From Caldilineales bacterium (lineage in GTDB: Bacteria > Chloroflexota > Anaerolineae > J102): a stretch of 44,895 nt of DNA. Below, piece after piece: positions 1 through 44,895 of this stretch (positions are counted from its first letter, which is position 1; each line of letters starts with the position of its first letter). Where the stretch lies: contig JAIBAP010000050.1 of NCBI GenBank assembly GCA_019695115.1, forward strand, positions 1 through 44,895, written 5' to 3'. Below the pieces are notes generated by a model. The model made no database searches. It was not told the origin of the DNA and worked only from the letters and a program-made list of their open reading frames with translations. The position numbers and the translations under genes are program-made.

Positions 1-125
1 GCGACAACATCACCTTCGAGGTGGACTTGATCGTGCCGGTGGCGCTGGAGATTGGCTCCCGCTTCGCCGTGCGCGAGGGTGGTCGCACCGTCGGCGCCGG
101 CGTCATCACCAAGGTCTTCGATTGA
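1..125 (+). CDS. tuf: Elongation factor Tu, C-terminal end (partial)
   Basis: This is the last 40 codons of a gene that begins before the window; the frame starts at base 3 and stops with TGA at 123-125. The peptide ends in ...[17 protein letters not shown], the hallmark C-terminus of domain 3 of bacterial EF-Tu, the GTPase that delivers aminoacyl-tRNA to the ribosome. The genes that follow (rpmG, tRNA-Trp, secE, nusG, rplK) are its usual downstream partners in bacteria, which supports the call. Nothing can be said about the GTPase domain or promoter because they lie outside the window. Confidence 0.96.
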
Positions 126-140
126 TCCAAGCAAACACCA

Positions 141-179
141 GACCCTAAAGGTTTTGAAAACCTTTAGGGTCTTTATCCA
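141..179 (+). terminator. Hairpin between tuf and rpmG
   Basis: A perfect 15-bp inverted repeat (141-155 and 157-171, GACCCTAAAGGTTTT and its complement) is followed by CTTTATCC. The single-base centre means the real loop opens a few A/T pairs. It has the form of a weak intrinsic terminator or mRNA-processing hairpin 16 bases after the tuf stop codon. The U-tract is short, so partial read-through into rpmG and secE is likely (inference). Confidence 0.65.
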
Positions 180-194
180 ACGGAAGGTTTTATC

Positions 195-359
195 ATGGCA
201 AAGAAAGGTAATCGCGTTCTCGTCACCCTGGCCTGCACCGAGTGCAAAGAACGCAACTACACCAGCAGCAAGAACCGGCGTAACCAGACCGGGCGCATGG
301 AACTGAACAAGTACTGCCCGCGATGCCAGTGTCATCGTTTGCATCGCGAGACCAAATGA
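195..359 (+). CDS. rpmG: 50S ribosomal protein L33
   Basis: This 54-residue protein begins [17 protein letters not shown] and has the length and pattern of bacterial L33. Two CxxC pairs are present (C14/C17 and C41/C44), so this is the zinc-binding C+ form. L33 sits near the E site of the large subunit. It lies between tuf and the tRNA-Trp/secE/nusG block, its standard place in many bacteria. The gene is too short for many automatic callers, but the start ATG at 195 and the family match are clear. There is no evident strong Shine-Dalgarno beyond CGGAAGG at 181-187. Confidence 0.95.
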
Positions 360-396
360 GGTATGCTTCTTTAGCTCAAAGCCTGTTTTCATGCGT

Positions 397-469
397 AGGC
401 GAGTAGCTCAACTGGCAGAGTAGCGGTCTCCAAAACCGCCGGTTGCAGGTTCAAATCCTGCCTCGCCTG
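397..469 (+). tRNA. trnW: tRNA-Trp (anticodon CCA)
   Basis: The 73-base cloverleaf has acceptor arms AGGCGAG (397-403) and CTCGCCT (462-468) with discriminator G469. The anticodon stem is GCGGT/ACCGC around the loop CTCCAAA, giving anticodon CCA for tryptophan. The T-arm contains GGTTCAAATCC. The 3' CCA is not encoded (the next bases are CTC), so it must be added after transcription. A tRNA-Trp gene between rpmG and secE is a conserved arrangement in many phyla. Confidence 0.96.
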
Positions 470-476
470 CTCCTCA

Positions 477-530
477 GTTCAAGACACCGCCTCCGGCGCT
501 CAGCATCACGCCGGAGGCGGTGTCTTGAAC
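477..530. terminator. Perfect 22-bp hairpin after tRNA-Trp
   Basis: Bases 477-498 and 509-530 are perfect reverse complements (22 bp) around a 10-base loop. It lies 7 bases after the tRNA and 60 bases before secE. There is no T-run on either side, so it is not a textbook intrinsic terminator. It could be a processing or stabilising hairpin, or a palindromic repeat insertion. The stem core is the GC-rich stretch CACCGCCTCCGGCG. Confidence 0.7.
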
Positions 531-590
531 CGCCAAGAGCACGATCTGCCCGAACTGCCAACGGCCTGTCGTTCCCCTGGAGTCTCTTGA

Positions 591-809
591 ATGGCTGAAC
601 CCGAAGTCCAAACTACCAAGCCCATCAATCCCATCGTCCGCTATTTCCGCGAGACCCGCGCCGAGTTGACCAAAGTCAGCTGGCCAACCCGCGAAGAATG
701 GCTGCGTCTGAGCGGTATTGTGCTGTTGGTGACGTTCGTGATGTCCATCATCTTGGGCGCAGCCGAAGCGATCGGCGCCGAGATCATGTCGTTCTTGCTC
801 AGGCTGTAA
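591..809 (+). CDS. secE: Preprotein translocase subunit SecE
   Basis: The 72-residue protein is a minimal single-span SecE, a subunit of the SecYEG inner-membrane protein channel. Residues about 16-40 contain the family signature (YFRETRAELTKVSWPTREE), an amphipathic helix lying on the membrane, followed by one transmembrane helix at about 43-65 (SGIVLLVTFVMSIILG). It is immediately followed by nusG, the almost universal secE-nusG pair. The start ATG has a weak upstream GGAGT. The length is normal for non-proteobacterial SecE, which has one rather than three membrane spans. Confidence 0.95.
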   Translation: MAEPEVQTTKPINPIVRYFRETRAELTKVSWPTREEWLRLSGIVLLVTFVMSIILGAAEAIGAEIMSFLLRL

Positions 810-867
810 GTCGTTTTCTTATCGTCGGGCCTGCCTTCTCCCCACCCCTATCACCCGGAACGCCACC

Positions 868-1518
868 GTGACCGACTCGACCACCGAACGCCGCAAAGCC
901 AAGGAGACGAAGTCCAGCCCGCGCCCTGAAGTCGAGGCGGCAGCCCAGCAGGAAGCCATGGCCGCGCCGGCCGAACGGCCAGAAGAAGAAAGCGATAGCC
1001 GCGCCTGGTATGTCATCCATTCCTATTCGGGTATGGAGAACAAGGTCAAGAAGAACCTGGAACATCGCATAGAATCGATGCATGTCGGCCACAAGATTTT
1101 CCAGGTGGTGGTGCCCACCGAAGAACAAATCGAACTGAAGGAAGGCCAGCGCCGTGTTGTCGAACGCCGGGTCTTTCCGGGCTACGTCCTTGTGCAGATG
1201 ATCCTGGACGACGAAAGCTGGTATGTGGTGCGCAACACCCCCAGCGTGACCGGCTTCGTGGGCATTGGCAATCAACCAACCTCCCTCAGCACAGACGAAG
1301 TCGACCGCATCATGCGGCGCATCGAGTCGGAAGAGCCGCGGGTGCAGGTCGATTTCAAGGTCGGTGAGCGCGTGCGCGTCACCGAGGGCGCCTTCGCCGA
1401 ATTCCAGGGTCAGGTGCACGAGATCGATCTCGATCGCGGCAAGGCCCGCATCCTCATTTCCATCTTCGGGCGCGAGACGCCGGTGGAAGTCGATTTCCTG
1501 CAACTGCAGAAGGTCTGA
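868..1518 (+). CDS. nusG: Transcription termination/antitermination factor NusG
   Basis: The 216-residue protein starts with GTG. Residues about 1-45 are a polar Glu/Ala/Gln-rich extension that typical NusG lacks. The NGN domain follows from about 47 ([19 protein letters not shown]) to about 150 and would bind the RNA polymerase clamp. A C-terminal KOW domain at about 160-216 ([20 protein letters not shown]) would contact Rho or ribosomal protein S10. NusG couples transcription to translation and modulates pausing. The order secE-nusG-rplK-rplA is standard. The gap of 58 bases from secE contains no terminator. Confidence 0.96.
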
Positions 1519-1604
1519 CCCCCCATTGTTTGTCATTGCCAGGCCGCGCGGCCGCGGCAATCCCCCATTTCCTGAACGTTTTTCCGTCAAGGCTTGCAAC
1601 TTCT

Positions 1605-2033
1605 ATGGCTAAGAAAATCAAAGCTATCGTCACGCTCCAGCTTCCTGCTGGCAAAGCCACGCCTGCGCCGCCTGTTGGCCCGGCCTTGGGCCAACATGGC
1701 ATCAACATCGTCGGCTTCTGCAAAGAGTACAATGCCCGCACCGCCGCTCAGGCCGGCAGCATCATCCCCGCCGAAATCACGATCTTCTCGGACGGCTCCT
1801 TCACCTTCATCACCAAGACGCCGCCCGCCGCCGACCTGCTGCGCAAAGCCGCAGGCGTGAACAAAGGGTCGGGCAACCCGCGCAAAGACAAAGTCGGCAA
1901 GGTCAAGCGTTCTCAGATCCGCGAGATCGCCGAACTGAAGATGAAAGACCTCAACGCCATCGACCTGGAAGGCGCCATGCATCAGATCGAGGGCAGCGCC
2001 CGTAGCATGGGCATCGAAGTCGTCGAGGCTTAG
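1605..2033 (+). CDS. rplK: 50S ribosomal protein L11
   Basis: This 142-residue protein begins [20 protein letters not shown] and continues with [11 protein letters not shown], the typical L11 N-terminal region that binds translation factors. The C-terminal half (after about residue 72) is the rRNA-binding domain of the GTPase-associated centre. The ATG at 1605 was chosen because it gives the family-typical start; the frame is open upstream to 1530 but that part looks like intergenic sequence. L11 is needed for the stringent response. It is followed by rplA after a repeat-containing gap. Confidence 0.96.
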
Positions 2034-2040
2034 GGTGTTG

Positions 2041-2138
2041 CGGGTTCCGGGTTCCGGGTTCCGTAACATCGGATGCGATTTCTACGCATCACGCATCACG
2101 CATCACGCATCACGCACCACGCATCACGTAACACGCAG
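2041..2138. repeat. Heptamer arrays in the rplK-rplA gap
   Basis: Two 7-bp-phased arrays lie side by side. Bases 2042-2062 are three copies of GGGTTCC, and 2094-2138 hold about six copies of the CACGCAT type with single-base variants. The unit length is exactly seven throughout. The array is inside the presumed ribosomal operon and must be transcribed with it. The same GGGTTCC and CACGCNN families recur elsewhere in the window. Confidence 0.9.
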
Positions 2139-2216
2139 TATTCACCATTCAATCCCCCTAACCCCACCGTGGGAGGATGAAGCCCTCATCCGCCACTACC
2201 ACAGGAGTTTTCCACC

Positions 2217-2933
2217 ATGGCCAAACACGGCAAAAACTACCGGGCTGCGCAGACTCAGCTCAAAGGCATCGAAACCTACGAGCCGAAAGCGGCCATCGAT
2301 GAACTGAAGAAACTGGCAACGGCGAAGTTCGATGAGACCTTCGAGTTGCACATGCGCATGGGCGTCGACCCCCGCCATGCCGACCAGATGGTGCGCGGTG
2401 TTGTCGTCATGCCCCGCGGCATGGGCAAAACCGTGCGCATTCTTGTCTTTGCTGATGGCGAGGCAGCTGACGCGGCCCGCGAGGCCGGCGCCGACCATGT
2501 CGGGCTGGATGACCTCATCGCCCAGATCCAGGGCGGCTGGTTGGAATTCGACATGGCCATCGCCATCCCCTCGGCCATGGGCAAAGTCGGGCGCCTGGGG
2601 CGCGTGCTTGGCCCCCGCGGGCTGATGCCCAGCCCCAAGAGCGGCACCATCGTCCAGCCGGGCGAGATCAAGCGCGTGATCGACGAAGCCCGCAAGGGCC
2701 GCGTGGAATATCGCGTCGATAAAACCGCCAACATCCACCTCTCCTTTGGCAAGCGTAGCTTCGAGACCGAAGCCCTGATCGAAAACCTGGGCGCGGCGAT
2801 GGATTCGGTGTTACGCAACAAGCCCGCCACCAGCAAGGGCAGCTACATCAAGAAAGCCTTCCTGACCACCACCATGAGTCCCTCGGTGCGTGTCGATGTG
2901 AATGCCCTCTCGTCCCTCAGATCACTTGCGTAA
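2217..2933 (+). CDS. rplA: 50S ribosomal protein L1
   Basis: The 238-residue protein has the usual L1 length and motifs: MAKHGKNYR at the start, an N-terminal half with VDPRHADQMVRG, and the signature GPRGLMPSPKSGT at about residues 136-148. L1 binds 23S rRNA in the mobile L1 stalk and helps release deacylated tRNA. In many bacteria it also represses the rplK-rplA mRNA. A purine-rich CACAGGAG (2199-2206) precedes the ATG at 2217. The gap from rplK is 183 bases, long for this pair, because of the inserted heptamer array. Confidence 0.96.
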   Translation: MAKHGKNYRAAQTQLKGIETYEPKAAIDELKKLATAKFDETFELHMRMGVDPRHADQMVRGVVVMPRGMGKTVRILVFADGEAADAAREAGADHVGLDDLIAQIQGGWLEFDMAIAIPSAMGKVGRLGRVLGPRGLMPSPKSGTIVQPGEIKRVIDEARKGRVEYRVDKTANIHLSFGKRSFETEALIENLGAAMDSVLRNKPATSKGSYIKKAFLTTTMSPSVRVDVNALSSLRSLA

Positions 2934-2937
2934 TGGT

Positions 2938-3024
2938 TTGTTGGTAACTGGTAACTGGTAACTGGTTATTGGTTACTGGTTACTGGTTACTGGTTACTGA
3001 ATCCCACTCAATAACCAATAACTA
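2938..3024. repeat. Heptamer array TGGTTAC/TGGTAAC family
   Basis: From 2942 the sequence reads as successive 7-mers GGTAACT (three), GGTTATT, then GGTTACT (four). After a short gap the complementary form (CAATAACCAATAACTA, 3009-3024) appears, so the block could fold into a hairpin. It separates rplA from the L10 leader and lies within the transcribed unit or just before a new promoter. Confidence 0.9.
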
Positions 3025-3044
3025 ATCTCCACTCTCTCATACCC

Positions 3045-3200
3045 TCATCCCGCGTCGATGACAGCAGGCGCCCGCCGGACCTCGGTCCGACCGGCTTAAT
3101 CTCCTGCCGAGGCGAAGGAGCGCAGAAAACTGACATGGCCCTCATCAGCCATGCCTTTACTCTGACCTTCGCGCCCGCGCGAAGGTCTTTTTGTTGTCGG
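3045..3200 (+). promoter_or_regulatory. Ribosomal protein L10 leader with attenuator
   Basis: The segment 3060-3113 contains GACAGCAGGCGCC followed 30 bases later by GGCTTAATCTCCTGCCGAGG. These are the conserved elements of the L10 leader, the mRNA structure that L10(L12)4 binds to repress its own operon. AGCAGG can pair with CTCCTG across the element. It is followed by a strong intrinsic terminator at 3164-3192 before rplJ, so control by transcription attenuation is likely. The leader family match is from memory of its consensus; a covariance-model search would confirm it. Confidence 0.85.
3164..3192 (+). terminator. Attenuator terminator upstream of rplJ
   Basis: GACCTTCGCGC pairs with GCGCGAAGGTC (3164-3187) and is followed directly by a run of five to six T (3188-3192). 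This is a complete intrinsic terminator placed 110 bases before the rplJ start and downstream of the L10 leader element, as expected for an attenuator rather than an operon end. Confidence 0.85.
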
Positions 3201-3297
3201 GCCACGGCAGGCGGAAGCGAGTGTGGGAACCAACCCACACGCCCCCTCTGCCCCGCCCGCCCCTTTCTCAACCCTCACCCAAAGGAGGTGAATCCAC

Positions 3298-3837
3298 TTG
3301 GCAGTCACACGAGAACGCAAAAACGAACAACTGCAGGCGTTCAAAGACAGCATCGGCCAGGCGCAAGCCATTGTCATGACCGATTACCGCGGCCTGACCG
3401 TCAGCCAGCTCGAAAAGCTGCGCCGGCTGCTGCGGGAACAGGGCGCCAGTTTCACCATCGGCAAGAAGACGTTGATGGCGCTAGCCCTGCACGAATTGAA
3501 ACGCCCGACGCCCACCGATGCCCTGGCGGGGCCGGTCGGTTTCGCCTTCCTCGGCGACGACCTGGCCGCCGGCGCCAAAGTGCTGCGCGATTTCAGCAAG
3601 GAAGCTGGGGAGCATTTCAAGATCCTCGGCGGCGTGCTGGGCAACTCGGTCATCGACGCCGCCGGCGCGGCCGCCCTGGCCGATATGCCCTCGCGCGAGG
3701 TGCAATTGGCCCAGCTTCTTGGCGCCATCGCCGCCCCCATGACCTCGCTGGCCAGCCTGATCACCGGACCACATCGCGACCTCATCGGCCTGCTGCAAGC
3801 CCGCATCGACAAAGAAGGCGAGGCGCAGGCAGCCTGA
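3298..3837 (+). CDS. rplJ: 50S ribosomal protein L10
   Basis: This 179-residue protein anchors the L7/L12 dimers on the ribosome stalk. The start is TTG at 3298, chosen because an excellent Shine-Dalgarno AAAGGAGGTG (3281-3290) sits 7 bases upstream and the protein then begins (M)AVTRERKNEQLQAFKDSI as L10 should. The motif YRGLTVSQLEKLRRLLRE at about residues 30-47 is typical of the rRNA-binding N-terminal domain. The C-terminal helix (after about 145) binds L7/L12. The gene is followed by rplL and is probably regulated by its own leader. Confidence 0.95.
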   Translation: MAVTRERKNEQLQAFKDSIGQAQAIVMTDYRGLTVSQLEKLRRLLREQGASFTIGKKTLMALALHELKRPTPTDALAGPVGFAFLGDDLAAGAKVLRDFSKEAGEHFKILGGVLGNSVIDAAGAAALADMPSREVQLAQLLGAIAAPMTSLASLITGPHRDLIGLLQARIDKEGEAQAA

Positions 3838-3924
3838 CGCCTGCTGTTGCTCGCACCCTTTCCTCCCTCCCACCCCCTCCCTGTCAACAACTCACTTCAT
3901 CCCCTCCAAGGAGATTCTTGAAAA

Positions 3925-4314
3925 ATGGCTGATCTCGAAAAAATCTACCAGGAACTTAGCTCGCTGACGCTGCTGGAAGCCGCCGAGCTGAAGAAAATGC
4001 TCGAGGAGCGCTGGGGCGTGACCGCCGCCGCTCCTGTCGCCTTCGCCGGCCCCATGATGGGAGGCGGCGCCGCCGCTGCCGCCCCCGAACCGGTCGAAGA
4101 ACAGACCGAGTTCAATGTCGTCCTCAAGGAAGCCGGCCCCAACAAGATCCCGATCATCAAGGTCGTGCGCCAGCTGACGAGCCTGGGCCTGAAAGAAGCA
4201 AAGGACGTCGTCGAATCGGCGCCTGCCACCCTGTTGGAAGCCGTGAGCAAGGAAGTGGCCATGGATGCCAAGTCCAAGCTCGAGGCCGAAGGCGGCGTGG
4301 TCGAAGTCAAGTAG
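3925..4314 (+). CDS. rplL: 50S ribosomal protein L7/L12
   Basis: The 129-residue acidic protein has the three parts of L7/L12. Residues 1-35 are the dimerisation domain ([20 protein letters not shown]), then an Ala/Gly-rich hinge at about 36-55, then the C-terminal factor-binding domain with [20 protein letters not shown] and a terminal [10 protein letters not shown]. It recruits EF-Tu, EF-G and other GTPases. AAGGAG at 3908-3913 lies 11 bases before the ATG. It is the last gene of the ribosomal cluster here; rpoB does not follow, because the next gene is on the opposite strand. Confidence 0.96.
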
Positions 4315-4347
4315 CTCGTCGCAACCTCGTAGCTCTTCACAACCTCG

Positions 4348-4367
4348 TAGTAGCGACTTTAGTCGCC
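4348..4367. repeat. Short palindrome (GTAGTAGCGACTTTAGTCGC)
   Basis: GTAGTAGCGACTTTAGTCGC lies just before the rplL terminator; AGCGAC and GTCGC can pair over a short loop. A near copy, GTAGTAACGACTTCAGTCGT, occurs at 22137-22156. It looks like a dispersed small REP-type element. Confidence 0.7.
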
Positions 4368-4371
4368 CCCC

Positions 4372-4416
4372 CGAAAGGAGCCGGCGCACCCCCTGCGCCG
4401 GCTCCTTTCGTTCTTC
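4372..4416. terminator. Bidirectional terminator between rplL and GT2 gene
   Basis: Bases 4372-4388 (CGAAAGGAGCCGGCGCA) and 4394-4410 are perfect complements with a five-C loop; TTCTTC follows. It lies between convergent genes and probably stops transcription of the ribosomal operon, and possibly of the opposite glycosyltransferase gene. Confidence 0.85.
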
Positions 4417-5104
4417 ACCCCAGGCGCCCCGGCCGTCGATCCCCGCCCATCCGTTTCCGCGTCTGCCAGACGATGCGACCGAAGTTGACGATATGATGCC
4501 AGGGCTGAATGTGGCTGCTCTCGCCAGCGTAGATGGTGCGGATGGGCGTCCATTCCAGCCGAAAGCCCCGCTCGAGGCAGAGTACGATCATCTCGACCTC
4601 GAACTCGAAACCCTGTTCCCGGCTTGCCAGCGTCGCGGCCATCAGGCGGCGACTGAGCAGGCGGTAGCCGGACTGATTGTCGGCGATGGGCTGGCCCACC
4701 GCCCATGAGAACGACCGCCGGCCCAGGCTGTTGGCGGCGCGGCGGATGAGTGGGATCTGGCTGAAGTCACGGGCGCCAATGATGAGGTCGGCGCCGGTGC
4801 TGGCAAAGCAGGCCAGAAAGGAGGGCAGTTCGGCCGGGTCGTGTTGCCCGTCGGCGTCGAGCGTGATCACGGCCTCGTAGCCTGAAGCGATGGCCCAACG
4901 GAACCCGGCCCGCAGGGCGGCGCCCTTGCCCTGATTGGGAACCTGGCGCAGCACCTCGGCGCCAGCGCGCTCGGCGATGGCGGCCGTGTCATCGCCTGAG
5001 CCGTCGTCCACAACCAGAACAGGCAGATGCAGCCGAGCGCCAGCAATCACCGGGGCGATGCGGGCGGATTCATTGTAGGCGGGGATGAGGACGAGAGGGG
5101 GCAA
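4415..5104 (-). CDS. Family 2 glycosyltransferase (DPM1/polyprenyl-phosphate type)
   Basis: The protein of about 229 residues starts (M)PPLVLIPAYNES, as GT-A fold family 2 enzymes do. VLVVDDGSGDDT gives the nucleotide-binding aspartates and ITLDADGQHDP the DxD metal-binding motif. Such enzymes transfer a sugar from a nucleotide donor to a lipid phosphate or glycan. No ATG or GTG exists near the N-terminus. I chose TTG at 5104 because it yields the family start; another TTG at 5146 would add 14 residues encoded purely by the neighbouring heptamer repeats. No C-terminal membrane span is evident. The acceptor is unknown. Confidence 0.85.
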   Translation of the reverse strand: MPPLVLIPAYNESARIAPVIAGARLHLPVLVVDDGSGDDTAAIAERAGAEVLRQVPNQGKGAALRAGFRWAIASGYEAVITLDADGQHDPAELPSFLACFASTGADLIIGARDFSQIPLIRRAANSLGRRSFSWAVGQPIADNQSGYRLLSRRLMAATLASREQGFEFEVEMIVLCLERGFRLEWTPIRTIYAGESSHIQPWHHIVNFGRIVWQTRKRMGGDRRPGRLG

Positions 5105-5317
5105 GGGGCAGGTCGCAAGTGGCAAGTGGCAAGTGGCAGGTCGCAAGTGGCAGGTGGCAGATCGCAGGTGGCAGATCGCAGGTGGCAGGTCGCAAGTGGC
5201 AAGTGGCAGAGCTTGTCCTGAGTGAAACGAAGGATCGCAAGTGGCAAGTGGCAGGTGGCAGAGCTTGTCCCTTCACTCTGTTCAGGGCAGGCTCTGAGTG
5301 AAACGAAGGATCGCAGG
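5105..5317. repeat. Heptamer array GCARRTS with embedded palindromic units
   Basis: Successive 7-mers GCAAGTG, GCAGGTC, GCAGGTG and GCAGATC fill the block in perfect phase. They are interrupted at about 5208-5234 and 5260-5311 by a unit containing GAGCTTGTCC...GAGTGAAACGAAG that then returns to GATCGCA. The second copy contains TTCACTC and GAGTGAA as complementary arms. The same array plus unit recurs at 22676-22815. The block is upstream of the minus-strand glycosyltransferase and downstream of the ZnuB-type gene. Confidence 0.9.
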
Positions 5318-5334
5318 GTGCAGGGGGAGGTGGG

Positions 5335-5366
5335 TCGTTGACTGTTGATTGTTGACTGTTGACTGT
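5335..5366. repeat. Heptamer array GTTGACT/GTTGATT
   Basis: Four consecutive 7-mers (GTTGACT, GTTGATT, GTTGACT, GTTGACT) lie just after the stop codon of the minus-strand permease gene. This is a separate family from the adjoining GCARRTS array but has the same unit length. Confidence 0.85.
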
Positions 5367-5368
5367 TC

Positions 5369-6214
5369 TTATCTCCACACCAGGCCCTTGCGGGGGGCGA
5401 AGAGCCAGGCGAGGAGGAAGAAAACGGTCGTCACCAGGACGATGGCCGCGCCCGAAGGCAGCCCGGCATAGAATGAGAGATAGAGGCCAACGACGCCAGA
5501 AAGGGCGCCGATGGCAGCCCCGGTCAGCATCATCGCCGGCAGCCGCCGCGTGAGCAGATAGGCCGTGGCGGCGGGCGTCACGAGCATTGCCATCATCAAG
5601 GCCACACCCACCGTCTGCAAGGCAACGACGGTGGTGATGGCGATGAGCACGAACAGCAGGTAATTGAGGAAGGTGGCCGGGATGCGGAGGGTGGCGGAAA
5701 GGACGGGGTCGAAAGCAACAACCAGAAATTCTTTGTAGAAGGCGATGACCAGGGCCAGAACAAGGGCAGCAAAGAGGCCGGTCAACCACAGATCGGCTGC
5801 GCCGACGCCCAAGACATTGCCAAACAGGAAATGCGCCAGATCGACGGCATAGCTGCGAGTGGTGGAGATGAGAGCAATGCCCAGAGCGAACATGCCGGCA
5901 AAGACGATGCCGATGGCCGTATCCTCGCGCAGCTTGCCGCCTTTGCTGATGGCGCCGATGCCCAAAGAGGTGAGGATGGCGGCGATGAGCGCCCCCCAAA
6001 ACACCGCCGCCCGCTCCCCCGCCCCGGCCAGGTAGCCGGCCGCCACCCCTGGCAAGATGGCATGGGCCACGGCATCGCCAAAGAACGCCATCCCGCGCAG
6101 GACGACATAGCTGCCCACCACCGCGCACACCACCCCCACCAGCATCGCCGCGGCCAGCCCCCGCAGCATGAAGGGATAGGTCAGGGGATCGCTGAAGAAA
6201 TGGATGAGTGTCAT
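5369..6214 (-). CDS. Zinc/manganese ABC transporter permease (ZnuB/MntB family)
   Basis: The 281-residue protein is an ABC-3 family integral membrane protein with about eight hydrophobic spans, for example VGVVCAVVGSYVVLRGMAFF near residue 26 and a GDAVAHAILPGVAAGYLAG stretch typical of the family. It would form the channel of a metal-importing ABC transporter with a periplasmic-type binding protein and an ATPase. Neither partner is adjacent; a matching binding protein is at 26390. Upstream is a near-consensus promoter with a palindromic operator (6233-6274), shared with that binding protein gene. The metal cannot be fixed from sequence; zinc is more likely from the ZnuA-type partner. Confidence 0.88.
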   Translation of the reverse strand: MTLIHFFSDPLTYPFMLRGLAAAMLVGVVCAVVGSYVVLRGMAFFGDAVAHAILPGVAAGYLAGAGERAAVFWGALIAAILTSLGIGAISKGGKLREDTAIGIVFAGMFALGIALISTTRSYAVDLAHFLFGNVLGVGAADLWLTGLFAALVLALVIAFYKEFLVVAFDPVLSATLRIPATFLNYLLFVLIAITTVVALQTVGVALMMAMLVTPAATAYLLTRRLPAMMLTGAAIGALSGVVGLYLSFYAGLPSGAAIVLVTTVFFLLAWLFAPRKGLVWR

Positions 6215-6232
6215 GGGGCAATCGTTCAGAAT

Positions 6233-6274
6233 TGAGATTTTGTCTCATTATAGGACAGGCCAACAAGGTGTCAA
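6233..6274 (-). promoter_or_regulatory. Consensus promoter with overlapping TGAGA-N5-TCTCA operator (permease gene)
   Basis: Read on the minus strand, TTGACA (6274-6269), a 16-base spacer and TATAAT (6252-6247) form a perfect sigma-70-type promoter. The palindrome TGAGA-N5-TCTCA (6233-6247), in the wider context AATTGAGA...TCTCATT, shares the last base of the -10 box. A repressor bound there would block polymerase. The same layout lies before the ZnuA-type gene at 26148-26190. The regulator is probably a Fur-family metalloregulator such as Zur (inference). Confidence 0.85.
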
Positions 6275-6280
6275 ATCGAC

Positions 6281-6309
6281 TTGACCGGCGTTGCCTGGCA
6301 TGGTAGACT
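6281..6309 (+). promoter_or_regulatory. Promoter of the PCuAC-SURF1 operon
   Basis: TTGACC (6281-6286), a 17-base spacer and TAGACT (6304-6309), preceded by TGG as a partial extended -10, lie 53 bases before the ATG at 6362. It is back to back with the permease promoter but does not overlap its operator. Confidence 0.65.
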
Positions 6310-6361
6310 GGAACCGTCTTTGTGAAGACATCTACAAAGTTCACACAAACAGGAGAAAACC

Positions 6362-6859
6362 ATGTTCAGTCGTTCGCACAGAAAAAACCAAATCATCTTC
6401 TTATTGCTTGCAAGCCTGAGTCTGTTGCTGCTCGCCGCTTGCAGCAGCGGCCCTGCCGGCCCACAGATCAAGATCGAAGACGCCTGGGCGCGTTCGTCGC
6501 CGCTGGCGGCGGGCAATGGCTCCGTCTATCTGACGATCGAGAACGGGGGCAACGAGGCCGATGCCTTGATCGGTGTTAGCGCCGCGGTGAGCGAGGCCGC
6601 AGAGATCCATGAAATGATGATGGAAGGCGACGTCATGAAGATGCGTCCGGTTGCGGGCCAGCGGCTGGAAATCCCGGCCGGTGGCAAGGTGGAACTCAAG
6701 CCCGGGGGCCTGCACATCATGCTGCTGGAGCTGAAGGAGAAGTTGGAGATCGGCAAGACGGTCGAGCTCACGCTCAAGTTCGAGAAAACAGGCGAGCAGA
6801 CGGTGACGGCCGAGATCCGCAGCGGCGAAGACGAAGGGATGCAGATGCAGCACAACTGA
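6362..6859 (+). CDS. PCuAC-type periplasmic copper chaperone lipoprotein
   Basis: The 165-residue protein has a lipoprotein signal with lipobox LLAAC (C27). Its cupredoxin-like domain carries the copper(I)-binding pattern H83-x10-M94-x23-H118-x-M120, the H(M)x10Mx21HxM signature of the DUF461/PCuAC family. These proteins hand copper to the CuA or CuB site of cytochrome oxidase outside the membrane. A His residue and several Met at the C-terminus (MQMQHN) may add copper ligands. AGGAG at 6351-6355 is the ribosome-binding site. It is followed 15 bases later by a SURF1 gene, which supports a role in oxidase assembly. Confidence 0.9.
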   Translation: MFSRSHRKNQIIFLLLASLSLLLLAACSSGPAGPQIKIEDAWARSSPLAAGNGSVYLTIENGGNEADALIGVSAAVSEAAEIHEMMMEGDVMKMRPVAGQRLEIPAGGKVELKPGGLHIMLLELKEKLEIGKTVELTLKFEKTGEQTVTAEIRSGEDEGMQMQHN

Positions 6860-6874
6860 CGCTGGCAACCGACC

Positions 6875-7606
6875 ATGTTCCTATTCAAACGTCGTTGGAT
6901 CCTGACCACTCTGCTGGTGGCCGTCGCCGCGGCCGTGATGGTGCGGCTGGGGTTCTGGCAGCTCGCCCGGCTGGCCGGCAAGCGCGCCTACATCGCCCAG
7001 GTCACGGCCGCGCTGGCAGCGGCGCCCCTGGCCCTCACTGGCGCCGAAACCGACCTGCCGGCCGACGAGTACCGCAATCGCCCGGCCACCGCCAAGGGCG
7101 AGTACGATTTCGAGCACGAGGTGCTGCTGAAGAATCAATTCTTCGGCAATCAGCCCGGCTACGATCTGCTGACGCCGTTTCGACTCGAAGGCAGCGAACA
7201 GGCGCTGTTGGTGGATCGGGGCTGGGTGCCGCTGGATGCCGGGGCCGTTGGCGACCTGACGGCGTTCCAGGAAGTGGGGAAACGGCAGATCGAGGGCAGG
7301 ATCGAACCGGCCGACCCGCGCCCCCGCCAGGCCGAGACCATCGCCGGGCAACAGAAGGAATGGTATCGGGTCGATCTCGAAGGGATTCAAGCCCAGACGC
7401 CCTACGCCTTGCTGCCGTTCTACCTGGCTCTGACCCCAAGCGATGACCACACCGGCCTCCCCAACCGCAACCCGCCGGAGATCATCCTGGATGAAGGCCC
7501 GCACCTGGGCTACGCCTTCCAGTGGTTTCTCTTTGCCCTGGTGGTTCCCATCGTCTACGCCGTGCAGGTGCGCAGGCTCGATCGTAAACCGGGCGACGGC
7601 CCCTAG
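6875..7606 (+). CDS. SURF1 family cytochrome c oxidase assembly protein
   Basis: The 243-residue protein shows the SURF1 plan: an N-terminal membrane helix at about residues 9-25, an extracytoplasmic domain, and a C-terminal membrane helix at about 208-228 (GYAFQWFLFALVVPIVYAV). Family motifs include LGFWQLARLAGKR near residue 26, YRNRPATAKGEYD, GYDLLTPFRL and LVDRGWVPLD. SURF1 acts in heme a insertion or handling during oxidase maturation. It is coupled to the upstream copper chaperone and to a Cys-cluster gene that starts 3 bases after its stop. No oxidase subunits are in the window. Confidence 0.92.
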   Translation: MFLFKRRWILTTLLVAVAAAVMVRLGFWQLARLAGKRAYIAQVTAALAAAPLALTGAETDLPADEYRNRPATAKGEYDFEHEVLLKNQFFGNQPGYDLLTPFRLEGSEQALLVDRGWVPLDAGAVGDLTAFQEVGKRQIEGRIEPADPRPRQAETIAGQQKEWYRVDLEGIQAQTPYALLPFYLALTPSDDHTGLPNRNPPEIILDEGPHLGYAFQWFLFALVVPIVYAVQVRRLDRKPGDGP

Positions 7607-7609
7607 GCG

Positions 7610-8125
7610 ATGATCATCGATCCTGACGAAGTGGCCGCCACCGGCAAAGAGCGGGCAACGGCGCATTGGGCGGTGTTTGCCAGGCTCTCGCCGCGGCTCC
7701 AGGCAGGCGATGAGGTTCTGGCGGCCCGGTTGGATGGCATCCTGGCCAAGGTCAGCGCCCAGATCGACTGCACAGCCTGCGGCCGCTGCTGCCGCCAGAT
7801 GGGGCCGCCATTGGACGAGGCCGACCTCATCCGCCTGGAGACGGGCCTGAACCTGGACCGGGCGACGATGCAATCACGGCTGTTGCGGCCGATGTGGCCC
7901 GGCGCCGCCGCCGATGACCAGGTGTGGCTGCTGCCCGACCCCTGCCCCCTGCACGATGGCCGGCTGTGCACCGTCTACGAGCACCGGCCGCAGGTCTGCC
8001 GCGATTTCCCGCAGGCGGTGGGGGCGAATCCGGTCGAGCGGTTGCAGGTCTGGGTCGAATATGCGCGTATTTGCCCGATTACGTTCAATACCATCGAGCG
8101 GATCGCGTTGGACAATGGCCGATAG
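7610..8125 (+). CDS. YkgJ-family cysteine cluster protein
   Basis: The 171-residue protein contains CTACGRCC (C54, C57, C60, C61) and a second set in DPCPLHDGRLC and HRPQVCRDFP. This is the CxxCxxCC pattern of the YkgJ/UPF0153 family, presumed to bind zinc or an Fe-S cluster. No enzyme activity is established for most members. The start ATG follows the SURF1 stop by 3 bases, so the two are almost surely co-transcribed. A role in metal delivery for the oxidase is possible from context but is inference. There is no signal peptide, so it is cytoplasmic. Confidence 0.85.
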   Translation: MIIDPDEVAATGKERATAHWAVFARLSPRLQAGDEVLAARLDGILAKVSAQIDCTACGRCCRQMGPPLDEADLIRLETGLNLDRATMQSRLLRPMWPGAAADDQVWLLPDPCPLHDGRLCTVYEHRPQVCRDFPQAVGANPVERLQVWVEYARICPITFNTIERIALDNGR

Positions 8126-8169
8126 CGCCAAAGCCCTCTCTACGGCCCATCGTCTAGCGCCGAACTCCG

Positions 8170-9789
8170 TCAGTTGTCCTGCTGCCGATAGACCTCGCCT
8201 TGCCATTCGTAGGGGACGGGGTCGAGGCGCCGGAACATGAGTTCGGTCAGACGGTCGGGCGCAGGCGTATCCCAGCCTCCCCAGAGGACGATAGGCGTTC
8301 CCTCCAGGCCGGGCGGCGTCTCGACGCCCAGGCCCTCGCCGCCGCCCGGCCCAAACACGGTGTAAACCCACCCTTCACCATGCTCGGCCAGCCAGCCAGG
8401 CAATGAGGCGGCGTTCAGCCACAGGGGGCGGCCCGGCAGACCAGCTGCGCCCGGTCGCAAGATCAAGAGCGGCTCCAGGTCAATTTCGCCGCCGAGGTTG
8501 GCTTCGCTCACCGGGCGGGCAACTACGCCCAGAGGTTCGCCGGGGGTGGGCGGCGGGGCGGTGTGCAGCCAATCACCCGGCACGGACAGGGTGTAGCGAT
8601 GTCTGGCGCCGTCGTTGCCCTGATGGGTGATGATCACCTGCCAGCCCTCGCCGGTTGGGGTCAAAGCGGCCGGCCCTTCGAGGTAGAACACGTAGTACTC
8701 GGGCAGGGGCAGACCGGTCAGGGCACCGCCGGCCGGCGCATCCAGGCCAAAGCGCCGGGCGAAGTCGGGCGCAGGCGCGCCAGCCGCTGGCGGCGCCAGC
8801 TCGATCTCGCCCACGCGGATGACAGCGGCCATGATCGGGGGGGCAGGGGCGGTTGCAGGGGGAGGGGTGGTCGGCAAGGGCGAGGCAAAGACGGTCGGGG
8901 TGGCCGTCGCTGCTGCGGGCCAGGGGCCGAGCCAGCGGTCGCGCCAGAAGAAGGCCGCCAGCGCCAGCAAGGCCAGGGCCACAGGCAGCCACAGCCAACG
9001 ACGGCGATGGCCGCGGGTCTCGGCCCCAACGTAAGTGACCAGGGCCAGGGTGACATTGTCGGGCGCGCCGCGTTCGAGGGTGGTCGCCAGCAGCAGGTCG
9101 GCGGCCTCGTCGGGGGGATAGGCGGACAGGATGGCAGCCATTTCAGCGGGGGCGAGGACGTTGCTGAGGCCATCGCTGCACAAGAGCAGTTGGTCGCCCG
9201 CTTCGACCGTGAGATGGAAAAGATCAGGGGTGGGGTCGCGATCGGGGCCGAGGGAATGGGTGACGACATTGCGGTAGGGATGGCGGGCGGCTTCGTCGGG
9301 CTTGAGCATCCCCGCCGCTATCTGCTCGGCCACCCAGGAATGGTCCTGGCTGATCTGGGTGAGTTGGCCGCGACGAAAGAGATAGGCGCGGCTGTCACCG
9401 ACATTGGCGACCAGCAGGCTGTGGCCGTGGAGCAAAGCCGCCACCAGGGTCGTGCCCATGCCGGCCTGGCCGCGAACGGCTTCGGCCTCCGCGATGACGC
9501 GGGCGTTGGCCGCGGCGATGGCGGCGCTGAGGGCCTGGTCGGGCGGGAGGTCGGCGCCGGTGTAGTAGGAGCGGAACAGGGTTTCGACCGCGGTCTGGCT
9601 GGCGACTTCGCCGGCGGCGTGGCCGCCCATGCCGTCGGCGACGACGAAGAGATGGCCGCGCCCGGCCAGGTCGTCATCTAGCAGGCCCAGGCGGCCCCGC
9701 CAGTCGAGCACCGTGCTGACGTGATCCTCGTTGATCTCGCGCACGCTGCCGGTGTGGGTGCGGATTTGAGCTTCGTAGAGAGCTGGCAT
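8170..9789 (-). CDS. PP2C-type Ser/Thr phosphatase with C-terminal external domain
   Basis: The 539-residue protein has a PP2C catalytic domain at about 1-255, with REINEDHVS, VVADGMGGHAAGE, NVGDSRAYLF, LCSDGLSN and GAPDNVTLALV giving the metal-binding acidic residues. A membrane helix follows at about 266-284 (WLWLPVALALLALAAFFW), then a Pro/Thr-rich linker and about 220 residues of unrecognised domain outside the cell. It would reverse Ser/Thr kinase action in the cytoplasm and may sense something outside. I chose ATG at 9789, which gives the family start MPALYEAQIRTHTG. A -10 box sits 7 bases before it and there is no Shine-Dalgarno, suggesting a leaderless mRNA. No kinase gene is nearby. 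Confidence 0.9.
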   Translation of the reverse strand: MPALYEAQIRTHTGSVREINEDHVSTVLDWRGRLGLLDDDLAGRGHLFVVADGMGGHAAGEVASQTAVETLFRSYYTGADLPPDQALSAAIAAANARVIAEAEAVRGQAGMGTTLVAALLHGHSLLVANVGDSRAYLFRRGQLTQISQDHSWVAEQIAAGMLKPDEAARHPYRNVVTHSLGPDRDPTPDLFHLTVEAGDQLLLCSDGLSNVLAPAEMAAILSAYPPDEAADLLLATTLERGAPDNVTLALVTYVGAETRGHRRRWLWLPVALALLALAAFFWRDRWLGPWPAAATATPTVFASPLPTTPPPATAPAPPIMAAVIRVGEIELAPPAAGAPAPDFARRFGLDAPAGGALTGLPLPEYYVFYLEGPAALTPTGEGWQVIITHQGNDGARHRYTLSVPGDWLHTAPPPTPGEPLGVVARPVSEANLGGEIDLEPLLILRPGAAGLPGRPLWLNAASLPGWLAEHGEGWVYTVFGPGGGEGLGVETPPGLEGTPIVLWGGWDTPAPDRLTELMFRRLDPVPYEWQGEVYRQQDN

Positions 9790-9796
9790 GGACGAG

Positions 9797-9805
9797 ATTG
9801 TATCA
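9797..9805 (-). promoter_or_regulatory. Extended -10 promoter for PP2C gene, leaderless type
   Basis: On the minus strand TGATACAAT ends 7 bases before the ATG at 9789. TG-A-TACAAT fits an extended -10 element; no good -35 is seen. Transcription would begin at or next to the start codon. Confidence 0.55.
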
Positions 9806-9842
9806 CAAGCGGCGGCGACAAAGCGGGCCTCGGTCGCCTGCC

Positions 9843-9871
9843 TTGTCGCCGCGCCGAATCTCACCTATAAT
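9843..9871 (+). promoter_or_regulatory. Promoter upstream of threonine dehydratase-like gene
   Basis: TTGTCG (9843-9848), 17 bases, TATAAT (9866-9871). An in-frame ATG lies 9 bases after the -10 box at 9881, and the family-consistent ATG is at 9965. Confidence 0.65.
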
Positions 9872-9964
9872 CCTGGCCGGATGCGCGCGGTCGCCGTTCC
9901 GCAGCCGTCGACGCCCCCAGAGACCATCGCCCGCCCCCGCAGATCCCATCGCCGCCTCCCTTTC

Positions 9965-10960
9965 ATGCCCGCCCCCACCGCCGTTGTCACCCTGACCGAT
10001 GTCCTTGCGGCCCGCCGCAGTCTGGCGCCCTATCTGCAACCGACGGCGCTCTACAACTATCCCAGCCTGAGCGCCATGTTGGGGATGGAGGTATGGGTGA
10101 AGCACGAGAATCACCAGCCGATCGGGGCGTTCAAGGTGCGCGGGGGCATCCATCTGATCGACAATCTGCCCGCCGAACAGAAACGGGCGGGGGTGATCAC
10201 GGCCAGCACGGGCAACCACGGCCAGTCCATCGCCTACGCCGCCCGCTTGTTCGGTGTGCGTGCGGTCATCGCCGTGCCCCAGGGCGCCAATCCTGCCAAG
10301 ATCAGTTCGATGCGCAATCTGGGCGCCGAGATCGTCTTCCAGGGGGCCGATTTCGACGAGGCGCGTGAGTGGGTGGAGGCCGAGGCTGGGGGCATGGGTC
10401 TGCGTTATGTCCACTCCGGCAACGAGCCACACCTGATCGCCGGCGTCGGCACCTACGCCCTGGAGATTTTGGAGCAGCAGCCGCGGGTGGAAGTGATCAT
10501 CGTCCCGGTGGGCGGCGGCAGCGGCGCCGCCGGGGTCTGTATCGTCGCCAAGGCGATGAATCCCCGTCTTCAGGTCATCGGTGTTCAGGCCGAAGCTGCG
10601 CCGGCGGCCTATCTATCGTGGAAAGAGGGCCGCCCGGTGGCAAGCGAGATGCGCACCTTTGCCGAAGGGCTGGCCACGCGCACGGCTTTCGAGCTGCCAC
10701 AGGCCATCCTGCGCCGCCATCTCGACGATTTCGTGCTCGTCAGCGAGGACGAGATGCGCCGGGCGATCGTGCTGCTGCTGGCTCATACCCGCAATCTGGC
10801 CGAGGGCGCCGGCGCGGCGCCGTTGGCGGCCGCCATCCGGCTGCGCGAGCAGTTGGCCGGGAAGCGCGTCGCCATTGTTCTCAGCGGCGGCAATCTCAGC
10901 CTCGAACAGATCCGCCAGATCCTGGCCGCCGAGGGCGGCCCTGCCTTTGCCCTGAATTGA
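9965..10960 (+). CDS. Threonine/serine dehydratase-like PLP enzyme
   Basis: The 331-residue protein belongs to fold-type II PLP enzymes. GAFKVRGG carries the Schiff-base lysine (K57), STGNHGQSIAYAA is the substrate loop, and VPVGGGSGAAG binds the cofactor phosphate. These are marks of threonine ammonia-lyase (threonine to 2-oxobutanoate) and serine dehydratase or racemase. There is no C-terminal ACT domain, so it resembles the unregulated catabolic form. ATG 9965 matches the family start; the upstream in-frame ATG at 9881 would add 28 Arg/Pro-rich residues and could be the start of a leaderless message. It stands alone between a divergent PP2C gene and a repeat block. Confidence 0.87.
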   Translation: MPAPTAVVTLTDVLAARRSLAPYLQPTALYNYPSLSAMLGMEVWVKHENHQPIGAFKVRGGIHLIDNLPAEQKRAGVITASTGNHGQSIAYAARLFGVRAVIAVPQGANPAKISSMRNLGAEIVFQGADFDEAREWVEAEAGGMGLRYVHSGNEPHLIAGVGTYALEILEQQPRVEVIIVPVGGGSGAAGVCIVAKAMNPRLQVIGVQAEAAPAAYLSWKEGRPVASEMRTFAEGLATRTAFELPQAILRRHLDDFVLVSEDEMRRAIVLLLAHTRNLAEGAGAAPLAAAIRLREQLAGKRVAIVLSGGNLSLEQIRQILAAEGGPAFALN

Positions 10961-10980
10961 ACGTCATGTTGTCGTCGTCC

Positions 10981-11098
10981 GTTCGCACGCAGGCGTGCTT
11001 GCTCCGCAGATCAACGCATCGCCGTTCGCACGTGGGCGTGCTCGCTCCGCAGATCAACGCATCGCCGTTCGCACGTGGGCGTGCTCGCTCTGCAGATG
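10981..11098. repeat. 43-bp tandem repeat, 2.7 copies, with palindromic core
   Basis: Units at 10981-11023 and 11024-11066, and a partial unit at 11067-11098, are nearly identical. Each begins TTCGCACGTGGGCGTGCTC, in which GCACG and CGTGC can pair over a 4-base loop. The same 20-base core occurs three times at 37301-37473, 26 kb away. Confidence 0.92.
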
Positions 11099-11103
11099 AG
11101 TGA

Positions 11104-11146
11104 ACCCACGCAACACGCAACACGCAACACGCAACACGGAACCCGA
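11104..11146. repeat. Heptamer array CACGCAA
   Basis: Four copies of the 7-mer AACACGC, then the GGAACCC-type 7-mers, run up to 19 bases before the response regulator start codon. The array replaces any visible Shine-Dalgarno or promoter close to that gene. Confidence 0.88.
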
Positions 11147-11164
11147 AACCCCACCTCCCACCCC

Positions 11165-11842
11165 ATGCCCATCCGCATCCTCATCGTCGAAGACGACCCC
11201 TCCATCGGTAAACTGCTGCGCCGATCTCTCTTGCTCGAAGAATATGAGGTCGAGCTGGCAACGACCGGTTACGATGGTCTGGACGCCTTCAACCGCGACC
11301 GGCCCGATATGGTCATCCTCGACCTGATGCTCCCCGGCATCGACGGCATCGAGGTCTGCCGGCGTATACGCGAGGTCAGCAACTTGCCGATCTTCATGAT
11401 CACGGCCCGGTCCACGATCGAAGATCGGGTGCTGGGGCTGGACAGCGGCGCCGACGATTACTCCGTCAAACCCTTCGACATCGATGAGGTGTTGGCCCGC
11501 GTGCGGGCGCTGCTGCGCCGCGTCGAAATCCAGGCCCCACCGCAGATCCTGCGCTTTGCCGACCTGGTGATGGACGTCGCGGCCCGCTCGGTGCACCGTG
11601 GCGAGCGTGAGGTCGAATTGACCGCGCGCGAGTTCGACATCCTGGAGCTTTTCCTGCGCCACCCCAACCAGGTTCTCACCCGCGCTCAAATCTATGATGA
11701 CATCTGGAGCTATGATTTCGGCGGCGAATCGAATATCATCGAAGTCTATGTGCGCTATCTGCGCACCAAGCTCGAGGCCGGCGGCGAGCTGCGGCTGATC
11801 TACACCAAGCGCGGGGCCGGCTACATCCTGCGTGAAGCATGA
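11165..11842 (+). CDS. OmpR/PhoB-family response regulator
   Basis: The 225-residue protein has a receiver domain at about 1-118 with acidic D10/D11, phospho-acceptor D53 ([13 protein letters not shown]), T80 and K102. A winged-helix DNA-binding domain follows at about 130-225 ([22 protein letters not shown]...[12 protein letters not shown]). It would bind DNA direct repeats when phosphorylated. No histidine kinase gene is next to it, so it is an orphan here. The ATG at 11165 gives the usual [11 protein letters not shown] start. The frame stays open upstream through the repeats and should not be annotated as part of the protein. It is followed 27 bases later by glucokinase. Confidence 0.93.
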
Positions 11843-11869
11843 GGCGTCATCTCCCATTGGAACGAGACC

Positions 11870-12868
11870 ATGTTACTTGCGGGCGACATTGGCGGCACGA
11901 AAACGGTGCTCGCCGTCTATTCTGAAGCAACCGGCCCCCGGCAGGCGGTGGCCGAGAAGGTCTATGCCAGCGCCGGTTTCGCCAGCCTGGAAAAGATCAT
12001 CACCGACTTCCTGGCTGCAACCAACCTCCCCATCGACCGCGCCTGTTTTGGTGTGGCCGGGCCGGTGGTCGATGGCCAATCCCACATCACCAATCTCCCT
12101 TGGGTGATCACAGCCAAACGCCTGCAGGAGGTGTTGGGAACGGGCAATGTGGCCTTGTTGAACGACCTGCAGGCGATTGCCTACTCCGTCCCCCACCTGC
12201 AAGCAGACGAAATCCACACCCTGCACACCGGCAGCCCGATGCAAGGCGGCAACATCGCCGTCATCGCCCCCGGCACCGGCCTGGGCGAGGCCTATCTCAC
12301 CTGGGATGGCAGCCGCTACCATGCCTTCGCCAGCGAGGGCGGGCACGGCGACTTTGCCCCGACCTCGCCGATCGAAATCGAGTTGCTGCGCTATCTGATG
12401 GATCGGCTCGACCACGTCAGCTACGAAAGGCTGGCCTCAGGATCGGGCCTGCCCAACATCTACCGCTTCCTGCGCGACGCCGGCTATGCGACCGAGCCGG
12501 CCTGGCTCAGCGAACAACTGCGCCAGACGGCCGACCCCAGCCCGGTCATCGTCGGCGCCGGCATCGCCGGCGAGCCACCTTGCGAACTGTGCGCCATGAC
12601 CGTCGAGCTCTTCGTCTCCATCCTGGGGGCCGAGGCCGGCAACCTGGCCCTCAAACTAATCGCACGCGGGGGCGTCTACCTGGGCGGCGGCATCCCACCC
12701 CGCATCCTGCCCGCCCTCGAACAGCAACGATTCATGCGCTCGTTTCTGCACAAAGGGCGCATGGCCGACCTGCTGCTGGCCATGCCCGTTCATGTCATCC
12801 TCAACCCGCGCACCGCCCTGCTCGGCGCCGCCCTCTACGGGCTTGAGCAGTGGCCGTCGGGCGGCTGA
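11870..12868 (+). CDS. glk: Glucokinase (Glk family, non-ROK)
   Basis: The 332-residue protein phosphorylates glucose with ATP. Residues 5-12 (GDIGGTKT) form the phosphate-1 loop of the ASKHA fold. VALLNDLQAIAYS holds the catalytic Asp, APGTGLGEAYL is a second phosphate loop, and SEGGHGDFAP is the glucose-binding segment of the Glk family. It lacks the CxCGxxGC zinc motif of ROK kinases. It is first in a run glk, SDR, glucose-6-phosphate isomerase and CBM48 protein on the same strand, which fits the entry of glucose or glycogen-derived sugar into glycolysis. Confidence 0.92.
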   Translation: MLLAGDIGGTKTVLAVYSEATGPRQAVAEKVYASAGFASLEKIITDFLAATNLPIDRACFGVAGPVVDGQSHITNLPWVITAKRLQEVLGTGNVALLNDLQAIAYSVPHLQADEIHTLHTGSPMQGGNIAVIAPGTGLGEAYLTWDGSRYHAFASEGGHGDFAPTSPIEIELLRYLMDRLDHVSYERLASGSGLPNIYRFLRDAGYATEPAWLSEQLRQTADPSPVIVGAGIAGEPPCELCAMTVELFVSILGAEAGNLALKLIARGGVYLGGGIPPRILPALEQQRFMRSFLHKGRMADLLLAMPVHVILNPRTALLGAALYGLEQWPSGG

Positions 12869-12900
12869 CCGACTTCTCTGCTGACAGTTCAAGGTGCACC

Positions 12901-13617
12901 ATGTTCGACTTTTCTGGTCAAGTTGTCCTCATCACCGGCGCTTCCGGCAATCTGGGCCAGGCGGTGGCCGAGGGCTTCGCCCAGGCCGGCGCCCATCTCG
13001 TGCTGGTCGACCGCTCGCCCGACCGCCTGCCCCTGCACTACCCCGCCCTGGCCGCCTCGCCCGACCACTGGCTGGCCGTTGGTGTGGATGCCACCGATGT
13101 CGAGGCGATGCGGCAGATGGCAGCCACTGCCGCCGCCCGCTGGGGCCGGCTCGATGCTTTGGTGAACACCGTGGGCGGGTTCAAGGCCGGCCGGCCGCTG
13201 CACGAAGCCGGGCTTGACCAACTCGACTTCCTGCTCAACCTCAATCTGCGCTCCACCTGGGTCGCCTGCCAGTCGGTCATCCCGCACATGCTGGCGCAAG
13301 GCTCCGGCACGATCGTCAACGTCGCCGCGCGGGCCTCGCTGGCGGGAGGCGCCACACTTGCCGCCTATAGCGCCGCCAAGGCCGCCGTCCTGCGCCTGAC
13401 CGAAAGCCTGGCGGCGGAGGTCAAAGCCAAGGGCATCCGCGTCAACGCCGTGCTGCCCGGCACCATCGACACCCCCCAGAACCGCAAAGAATCGCCCAAT
13501 GCCGATTACAGCCGCTGGGTGGACCCCGCCGCCCTGGCCGACGTCATCATCTTCCTGGCCTCGGATGCCGCCCGCGCCATTCACGGCGCCGGCATCCCGG
13601 TCTACGGCCTGGGCTAG
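12901..13617 (+). CDS. Short-chain dehydrogenase/reductase with altered active site
   Basis: The 238-residue protein is a classical SDR: TGASGNLG at 12-19 binds NAD(P), NTVGG stands in the usual NAG position, and Y156/K160 of the YxxxK motif are present (AAYSAAKAAV). The catalytic Ser expected 13 residues before Tyr is Ala143 (NVAARASLAGG); a Ser is at 146 instead. The activity may therefore be reduced or the geometry different. The substrate is unknown. The gene lies between glk and pgi with short gaps (32 and 66 bases), suggesting a sugar-related oxidoreductase, by context only. The ATG at 12901 gives the family start MFDFSGQVVLITG. Confidence 0.85.
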   Translation: MFDFSGQVVLITGASGNLGQAVAEGFAQAGAHLVLVDRSPDRLPLHYPALAASPDHWLAVGVDATDVEAMRQMAATAAARWGRLDALVNTVGGFKAGRPLHEAGLDQLDFLLNLNLRSTWVACQSVIPHMLAQGSGTIVNVAARASLAGGATLAAYSAAKAAVLRLTESLAAEVKAKGIRVNAVLPGTIDTPQNRKESPNADYSRWVDPAALADVIIFLASDAARAIHGAGIPVYGLG

Positions 13618-13683
13618 GGCCTTTACCGACCTTCCTGATCGGGACAGGATTTCAGCCAAACACAGACAAGGAATCGCCAGCCA

Positions 13684-15429
13684 ATGAGCACCTCAAGACT
13701 CAAACAGCCCTCGTCGCTGCGGATCGGCGCCAGCCTGGGCCGGCATCAGCCCGCCGTCGATCTCGCCCTGACAGAAATGGACGGGCAAGACATCATCCGC
13801 CGCATCTGGGATCATGACCCGACCGTGTGGCGACAGGACCCGACCGAGATCAGCAACCGGCTGGGGTGGCTGCACCTGCCGGGGTCGATGGCGTCCAGCA
13901 GTCCGGCCCTGCACACCTTCGCCGCCGAACTGGCCGGCGCCGGCTTTAGCCACGTGCTGCTGCTGGGGATGGGTGGGTCGAGTCTGGCGCCAGAGGTGTT
14001 CGCCAGCGTCTTCGGCCTCGATTCGGCGCAGCCGCCTGCCGGCCCGGCCCTGCGGCTGCAGGTCCTGGACAGCACACACCCCGACGCCGTCCTGGCCAAG
14101 ACCGCGGCCTTCGACCCAGCCCGAACACTCTACATCGTCTCCACCAAATCCGGCGGCACCGTCGAAACCTTTTCGTTCCTCCGCTTTTTCTACAACCAGG
14201 TCGAATCGGCCCTGGGCAAGGGCCAGGCCGGCGCCCACTTTGCCGCCACCACCGATCCCGGCAGCAAGTTGGCCGAGGTGGCTCAGGCGTACAACTTCCG
14301 CCGCACTTTCCTCAACGACCCCACCATCGGCGGCCGCTATTCGGCGCTGTCATTCTTCGGCCTGGCCCCGGCGGCGCTGGTGGGGGTGGATGTGGCCCGG
14401 CTGCTGGAGCAGGCGAGCGCGGCGGCCGCCGCTTGCCGGCGTCGGGCGAACAACCCGGCTGCCCGCCTGGGCGCCATCCTGGCCGAGCTGGCAAAGCAGG
14501 GCCGCGACAAAGTCACGTTCGTGATTTCGCCCGACCTGGCCAGTTTTGGCGACTGGGTCGAGCAACTCATCGCCGAAAGCACGGGCAAAGAGGGCAAGGG
14601 CATCTTGCCGGTGGTGGGCGAAGCGCTGGGCCGGCCCGAAAGCTACGGCCCCGACCGCCTGTTCGTGCAGATCAAGCTGGCCGGCGATGCCGGGCACGAC
14701 GCCGGGCTGCGCCGCCTGGCCCGGGCCGGGCATCCGCTGGTGCGTATCGACCTGAACGACCGCTACGAGCTGGGCGCGCAGTTCTTCCTCTGGGAAATGG
14801 CAACCGCCGTGGCCGGACATCGGCTCGACATCCAGCCCTTCGACCAACCCAACGTCGAGAGCGCCAAAGTGCTGGCCCGCAAGATGGTGGCCGCTTTCCA
14901 GGAAACCGGCAGCCTGCCGCCCGAACAACCCGCCTTCAGCGATGAAAGCACCGATGTCTTTGGGTCGTGGCCGGTCACGCGGCGGCCACTGCGCGCCGCC
15001 GCCGATGTGCTGATCGATTTCCTGCGCCAGGTCGAGGCGGGCGACTATCTCGCCCTTCAGGCCTATGTCCAGCCCACCCCGGCCATCGCTGCGGCCCTGG
15101 CCGACCTGCGCCAGCGGCTGCGGCAGCGATACCACACGGCCACCACCGTCGGCTTTGGCCCCCGCTTCTTGCACTCCACCGGCCAGCTGCACAAAGGCGA
15201 TGCCGGACGCGGCCTCTTCCTCCAGTTCACCGATGTCGCCAGCGCGACGGTCGCCATCCCCGACGAAGCCGGCGCTCCTGCTTCGTCGATCTCGTTCGCT
15301 GTGCTCGTCCTGGCCCAGGCTCTGGGCGACCGTCAGGCCCTGGTCGATAACCAACGACGAGTGTTGCGCTTCCATTTCCGAGGCGATGCTGAGGCCGGTC
15401 TGCGACGCCTGGCCGCGGCGCTGGGCTAA
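13684..15429 (+). CDS. Glucose-6-phosphate isomerase-like protein (TalPgi C-terminal type)
   Basis: The 581-residue protein resembles the isomerase half of the bifunctional transaldolase/phosphoglucose isomerases found in Chloroflexota and some other phyla. Here it stands alone, without a transaldolase domain. Two SIS-type sugar-phosphate domains are visible: LLLGMGGSSLAPEVF, then YIVSTKSGGTVET and NDPTIGGRYSALSFFGL, which match phosphate-binding and active-site segments. It would interconvert glucose 6-phosphate and fructose 6-phosphate, following the glucokinase encoded upstream. The C-terminal 150 residues look like a second, less conserved part of the same family. A close alternative is a general SIS-domain aldose-ketose isomerase. 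Confidence 0.82.
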   Translation: MSTSRLKQPSSLRIGASLGRHQPAVDLALTEMDGQDIIRRIWDHDPTVWRQDPTEISNRLGWLHLPGSMASSSPALHTFAAELAGAGFSHVLLLGMGGSSLAPEVFASVFGLDSAQPPAGPALRLQVLDSTHPDAVLAKTAAFDPARTLYIVSTKSGGTVETFSFLRFFYNQVESALGKGQAGAHFAATTDPGSKLAEVAQAYNFRRTFLNDPTIGGRYSALSFFGLAPAALVGVDVARLLEQASAAAAACRRRANNPAARLGAILAELAKQGRDKVTFVISPDLASFGDWVEQLIAESTGKEGKGILPVVGEALGRPESYGPDRLFVQIKLAGDAGHDAGLRRLARAGHPLVRIDLNDRYELGAQFFLWEMATAVAGHRLDIQPFDQPNVESAKVLARKMVAAFQETGSLPPEQPAFSDESTDVFGSWPVTRRPLRAAADVLIDFLRQVEAGDYLALQAYVQPTPAIAAALADLRQRLRQRYHTATTVGFGPRFLHSTGQLHKGDAGRGLFLQFTDVASATVAIPDEAGAPASSISFAVLVLAQALGDRQALVDNQRRVLRFHFRGDAEAGLRRLAAALG

Positions 15430-15493
15430 CGCCGCCGGCCGGGCCGTCGTTCGGTTCTCGCTCCCTCGCCCATCGCATCTGACCCCGCCACCC

Positions 15494-15829
15494 ATGATCC
15501 ACAAAGCCTTCAAAGACATCGACGGACGCGCCATCGTGCAGGTGACATTCTCGCTGCCGGCGGCGCTGCAGGCGGACCGCATCTACCTGGTGGGCGATTT
15601 CAACGGCTGGGACCAGACATCGCACCCGTTTCGCCGCGGGGGCGATGGCGCCTGGTTTTTCGTCCTCGACCTGGAGCCAGGGCGGTCGTACGAGTTCCGC
15701 TACTGGCTCGACGGCTATTGGCTGAACGATAGCGACGCCGATGCGCACTTGAGCAACAAGTTCGGGACGACGAATTTTGTCGTCGATGCCACCCTGCCTG
15801 GCTCGCCAGCTGCGCGCGAGGGGTTCTAG
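15494..15829 (+). CDS. Stand-alone CBM48/AMPK-beta-like glycogen-binding protein
   Basis: This 111-residue protein is almost entirely one carbohydrate-binding module of the CBM48 (isoamylase N-terminal) type. The core VTFSLPAALQADRIYLVGDFNGWD is followed by WFFVLDLEPGRSYEFRYWLDG, the usual sequence of aromatic and Gly/Asp residues that contact alpha-glucan. No catalytic domain is attached. Such single modules may target partners to glycogen. It ends the glk-SDR-pgi run and overlaps the convergent lipoprotein gene, the two stop codons sharing the tetranucleotide CTAG at 15826-15829. Confidence 0.87.
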   Translation: MIHKAFKDIDGRAIVQVTFSLPAALQADRIYLVGDFNGWDQTSHPFRRGGDGAWFFVLDLEPGRSYEFRYWLDGYWLNDSDADAHLSNKFGTTNFVVDATLPGSPAAREGF

Positions 15830-17112
15830 AACTGATAATCCCAGCCGAAATTGACTTCCTGGGCCGGGTTGTTGCCGTCAACCGTCACGGTTTGGGCGCC
15901 GTCGCTGGCAGGGGGAAAGGTCCAGGCGCCGGGGATGAAGAGCGGCAGATTGAAATCGGCCAGGGGGTCGATCGAGACGCAGTAGACGCCGGCCCGCAGG
16001 CTGGGGAAGATGTAGGCGCCGGCGGCGTCGGCCAGCACCACGGCCAGGCCATCGCTCGGACAAGGCCCGGCCCCCAGTTCCACCTCCATGCCGCCAATGC
16101 GCGGCTCGCCCTCGTCATAGAGACCGTTTGCCCGCAGGCTGCCGTCCGCGGCCACCACACAGCCGGGCGGCGGCGCCGGAGGGGCGGCGGCCCCTTCGCC
16201 GGCAGGGGCGCAGAGGTCGTTCCACACCCAACCTGAGATGCTCGAACCGCCCGCTGCAACCGTGGGCGGCGGCGGTGTGGCGCTGGCCGGGACGACGATC
16301 TTGACCCAAAACGGGCGCTGGCCGATGCCGAACATCCGCCCTGACGCCGACCGGAGTTTCCAGAAGCCCTGGTAGACGCCTTTTTCCCAGGGGGCGGTGA
16401 GGGTGGCGGAGACGTCGATGAAGGCATGGGGCGGCACCTCTCGCGTCAGCGGCGCCACATCCGGGCCAGACATCTGGTCGCCGCTATCGAAGACGAGGGC
16501 ATAGCCGCCGCCCCAGGTGCAGGTGCCGTCGTTGCGCAGGCGCCAGGTCTTGATGAAGGTCTTTCCGGGTGCGATCCTGGCCCCATCTGGCACAGTGACA
16601 TCGCCGACGAAGGCGAGGCGGTCGCTGCACGCCGGCGTCGGCGGGGCAATGGCCGTTGCAGCCGCCGGCGCGGTCGCCGCGATATTGTCTACTGCAAGCT
16701 CGAAGCGCGCCTCGACCCCGTTGGCCGTGACCGTGTAAAGACCTGCCGGCAGGCCGAGCACATCCAGGGCGATGCTCTGCTCGAAGGGCGGCAGTGCTTC
16801 GGTGCAGGCAAGGGTCTCGTCTCGGTGCGTGGTCAGGGTGATGAAAAAGGTGTTCTCCCGGCGTTCGACCGCGGGGGCGTCGAGCACGGTGCAGCCATCG
16901 GGTAGCGCGCCGCTGGCGACGGCCTGCACCTGGACCGGAAACGACTCGAGCAGGTTGATCGTCACCGCCTCGACTTGGGCCAAAACGGGGACGGGCGTGG
17001 GCAGGGAGAGCGCCGAAAGGTCGGGGGTGGCGGTGGCGCCGGCGCAGCCCACCAGCAACAACGCCAGGACGAGCAAGCCGCCGGCCAGGAGTTGGGAGCG
17101 AACTTCGACCAT
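15826..17112 (-). CDS. Lipoprotein with NBR1-type Ig domain
   Basis: The 428-residue secreted lipoprotein has lipobox LLVGC (C23). After a Thr/Pro-rich stretch and an unrecognised N-terminal region, residues about 175-275 form an Ig-like domain of the NBR1 'next to BRCA1' type (KTFIKTWRLRNDGTCTWGGGY, then PHAFIDVSATLTAP and GVYQGFWKL). Residues about 300-428 look like an SdrD/CNA-B-type beta-sandwich (ISGWVWNDLC, NGLYDEGEPRIGGMEVEL, AGVYCVSIDP). A cell-surface binding or structural role is likely. The start is ATG 17112 because GTAGGAGAGG lies just upstream at good spacing; the longer frame to 17184 lacks this. Chloroflexota carry many such proteins. Confidence 0.85.
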   Translation of the reverse strand: MVEVRSQLLAGGLLVLALLLVGCAGATATPDLSALSLPTPVPVLAQVEAVTINLLESFPVQVQAVASGALPDGCTVLDAPAVERRENTFFITLTTHRDETLACTEALPPFEQSIALDVLGLPAGLYTVTANGVEARFELAVDNIAATAPAAATAIAPPTPACSDRLAFVGDVTVPDGARIAPGKTFIKTWRLRNDGTCTWGGGYALVFDSGDQMSGPDVAPLTREVPPHAFIDVSATLTAPWEKGVYQGFWKLRSASGRMFGIGQRPFWVKIVVPASATPPPPTVAAGGSSISGWVWNDLCAPAGEGAAAPPAPPPGCVVAADGSLRANGLYDEGEPRIGGMEVELGAGPCPSDGLAVVLADAAGAYIFPSLRAGVYCVSIDPLADFNLPLFIPGAWTFPPASDGAQTVTVDGNNPAQEVNFGWDYQF

Positions 17113-17198
17113 GATACCTCTCCTACGTGCAAATAAATAGGCGACCGTTGCCTCCGAAACCAGTCCTGCCCGAACCATCCTCATGGCGATTCCCCCGC

Positions 17199-18086
17199 TC
17201 AGGCAAAGCCGGCCCGGTTCATCGCCGCCCGCCAGATGCCCGTCGCCGTCTCGGCCTCGGCGGGTGAAAGCGGGGCCAGCGGCAGCCGCGGATCGCCGCC
17301 CACGAAACCGCGGCGGTCGAGCACGGCCTTGATGCCGGGGATGCCGAAACGCTTCATCTGGGCGCCGAACTGGGTGATGATGGCCTGCAGTTCGGCGGCG
17401 CGGCTCAGGTCGCCCTCATGCACGGCCCGGTAGACGCCAACGAACAGTTCGGGGATGATGTTGCCCAGGGCGGCGATATTGCCCTGGCAGCCCATGGCCA
17501 GGGCGGGAAAGGCCAGGTTGGGGCTGCCGGTGAAGATAGCAAAATCGGGCAGCCCTGCCCCGGCCATCGTGATCACCCGGCTGAGGTCGCCCGACGAATC
17601 CTTGATCCCGCGGATGTTGGGGTGCTTACCCAGGTCGAGGATGGCTTCGAGCGGCAGGTCGTAGGCCGTGTAGGCGGCGACGGTGTACAGCAGCACGGGC
17701 ATGGGGCTGCGCTCGGCCAGGAAATCGTAATGGCGGCGCTGGGCGGCGGCGTCGCCGCGGGTGTAGTAGACGGGCGTGACCACCAGGGCGGCGTCGGCGC
17801 CATCTTCGGCCGCTTCTTGCAGATAGCGCAGGGCCGTGGTCGTGCTCTCGGCCCCGCAGCCCACCAGCAACAGCCGGTCGGTGGGGGTGGCGCGACGGGC
17901 GGCGCGGAGGACGGCGCGGCGCTCGTCGTCTTCGACATAAACATACTCGCCGGTGCTGCCGAAGACAAGGGCGCCGTGAGCGCCGATCTCGAGCCAGCGG
18001 ACGATGTTATCGTGCATGGCCGCGGCGTCGGCGCGTTGATTGACAAAGGGGGTGATGCAGGCGGGGAGGAAGCCGGAGAGGTTCAT
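17199..18086 (-). CDS. DapA/N-acetylneuraminate lyase family aldolase
   Basis: The 295-residue protein is a TIM-barrel class I aldolase of the dihydrodipicolinate synthase superfamily. It has GSTGEYVYV (pyruvate-binding loop), a Tyr in [12 protein letters not shown] (about residue 134) and the Schiff-base lysine K162 in [10 protein letters not shown]. The motif after Tyr lacks the typical NVPxRT of true DapA, so it may act on another 2-keto acid such as a sugar-derived one. It lies downstream of an MFS transporter with the heptamer array between them, so co-transcription is possible. The exact substrate cannot be assigned. Confidence 0.85.
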
Positions 18087-18090
18087 GGAG

Positions 18091-18222
18091 TGGTTAGTGG
18101 GGGTTGGTTATTGGAGATTGGGGATTGGTTATTGGAGATTGGAGATTGGGGATTGGAGATTGGGGATTGGAGATTGGAGATTGGGGATTGGGGATTGGGG
18201 ATTGGAGATTGGAGATTGGGGA
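18091..18222. repeat. Heptamer array GATTGGN, about 17 units
   Basis: The 7-mers GATTGGG, GATTGGA, GATTGGT and TATTGGA follow each other without a phase break for about 125 bases. It is the longest clean array in the window. It fills the whole gap between the MFS gene and the DapA-family gene on the minus strand. All three frames are open through it because seven is not a multiple of three. Confidence 0.95.
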
Positions 18223-18223
18223 A

Positions 18224-19465
18224 TCAGGCGGGGGCGGGTTCGGGGAGGGGGGCGAAGCGGGGTTGCCGGCCCAGGCGCAGATGCAGGGCATAGAACCCCA
18301 GGGAGGCGACCACGCAGAGGAGGCCGCCGATGAACCACAGCAGGTTGGGGTTGTAGTTGTCGAGGATGTAGCCGGCGGCGCCGGGGCCGATGGTGGCGGG
18401 GATGGCCCAGGTGAAGCCAAACAGCGCCATGTAGCGACCGCGCATCTGTTCGGGTGCAAAGTTGGCGGCCAGGGCCTGGCTGGTGGGCATGATGATCATC
18501 TCGCCGAAGGTGATGACGACGATGGCCAGCACGAAAAGCCAGTACCACGATACGAAACCGAACATGCTGAAGCCGATGACATAGAACACCGTGCCAATCG
18601 CCATCATCAAGAACGGCGGCCGGCGTTTGATCAGGCGCGTGACCGTGAACTGCAACAGGATAACGGTGATGGCGCTGGAAGTCAGCAAGAAGCCGTAGCC
18701 CTGCGGCTGGATGCCATGGACATCGCGCAGATACACCGACAACGAGTTATACATCTGCTGATAGACCACACCCATCAAGATGCCGGCGCCGAGAAAAGCG
18801 ACGAAGGCGAGGTCGCGCATGACTACGCCGTAGCCCCGAAACGTCGCCGCCATCGACTCGGGCGGCTGGTTGGGGTGGGCCTCGGGCTTGGTCTCAGGCA
18901 TCAGCAAATAGAACAGCACGGCGACGATGCAACTGATGACGGCGTCGATGACAAACAGGGCCAGGAAGGAGCGACCGGCGACGAAACCGCCGATGGTAGG
19001 GCCGATGATCCAGGCCATATTGCCCACCACCCGCAGGATGCCGAAGCCCTCCTGCCGTTGATTCTCTGGCAGGATGTCAGCGATCATCGCCCCATGCGCC
19101 GGCCCGGCGACATCGGAGAGCAAACCGATGATGATTGCCAACGGAATCAGCATGGCAAAATCGTTCACCAGCCCCAGCGTCAGTGTGCTCAGGGCGCTGA
19201 ACACCAGCCCGAACAGGATCAACTTGCGCCGGCCCAGGCGGTCGGTGAGCGCCCCCCCGATGATGCCGCCGATCAGCCCGAAGATCGAGAACAGGCCGAG
19301 AATGATGCCGGCCTCGGTCATCCCCACCCCGAACTTTTCGGTGATGTAGAGGGCAAAGAACGGGAACAACAAGGTGCCGCCGACGCGGTCGATGAACGAC
19401 ACGCCAACGACGGTCCAGAATTTGCGGGGGAATTCGTGATAGATGGCGCGAATGCGATTGAACAT
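18224..19465 (-). CDS. MFS transporter
   Basis: The protein of 413 residues (416 from the upstream ATG at 19474) has about twelve hydrophobic helices. It carries the MFS loop 2-3 motif [17 protein letters not shown] at about residue 57 and a mid-protein polar loop ([14 protein letters not shown]) before helix 7. It would be a secondary transporter; the substrate is not predictable. A minus-strand TAGAAT lies 7 bases before ATG 19465 and overlaps ATG 19474, so I prefer 19465 as the start of a leaderless message. The gene is divergent from the GT39-like gene. Confidence 0.88.
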
Positions 19466-19472
19466 AGCGCCC

Positions 19473-19478
19473 ATTCTA
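19473..19478 (-). promoter_or_regulatory. -10 box of MFS gene, leaderless type
   Basis: TAGAAT on the minus strand, followed by GGGCGCT and ATG. There is no Shine-Dalgarno in the seven-base gap and no clear -35. The spacing equals that at the PP2C gene. Confidence 0.5.
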
Positions 19479-19529
19479 TCGCGCCACAGCCAGGAATGCG
19501 AGTTTGGCGATTTACGCCCACCGATTTAC

Positions 19530-19670
19530 CATCCCCCCCGCATCCCACCCTCCCACCCTCCCTCTCCCCCTGCCTGCGTCCCCCCTCCCTCCCTCCCTGC
19601 GTCCCTGCGTCCCCCCTCCCTCCCCATCCGCCCATCCCAGCAATCAGCCCACCTCCCTCCCTCCCTCCCC
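19530..19670. repeat. Polypyrimidine repeat tract CCCTCC/GCGTCC
   Basis: About 140 bases of almost pure C/T on the plus strand (CCCTCCCTCCCTGCGTCC and similar) lie just before the GTG start at 19671. Partial 4- and 7-base periodicity is visible. A mirror polypurine tract lies at 44417-44485. Such tracts can form triplex or G-quadruplex structures on the purine strand. Confidence 0.85.
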
Positions 19671-21308
19671 GTGTCTCCCACATCCACCCGCCTCGCCTTC
19701 CTCGTCCCCCTCGTCCTCTTTCTCGCCCTGGCGCTCTACCAAATCGAGCTGCCCGGCCCGAACTATGACGAAGCCGTGGAAGCCAAACCCGCGGTCCAAC
19801 TCCTGCGCGGGCAGCCGGTCGAGGCCCACCGCGACGCCGTCATCAGCCTTTTCGGCCAGCGCCTGCCGTTGATGATCGTCGATTACGTCGGCGCCCTCAA
19901 TGTCTATGCCTTGCTGGCCTATTTCAAGCTCGGGGGGATCGGCGTCGCCTCGATGCGGTTGTGGTCGATCACCGTCGGGGTCCTCATCCTCTGGCTCAGC
20001 TACCGGGTGGGGATGCGGGCGGGCGGGCGTCGCGCCGGGCTGCTGGCGGCCCTCATCCTGGCCGTCCAGCCCTCGTTCGTCTTCTTTGCCCGGCAAGGCA
20101 TCTACGTCACCAACACCACCATCGCCCTCAGCCTGGGCATCCTGCTGGCGCTGGCGCAACTGGCGCTGACAGGAAGATGGCGCTGGTGGTTCCTGGCCGC
20201 CTTCCTGGCCGGGCTGGGCCTGTGGGCCAAATTCATCATGCTCTGGCCGCTCGTCGCCACCGCCGCCTTGGCGCCCGTCGCCTGGTGGGGTCGAACAGGG
20301 CTGGGCATACAATCGGCGGTGGGATTCGGGCCGCGCGCCCTTCTGCGCCCGCGCCCCCTGCTCGGCGCCCTGGCCGCCTTCCTACTCGGCCTGGCCCCGC
20401 TCATCGTCTTCAACCTCAAAACCGGCGCCACCATCCGCACCTTCACCGGCGCCTTCGGCCAATCCTACTACGGCCTCTCCAACAAAAACTACCTCGACAA
20501 TCTGCTCAGGCGTTGGCAACAGCTGGGCGATTTCCTGGCCGGAGATCATTTCTGGTATCTGGGCGGCAACTTCGCCGACGCCCTCGCCCGGCCGTTTTGG
20601 CTGGCGGGGCTGCTCCTCCTGCTCCTGGGGCTGGTCTGGACCTGGCGCACCCCAGCCAGACGAAGCCTGATCCTGCGCGGCCTCTGCATCTACGCCTTCA
20701 CCCTCCTCCTGCTGCTGCAAAGCCCTCTCACCCCCACCGCCCTCTGGTACACCCACCTGGCCATCTTCTCACCCTACCTGGCTTTGGGGATCGCCCTGGC
20801 CGCCGAATCAGTGCTCGTTCGTCTGCGCGGCGCCTGGTCTACCGCCGCCCTGATCTTCGCCGCCCTCATCCTCTTTAGCAGCCTGCGCGCCGACCTCGGC
20901 TACCATCGCGCCCTGGCGGCCAGCGGCGGCTATGCCGACCACTCCGACGCCTCCTATCGCCTGGCCGCCTACCTGAGCGAGCACGGCATCGGCCAGCCCT
21001 ACGCCCTGGACTGGGGCTTCGATGCGCCGCTGATCCTGGTCTCGCGCGGCCAGGTGAACCCGATCGAGATCTTCGGCTACGAGCGGGTGGACGCCCCGCC
21101 CGACGGCTTCGCCGACCTCCTGCGGCCGCTGCTGGCGCCGGGCGCCGTCTTCCTCGTCCATGCGCCCGACCGCACCAACTTCCCCGGCCGCCGCGAAGCC
21201 CTGCTGCAAATGGCAGGCGAGATGGGAATGCACCCCGAAACCCTGGCCGTCATCAGGGAGAGATCGGGCGCGCCCCACACCGAGGTCTGGCGGCTGGTTA
21301 CAGATTGA
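19671..21308 (+). CDS. GT39/PMT-like membrane glycosyltransferase
   Basis: The 545-residue protein has about ten membrane helices. Its first loop contains [14 protein letters not shown], holding the Asp-Glu pair of the PMT/ArnT (GT-C) fold that binds a polyprenyl-phosphate sugar donor. It would transfer a sugar from a lipid carrier to protein or lipid on the outer face of the membrane. The C-terminal 120 residues form a soluble domain. GTG 19671 was chosen because it begins directly before the first helix ([19 protein letters not shown]); the frame is open further upstream only because of the polypyrimidine tract. It converges with coaX with a gap of 4 bases. Confidence 0.85.
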
Positions 21309-21312
21309 AGCC

Positions 21313-22077
21313 TTAGCGGTTCATCTCCCAGATCAACCGCAACCCCTCCAGCGTCAGCCACGGCTCCACCCGCTCGATGACGTTCGTCTCGGCGGCAATC
21401 AGCCCGGCCTGCTGGCCGGTGGCGATGACGTGCATTCCCGCGCCCAACACGGCCCGAAACCGCCCCACCAGCCCCTCCACCAGTCCCACATAGCCGAAGA
21501 CCAGCCCCGCCTGCATACTCTCGACCGTGTTGCGGCCGATGACCTGCCCCGGCCGGGCCAAAGCCACCTCGGGCAGTTGCGCCGCTCCGGCGCTCAGGGC
21601 TGCGGCCGACATCGCCAGCCCCGGCGCGATGGCATGGCCCAGGTAGTCGCCGTTGGCGGCCACGGCATCGAAGGTGGTGGTGGTGCCGAAATCGACCACA
21701 CAGACGGGGCCATCGCCGAGGGACTTGGCCGCCACCGCATTCGCCACCCGGTCGGCGCCCAGTTGGCGCGGGGTCTCAGTGCGAATGCGCAGACCGGTCT
21801 TCACGCCCGCGCCCACCACCAGCGGCTCGACCCCGCACAGTTGCTGGCTCAGCGCCTGCCAGAGGGGGGTCAGCCCCGGCACGACGCTGGCGAGGATGAC
21901 GCCAGCCAGCGCGGACGAACGCAGCCCCTGCCTGGCCAGCAGGGCTTCGACCTGCAACCCATATTCATCGAGCGTGCGCGTCGTCGCCGTCGTCAGCCGC
22001 CAGGTGGCGCTCAGCCGGCGGTCGTCGAACAGGCCCAGGGTGGTGTCGGTGTTGGCGATGTCGAGACAGAGAAGCAT
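21313..22077 (-). CDS. coaX: Type III pantothenate kinase
   Basis: The 254-residue protein has the type III PanK signature: MLLCLDIANTDTTLGLF (nucleotide-binding Asp and Asn-Thr), LGADRVANAVAAKSL, and VVDFGTTTTFDAV with the catalytic Asp. It performs the first step of coenzyme A synthesis and, unlike type I enzymes, is not inhibited by CoA. The ATG at 22077 is the family-consistent start; the upstream frame to 22128 is encoded by the GGGTTCC heptamers. No other CoA gene is adjacent. An rpsU gene lies upstream on the same strand but is separated by a terminator. Confidence 0.94.
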   Translation of the reverse strand: MLLCLDIANTDTTLGLFDDRRLSATWRLTTATTRTLDEYGLQVEALLARQGLRSSALAGVILASVVPGLTPLWQALSQQLCGVEPLVVGAGVKTGLRIRTETPRQLGADRVANAVAAKSLGDGPVCVVDFGTTTTFDAVAANGDYLGHAIAPGLAMSAAALSAGAAQLPEVALARPGQVIGRNTVESMQAGLVFGYVGLVEGLVGRFRAVLGAGMHVIATGQQAGLIAAETNVIERVEPWLTLEGLRLIWEMNR

Positions 22078-22078
22078 G

Positions 22079-22160
22079 GGGGTTCCGGGTTCCGGGTTCC
22101 GTGGAGTCCTTCGGCATTTTTCGTACAAACGACTCGTAGTAACGACTTCAGTCGTTTATC
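22079..22160. repeat. GGGTTCC heptamers and REP-like palindrome
   Basis: Bases 22079-22101 hold three GGGTTCC units, as at 2042-2062. At 22137-22156 is GTAGTAACGACTTCAGTCGT, whose ACGACT and AGTCGT arms pair; it is a near copy of 4348-4367. The remaining bases to 22270 hold no gene that I can support. Confidence 0.8.
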
Positions 22161-22270
22161 TTCGCGAAGCGCCGGGGCTGGCGGCAAAGACGCGCAATCC
22201 GTCTTTACCGGCCCGAATGCTATCACGACGCCCAGCAAAGGCGAAAGTGTGGCCTCGGCGCCCATAGGCA

Positions 22271-22302
22271 AAACAAAAGCCCGGTTGGTGAACCGGGCTT
22301 TT
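22271..22302 (-). terminator. Intrinsic terminator of rpsU
   Basis: On the minus strand AAAAGCCCGGTT, loop CACC, AACCGGGCTTTT, then GTTTTG. A 12-bp stem with a T-rich tail lies 36 bases after the rpsU stop codon. Confidence 0.92.
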
Positions 22303-22337
22303 GGGGACGAAAGCAAAGGTGAGTGGCGGCGCAGCGA

Positions 22338-22544
22338 CTACATGGCGTTGCGACGTTCGCGACGGCGGGCGGCCTGGCGGGCCTTGCGGATCGCCTTCTG
22401 CTTCTCCAGGCGGCGCACCTCGCTGGGCGGGGTGAACCAGCGCTTGCGACGAACCTCCGGCAGGATGCGCGTCTTCATCACTTCCTTGCGGAAGCGTCGG
22501 AGCAGCGATTCCTGCGATTCGCCGGGATTGAGCTTGACGGTCAT
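22338..22544 (-). CDS. rpsU: 30S ribosomal protein S21
   Basis: The 68-residue, very basic protein begins MTVKLNPGESQESLLRRFRKEV and ends in an Arg-rich tail (RKARQAARRRERRNAM), the standard S21 pattern. S21 helps initiation-site recognition on the small subunit. It has its own promoter (TTGACA-18-TATCAT, 22602-22631) and a clear terminator, so it is a monocistronic unit. GGTGGTGAG upstream of the ATG serves as the ribosome-binding site. Confidence 0.96.
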   Translation of the reverse strand: MTVKLNPGESQESLLRRFRKEVMKTRILPEVRRKRWFTPPSEVRRLEKQKAIRKARQAARRRERRNAM

Positions 22545-22601
22545 GCGAACTCACCACCTTTTGGGCAAAAAGTTGCCAGGGGTTGCCCTGGCACGACCGG
22601 G

Positions 22602-22631
22602 ATGATAAAGCATGGGGGGGGCGGCTGTCAA
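22602..22631 (-). promoter_or_regulatory. Promoter of rpsU
   Basis: Minus-strand TTGACA (22631-22626), an 18-base spacer containing a run of C, and TATCAT (22607-22602) lie 58 bases before the rpsU ATG. Confidence 0.75.
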
Positions 22632-22675
22632 TTTGGCGAGGCGACGGAGTTGCCAATCCGCAGGCCGCAGGGTAG

Positions 22676-22985
22676 AGTTGGCAGGTGGCAGAGCTTGTCC
22701 TGAGTGAAACGAAGGATCGCAGGTGGCAGGTGGCAGGTCGCAAGTCGCAGGTGGCAAGTCGCAGGTGGCAGGTCGCAGGTGGCAGGTCGCAAGTCGCAAG
22801 TCGCAGGTGGCAGGCGCTCACGCCTCACGCCTCACGCTTCACGCCTCACGCTTCACGCTTCACGCCTCACGCTTCACGCCTCACGCCTCACGCTTCACGC
22901 CTCACGCCTCACGCTTCACGCTTCACACCTCACGCTTCACGCCTCACGTTTCACGCCTCACGGCACCCGGAACACGGAACACACA
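22676..22985. repeat. Compound heptamer arrays (GCARRTS, then TCACGCY)
   Basis: The first part (22676-22815) repeats the GCAGGTG/GCAAGTC array and the embedded GAGCTTGTCC...GAAACGAAG unit found at 5105-5317. The second part (22815-22955) is about 20 uninterrupted 7-mers TCACGCC or TCACGCT, ending in TCACACC and TCACGTT variants. It finishes with GGAACAC units just before the amidase ATG. No promoter or gene is supported inside. Confidence 0.95.
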
Positions 22986-24287
22986 ATGTCCCCCCATCCC
23001 CATCCCCTCGCTGCCACCGTCGCCGGCCTTCGCAGCAACGAAATCGACCTTCTGAGCTATCTCGACCGCCTGTGCGACCGTATCGACGCCGTCGAACCGC
23101 ACATCCAGGCCCTGCTGCCCGAGCCAGACCGCCGCGCCCGGCTCCTGGCCGAGGCCCAGGCCCTGCTCGAACGCTACCCCGACCCTGTAAGCCGCCCGCC
23201 TTTGTTTGGCGCGCCTGTCGGCGTCAAGGACATCATCCCCGCCGATGGCTTCGTCACCCGCGGTGGTTCGCTGCTGCCGCCCGAAGTCCTGGCCCGGCCC
23301 GAAGCCGCCTGTGTGACCCTGCTCAAGGCTGCCGGCGCCCTCATCCTGGGCAAGACGGTGACGACCGAATTCGCCTTCTTCGAGCCTGGCCCCACGCGCA
23401 ACCCTCACGATCTGGGGCACACGCCGGGCGGGTCGAGCAGCGGCTCGGCGGCGGCGGTGGCGGCCGGGCTGGCGCCGCTGAGTCTGGGCACGCAGACCAT
23501 CGGCTCCGTCATCCGGCCGGCGGCATTCTGCGGCGTCGTCGGCTTCAAGCCCAGCTATGGCCGGCTCCCCGCCGCTGGCATCCTCTTCTTCTCGCGCGCG
23601 GTCGATCATATCGGCCTGTTCACACAAGATGTGGCGGGGGCGGCGCTGGCGGCCTCATGCCTGATCGACGACTGGCGCCCGGTCGGCGGTGCAGCCATCC
23701 CCCGCCTGGGCATCCCCGATGGCCCCTATCTGGCCCAGGCAGAAGCCGAAGCCCTGATTGCGTTCGAATCACAGGTCGCCCGGCTGGAAGCCGCCGGCTT
23801 TGAGATCGTGCGGGCGCCGCTTTTCCCCGACATCGACGCCATCAACCGCCGCCACCGCCGCCTGATCGCCTTCGAGTTCGCCCAGGAGCACGCCCACCTG
23901 TTTGCCCGTTTCGAATCGCTCTACCGGCCCCGCACCGCCGCCCTCATCCGCGAGGGCCAGGCCGTGGCCGCGGGGGAAGCAGATGAGATCCGGGCAGGCC
24001 GCGCCGTCCTCCGAGGCGAGATCGAGCGGGTGATGGCCGAGAGCGGCATCGATCTCTGGCTCAGCCCGGCCGCCACAGGCCCCGCACCTGCCGGGCTTGG
24101 CTCGACCGGCGACCCAATCATGAATCTGCCGTGGACCTACGCCGGGCTGCCCGCCCTGACCCTGCCGGCCGGCTGGGCCGCGAACGGCCTGCCGTTGGGC
24201 TTGCAGCTGGTGGGACGATGGCGGGCGGATGAGTCGTTGCTCAATGGGGCCGCGGCGATGCAGACTTTAGCGGTCGGAGCGCTCTGA
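22986..24287 (+). CDS. Amidase signature family hydrolase
   Basis: The 433-residue protein has the Ser-cisSer-Lys triad of the amidase signature family: K81 in GVKDII, S150 in GHTPGGSSSGSAAA and S174 in TQTIGSVIRP. It hydrolyses an amide bond, but the family includes aryl amidases, allophanate hydrolases and GatA, so the substrate is open. It is not GatA by context, since gatB/gatC are absent. The ATG at 22986 lies after the repeats and gives MSPHPHPLAATVAGL; the open frame upstream is repeat-encoded. The TGA stop lies in the loop of a 15-bp hairpin. Confidence 0.9.
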   Translation: MSPHPHPLAATVAGLRSNEIDLLSYLDRLCDRIDAVEPHIQALLPEPDRRARLLAEAQALLERYPDPVSRPPLFGAPVGVKDIIPADGFVTRGGSLLPPEVLARPEAACVTLLKAAGALILGKTVTTEFAFFEPGPTRNPHDLGHTPGGSSSGSAAAVAAGLAPLSLGTQTIGSVIRPAAFCGVVGFKPSYGRLPAAGILFFSRAVDHIGLFTQDVAGAALAASCLIDDWRPVGGAAIPRLGIPDGPYLAQAEAEALIAFESQVARLEAAGFEIVRAPLFPDIDAINRRHRRLIAFEFAQEHAHLFARFESLYRPRTAALIREGQAVAAGEADEIRAGRAVLRGEIERVMAESGIDLWLSPAATGPAPAGLGSTGDPIMNLPWTYAGLPALTLPAGWAANGLPLGLQLVGRWRADESLLNGAAAMQTLAVGAL

Positions 24288-24301
24288 GCGCTCCGACCGC
24301 T
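24269..24301. terminator. Hairpin covering amidase stop codon
   Basis: AGCGGTCGGAGCGCT (24269-24283) and its exact complement (24287-24301) flank a 3-base loop. The amidase TGA (24285-24287) is partly the loop. It sits between convergent genes and ends 1 base before the DinB-like stop codon; no T-run follows. It may be a bidirectional terminator or a REP-type insertion that supplied the stop codon. Confidence 0.75.
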
Positions 24302-24302
24302 G

Positions 24303-24770
24303 CTATTGCTCTCGCCAGCGGCGAAACTGGGCGGCCAGCTGGGTTTCGGCCTCGGCCAGGGCGATCAGCACATCATACGGGCTGAGGTCGCGCTCGCCCA
24401 GGCGGTGGGGCTGGGTCAGGGCCGGGCCTTCGAGGTCATCCAAATTGAGGTTGGTCTCCTCGCGCTGCTGGTAGAGTTCAGCCAGCAGGTGGGGCCAGCT
24501 CCACTGGCGGCGACGAAGCACGGCGCGGGCATCCAACTCGGCTTCGGACAGGTCGTAGAGTACGGGGTGGCCGTGGCGCATGGACTGGACGAGCGTCAGC
24601 GCCCGGTTTTCGGCCTCGATGCGCTGCGCCATCACCTGGGCGGCCGACCACGGCCCGACCGCGCCCGGCTGCTGGAGAACGGTCTCGGGCAGCCCGGCGA
24701 GGGCGGCGAGCATGTGGGCCCGGCTTTGGCGCAAGGCCAGGCGGAGCGAGGCGAGGGTGGGGACAGTCAT
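24303..24770 (-). CDS. DinB-like four-helix protein
   Basis: The 155-residue protein looks like the DinB/YfiT/MDMPI superfamily: an N-terminal helix, then GPWSAAQVMAQRIEAENRAL where the family has Trp-Ser and metal-binding His/Glu. The usual His is replaced by Gln (MAQR instead of LAHL), and the later His ligands are not evident, so metal binding may be lost. Members act as thiol-dependent transferases or have unknown roles. It is 7 bases downstream of an aminotransferase gene and likely shares its mRNA. Assignment is by pattern, not strong motifs. Confidence 0.65.
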   Translation of the reverse strand: MTVPTLASLRLALRQSRAHMLAALAGLPETVLQQPGAVGPWSAAQVMAQRIEAENRALTLVQSMRHGHPVLYDLSEAELDARAVLRRRQWSWPHLLAELYQQREETNLNLDDLEGPALTQPHRLGERDLSPYDVLIALAEAETQLAAQFRRWREQ

Positions 24771-24777
24771 GGGCGGC

Positions 24778-26046
24778 CTACTGAAAGCGGGCGATCACCC
24801 GCTCGAGCGCATCCAGGCCCCGCGCCAGCGTCTCCTTGTCCGGCCCAAAACTGACGCGGCAATAGTTGCCATAGCGGGCATGGGCGCGGCGTTGGTCGGG
24901 GTTGACATCGAAGAACACCCCCGGCACCGTGATCACCTTCTCCTTCAGCCCTTCCTGGAAGAAGACCAGGCCATCGTCCAGGGGCGGCGGCAGTTGCGCC
25001 AGGTTGGCCCAGACGTAGAACGTGCCCTGCGGCTCGGCCTCCACCCCGATCCCCATCGCCCGCAGCCGGGCCACCGCGTAGTCGCGCTTCTGGCGAAAAC
25101 TGCGCTGGATGGCGACCGTCTCCTGGATCACATGGTCGATCTCCAGCAGGTCGAGCACCTGGGCCTGGAACGGATGGTTGGGGCCGCCGTCCAGGAAAGA
25201 ACCGGCGCTGCCGATGGCGTCGATGACCGGCTTGGGGGCCAGCGTCCAACTGATGCGCCAGCCGGGATAGCGCCAGTTCTTGGTCAGACCATCGACGATG
25301 ATCACGGGGTCGGTTTCCACATCCTCGACATAGGCCGCCGCCGACACCATCTTGGGTGGGTCGCCGCCGGGCGCGCCGGTGTAGATGTAGTGCGAGTAGA
25401 ATTCATCCAGGATCAGCGAGCATTGCAGGTCGCGCGCCATCTGCACCCAGCGCCGCAGCCGGTCGTTTTCCACCAGTTGGCCGGTGGGATTGCAGGGATT
25501 GCTGGCGAGGACGGCCTGCAAACCCCGGCCCTGTATCTCCTTTTTCAGATGCGCCAGCGGGACCTGGTAGCCTTCTTCGGGGTCGAGCAAGATGGGGATG
25601 GGGATGAAGGCTTTGAAGACCGAGAGCAGTTCTTCGTAGGCGGTGTAGTCGGGCAGGAAATGGCCCATGTTGATGTTGCCCAGGGCCGCGGCCAGCCGCG
25701 TGAGCGCCGCCCGTCCGCCGCCGGCAATGCTGACATTCTCGAACGTATACTGGCTGCTCTTGCCCTGGCGATAAAGCTGGTTGTAGAGATCGGCCACTTT
25801 CTGGCGCAGGGCGACCTGCCCGGTGATGGGGCCGTATTCCTGGTGGCGGGGGTTGATGCTGAGGGTCTCGATCCGCGACGGCGCGCCGGGCAGCGGGCCG
25901 GTCTCGGGCATCCCCTGGCCCAGATTGGCCCACTCAAGATGGTCGGGCGTGAAGCCCTCAAGCCCGGCGCGGTGCATGACGAAGATGACGCCGGTGCGCG
26001 GGACGCGACGGAAGCCGGGGATGGGGTGGGTGGTGGGTGTGCTCAT
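24778..26046 (-). CDS. PLP-dependent class I/II aminotransferase
   Basis: The 422-residue protein is a fold-type I aminotransferase. ASNPCNPTGQL is the aspartate-aminotransferase-like NPTG motif, ILDEFYSHYIY carries the cofactor-contacting Asp and Tyr, and VDGLTKNWRYPGWRISW contains the PLP Schiff-base lysine and the terminal Arg-binding region. It would move an amino group from an amino acid to a 2-keto acid; the substrate is unknown. ATG 26046 was chosen over the frame start at 26091 because it gives MSTPTTHPIPGF without a basic extension. It shares a unit with the DinB-like gene. Confidence 0.88.
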   Translation of the reverse strand: MSTPTTHPIPGFRRVPRTGVIFVMHRAGLEGFTPDHLEWANLGQGMPETGPLPGAPSRIETLSINPRHQEYGPITGQVALRQKVADLYNQLYRQGKSSQYTFENVSIAGGGRAALTRLAAALGNINMGHFLPDYTAYEELLSVFKAFIPIPILLDPEEGYQVPLAHLKKEIQGRGLQAVLASNPCNPTGQLVENDRLRRWVQMARDLQCSLILDEFYSHYIYTGAPGGDPPKMVSAAAYVEDVETDPVIIVDGLTKNWRYPGWRISWTLAPKPVIDAIGSAGSFLDGGPNHPFQAQVLDLLEIDHVIQETVAIQRSFRQKRDYAVARLRAMGIGVEAEPQGTFYVWANLAQLPPPLDDGLVFFQEGLKEKVITVPGVFFDVNPDQRRAHARYGNYCRVSFGPDKETLARGLDALERVIARFQ

Positions 26047-26147
26047 GGCGGCAAGAATGAAGCGGCGGGCGATCCGGTCGCCCGCCTGCAAGCCCGATTA
26101 TGCGGTAGATCATGGCCCCTGTCCAGTCTTCGCCCATCGCTCTGCAT

Positions 26148-26190
26148 TTGACAATTGGCAGTTCGCAGCGATAATTGAGACATTATCTCA
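26148..26190 (+). promoter_or_regulatory. Promoter with adjoining TGAGA-N5-TCTCA operator (ZnuA-type gene)
   Basis: TTGACA (26148-26153), a 16-base spacer, GATAAT (26170-26175), then the palindrome TGAGACATTATCTCA (26176-26190). The wider context AATTGAGA...TCTCATTTA matches the permease operator at 6230-6252, and the spacer length is identical. It lies 200 bases before the ATG at 26390, with the heptamer array in the leader between. Confidence 0.85.
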
Positions 26191-26233
26191 TTTATGGATG
26201 GCTAGATCGAGAAATGATACTCGGTCATGAAAC

Positions 26234-26345
26234 GTGATGCGTGTTGCGTGATGCGTGTTGCGTGTTGCGTGATGCGTGTTGCGTGTTGCGTGATGCGTGA
26301 AAATCGCCGACGTTTTCTCACGGTTCACGCTTCACGGTTCACGAC
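26234..26345. repeat. Heptamer array GTGATGC/GTGTTGC and inverted TTCACGN units
   Basis: Nine 7-mers GTGATGC or GTGTTGC (26234-26299) are the reverse complement of the CACGCAT family. After a spacer AAAATCGCCGACGTTTT (26300-26316), TTCACGC-type units appear in the other orientation (26322-26345), so the leader can fold into a long hairpin. All of it lies in the 5' untranslated region of the ZnuA-type gene. Confidence 0.93.
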
Positions 26346-26389
26346 CTTCATAACAAATCAACCTAGCGATCAATAGCACAAGCAAGCAG

Positions 26390-27319
26390 ATGCCTCGAAC
26401 ACCCTACTTCCGACCTCTACTCATCCTTCTGGCCTTGCTCTTGGCCGCGTGCTCTGGCCCCGCCCCGGCAGGCGACCAGGCGCCGGACAGATTGAATGTC
26501 GTTGCCACCACCACCCTCGTCGGCGATGTCGTGCGCGTCATCGGCGGCGAGGCCATCGCTTTGGACGTTCTGCTGCCGGTAGGGGCCGAACCGCACGGCT
26601 ACCAGCCTTCACCGCAAGACTTGGCGGAGTTGTCGCAGGCCGACCTGGTCTTCGTCAACGGGCTGGGGTTGGAAGAAGCGCTGATGCCCACGCTGGCAAG
26701 CGCCGTCGCCCACGAGAAGATCGTTGCGGTCTCGGACAGCGTCGAAGCCATCGAACTGGCCGGGGGAGAAGACGAGGGAGAGCACGAGCATGGCCTCGAT
26801 CCGCACGCCTGGACCGACCCAAACAATGTGATGGTCTGGACGGACAACATCGTGCGGGCGCTCAGCGCCGCCAACCCGGCGCAAAGGGACGGTTACGAGT
26901 CACGCGCCACCGCCTACCGGCAGCAGTTGACCGCGCTCGATGCCTGGATCCGCCAGCAGGTGGCGCAGATCCCGGAACGCAAGCGCAAACTCGTCACAGA
27001 CCATGCCGTCTTTGGCTACTTTGCCCGCCGTTACGGGCTGGAACAGGTTGGCGCCGTCATCCCCGGCTTCAGCGCCCTGGCCGAGCCTTCGGCCCAAGAG
27101 CTGGCCGCGCTGGAAGACGCCATTCGCGGCCTCGGCGTCGGGGCGATCTTCGTGGGCAATACCGTCAATCCCAGCCTGGCTGAACGCGTGGCCAAAGACG
27201 CCAACACCCGACTGCTGTTCATCTACAGCGATTCGCTCAGCGATGCTGACGGGCCGGCCGCCACCTATCTGGATTTCATGCGGTACAACGTCGGCGTCTT
27301 CGTCGACGGTCTCCGCTAG
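26390..27319 (+). CDS. ZnuA-type metal-binding lipoprotein of an ABC transporter
   Basis: The 309-residue protein has lipobox LLAAC (C21) and the cluster A-I (zinc/manganese) binding-protein fold. Likely metal ligands are H69 (AEPHGYQPSP), H139 (LDPHAW) and H205 (TDHAVFGYFARRYG), with a late acidic residue near SDSLSDADG. A short acidic/His insert (GEDEGEHEHG) resembles the reduced His-rich loop of ZnuA. It captures zinc (or manganese) for import. No permease or ATPase is adjacent; a ZnuB-type permease with the same operator is at 5369-6214. AAGCA before ATG is not a strong ribosome-binding site. Confidence 0.9.
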   Translation: MPRTPYFRPLLILLALLLAACSGPAPAGDQAPDRLNVVATTTLVGDVVRVIGGEAIALDVLLPVGAEPHGYQPSPQDLAELSQADLVFVNGLGLEEALMPTLASAVAHEKIVAVSDSVEAIELAGGEDEGEHEHGLDPHAWTDPNNVMVWTDNIVRALSAANPAQRDGYESRATAYRQQLTALDAWIRQQVAQIPERKRKLVTDHAVFGYFARRYGLEQVGAVIPGFSALAEPSAQELAALEDAIRGLGVGAIFVGNTVNPSLAERVAKDANTRLLFIYSDSLSDADGPAATYLDFMRYNVGVFVDGLR

Positions 27320-27326
27320 ACCCTCC

Positions 27327-28241
27327 ATGCGCCCGCCGGCCTTGCTCCGCCCCTATCTGTTGGTGCTCACCGCCGCCTTCTTGTGGGGGACGATCGGCGT
27401 GGTGGGCAAGGCGCTGTACGGATTGGGCCAGGTCAGCCCGCTGGCGTTGGGGATGTTCCGATTGGTCGTGGCAGCGCCGCTGCTGAGGCTGCTCAGCTGG
27501 CGGCTGGATCGGGGGCAATCCTGGCGTTTTGGCCGGGGCGAGGGGCGCTGGTGGCTGCTGGCGATGACGAGCATGGGGGCCTATCAGTTGTTTCTGTTCA
27601 GCGCGGTCAGGCGCACCGATGTGACCACGGCCATCTTCCTGGCTATCTGCACGGCCCCGATCCTGGTGGCGTTAGCGGCCCCTTTCGTCTTGGGCGAGCG
27701 CCTGACCCGGACGGCATTGGCGGCGGGAGGGTTGGCGTTGGCCGGGACGACGCTGGTGTTGGGGTTCAGCGACCCCGGTGCGATGCTGGCGTCGGGCAAG
27801 CTGGTGGGCAATCTGCTGGCGCTGGGGGCGGCCGTCTGTTGGGCCACCTATGCCATCGTCGCCCGGCATCTGGTGCAGCACCACAGCCCCACCCGCATCA
27901 CCTTCTTCACCTTTGCCGGCGCGGCGCTGCTGGTGGCGCCGCTGGTCGTCTGGCAGGATCAGCCGGTGTCGCTGCCCCCGGCCGGTTGGGCGCTGGCCAT
28001 CTATTTGGGCGTCTTCCCCACCGCCCTGGCCTATTTTCTCTATGTGCGCGGGCTGCGCACGGTCGGCGCCACCACCTCATCCTTCCTGGCCCTGGCCGAG
28101 CCGGGCACGGCCGCCATCCTGGCCGCCCTGCTGTTCGACGAGCAACTCAGCGGCGGCGGCTGGCTGGGCGTGGGCCTGCTGCTGGCCGGGCTGGCGCTGC
28201 TCATCCTCCGCAGCCAGAAACACCGTGAACCACCTGGTTGA
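27327..28241 (+). CDS. EamA/DMT family transporter
   Basis: The 304-residue protein has ten hydrophobic helices in two EamA repeats (LTAAFLWGTIGVVGKAL near residue 12, LLALGAAVCWATYAIVARHL near 162). Each repeat has the AAxxWG-type start of drug/metabolite transporters. Such proteins usually export amino acids, nucleosides or other metabolites. It starts 7 bases after the ZnuA-type gene and so falls under the same operator, which is unexpected for an exporter; a metal-chelate or metabolite role is possible but unproven. Confidence 0.87.
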   Translation: MRPPALLRPYLLVLTAAFLWGTIGVVGKALYGLGQVSPLALGMFRLVVAAPLLRLLSWRLDRGQSWRFGRGEGRWWLLAMTSMGAYQLFLFSAVRRTDVTTAIFLAICTAPILVALAAPFVLGERLTRTALAAGGLALAGTTLVLGFSDPGAMLASGKLVGNLLALGAAVCWATYAIVARHLVQHHSPTRITFFTFAGAALLVAPLVVWQDQPVSLPPAGWALAIYLGVFPTALAYFLYVRGLRTVGATTSSFLALAEPGTAAILAALLFDEQLSGGGWLGVGLLLAGLALLILRSQKHREPPG

Positions 28242-28286
28242 TCGGTTGTGACGGTCGCAAACAGCCTGCCCTGATCTTGCTGAAGG

Positions 28287-28427
28287 GTGAAGCGTGACAA
28301 AACGTCGGCGATTCCCACGCCCCACGCCTCACATTTCACGCCTCACGCCCCGCGCCCCACGCCTCACATTTCACGCCTCACGCCCCGCGCCCCACGCCTC
28401 ACGTTTCACGCCTCACGTTTCACGCCT
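28287..28427. repeat. Heptamer array CACGCCT/CACATTT with 35-bp higher order
   Basis: From 28316 the 7-mers CACGCCT, CACATTT, CACGCCT, CACGCCC, CGCGCCC repeat as a 35-base block twice, then continue with CACGTTT variants. The 5' end (28287-28320) is an inverted, 30/34 match to 26295-26328. The array runs into the last two codons of the Uma2 gene. Confidence 0.92.
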
Positions 28428-28995
28428 CCATCTCGACCTGATAATAGATCTCGTTGAGCGGGATTTGGCAGTCGATGGATTCCAGGTGCAGCACATCAGC
28501 GAGCGAACGCAGGTCGCCGATCACCCATAGATCACCCCGGCGCCGATAATGCTCGACCAGCACCCTGTCCTGGGCGATCAGCACGTATTCCCGCAACGAT
28601 GCCAGCCGCCGGTATTGGGAGAACTTCTCACCGCGGTCGTAGGCCTCGGTGGAGGGCGACAGCACCTCGATCAGGACGGTCGGGTTGAGGAGCGTATCGC
28701 CCTGGATGTCCTCGAAGACCGGCTGGCCACAAACCACGCTGGCATCCGGGTAGGTGTAGAGTCCCGTGGCGCCCACACGCACACGCATTTCCGCCACATA
28801 GACTTCGCAAGGGCGACCGCGTAGTTGGCGGCGCAGTTCGCTGGCCGCGTTGAGCGTGATCAGATTGTGCTTGCGGCTGGCCCCGGCCATGGCGTAGATC
28901 TCGCCGTCGAAGAATTCACTCTTCGTCGCCGCCTGCCGTTCCAGGGTCAGATATTCCTGGGGGGTGAAGACTCGTTTGAAAGCTCGCAGGGCCAT
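28420..28995 (-). CDS. Uma2 family (DUF820) putative endonuclease
   Basis: The 191-residue protein shows the PD-(D/E)xK plan of Uma2: EFFDGEIYAMAG near residue 27, VYVAEMRVRV, YPDASVVCG (catalytic Asp) and TVLIEVLSPSTEAYDRGEKFSQYRRL with the E-x-K-like core. This family is expanded in cyanobacteria and Chloroflexota; its cellular role is unsettled. Its last two codons and TGA stop lie inside the heptamer array, so the C-terminus has been set by the repeat. A minus-strand TAGAAT sits 6 bases before the ATG with no Shine-Dalgarno. It is downstream of the helicase gene on the same strand, 15 bases away. Confidence 0.88.
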   Translation of the reverse strand: MALRAFKRVFTPQEYLTLERQAATKSEFFDGEIYAMAGASRKHNLITLNAASELRRQLRGRPCEVYVAEMRVRVGATGLYTYPDASVVCGQPVFEDIQGDTLLNPTVLIEVLSPSTEAYDRGEKFSQYRRLASLREYVLIAQDRVLVEHYRRRGDLWVIGDLRSLADVLHLESIDCQIPLNEIYYQVEMEA

Positions 28996-29001
28996 GATGC
29001 C

Positions 29002-29010
29002 ATTCTACCA
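29002..29010 (-). promoter_or_regulatory. Extended -10 before Uma2 gene, leaderless type
   Basis: On the minus strand TGGTAGAAT ends 6 bases before the ATG at 28995. It overlaps the end of the helicase gene region. It suggests that Uma2 can be expressed from its own leaderless promoter. Confidence 0.5.
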
Positions 29011-31572
29011 TCACCCCAACGCCTGCCGCAACAGGGCGCGCGTCAGTTCCTTCGTGTCCCAGGCCAACGCTTCGGCCCCCTCCGAGGCCGGGCCGACGCA
29101 GGCCGGGCAGCCGCGAGCGCAGGCACAGGCGGCAATCGCCCCGGCCGCCGCCGCCAGCAAGACCGGCTGGAGTTCGTACAGCCGCTCGGCCAGGCCGATG
29201 CCGGCGGGCACACGGTCGAACAGGAGCACGGTGGGGAGCTGGTTGTGCACGCCCTGCGGCGCCACCTGCATGCCTAGGTCGGTCGGGTCGCACATCAGGT
29301 GGAGGGGCGCCAGGTTGGCCAGCAGATAGCCCAGCCCGCCCAGGCCCGACCGCAGCCGCTGCCCCTGCTCGAGGCGTTGATGGCAGGTGCGGCAAAGCGT
29401 GCGCAGATTCGCAAGGTCGTTGGCCGCCAGGTAGAGTTCGTTGCGGCCCGGCTGATAGCCGAAACTGCGAAAGGGACGCAGATGATGGACATCGTGCTGG
29501 CGGTTGGGCCGTTCGGCCGCCCCGCACTGCGTACACTTGAAGCCATCGCGGGCGCGGGCCAGGTCGCGTTGCGCCGGCCAGTTGGGGCCGTAATCATTGG
29601 GGTCGCCCTGCCACAGCCCCTGAACCCGCAGCCTCTCGACCAACGGCTCGGCAAAGCACAACCAGTAGCCGCTGGTCTGGAGCACGGTTTCGGGCAGGTC
29701 GATCTCGCCATAGCCCAGCGTTTCGTGCGTCCACCGCTTCACCTGCCGATAGCCGCTGGCCTGGCTGCGCACCTCCACATCGCCGCTCCCGCGCACCAGG
29801 TCGCCCTCCTGCTCCTGCTGGTGGACCGACAGCACCTCCACTTCTGTCACCGAACTGGCCTCGGTGTAATAATCGACCTCGACCGGTCGCACGAAGGCAT
29901 GGCCCGCCTCCCAATCGAGTCGGTCGACGCGAAAGGTCTGGCCTTCGTGCAGGTAGATGGCGCCGGTGTGCAGCAGGGTGGGCGCGGCCTCGCGCTCCAG
30001 TTGGCCGATGGTGGTGGTCGGGTCGCCGGGCAGCTCGGGCTGGGCCATGATCACCACCGGCTCACCCGCGGCCCGCAGGTTGATGCCCTGGGCCGGATAG
30101 CCGCTTTGCAGCCAATACCAGCGCTCGCCCGACTGCCCCACCTCGCCCTGCGCGGCCAGCATCGCCAGCAGATCTGCGGTGAAGTCCACCTCGCCAAAAC
30201 GCTCACCCAGGCGAAACGGCAACTCGAAGGCGGCGCAGCGCAGGTGGTCGGTGAGGATGACCAGGTTATCGGGGTTGATGAGGGCGTGTTCGGGGCTGCG
30301 GCCAAAGAAGAAATCAGGATGCTGGATGATGTATTGGTCGAGCGCGCCGGCCCCAGCGATGAGGATGGCGAGGGCCGCCTCCTGCCGCCGCCCCGCTCGC
30401 CCCGCCTGCTGCCAGACGCTGGCAATGCTGCCCGGAAAACCGGTGAGCACCGCCGCCTGCAACTGCCCGATGTCGATGCCCAACTCCAGGGCATTGGTGG
30501 CCACCACCGCCCGCACCTGGCCCGACCGCAGCCCGGCCTCGATCTGGCGACGCTCGCTGGGCAGATAGCCGCCGCGGTAGCCCCGCACGGCCTCGCTCTC
30601 CCCGCCCTGCCGGCCGTAGGCCTCGCGCAGATAGGTCAGCAACAACTCGACCCGCAGCCGCGAGCGGGCAAAGAAGATCGACTGCACCCCCGCCGCCAGC
30701 AAACGCTCGCCCAGCCGTTGCGCTTCCAGCAGGCTGCTGCGGCGCAGACCCAGCTCGGCGTCCACCAGCGGCGGGTTGTAGAACAACAAGTGTTTCTCGC
30801 CCGCAGGGGCGCCGTTCTCGGCCACCAGCGTCGCCGGGGCCTCGATCAGCCGTTCGGCGTGTTGGGCGGGATTGGCGATGGTGGCCGAGGTGAGGATGAA
30901 GTTCGGCGCCGAGCCATAGAAACGGCAGATGCGGCGCAAGCGGCGCAGCAGATTGGCGGTGTGAGAGCCAAAAACCCCGCGGTAGGTGTGGATTTCATCG
31001 ATCACGACCGTGCGCAGCCCCTGGAAGAAGGCCGCCCAGTTGGTGTGGTGCGGCAGGATGCCGGTGTGGAGCATGTCCGGGTTGCTGAGCACCAGCCGGG
31101 CGCCCTCTCGTATCCGTTTGCGATGCCCCTGCGGCGTGTCGCCGTCGTAGATCGCCAGGCCCGGATCGACCGGCAGCGCCTCGACCAGCCCCCTGAGTTC
31201 GGCCAACTGGTCTTGGGCCAGGGCTTTGGTGGGGAAGAGGTAGAGGGCGCGGGCGGCAGGGTCGGCCAGCAGGGCGTGCAAGACCGGCAGGTTGTAGCAC
31301 AAGGTCTTGCCGGAGGCGGTGGGCGTCACCGCCACCACGTTTTCGCCGGCCAGGGCGGCGGCCACGGCCTGGGCCTGATGGGTGTAGGGCAGATGGATGC
31401 CACGCGCCCGCAGGGCCGCTGGCAGACGGGGGTCGAGGCCGGCCGGGAAGGGGGCGTAGGAGGCAGCCCGCGCCGGCAACCGCTCCCAGGCCGTGATCTG
31501 GCGCAGGAAGCCGGGGTCGAGTTGGAGGTCGCGGAGCAGGCTATCAAGAGACATCGGCTGGCCGGCCGCCAT
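29011..31572 (-). CDS. DEAD/DEAH-type helicase with HNH domain and DUF1998 (MrfA-like)
   Basis: The 853-residue protein is a superfamily 2 helicase: Walker A TPTASGKT (83-90), box II DEIH (192-195), LTSATIANP motif III and QQAGRAGRR motif VI near residue 395. The C-terminus has a DUF1998-type four-Cys cluster (CACARGCPAC, about residue 815-825), as in YprA/MrfA, which act in repair of mitomycin damage. Between them, about residues 675-735, is an HNH nuclease-like module with CTQC, DVHHLRPF and LCRTCHQ. That insert is not part of the best-known MrfA. The gene lies 24 bases after the AraC-MGMT repair gene. Start ATG 31572; ATG 31554 (MSLDSLL) is equally possible. Confidence 0.88.
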   Translation of the reverse strand: MAAGQPMSLDSLLRDLQLDPGFLRQITAWERLPARAASYAPFPAGLDPRLPAALRARGIHLPYTHQAQAVAAALAGENVVAVTPTASGKTLCYNLPVLHALLADPAARALYLFPTKALAQDQLAELRGLVEALPVDPGLAIYDGDTPQGHRKRIREGARLVLSNPDMLHTGILPHHTNWAAFFQGLRTVVIDEIHTYRGVFGSHTANLLRRLRRICRFYGSAPNFILTSATIANPAQHAERLIEAPATLVAENGAPAGEKHLLFYNPPLVDAELGLRRSSLLEAQRLGERLLAAGVQSIFFARSRLRVELLLTYLREAYGRQGGESEAVRGYRGGYLPSERRQIEAGLRSGQVRAVVATNALELGIDIGQLQAAVLTGFPGSIASVWQQAGRAGRRQEAALAILIAGAGALDQYIIQHPDFFFGRSPEHALINPDNLVILTDHLRCAAFELPFRLGERFGEVDFTADLLAMLAAQGEVGQSGERWYWLQSGYPAQGINLRAAGEPVVIMAQPELPGDPTTTIGQLEREAAPTLLHTGAIYLHEGQTFRVDRLDWEAGHAFVRPVEVDYYTEASSVTEVEVLSVHQQEQEGDLVRGSGDVEVRSQASGYRQVKRWTHETLGYGEIDLPETVLQTSGYWLCFAEPLVERLRVQGLWQGDPNDYGPNWPAQRDLARARDGFKCTQCGAAERPNRQHDVHHLRPFRSFGYQPGRNELYLAANDLANLRTLCRTCHQRLEQGQRLRSGLGGLGYLLANLAPLHLMCDPTDLGMQVAPQGVHNQLPTVLLFDRVPAGIGLAERLYELQPVLLAAAAGAIAACACARGCPACVGPASEGAEALAWDTKELTRALLRQALG

Positions 31573-31596
31573 TGTGCGCTGCCACGGTCGATGGCG

Positions 31597-32466
31597 TCAA
31601 CTCTGTTGCCAGGCAGCATCGTCGCCGCGACGCAGCGCCGCCTCCCAACCCAACATGGCCTGTTTGCGCGTGTGCCCCCAACGGTATTCGCCCACCACGC
31701 CGCTTTTGCGCAGCACGCGATGGCAGGGGATGAGAAAGGCGACCTGGTTGGCGGCCACAGCCGAGGCGACGGCGCGGGTTCCCGCTGGCTGGCCGATGGC
31801 ATGGGCCACGCCCTCATACGACAACGCATGGCCGCTGGGGATGCTGAGCAGCGCCTCCCAGACCTTGATCTGGAAGTTCGTGCCCTGGAGAAAGAGCGGC
31901 AGGGTGCGTGGAGGCAGTTGGGGAGAGGAATCGCCGGCCGGGAAGATGGCGTCGATGTAAGGCTGAGTGACGGCAGGTCGCTCGTGCAGTCTTGCTTCGG
32001 CCCAGCGCCCGCCCAGAGTGGCGATCTCATCCTCACGGCCACCCTCTCCAACAAAGTTGAGGGCGCAGATGCCGCGGTCGGTGACGGCGATGAGGCATTC
32101 GCCAAAGGGCGTGTCGTGAAAACCATAATCGATGACCAGCCCGGCGCCCTTTTGCTTGTATTCGCCCGGCGTCACGGCGTCGATGGTGACGAGGAGATCG
32201 TGCAGCCGGCCGGGGCCAGAAAGCCCGCTGGCATAGGCGGCGTCGAGCACGCTGTGCGATTCGTCCAGCAGTTGGCGGGCATAGTCGGCGGTCAGGAACT
32301 GGAGAAAGCGTTTGGGGCTGATCCCGGCCCAACGTTTGAACAACCGTTGCAGGTAGTAAGGGCTGAGATGGAGATGGGCGGCCAGGTCTTCCAGGCTGGG
32401 TTGTTGGGTGAAGTTTGCCTCGAGATAGCGGATGGCGGCGGCGATGGTGTCGTAGTCGGTGGACAT
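31597..32466 (-). CDS. AraC-type regulator fused to methylguanine-DNA methyltransferase (Ada-like)
   Basis: The 289-residue protein starts with an AraC HTH domain (residues about 1-100, with LEDLAAHLHLSPYYLQRLFKRWAG). An N-terminal ribonuclease-like and a catalytic methyltransferase domain follow, with acceptor C248 in IPCHRVLR. It removes methyl groups from O6-methylguanine and probably activates transcription. The N-terminal Cys4 domain of E. coli Ada, which senses methylphosphotriesters, is absent, so the inducing signal must differ. ATG 32466 is the family start; the open frame further upstream is encoded by the 69-bp repeats. It heads an operon with the MrfA-like helicase. Confidence 0.9.
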   Translation of the reverse strand: MSTDYDTIAAAIRYLEANFTQQPSLEDLAAHLHLSPYYLQRLFKRWAGISPKRFLQFLTADYARQLLDESHSVLDAAYASGLSGPGRLHDLLVTIDAVTPGEYKQKGAGLVIDYGFHDTPFGECLIAVTDRGICALNFVGEGGREDEIATLGGRWAEARLHERPAVTQPYIDAIFPAGDSSPQLPPRTLPLFLQGTNFQIKVWEALLSIPSGHALSYEGVAHAIGQPAGTRAVASAVAANQVAFLIPCHRVLRKSGVVGEYRWGHTRKQAMLGWEAALRRGDDAAWQQS

Positions 32467-32480
32467 GGGTTGGTTCTCGC

Positions 32481-32660
32481 TGGGTTTTCGCCATTCTGGT
32501 CCGTCCTGGCGTTGGGAGTGGGCGGATTGGGAGGATGGGCGGATGAATCTGGGTTTTCGCCATTCTGGTCCGTTCTGACGTTGGGAGTGGGCGGATTGGG
32601 AGGATGGGCGGATTGGGGGAAAGGGCGGATGAATCTGGATTTTCCCCATTCTACTCCGTC
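32481..32660. repeat. 69-bp tandem repeat upstream of ada-like gene
   Basis: Units at 32481-32549 and 32550-32618 are nearly identical, and a partial third copy (about 32623-32660) follows. Each contains TTCGCCATTCTGGTCCGT, and the third has CCATTCTACTCCGT. On the coding strand this reads CAGAAT in the first two and TAGAAT in the third, a possible -10 box. The repeats lie just upstream of the minus-strand operon. Confidence 0.9.
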
Positions 32661-32697
32661 CGCCATGCCGCGGCCACCCGTTTCTTGCGCAGTTTGA

Positions 32698-32762
32698 CGA
32701 TGGACGATAGACGATGGCGAAATCCAAGTACTCCCATTCGTCCATCGCCCATCGTCCATGTT
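32698..32762. repeat. Inverted GACGATG heptamer pair
   Basis: GACGATGGACGATAGACGAT (32698-32717) and, after 25 bases, its complementary type CGTCCATCGCCCATCGTCCA (32741-32760) form an imperfect inverted pair. A degenerate copy is at 37170-37199. It lies between the secreted-protein operon and the repair operon. Confidence 0.8.
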
Positions 32763-32766
32763 CATC

Positions 32767-35070
32767 TCAGTACGGCGTCCAATACAGGTCCCACCTCCCG
32801 TAATAGGCCCGGCCCGATTGCCACATCACCTGGCCCTGGCTCGAGATTTCGACGCGACGGTTGGGCGCCGTGAATCGCAGATGGGCATGGTTGTTATCCA
32901 CGATGTCGTGGTCGATGCTCAGGCCCAGGGCGGCGTCTGCATCCACCGGCTTGCGGATGTTGAGCACCGATTCGGGCGAGGGTCGCGGCGGCGGGAAGAG
33001 ATCGAACTCGACCGGGTCGCCAGGATAGACGCCGTTCACCCAGACGCGGGCGGATGTGGCCTGTCTGTTGTTGACCGTTTCGGTGCGGGAATAGGCCATG
33101 ACCGAAGGCGGATGAATCTCGGAGCTGTAGGAATCATGACCGCAGTCGATGATCCACCGCCCGGCCGTAAACATCAGGTCGCCTTTGTGCGGCTCACCCC
33201 ATTCGGGCGCGGTGAAGAAGTACTGCGCCCAACACCACTCGAACTCGATCTCCAGGGCCGTGCGGTTGTTGGCAAACAGGTTACGGTAGGGATGGAAGGG
33301 GCGCACATCGACGTTCCAATCCGAAGGCCAGGGGTGAAAACCGTCGTCATCGACGTAGCTCTCGAAACGGCATTCGTGCGAGAGAGGATTGTCGCGACCA
33401 GCGAGGTGTGAACTGCTTACTACGCCCATCAACGGCGTCATCACATAGTTGCCGCGGATGGCGGGCCATTCCAGCGGCCCAAATGGATAGGTCGTGCCTA
33501 GGCAGTATCTGTCTTCGGCGTTGTCGATGGGCGGTTCGGATGTCGGTGCTACAACAGTGCACGGCCCGTGGCTGCCACTGCAACCAAAGCCCTGCCAGAT
33601 GGTGGGCGAGCCTGGCCCGATGGGTACGTCTTTCCAGTAGGCATCCGCCAGGTCGCCGCCCTGACGCTCGATCCACAGCTTGGGCGGCGTTCCCCGGATT
33701 TCGAGGGTGGAGGGGAGTAGCGAGGGCTGGTCGGGGCGGGTGAACTGCTGGAACAGCCAGGTTTGCATCACACCGACCGAGTGCGTGGGGTCGGCGATGG
33801 GCACGCCGGTGGCGGCCTCGCCGCCCAGTGTGTCGATGGCCTGGGTGAAAACGAGCGGCGTCCAATACGCGCCGGTAGGCAGATTGGCGTAGATCCGCCC
33901 GCCCGGAAACTCTTGCACACGGGCGCCGCCCGGCCCGCTCCTGGCCTCGGCAGTCGGGCAATCGAAATCGTCGAGCAGGTCGCCCAGGAAGATGTCGCCG
34001 GCCTGCATGGCCAGCCACTTGGCGAAGATGGGGCTGCGGATCTGGCGCGTCGTCCCGCCCTCAAGGACGATGGCCCCGCGTTCGTACACGGCCAGGGTGC
34101 AGTCGCCGGCCAGGTTGCCATAGACAAGCTGGCCGAAGGTCGCCGTCCCACCCTCGGCCGCAAACCGGGCGCGGATGGCCGCCGGCAGATTGGTGAAGCT
34201 CACCGTGTCGCTGCCGTTGAGCGCGCCGATGTTCTCGGCCTCCATGGTCACGGTGGTGGGACCAGGCCACAGACTGAGGTTGATGGCGAAGTTTCGCACG
34301 TTGCTCGAACCGCTCAGGGTGATGGGAAGGATGGTCGACGACGGTGTGCTGGAGCCGGGCCGGATGCCGCGCCGGACGGTAGCGCGGGCGCTGGGATATA
34401 GCTTCTCGCCCGACACCGTCCCTTGCACGGTGATGCTGGCGGCATCGAGTTGGGCGTTGTCGACGGGGGTGTTGATCTGCACCACTGGCGGCACGGTGGG
34501 CACGGGTTCGGGCGCTTCGCCTTCGAATTCGAGGTCGTCGATGGTTTCGAAGAACGATGTATCACCCTTGAATTCGACCCTTACAATCAACGGCTGCGGC
34601 GTCGTCACTTCGAACATGGTATTGACGCCGAAATTCACCAGTTTGGGGCCGTCTTCGGCCACGAGCACGCCATTGGCATCGTACGCGCGCATCACATGCG
34701 GCCACGGTGCATCATTGGAGTTCATTTTGCCCGCATACAGCCGCACGCGCTGCTGTTTGCTTGTGAACTCCATGATCAGGGGGCCGGTATCGAATTCGTC
34801 TCCAGGATCGCTGGAAAGTAGCACCTGGTCGCCAGAATGGGCCTGGGTATGTGTATCGATGTACGAGTTGAAGAAGATCACCCCGCGCGGGCCATACTGT
34901 GTGGTGACTATCGTTCCAGGCGGCAAATCTTCGAAGTTGAGCACGGTGACGTTGGGGATGGCGGGCGCTGGGACGAAGCGCGCCATCGCCGGGACGCCGA
35001 CGATGAATAGCAGCGACAGGCAGGCCAGGAGAAGGGTGCGCACACGGGCGCTGGCAAGGTAGCGTTTCAT
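32767..35070 (-). CDS. Large secreted protein with LGFP-like repeats
   Basis: The 767-residue protein has a signal peptide (LLLACLSLLFIVGVPAMA). Residues about 40-195 form a beta-rich domain (VLNFEDLPPGTIVTTQYGP, then GVIFF), often seen in surface proteins. A Pro-rich Ig-like part follows. Residues about 300-450 resemble LGFP-type repeats (FAAEGGTATFGQLVYG, EFPGGRIYANLPTGAYWTP). The C-terminal third has a Cys-rich stretch and a conserved-looking IIDCGHDSYSSEIHPP motif that could bind metal. I do not recognise a catalytic family. AGGAGG lies before the ATG, 9 bases after the preceding gene. It is the third gene of a secreted-protein operon. Confidence 0.8.
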   Translation of the reverse strand: MKRYLASARVRTLLLACLSLLFIVGVPAMARFVPAPAIPNVTVLNFEDLPPGTIVTTQYGPRGVIFFNSYIDTHTQAHSGDQVLLSSDPGDEFDTGPLIMEFTSKQQRVRLYAGKMNSNDAPWPHVMRAYDANGVLVAEDGPKLVNFGVNTMFEVTTPQPLIVRVEFKGDTSFFETIDDLEFEGEAPEPVPTVPPVVQINTPVDNAQLDAASITVQGTVSGEKLYPSARATVRRGIRPGSSTPSSTILPITLSGSSNVRNFAINLSLWPGPTTVTMEAENIGALNGSDTVSFTNLPAAIRARFAAEGGTATFGQLVYGNLAGDCTLAVYERGAIVLEGGTTRQIRSPIFAKWLAMQAGDIFLGDLLDDFDCPTAEARSGPGGARVQEFPGGRIYANLPTGAYWTPLVFTQAIDTLGGEAATGVPIADPTHSVGVMQTWLFQQFTRPDQPSLLPSTLEIRGTPPKLWIERQGGDLADAYWKDVPIGPGSPTIWQGFGCSGSHGPCTVVAPTSEPPIDNAEDRYCLGTTYPFGPLEWPAIRGNYVMTPLMGVVSSSHLAGRDNPLSHECRFESYVDDDGFHPWPSDWNVDVRPFHPYRNLFANNRTALEIEFEWCWAQYFFTAPEWGEPHKGDLMFTAGRWIIDCGHDSYSSEIHPPSVMAYSRTETVNNRQATSARVWVNGVYPGDPVEFDLFPPPRPSPESVLNIRKPVDADAALGLSIDHDIVDNNHAHLRFTAPNRRVEISSQGQVMWQSGRAYYGRWDLYWTPY

Positions 35071-35079
35071 CGTATCCTC

Positions 35080-35868
35080 CTATTCTTCTTCTTCTGGGCC
35101 GGCGTCTTGGGCGTTGAGGTCGAGCACACCAACGACGAGCTTGATCGCCACCGGCGCCGCGCTCCGGTTCGTCACCCGCACGGTGGCGCTGCCGGGCGTG
35201 TTGAAGATGGTGCGGGCGAGTAGGGCGCCGTGGTCGGGCGGCGTGGCATAGGCATCGCCGGCGGCGACGGTGGCGCCGTTGCGCAGCACTGCCATCTCCA
35301 TACCGGTCAGGGTTCCCGTCCACAGCGAATGGGCCAGCAAGACGACCGCTGTGCTGAAATTCACCGTCAATTCGTGCGACTGGTTGGGCGGCAGCGTCAG
35401 GTTGGGGCCAATGGTCCAGACGGTCTCCTCCATCAGGGCGTGGGCGCCTTTGAGTCTGGACTCAGGCGGGGCGGGCGGGGCCAGGCTGAGTTGGGTGGGG
35501 TCCAGGCGGCCGGTCTGCAAGATCGGATCCTCGGCGGTGGGGTGATCGCCCGGCGATTCCTCCTCGTGGACAAGCGCCATCGGGCCCGCAGCAACCGAGG
35601 GCAGATAGGCGGCCGGGTGCAGCACCGCCGCGCCTCCTCCCAGCCAGCCTCCGGCCAGACGATAACGGCCGCCGCTCACCACCTCGGCGTCGGGCTGGCC
35701 GATGGCGCCGATCAGAACGAAAGGCCCACCGCTGCTGCCGCCGCCCCCGGCATCGACCGTCCACCAAGAAAGGTCGAACGGCCCTGCCTGCGGCTCACGA
35801 CCGCCCTGCGCCAGCGCGACGCCAACCACAACCAGGCCCACGGCCAGGGCCAGGAAAAGGCGTCTCAT
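35080..35868 (-). CDS. Secreted protein of unknown function (262 aa)
   Basis: The protein has a signal peptide (MRRLFLALAVGLVVVGVALA). The mature part begins with FDLSWWTVDAGGGGSSGGPF and a GxIGQPDAxxxxGGRYRLAGGWLGG segment, a pattern common in secreted proteins of Chloroflexota and related groups. The C-terminal half looks like an Ig-type beta-sandwich with Ala/Val strands and ends in EEEE. No catalytic motif is seen. Its ATG overlaps the stop of the upstream S74 gene (ATGA), so translation is coupled. The role is probably surface structure, by context. Confidence 0.8.
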   Translation of the reverse strand: MRRLFLALAVGLVVVGVALAQGGREPQAGPFDLSWWTVDAGGGGSSGGPFVLIGAIGQPDAEVVSGGRYRLAGGWLGGGAAVLHPAAYLPSVAAGPMALVHEEESPGDHPTAEDPILQTGRLDPTQLSLAPPAPPESRLKGAHALMEETVWTIGPNLTLPPNQSHELTVNFSTAVVLLAHSLWTGTLTGMEMAVLRNGATVAAGDAYATPPDHGALLARTIFNTPGSATVRVTNRSAAPVAIKLVVGVLDLNAQDAGPEEEE

Positions 35869-36974
35869 GGCCGGCCTCCATCTTGCTGCTTCGCCAGTTG
35901 GGCCACCATCGCTTCCAGCGCGGCAATGCGAGCTTCCAAGTCGGCGTTCTCGGCCTTCAGAGCGGCGATCTCGCCCTCCTGCTCGGCCCGCAGTTCTTTC
36001 GTGGCCTCGATCAAGAGGGCTGCCATGCGGCCATAGTCCACCGCCCGATAGCCATCCTCGCCCCAGGTTGTCACCAATTCGGGGAAGACGGCCTCGACAT
36101 CCTGGGCGATGACGCCGATCTCGCGATGGCTTGTAGCCCGCCCCATGGCCTGATAGCGCCGATTCCAATCGAACGAGACCACCCGCACCGCCTCCAACCG
36201 ATCCAGCACGCCCGTCACGGGGAGGATGTTGGTCTTGAGACGGGCGTCGGACGAGGTGGGAAAGCTGGAGGCATGGGCCGCGCCGGCCACATCGAGCTTG
36301 AAGGCCGGGCTTTCGGTGCCAATCCCCACCCGCCCCGATGTAGGCTGCATGATCGTATTGCCGCCGTTGGCATAGACAAAGAGGTCGGCGTTGGTGGCGT
36401 TGACGTCGACGTTGTTGCCATCCACGCGCAGGTCGAGGATCTTGCCGCCGCTGCCCACCACATTGCGCACACGGATGCGGTTGCCGACCACATCCAACTT
36501 GTAGCCGGGCGCGGTGGTGCCGATGCCGACGTTGCCGCCGCTGGTGAAGACGTTGGGCAGGGCCAGCGCCTGTGGGGCGGGCGTCAGCGCCTGCCGCGGC
36601 GTGAGGGCGGTGTAGGCGCCGCTGCTGCTGCCCGGCCGCACCTGCACTTCCAGGTAGCGCGCCTCGCCGGTGAAGACATTGCCGAAATCAAGCGGGACCG
36701 AGAACAGGCCATCGGCCACGGCAATGTCGTTGCGAGCGACGGTGTTGCCCACCTGGCTGCCGTTGGCGGCGTCGTAGAGCAGAAAACGGAAATCATAGAC
36801 GCCGTTGGCCGCGCTGCCGCCGTCGGTCAGGCGCCCCTGGTAGGTGAAGGCCGTGCCCAGAGCGACCTGGGCCTCGGTTTCGCCATCGGGGCCTGAGCCT
36901 TGCCCGGCCGCAGCGGTGGCGATGAAAACCATCGCCAGAGACAAAAGGAAAAAGATCGCCAGCTTGCGTTGCAT
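35865..36974 (-). CDS. Secreted protein with S74 (tail-fiber chaperone) domain
   Basis: The 369-residue protein has a signal peptide (LAIFFLLSLAMVFIATAAAG) and a GTAFTYQGRLTDGG start. Repeated NVGIGTTAPGYKLDV and RVGIGTESPAFKLDV segments are typical of bacterial tail-fiber-like surface proteins. The C-terminal 130 residues are a peptidase S74 intramolecular chaperone: TSSDARLKTNI with the cleavage Ser, GVIAQDVEAVFPELV, and a terminal coiled coil (EQEGEIAALKAENADLEARI). It would trimerise and release the chaperone by self-cleavage. AAGGAGG at 8 bases from ATG 36974 fixes the start. No phage genes are around. First gene of the operon. Confidence 0.9.
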   Translation of the reverse strand: MQRKLAIFFLLSLAMVFIATAAAGQGSGPDGETEAQVALGTAFTYQGRLTDGGSAANGVYDFRFLLYDAANGSQVGNTVARNDIAVADGLFSVPLDFGNVFTGEARYLEVQVRPGSSSGAYTALTPRQALTPAPQALALPNVFTSGGNVGIGTTAPGYKLDVVGNRIRVRNVVGSGGKILDLRVDGNNVDVNATNADLFVYANGGNTIMQPTSGRVGIGTESPAFKLDVAGAAHASSFPTSSDARLKTNILPVTGVLDRLEAVRVVSFDWNRRYQAMGRATSHREIGVIAQDVEAVFPELVTTWGEDGYRAVDYGRMAALLIEATKELRAEQEGEIAALKAENADLEARIAALEAMVAQLAKQQDGGRP

Positions 36975-37101
36975 TGGAAAGCCTCCTTGAACGATGTGTG
37001 TGGTGTGTGGATGCAAAAAGCGCCGCCCAGCCGAAACGCTGGCGTCGCGATGAGTGCTCGGTTGTTCCCACCAGTACAGCTAGCCCCAAAAATGTTCACG
37101 G

Positions 37102-37130
37102 ATTATAGTCATAGTTCATGTAACCGCCAA
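37102..37130 (-). promoter_or_regulatory. Promoter of the S74 secreted-protein operon
   Basis: Minus-strand TTGGCG (37130-37125), a 17-base spacer and TATAAT (37107-37102). It lies about 128 bases before the S74 gene ATG. Confidence 0.65.
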
Positions 37131-37169
37131 AGGGGACGTTTCCCGCCCTTGAACTGAGTTGAATCGTGA

Positions 37170-37235
37170 AGGACGATAGACCAGGGACGATGGACGAAGC
37201 AGTCTGCGTGATGAAGAAAGCGCCAGCGTTTTCAA
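37170..37235. repeat. Degenerate GACGATG heptamers and AAAGCGCCAGCGTTTT
   Basis: GGACGATAGACCAGGGACGATGGACGAAG matches the GACGATG family at 32698. AAAGCGCCAGCGTTTT (37217-37232) differs by three bases from the spacer at 26301-26316. This looks like a decayed relic of the same repeat cassette. Confidence 0.6.
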
Positions 37236-37246
37236 ATCCGCCCGGG

Positions 37247-37276
37247 TTGAGCATCACACGGTGTGTCCCCTATAAT
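37247..37276 (+). promoter_or_regulatory. Promoter upstream of endonuclease III gene
   Basis: TTGAGC (37247-37252), 18 bases, TATAAT (37271-37276). The start codon at 37510 is 230 bases downstream, so the repeat block would be a transcribed leader. Confidence 0.6.
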
Positions 37277-37300
37277 CCTCCCATCCGCACCGCCTACACC

Positions 37301-37505
37301 ATTCGCACGTAGGCGTGCTCACTCCTCACGATTCACGGAACCCGGAACACGGAACACGTTTCACGCATTCGCACGTAGGCGTGCTCACCCCTCACGCTTC
37401 ACGGAACACGCAACACGGAACACGGAACCCGCAACACGGAACCCGTTTCACGCATTCGCACGTAGGCGCGCTCATTCCTCACGCTTCACGTTTCACGCCT
37501 CACTT
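37301..37505. repeat. Palindromic 20-mers and heptamers in nth leader
   Basis: ATTCGCACGTAGGCGTGCTC occurs at 37301-37320, 37367-37386 and (one change) 37454-37473. It is the same core as in the 43-bp repeats at 10981. The spaces between are filled with TCACGCT, GGAACAC and GGAACCC heptamers. Confidence 0.92.
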
Positions 37506-37509
37506 CCCC

Positions 37510-38193
37510 ATGCCCGACCCCACCCTTGCCCTCGCCACCAAAATCGCCACCGTCCATCACCGCCTGGGCGACCTCTACGGCTATCCATCCTGGCAGCCGC
37601 TCGGCCAGCCGGCCATCGACGAGTTGATCGGAACCTTCCTCAGCCAGAACACATCCGACGCCAATGCCTCCCGCGCCTTCGCCAGCCTGAAAGCCGCCTA
37701 CCCCACCCCCCAGGCGGTGATGGACGCCCCGACCGGGGAACTGGCCGCGATCATCCGCTCCGGCGGGCTGGCCCAGCAGAAGGCCCCGCGCATCCAGGCG
37801 GCGCTGCGAGCCATCTACAACGAGCGGGGGGACTTCGACCTGGACTGGCTGGCCGAACTGCCGGTGGACGAGGCCCGCGCCTGGCTCGTCCGGCTGGATG
37901 GCGTCGGCAACAAGACCGCCTCGATCCTGCTTCTCTTCGGCTTCCAGCGCCCGGCCTTCCCCGTCGATACCCACGTCCACCGCCTCAGCCGCCGTTTGGG
38001 GCTGGCCCCGGCCACTGCCAGTCCCGACAAGGTCATGCGCCTCATCGAAGACCACGCCTCCCCCGCCAGCTTCTATCCCCTGCACCTCAACCTCATCCGC
38101 CACGGGCGGGCGGTGTGCAAGGCCCAGCGACCGCGCTGCCCCGAATGCGTGTTGGCCACTATCTGCGATTGGCGCCGGGCGAATCCCCCTTAG
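37510..38193 (+). CDS. nth: Endonuclease III-like DNA glycosylase/AP lyase
   Basis: The 227-residue protein is an HhH-GPD base-excision repair enzyme for oxidised pyrimidines. The helix-hairpin-helix LDGVGNKTA has catalytic K135, and FPVDTHVHR gives D153, 18 residues later as in E. coli Nth. The [4Fe-4S] cluster pattern C-x6-C-x2-C-x5-C is intact at the C-terminus (CKAQRPRCPECVLATIC). ATG 37510 begins after the repeats. The stop codon overlaps the convergent HicB-like gene by 4 bases. The length is normal. Confidence 0.93.
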   Translation: MPDPTLALATKIATVHHRLGDLYGYPSWQPLGQPAIDELIGTFLSQNTSDANASRAFASLKAAYPTPQAVMDAPTGELAAIIRSGGLAQQKAPRIQAALRAIYNERGDFDLDWLAELPVDEARAWLVRLDGVGNKTASILLLFGFQRPAFPVDTHVHRLSRRLGLAPATASPDKVMRLIEDHASPASFYPLHLNLIRHGRAVCKAQRPRCPECVLATICDWRRANPP

Positions 38194-38405
38194 TTTCTAC
38201 GAACTTCGGGCAGAGGATGCCCAAGTCGCAAGCCCAACACGATCCACCCCTCTAGCACCTCCTGCAGCTCCGTGCGACACATCTCCAGGCTATCCGAATT
38301 GGCGTACACACCCTGAAAGCCTGGGATTTCGCCATAAAAACTCTCATCGTCGAGAATTTCGTAACGTGCCTGTCGCATTGCTTGTGAAATGTACTCAGTT
38401 AACAT
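38190..38405 (-). CDS. HicB-like antitoxin family protein
   Basis: The 71-residue protein has the partial RNase H-like fold of HicB: FYGEIPGFQGVYANSDSLEMCRTELQEVLEGWIVLGLRLG, closely matching the GxIPxxxGVxAxGxTxEEAxxxLxEAL pattern. It would neutralise a HicA mRNA interferase, but no HicA gene is next to it, so it is an orphan. GAGGAG lies 6 bases before the ATG. It follows a disrupted antitoxin gene on the same strand, which suggests a decayed toxin-antitoxin region. The base composition here is more AT-rich than its neighbours. Confidence 0.83.
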   Translation of the reverse strand: MLTEYISQAMRQARYEILDDESFYGEIPGFQGVYANSDSLEMCRTELQEVLEGWIVLGLRLGHPLPEVRRN

Positions 38406-38526
38406 AGTTTGCTCCTCAATAGCGTAGGCCTTTATTGCACTTGACCATTGCTGATCATATCACACCACTCGGATTCACCTCAATCATAGTGATATTTACA
38501 GGTAATGACGCGTCGCATAGTGCCTG

Positions 38527-38858
38527 TTATATCTCAACTTCAATAAGGTTCACATTGCTGTTGACATGAGCAATCGAACGTAACAAACGGTCTCTATTTT
38601 TTTCTGATCGCAACAGATAATCCGTTTCGTCAAACTCAGAAACGTAACTGCTCAGCCTGTCTGGATTGTTGCCACGAATTGCACGAATTTGACGAATTTT
38701 GCTTGTGATCATTCGTGTAATTCGTGTAATTCGTGGCAGAGGCTAAGTAGTTACTCAGAAACAACGATTTCTAGCGATTTGCCTTTGAAGAGCATTTTCA
38801 AGGCCTCCAAGAAATCGCTGTTCAAATCGTCTGCTTCTAAATGATAGACTGTGTACAT
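38527..38858 (-). pseudogene. YefM/Phd-like antitoxin gene split by a mobile element
   Basis: The 5' part (38858-38751) encodes MYTVYHLEADDLNSDF... and stops after 35 codons at a TAA created by the inserted element. The 3' part resumes after the element with DETDYLLRSEKNRDRLLRSI, the typical YefM C-terminal segment (compare ETAYLLRSPANARRLMDSI in E. coli). Removing the 111-base insert and one 8-base duplication joins the two parts in frame, giving a 70-residue antitoxin. GAGGTG precedes the ATG. No intact toxin gene follows. The short 35-residue product might still be made. Confidence 0.88.
38644..38754. mobile_element. 111-bp MITE-like element, IS66-type ends
   Basis: The ends are GTAACTGCTCAGCCT (38644-38658) and, inverted, GTAACTACTTAGCCT (38754-38740), 13 of 15 matching. 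They are flanked by the direct repeat TCAGAAAC (38636-38643 and 38755-38762). The interior is a long palindrome of CCACGAATTNCACGAAT units around a short centre. There is no coding capacity. GTAA ends with an 8-bp duplication are characters of IS66-family elements, so it is probably a non-autonomous derivative of one. Confidence 0.88.
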
Positions 38859-38986
38859 GAGTCACCTCAAATGCTCGCTCTTGCCGCAGGCTGTGACTGC
38901 GCGACCGGCGGAATCAACAGCCGTTCCATCATAGCACACCACCTGATCGCTGCCAAGCGTCAGCGCCAGCCCCTCTTCACCTGCCC

Positions 38987-39952
38987 GTGATTCTTCCTTC
39001 CCTCCGCCACCTCGTCTTCCTTTGGCTCGCCGCCGCCTTCATCCTGGCAGGCTGCGGGGCGACGGCGCCATCCCCCTCGCTCGTGGCCCCCACACGGGTG
39101 GTTGTGGTCGAGGCCAGCCCGACGAGCGCGCCCACCCACACACCTACCTCCTCGCCTTCCCCCACACCCACACCTTCCCCCACCGCCTCTCCCACCCCCA
39201 CCATCACCCCCACCCCCACCGCAACCCCCGGCCCCACCCCCGATGGCAACCTGCGCACGGCCCGCGTCCCCATCCTGATGTACCACTACATCTCCCAGCC
39301 GCCGCCCGACGCCGACATCTACCGCCAGGACCTCTCGGTCGATCCAGAGACCTTCGCCGCCCACCTGGATTATCTCAAAGCCGAGGGCTACACCACCATC
39401 TACCTCAAGGACTTGCTCTCGCACCTGGCCACCGGCGCGCCCGACCTGCCGGCAAAACCCGTCCTCCTCACCTTCGACGACGGCTACGAAGACATCTACC
39501 TCAACGCCTTCCCCGCCCTGGCTCAGCGCGGCATGACCGGGACCTTCTTCATCATCACCGACTTCGCCACCCAGGACCGGCCGGGCTATGCCGATTGGCC
39601 GCAACTGAGCGAGATGGCCGCCGCCGGCATGGAGATCGGCTCGCACAGCCGCGACCATCCCAACCTGGCCGGGAAAGACCTGGACTATCTGGTGTGGCAG
39701 GCGCTGGGCAGCAAAGAAACGATTGAGGCTCACACCGGCGCCCATCCCCGCATCCTCGCCTACCCGGCCGGTTCCTACGACCAGCTTGTGATCGACGTCT
39801 TTCGCTCGGCCAACTACTGGGGCGCCGTCACCACGCAGCAGGGCGTCATCCAGCGCAGCGACAAGCCCTTCGAACTCAAGCGCGTCCGCATCCGCAACAC
39901 AACCGGCGTCGAACAATTGGCCACTCTGCTGCAAGCACCCTGGGAGGAATAG
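38987..39952 (+). CDS. Polysaccharide deacetylase lipoprotein (CE4)
   Basis: The 321-residue protein starts with GTG and has lipobox ILAGC (C23). A Thr/Pro/Ser linker (about 36-82) of PTPTPSPT type places the catalytic domain away from the membrane. The CE4 domain has PILMYHYI, LLTFDDGYED (catalytic base and metal Asp) and IGSHSRDHPN (metal His pair). It removes N-acetyl groups from a cell-wall or capsular polysaccharide. It is 6 bases upstream of a glutamine amidotransferase gene. The region upstream (38859-38986) shows no clear promoter. Confidence 0.9.
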   Translation: MILPSLRHLVFLWLAAAFILAGCGATAPSPSLVAPTRVVVVEASPTSAPTHTPTSSPSPTPTPSPTASPTPTITPTPTATPGPTPDGNLRTARVPILMYHYISQPPPDADIYRQDLSVDPETFAAHLDYLKAEGYTTIYLKDLLSHLATGAPDLPAKPVLLTFDDGYEDIYLNAFPALAQRGMTGTFFIITDFATQDRPGYADWPQLSEMAAAGMEIGSHSRDHPNLAGKDLDYLVWQALGSKETIEAHTGAHPRILAYPAGSYDQLVIDVFRSANYWGAVTTQQGVIQRSDKPFELKRVRIRNTTGVEQLATLLQAPWEE

Positions 39953-39958
39953 AACTTC

Positions 39959-40672
39959 ATGCGCGCCCACTATCTCCAACACGTCGCCTTCGAAGGTCTG
40001 GGCAGCATCGCCGCCTGGCTCGACGCCGCCGGCTACGCCACCAGGGGCGCCCACCTCTACCGCGCTGCCAATCTGCCGCAAGCGGATGACTTCGACCTGC
40101 TCATCATCATGGGTGGGCCGATGAGTGTGCACGATGAGGCCGACTTCCCCTGGCTGGCAGCGGAGAAACAGCTGATTCGCCAGGCCATCGCCGCCGACAA
40201 AGCGGTGTTGGGCGTTTGCCTGGGCGCCCAACTGATAGCCGCCGCCCTGGGCGCGCCCGTCTACCGCCACCACTTCAAAGAGATCGGCTGGTTTCCCGTC
40301 TTCCGGGCGGGGCCGGAGGATGGTTCGGTCTTCCACTTTCCGCCGCTGGCGCAAGTCTTCCACTGGCATGGCGACACCTTCGACCTGCCCCCCGGCGCCA
40401 TCCACCTTGCCCGTAGCGAAGGCTGCGAAAACCAGGCCTTCCAGCTCGGCGAGCGGGTGATCGGGCTGCAATTCCACCTGGAGACCACGCCAGAGGCAGT
40501 GCGAGACATGATCGCACACGGCCGGGCCGAACTGACGCCCGCCCGTTTCGTCCAAACCGAGACGGCCATCTTGGCGGCCCCGCCGGAGCGACAGCGAACG
40601 ACCAACCGCCTGATGGCCGACGTGCTCGCCTACCTGGATGACGCCGGCCGCCGGCGACCCCGGCAACCATGA
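39959..40672 (+). CDS. Class I glutamine amidotransferase domain protein
   Basis: The 237-residue protein is a stand-alone GATase1 of the GMP-synthase-like group. GVCLGAQLIA holds nucleophile C87, and GLQFHLETTPE gives H173 and the following Glu of the triad. The GGPMSVHDE segment near residue 52 is the usual oxyanion loop. It would release ammonia from glutamine, or act on a gamma-glutamyl compound as PuuD-like enzymes do. It sits between a deacetylase and an isomerase-like gene in a tight plus-strand run. The partner synthetase is not visible. Confidence 0.88.
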   Translation: MRAHYLQHVAFEGLGSIAAWLDAAGYATRGAHLYRAANLPQADDFDLLIIMGGPMSVHDEADFPWLAAEKQLIRQAIAADKAVLGVCLGAQLIAAALGAPVYRHHFKEIGWFPVFRAGPEDGSVFHFPPLAQVFHWHGDTFDLPPGAIHLARSEGCENQAFQLGERVIGLQFHLETTPEAVRDMIAHGRAELTPARFVQTETAILAAPPERQRTTNRLMADVLAYLDDAGRRRPRQP

Positions 40673-40730
40673 ACCCCACCTTCCCTTGCCATCTCCGCCG
40701 GCAGCGCCGCCGGCCCCTGACCTCCCTGCC

Positions 40731-42053
40731 ATGACCCCATCCCCAAGCCAACGCACGATCGGCCTTCTCGCCATCGGCGTGCCCTGGTTCGACACCGAAA
40801 CCGCCAACCGGCATCTGGGCGTCACTCGCCGCTTCCTGGCCGGGCGCTGGCAAGTGGTGGGGCCAGAACAGCCAGTGACCGATCTGGCGGCGCTGGACGC
40901 AGCCATCGACAGCCTTCGCTGCGCCCGCATCGACGCCCTGCTGCTGCAAATCGCCACCTTCCCCGATGGCGAAGCGCCGGCTCGTCTGGCCGGCGCCATC
41001 GACGCCCCCTTCATCATCCATTCCCTGCCCGAACCCGACCCGGCCCGGCGCATCTCGCTCAACAGCCTCTGCGGCGCCAACATGACCGCCTACACCCTGG
41101 CCGCCCTCGGCGCCCGCTATGGCTTTGTCCACGGCGACCCGGCCACGGCCGAGGTGCAGCAAGCCTTGCGCTCGCAGCTCGACGCCGCCTCGGCCCTGGC
41201 CCGGCTTGCCTCCACCCACATCGGGCTGATCGGCTTCCGCGCCCCCGGCTTCTACCCCTGCGCCTTCGACGAGCTGCAACTGCGACGGGTGTTGGGCGTC
41301 GGCATCGACCATATCGGCCTCAACGAGCTAAGCCGCCATCTTACTGAGGGCGCGCGCCGCCCCGCCCCGCGCTCCCGTTTCCCCCTCATCGCTGGCGGCG
41401 AACTCCCGGACGCAGCCGTCGAGCGCATGGAGCAGTTCTACGGCGCCCTCACCGCCGTCGTCCGCGCCAGCGGCCGCCAGATCATCGCCATCAAAGACTG
41501 GCCGGAGTTCTTCGACGCTGAAATCGCCGGGGGTTTCTGGCCGGCCTTGGGTTGGATCCAGGAAGATGGCGTCGTACTGGCGCCGGAGGGCGATGTCAAC
41601 GCCGCCGTGACGATGGCGATCGAATATTTCCTCACCGCTTCGACGCCCACCCTGGTGGACATCAGCGCCTGGGATGACGCCGCCTCGACCCTGACCCTGT
41701 GGCACTACGGCGGGGCCGAGAGCCTGGCCCGCGACCCCGACGAGATCCGCTATTGCGAGTGGGGCCGCGAGGTGGAATTCACCTTCAGGCCGGGGCGGGC
41801 CACATTGGCGCGGCTCGGTCTGCACCGGGGCGAGTTGCGGCTACTCTCCATCGCCGTGGAAATGCTGGACGAGCGGGTGACGCTGCGCCGGGCGGCCGGT
41901 CTGGCCCGCACCTTGCACCGCCCGGCCGGCCAGGTCGTCCGCCAGATGATCGACGAGGGCTGGGAGCACCACCCCTGCCTGGTCTATGGCGATGTCGGGG
42001 CCGAGTTGGCCGCCATCGCCCGGCTGGCGGGGATCCCGTACACCGCTCTCTGA
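40731..42053 (+). CDS. L-fucose/L-arabinose isomerase-like protein
   Basis: The 440-residue protein resembles the FucI/AraA-like isomerase superfamily. The N-terminal half is Rossmann-like (TIGLLAIGVPWFDTETA, then IDALLLQIATFPDGE). A central segment has IGLIGFRAPGFYPCAFDELQL. The C-terminal half has IIAIKDWPEFF and LAPEGDVNAAVTMAIEYFL in the places where metal-binding Glu/Asp occur. It may isomerise a sugar or related polyol, but residues are too diverged to name one. It lies 7 bases before two FAD oxidoreductases, so a joint catabolic pathway is plausible. ATG 40731 fits the family start. Confidence 0.75.
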   Translation: MTPSPSQRTIGLLAIGVPWFDTETANRHLGVTRRFLAGRWQVVGPEQPVTDLAALDAAIDSLRCARIDALLLQIATFPDGEAPARLAGAIDAPFIIHSLPEPDPARRISLNSLCGANMTAYTLAALGARYGFVHGDPATAEVQQALRSQLDAASALARLASTHIGLIGFRAPGFYPCAFDELQLRRVLGVGIDHIGLNELSRHLTEGARRPAPRSRFPLIAGGELPDAAVERMEQFYGALTAVVRASGRQIIAIKDWPEFFDAEIAGGFWPALGWIQEDGVVLAPEGDVNAAVTMAIEYFLTASTPTLVDISAWDDAASTLTLWHYGGAESLARDPDEIRYCEWGREVEFTFRPGRATLARLGLHRGELRLLSIAVEMLDERVTLRRAAGLARTLHRPAGQVVRQMIDEGWEHHPCLVYGDVGAELAAIARLAGIPYTAL

Positions 42054-42060
42054 ACCGGGC

Positions 42061-43263
42061 ATGGCTGCAAGCCAGAGCATGAGCTACGATGCCATTGTCG
42101 TCGGGGCCGGCTATATCGGCTGCTCGGTGGCCTACCATCTGGCGGCGGCGGGGCTGCGCACGACGTTGGTCGACCGCGGGGGCGTGGGTGCAGGCGCCTC
42201 GCGGGCGAATTACGGCAACATTCAGATCCAGGACGCCGAACTCGACCACAGTCTGCCGCTGCTGCAGGCCGGGCGAGCAGCCTGGGACCAGGTGGAGGCA
42301 GAACTGGGCGATGTCGGCCGCCGTCCCCTCGGCGGGCTGTTGCTGATCGAGAACGAAGCCCAATGGCAGATCATGGCCGGTCGCTTGCCCCGGCTGCACG
42401 CGGCCGGGATTGCCGCCGAACTCGTCCCCGCCGCCCATCTGCCCGAAATCGAAGCCCTGCTCGACCCCACCACCGTCCTCGGCGGCTGCTATCACCCGCA
42501 CGAGGGCCAGATCGACCCCTTCCGCCTGCTGCAAGCCTTTGTGCGAGGTGGGCGCCGGCGGGGAATGGCCCTGCATCTCGGCCTCGACGTGACGGACATC
42601 ATCGAACGGGACGGACGGGTGCAGGGGGTGCGCACCGGCCAGGGCGAGCTGAGCGCCGGGGCCGTGGTGCTCTGCACCGGCGCCTGGACGCCTGCCCTGG
42701 GCGAAGGGCTGGGCCGGTGCTGGCCGGCCGCGCACGTACACGGCCAGGCGCTGGTCACAGAGGCCGCGCCCGGGCTGCGCCTGCACAATCACATCGCCTC
42801 CGCCGCCTTTTTCGAGCAGGCGCACGAGGGCGGCGAGGCGGACGAGGCAGTGCTGGCCATCGCGCAGACGGCGCACGGGCATTTTCTGTTGGGCGAGGCC
42901 GCTCGTGTGACCGCCGACCTGGGCAAGGGCGCCACAGAGGGCGGGCAGCGGGCCATCGCCCGGCTCGTGGGCCGCCATTTTCCGGCCCTGCGCGGGCTGC
43001 GCGTCCTGCGCGGGTGGGCGGCGCCGGTCGCCTTCACGCACGATGGCCTGCCGCTGTTCGGCCCTGTCCCCGGCATCGAGGGGCTGATCCTGGCGACAGC
43101 TTTCAAGTCCACGGTCATCGTCACGCCGCTGGCCGGCCGTATCGTGACGCAATGGGTGTTGCACGGCCGCAGCGATCTCGACCTGGCGGCTTTCTCGCCC
43201 GACCGCGACGATCAAGGTGCGACGCACCTGGCAGGTGCGTCGCACCTCCACTTGCAACCATGA
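42061..43263 (+). CDS. FAD-dependent oxidoreductase, DAO family (first of pair)
   Basis: The 400-residue protein has an N-terminal Rossmann FAD motif (DAIVVGAGYIGCSVAYHLAA) and a C-terminal GWAAPVAFTHDGLPLFGPVPG segment of the glycine oxidase/D-amino-acid dehydrogenase (DAO) family. It probably oxidises an amine or amino acid, feeding electrons to FAD and onward to a carrier or oxygen. The last dozen codons include a perfect palindrome (43215-43247) encoding GATHLAGASHL, which is not family-like and seems to be an inserted repeat. ATG 42061; MSYD at 42079 is an alternative start. The stop overlaps the next gene's ATG. Confidence 0.87.
   Translation: MAASQSMSYDAIVVGAGYIGCSVAYHLAAAGLRTTLVDRGGVGAGASRANYGNIQIQDAELDHSLPLLQAGRAAWDQVEAELGDVGRRPLGGLLLIENEAQWQIMAGRLPRLHAAGIAAELVPAAHLPEIEALLDPTTVLGGCYHPHEGQIDPFRLLQAFVRGGRRRGMALHLGLDVTDIIERDGRVQGVRTGQGELSAGAVVLCTGAWTPALGEGLGRCWPAAHVHGQALVTEAAPGLRLHNHIASAAFFEQAHEGGEADEAVLAIAQTAHGHFLLGEAARVTADLGKGATEGGQRAIARLVGRHFPALRGLRVLRGWAAPVAFTHDGLPLFGPVPGIEGLILATAFKSTVIVTPLAGRIVTQWVLHGRSDLDLAAFSPDRDDQGATHLAGASHLHLQP
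43215..43247. repeat. 15-bp palindrome inside the 3' end of a CDS
   Basis: AGGTGCGACGCACCT (43215-43229) and AGGTGCGTCGCACCT (43233-43247) are exact complements around GGC. Each half is itself nearly palindromic. The element is read as protein and lies 13 bases before the next start codon. Confidence 0.85.
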
Positions 43264-44402
43264 AGACTCCCAGCGCCGATGTGATCGTGGTGGGCGGCGG
43301 CTTTGCCGGGCTGGCCATCGCCTGGCAACTGGCGCGGCGCGGGGCCAGCGTGCTGCTGTTCGAGGCCGGCAGCCTGGGAGGGGGCGCGTCTGGCGCTTGT
43401 GCCGGCCGGGCGCAGGTGGCCGAAGGCCCGGCTGGCTCGCACATGGATTGGGTGCTGGCCGGACTCGCCCGGCTGGAAGGGCTGGAGGAGGAGCTTGGCT
43501 GTTCGTTCGAGTGGCGGCGGCTGGGCAACCTCATTCTGATCGAGCACGAGCGGCACTGGCAGCAGTGGAACGACCAGGTGGCCTATCTGGGGCAGCGCGG
43601 CGTACAGGCCGCCATGCTTGGCCCGGCCGACCTGGCCGAAGCCGAGCCGCTGCTGGACGCTGGCCGCTGGCTGGGCGCGGCATGGTGCCTGGAAGGGCAT
43701 CTGAACCCGCTCAAGCTCGTCCATGCCTATGCCGCCGCCGCCCGCCGCTGCGGGGCCGACCTGCGCCAACAGACGCCCGTGACCGGGTTCAGGCAGGCGG
43801 CCGGGCGTGTGACCGCGGTGGAGACGGCGCAGGGGGTCTTTTCGGCGGGGGCGGTGGTGGTCACGGCCGGGGCCTGGACGGGCGCTTTGCTGGCCCGGGC
43901 CGGCGTGCATCTGCCCGTGCAGTTCACCCACGCCGAGGCCGTCATCACCGAGCCGTTGCCGCCGCTGCTGCACAATCATGTTGGCCTGGCCGATTTCTAC
44001 GAGACCATCCACCATGCGTCGCGGGCGGTTTCCATCGGCGTCGCCCAGCAGTTGAACGGGACACTGCTGGTGACGGAGGCGGTGGCAAGGACCCCGACCA
44101 TTCATCGGGCGAACAGTGATTGGGGCGTCCCGGCCATCGCCCGCGACCTGCTGGCGCTTGTTCCGGCCCTGGCCGACGTGCGGCTGGTGCGGGCATGGGC
44201 GGCGGCCAGCCCCTTCCTGCCTGACGAGCAGCCGGCCATCGGCCCTGCGCCCGGCCTGGACAACCTTTTCGTGGCCACGTGCTTTCACCTCACCATCCCC
44301 ACGCTGCCGGTGCTGAGCGAGGCGCTGGCGGGCGTCGTCCTGGGCGAGGGGGGCGATATCGATCTGGGTCCGTGTGATCCGGCGCGGTTTGGCGACAGGT
44401 AA
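43260..44402 (+). CDS. FAD-dependent oxidoreductase, DAO family (second of pair)
   Basis: The 380-residue protein is a paralogue of its neighbour: VIVVGGGFAGLAIAWQLARR binds FAD, and AWAAASPFLPDEQPAIGPAPG is the C-terminal FAD-proximal motif. The two genes overlap as ATGA (43260-43263), so their products are made in step and may form a hetero-oligomer, like the HcnB/HcnC, octopine-oxidase or D-hydroxyproline dehydrogenase pairs. The small [2Fe-2S] subunit of those systems is not seen here. The substrate is unknown; an amino acid or opine-like compound is likely. Confidence 0.87.
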   Translation: MKTPSADVIVVGGGFAGLAIAWQLARRGASVLLFEAGSLGGGASGACAGRAQVAEGPAGSHMDWVLAGLARLEGLEEELGCSFEWRRLGNLILIEHERHWQQWNDQVAYLGQRGVQAAMLGPADLAEAEPLLDAGRWLGAAWCLEGHLNPLKLVHAYAAAARRCGADLRQQTPVTGFRQAAGRVTAVETAQGVFSAGAVVVTAGAWTGALLARAGVHLPVQFTHAEAVITEPLPPLLHNHVGLADFYETIHHASRAVSIGVAQQLNGTLLVTEAVARTPTIHRANSDWGVPAIARDLLALVPALADVRLVRAWAAASPFLPDEQPAIGPAPGLDNLFVATCFHLTIPTLPVLSEALAGVVLGEGGDIDLGPCDPARFGDR

Positions 44403-44416
44403 TTCTCGATTGGACC

Positions 44417-44490
44417 TGTGTTGGGATGGGGAGACGTAGGGAGGGAGAGACGGAGAGAGGGAGGGACGCAGGGAGGGGGGAGGGGACATG
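44417..44490. repeat. Polypurine tract GGGAGGGACGCAGGGAGG
   Basis: About 70 bases of almost pure G/A with GACG/GCAG interruptions, the mirror type of 19530-19670. G-runs here could form a quadruplex on the plus strand. The remaining bases to 44640 show only a possible TAGAAT -10 (44536-44541) and no gene. Confidence 0.8.
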
Positions 44491-44640
44491 ACGCCGAATA
44501 TGATCCAGATCATAGCGGGCGGTAGAAAAGTCGGATAGAATCGGAAGCAAAGTCAATCCCCCGGCGGAGCGTCTTTTTCTCTCTTCTCGCCTCTGTGGCG
44601 CCCCAGGTTTTGGGCCGTCGATTTCTAGATCGAGGTGCAT

Positions 44641-44895
44641 ATGTTCACCCCCCCCCATCGTAGTTTAGCCTACATTGTCAATGGGTTGATCGTGATCAGT
44701 TTGATTGTGGGTGGCCTGACGCCGGTGCAGATGGCGCAGGCGGCCGAAGCTGGCAAGGCGGCCGCAGAGCCGGCCCTGAGCCGCAACCCCGAACAAAGGG
44801 AGGAGATAGCCAGAAACACCGCGGCCATAGTGAAGTCGTCGAGTTCACCTATGCCGACCGGGACGACCTGCCGTCGAGCTGCAATCCTTTCGACT
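44641..44895 (+). CDS. Secreted protein, N-terminal part (partial, possible frameshift)
   Basis: ATG 44641 follows GAGGTG at good spacing. The first 38 codons encode a signal peptide (AYIVNGLIVISLIVGGLTP...AQAAEA). The frame remains open to the window end, but after about 44826 its product turns Ser/Arg-rich. A different frame from there reads HSEVVEFTYADRDDLPSSC, which looks like genuine protein. A one- or two-base shift between about 44760 and 44826, natural or a sequencing error, is likely. A nine-C run lies at 44648-44656. The protein family cannot be named from this piece. Confidence 0.6.
   Translation, partial: MFTPPHRSLAYIVNGLIVISLIVGGLTPVQMAQAAEAGKAAAEPALSRNPEQREEIARNTAAIVKSSSSPMPTGTTCRRAAILST

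Follow-up and report, generated by a model that had tools for sequence, protein, structure and literature searches.

Zur regulons are well known, and three described systems come closest to the one presented here. In the actinobacterial Zur regulon (Corynebacterium, Mycobacterium, Streptomyces) a Fur-family Zur represses znuABC via a 7-1-7 palindrome, the arrangement that we propose below, and the actinobacterial TGAAAATGATTTTCA type of site has a counterpart in other Anaerolineae of our comparison, which carry TGAAAA-N3-TTTTCA before zur-znuACB. In E. coli, a box overlapping the -10 region of PznuABC controls the znu genes and the recognition helix of Zur bears a Tyr-Arg pair (PMC4219657); both features have likenesses here. 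The third system is AztABC of Paracoccus, whose NCBIfam models are the best matches of our permease and binding protein and also match the ATPase strongly. Zur is among the widespread regulators of the RegPrecise database, whose Chloroflexi collection comprises 30 transcription-factor regulogs from five Chloroflexi genomes (PMC3840689). A TGAGA Zur box in Chloroflexi was not found in the literature searched; the RegPrecise Chloroflexi collection may include a Zur box.

We analyzed a stretch of 44,895 nucleotides (the window) from a Caldilineales bacterium, in which palindromes of the form TGAGA-N5-TCTCA lie at the promoters of a znuB-like and a znuA-like gene. Our preferred reading, to which we assign a probability of roughly 0.87 based on comparative sequence evidence, is that the palindromes are Zur boxes of one zinc-uptake regulon, in which a Zur-type repressor encoded on contig C12 blocks the promoters of three loci. 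The zinc-loaded dimer of this repressor would bind the 15-bp site, which extends from the -10 box onward and covers the expected transcription start, so that the bound dimer would keep RNA polymerase off; blocking polymerase access is the usual mode of Zur (PMC6103462). When zinc is low the repressor would let go, and znuA, znuB, and zur-znuC, which contributes the ATPase, would be expressed together from the three loci.

Operators, promoters, and genes in the window

5369-6214, minus strand: znuB-like ABC-3 metal permease, 281 aa (Pfam PF00950, E=1.7e-75)
6233-6247, no strand: operator 1, TGAGATTTTGTCTCA, a 7-1-7 palindrome; with flanks, AATTGAGA-N5-TCTCATT
6247-6274, minus strand: promoter of the znuB-like gene; -35 TTGACA (6269-6274), 16-bp spacer, -10 TATAAT (6247-6252)
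26148-26175, plus strand: promoter of the znuA-like gene; -35 TTGACA (26148-26153), 16-bp spacer, -10 GATAAT (26170-26175)
26176-26190, no strand: operator 2, TGAGACATTATCTCA; with flanks, AATTGAGA-N5-TCTCATT
26390-27319, plus strand: znuA-like metal-binding lipoprotein, 309 aa (Pfam PF01297, E=1.9e-84)

The two operators are the sole exact TGAGA-N5-TCTCA matches in the window, where 0.63 would be expected with up to one mismatch. The original prediction had described both promoters as having TTGACA, a 16-bp spacer and a -10 box, and this is correct, with 12/12 positions of the sigma-70 consensus matched at znuB and 11/12 at znuA. It had also placed the operators directly adjoining the -10 boxes, which is so at znuA, where the -10 box abuts operator 2; at znuB the final T of the -10 box instead doubles as the first T of TGAGA, a one-base overlap that puts the two geometries 1 bp apart. 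The common flanks that it reported, AATTGAGA and TCTCATT, are real on the plus strand, but since the znuB promoter is on the minus strand they are common by way of the palindrome and not in promoter orientation.

The permease and the binding protein had been thought to lack adjacent partners, and this was borne out: each is present in a single copy in the genome, and the neighbors of the two loci (a glycosyltransferase, PCuAC, an aminotransferase, and EamA) include no transporter partner. The PCuAC copper-chaperone gene (6362-6859) is divergent from znuB and is followed by a gene (6875-7606) that reads by eye as SURF1-like; in a related genome, G003 (L125), a PCuAC-like gene is likewise close to znuB, also as judged by eye.

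Eleven tandem arrays with a common 7-bp period and differing unit sequences are also present in the window. A large part of the 200-bp leader from the znuA operator to the start codon consists of one of them, and another comes after znuB.

2084-2137, 2942-2999, 5100-5208, 5337-5367, 11107-11142, 18104-18219: 7-bp-period tandem arrays
22717-22814, 22817-22962, 26233-26299, 28316-28428, 37400-37442: 7-bp-period tandem arrays, continued

Genome-wide distribution of the site and a third locus

A scan of the genome (5,986,056 bases in 135 contigs, 6.0 Mb) returned five exact matches to TGAGA-N5-TCTCA against ~1.8 expected from composition, so that the pattern by itself shows little enrichment. Chance does not account, however, for the location of three of the five, which stand at the promoters of the single znuA, the single znuB, and a zur-znuC operon, nor for their AT-rich flanks. 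The third locus comprises:

C12:84182-84604, minus strand: candidate zur, a Fur-family gene (PF01475), first gene of the zur-znuC operon
C12:84624-84638: third operator, 19 bp upstream of the GTG start (84604) of the Fur-family gene

The gene next downstream of the Fur-family gene encodes a ZnuC-type ATPase. The promoter of the operon is TTGCCG-17-TACAAT, with the operator directly 3′ of the TACAAT box, and at all three loci the operator begins where the -10 box ends. As the genome has one ABC-3 permease, one ZnuA-type protein, and one close match for the ATPase, the set for a cluster A-I metal ABC importer (ZnuABC/AztABC) is complete with one of each, and the znu system of this genome is split over three loci tied by one operator. 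That matches would cluster upstream of genes for metal transport and of a znuC-type ATPase had been foreseen, and neither a large number of random matches inside coding regions nor a lack of enrichment at metal genes, the two outcomes named beforehand as contrary, occurred.

The remaining two exact matches, C3:158208 and C44:19811, were rejected as operators, having matrix scores (see below) of 13.3 and <5 bits and GC-richer flanks. The match at C3:158208 (L010, ~8180-8230) is nested in a longer TAGTTCYGYGTGARA pattern that occurs twice in direct and once in inverted orientation, and is probably the site of another regulator or a repeat. Further members of the regulon were sought among the 36 one-mismatch matches in the genome beyond the five exact ones; 35 regions were retrieved, and, C40:48918 aside, none of them scored at least 14 bits. 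A looser AT-flanked pattern, with up to one mismatch allowed, recovered the three known sites and three poor ones, and its reversed control gave five.

Conservation in related genomes

Seven other genomes have the same or a near-identical site ahead of znu or zur genes:

G002, a relative within the same genus: sites before znuA and znuB; none before its zur-znuC
G003: perfect operators before znuA and znuB (L098, L039)
G004 and G005: two boxes before the znuA-znuB-zur cluster
G033: site before zur-znuA-znuC-znuB
G037: site before znuB; two within the znuA/zur divergent region
G038: two box pairs before zur-znuA-znuC-znuB

A weight matrix built from the sites of the relatives alone, with this genome left out, ranked the znuA, znuB, and zur-znuC sites first at 41.7, 31.8, and 28.5 bits, respectively; the next best score within 223 kb of this genome was 15.3 bits and the maximum in 3 Mb of random sequence 20.4 bits. 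The genomes that bear the operator are those with the top-scoring homologs of the C12 protein, with the exception of G003, in which a close zur or znuC was not found in a fragmented assembly (91% complete, ~400 contigs). The znuA site of G003 has the same gene neighborhood by eye, including the aminotransferase on its other side. Conversely, zur and the operator are jointly absent from the sister species G001 (98% complete), in which znuA, znuB, and znuC are kept and neither a close zur homolog nor operator sites were found. With the third site preceding a Fur-family gene and znuC, and the site conserved before the znu and zur genes of relatives, the predicted single Zur/Fur-type regulon is well supported.

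The C12 repressor would presumably also control its own gene, and given that G002 has no site before its zur-znuC, such autoregulation would not be general. The operator also follows directly on the -10 box in distant relatives that have the other box type, as in G028 (TATAAT-TGAAAATGGATTTCA). In G220, a homolog of the C12 protein has a perfect TGAGACTTAGTCTCA site and is followed by a gene assigned by eye to the ZIP-type transporters. Paired 15-bp boxes with an exact 16-bp spacing, that is with 1 bp between them, occur at L115 2568-2598, L116 2549-2579, and L067 1138-1168 and 1431-1461, and the pairs in G004, G005, and G038 suggest binding of two dimers.

The candidate repressor

The C12 protein has a Fur-family domain (PF01475, 81.5 bits vs. 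a cut-off of 23.1) and the structural Cys4 zinc site in the form of two CxxC pairs, C95/C98 and C135/C138. Cys107, His127, and Glu130 are common in our alignment to most of the znu-linked homologs and largely missing in other Fur paralogs, and these residues are a candidate for the sensory zinc site (N2OS) that has a cysteine ligand and lies between the domains. The sensory sites of Zur proteins are described as containing a cysteine (PMC6103462), so the presence of Cys107 would fit zinc sensing. A palindrome of the Zur-box kind stands at the promoters of the predicted zinc-uptake genes. With the NCBIfam model of E. coli-type Zur, PRK11639, the C12 protein scored 43.7 bits, far under the cut-off of 167, and it was matched better by Fur/PerR models.

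The genome has four Fur-family genes, on contigs C12, C24, C31, and C4. We also observed that Fur/PerR-like paralogs (L070-L073, L075, L078, L015) have sites of the TTAGAA-N3-TTCTAA type before their own genes. These sites, one of which in this genome lies beside a P-type ATPase gene, suggest a second, separate regulon.

Which metal and which regulator

Zinc is favored over manganese as the metal on the basis of the predicted proteins. The best NCBIfam match of the ZnuA-like protein is zinc AztC, at 279 bits against a cut-off of 350, and the AztA, AztB, and AztC scores are all under their curated cut-offs (219.5/220, 227/280, and 279/350 bits, respectively). The protein has the zinc-type set of three His ligands: the first lies in EPHGYQ, H139 and H205 are invariant among eight aligned proteins, and the fourth ligand position is variable. 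A system in which the same operator and regulator serve manganese import, the repressor being a Mur-like member of the Fur family, seems to us improbable. The ZnuA-like protein does match Deinococcus MntC (245 bits) and many manganese-binding proteins, and the best NCBIfam match of the ATPase is the manganese MntA model. However, AztC scores higher than MntC, and the invariant third ligand H205 is Glu in the aligned manganese-binding sequences of the PsaA type. Moreover, an extra Cys, as is typical of zinc sensors, is conserved in the repressor clade, and the homolog in G220 precedes the ZIP-like gene.

The sites might instead belong to a different regulator, either one of the Fur paralogs on C24, C31, and C4 or a metal regulator outside the Fur family. 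We consider the likelihood of this to be slight: there are indeed four Fur-family genes and the operators of Fur paralogs look alike, but only the C12 gene has both the site and the linkage to znuC, the C4 paralog has a TTAGAA-N3-TTCTAA site of its own, and, apart from G003, the operator tracks the top-scoring C12 homologs. That the palindromes are products of chance, or structural elements such as a terminator or repeat, is barely credible, even with the bare 10-base pattern expected about twice per genome, as the sites occur at three of three znu promoters, are conserved across families, and have no terminator-like features. Regulation of zinc uptake by the C12 Zur-type repressor thus remains the reading that we prefer.

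Operator lettering and residue 55 of the repressor

Across the phylum, lineages differ in the half-site, some having TGAGA or TGATA and others TGAAA. We compared this lettering with residue 55 in 43 Fur-family proteins whose own genes are preceded by a site. This residue opens the recognition helix and lies four positions ahead of the conserved Arg59, which corresponds by eye to Arg65 of E. coli Zur, a residue that contacts a purine (PMC4219657). It is Ala in 28 of the proteins and Val or Thr in 15; Met55 occurs in G004 and G005, in which the sites precede znuA. Among the Val/Thr55 proteins, both halves carry A as their fourth base in 14 of 15 (the remaining one has T/A), and 25 of the 28 Ala55 proteins have G or T only, the exceptions being L200 (A/A, with Lys54), L067 (A/G), and L213 (C/G). 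The correspondence holds in both halves for 39 of the 43 proteins. The tree requires three changes in residue class and five in operator class, which leaves only about two switches that are both independent and concordant. We therefore advance only tentatively, and with more doubt than confidence, the idea that residue 55 largely sets the Zur operator of Chloroflexota, with Ala or Met going together with a fourth base of G or T (TGAGA/TGATA) and Val or Thr with A (TGAAA). An earlier candidate, Arg54 as the reader of the operator G, held in the first 16 Zur proteins and was refuted by Leu54 proteins whose sites read TTAGAA and by one Arg54 protein whose site reads TGAAA.

Were the idea correct, residue 55 would be a simple specificity switch in the Fur family. 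To our knowledge, the choice between near-identical Fur-family boxes has so far been studied on few proteins, and the phylum-wide pairs of repressor and operator are natural data on how these proteins make it.

Comparison with known systems

The analysis provides putative assignments of a repressor, its operator, and a complete zinc-uptake transporter in a lineage known largely through metagenomics, and the importer is a split one, tied together by a common operator rather than by an operon. Relative to the actinobacterial Zur regulon, the half-site is TGAGA and not TGAAA, the genes are at three split loci, and znuC is linked to zur. Whereas E. coli has a long box that takes two dimers (PMC4219657), the box here is 15 bp, the size for a single dimer, although abutting double boxes are present in G004, G005, and G038; the C12 protein also differs in its very low score on the E. 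coli Zur model. The difference from AztABC is that all three proteins fall short of the curated cut-offs and that the genes here lie outside one operon. The type of system is thus ordinary, and the lettering of its operator is a local variant.
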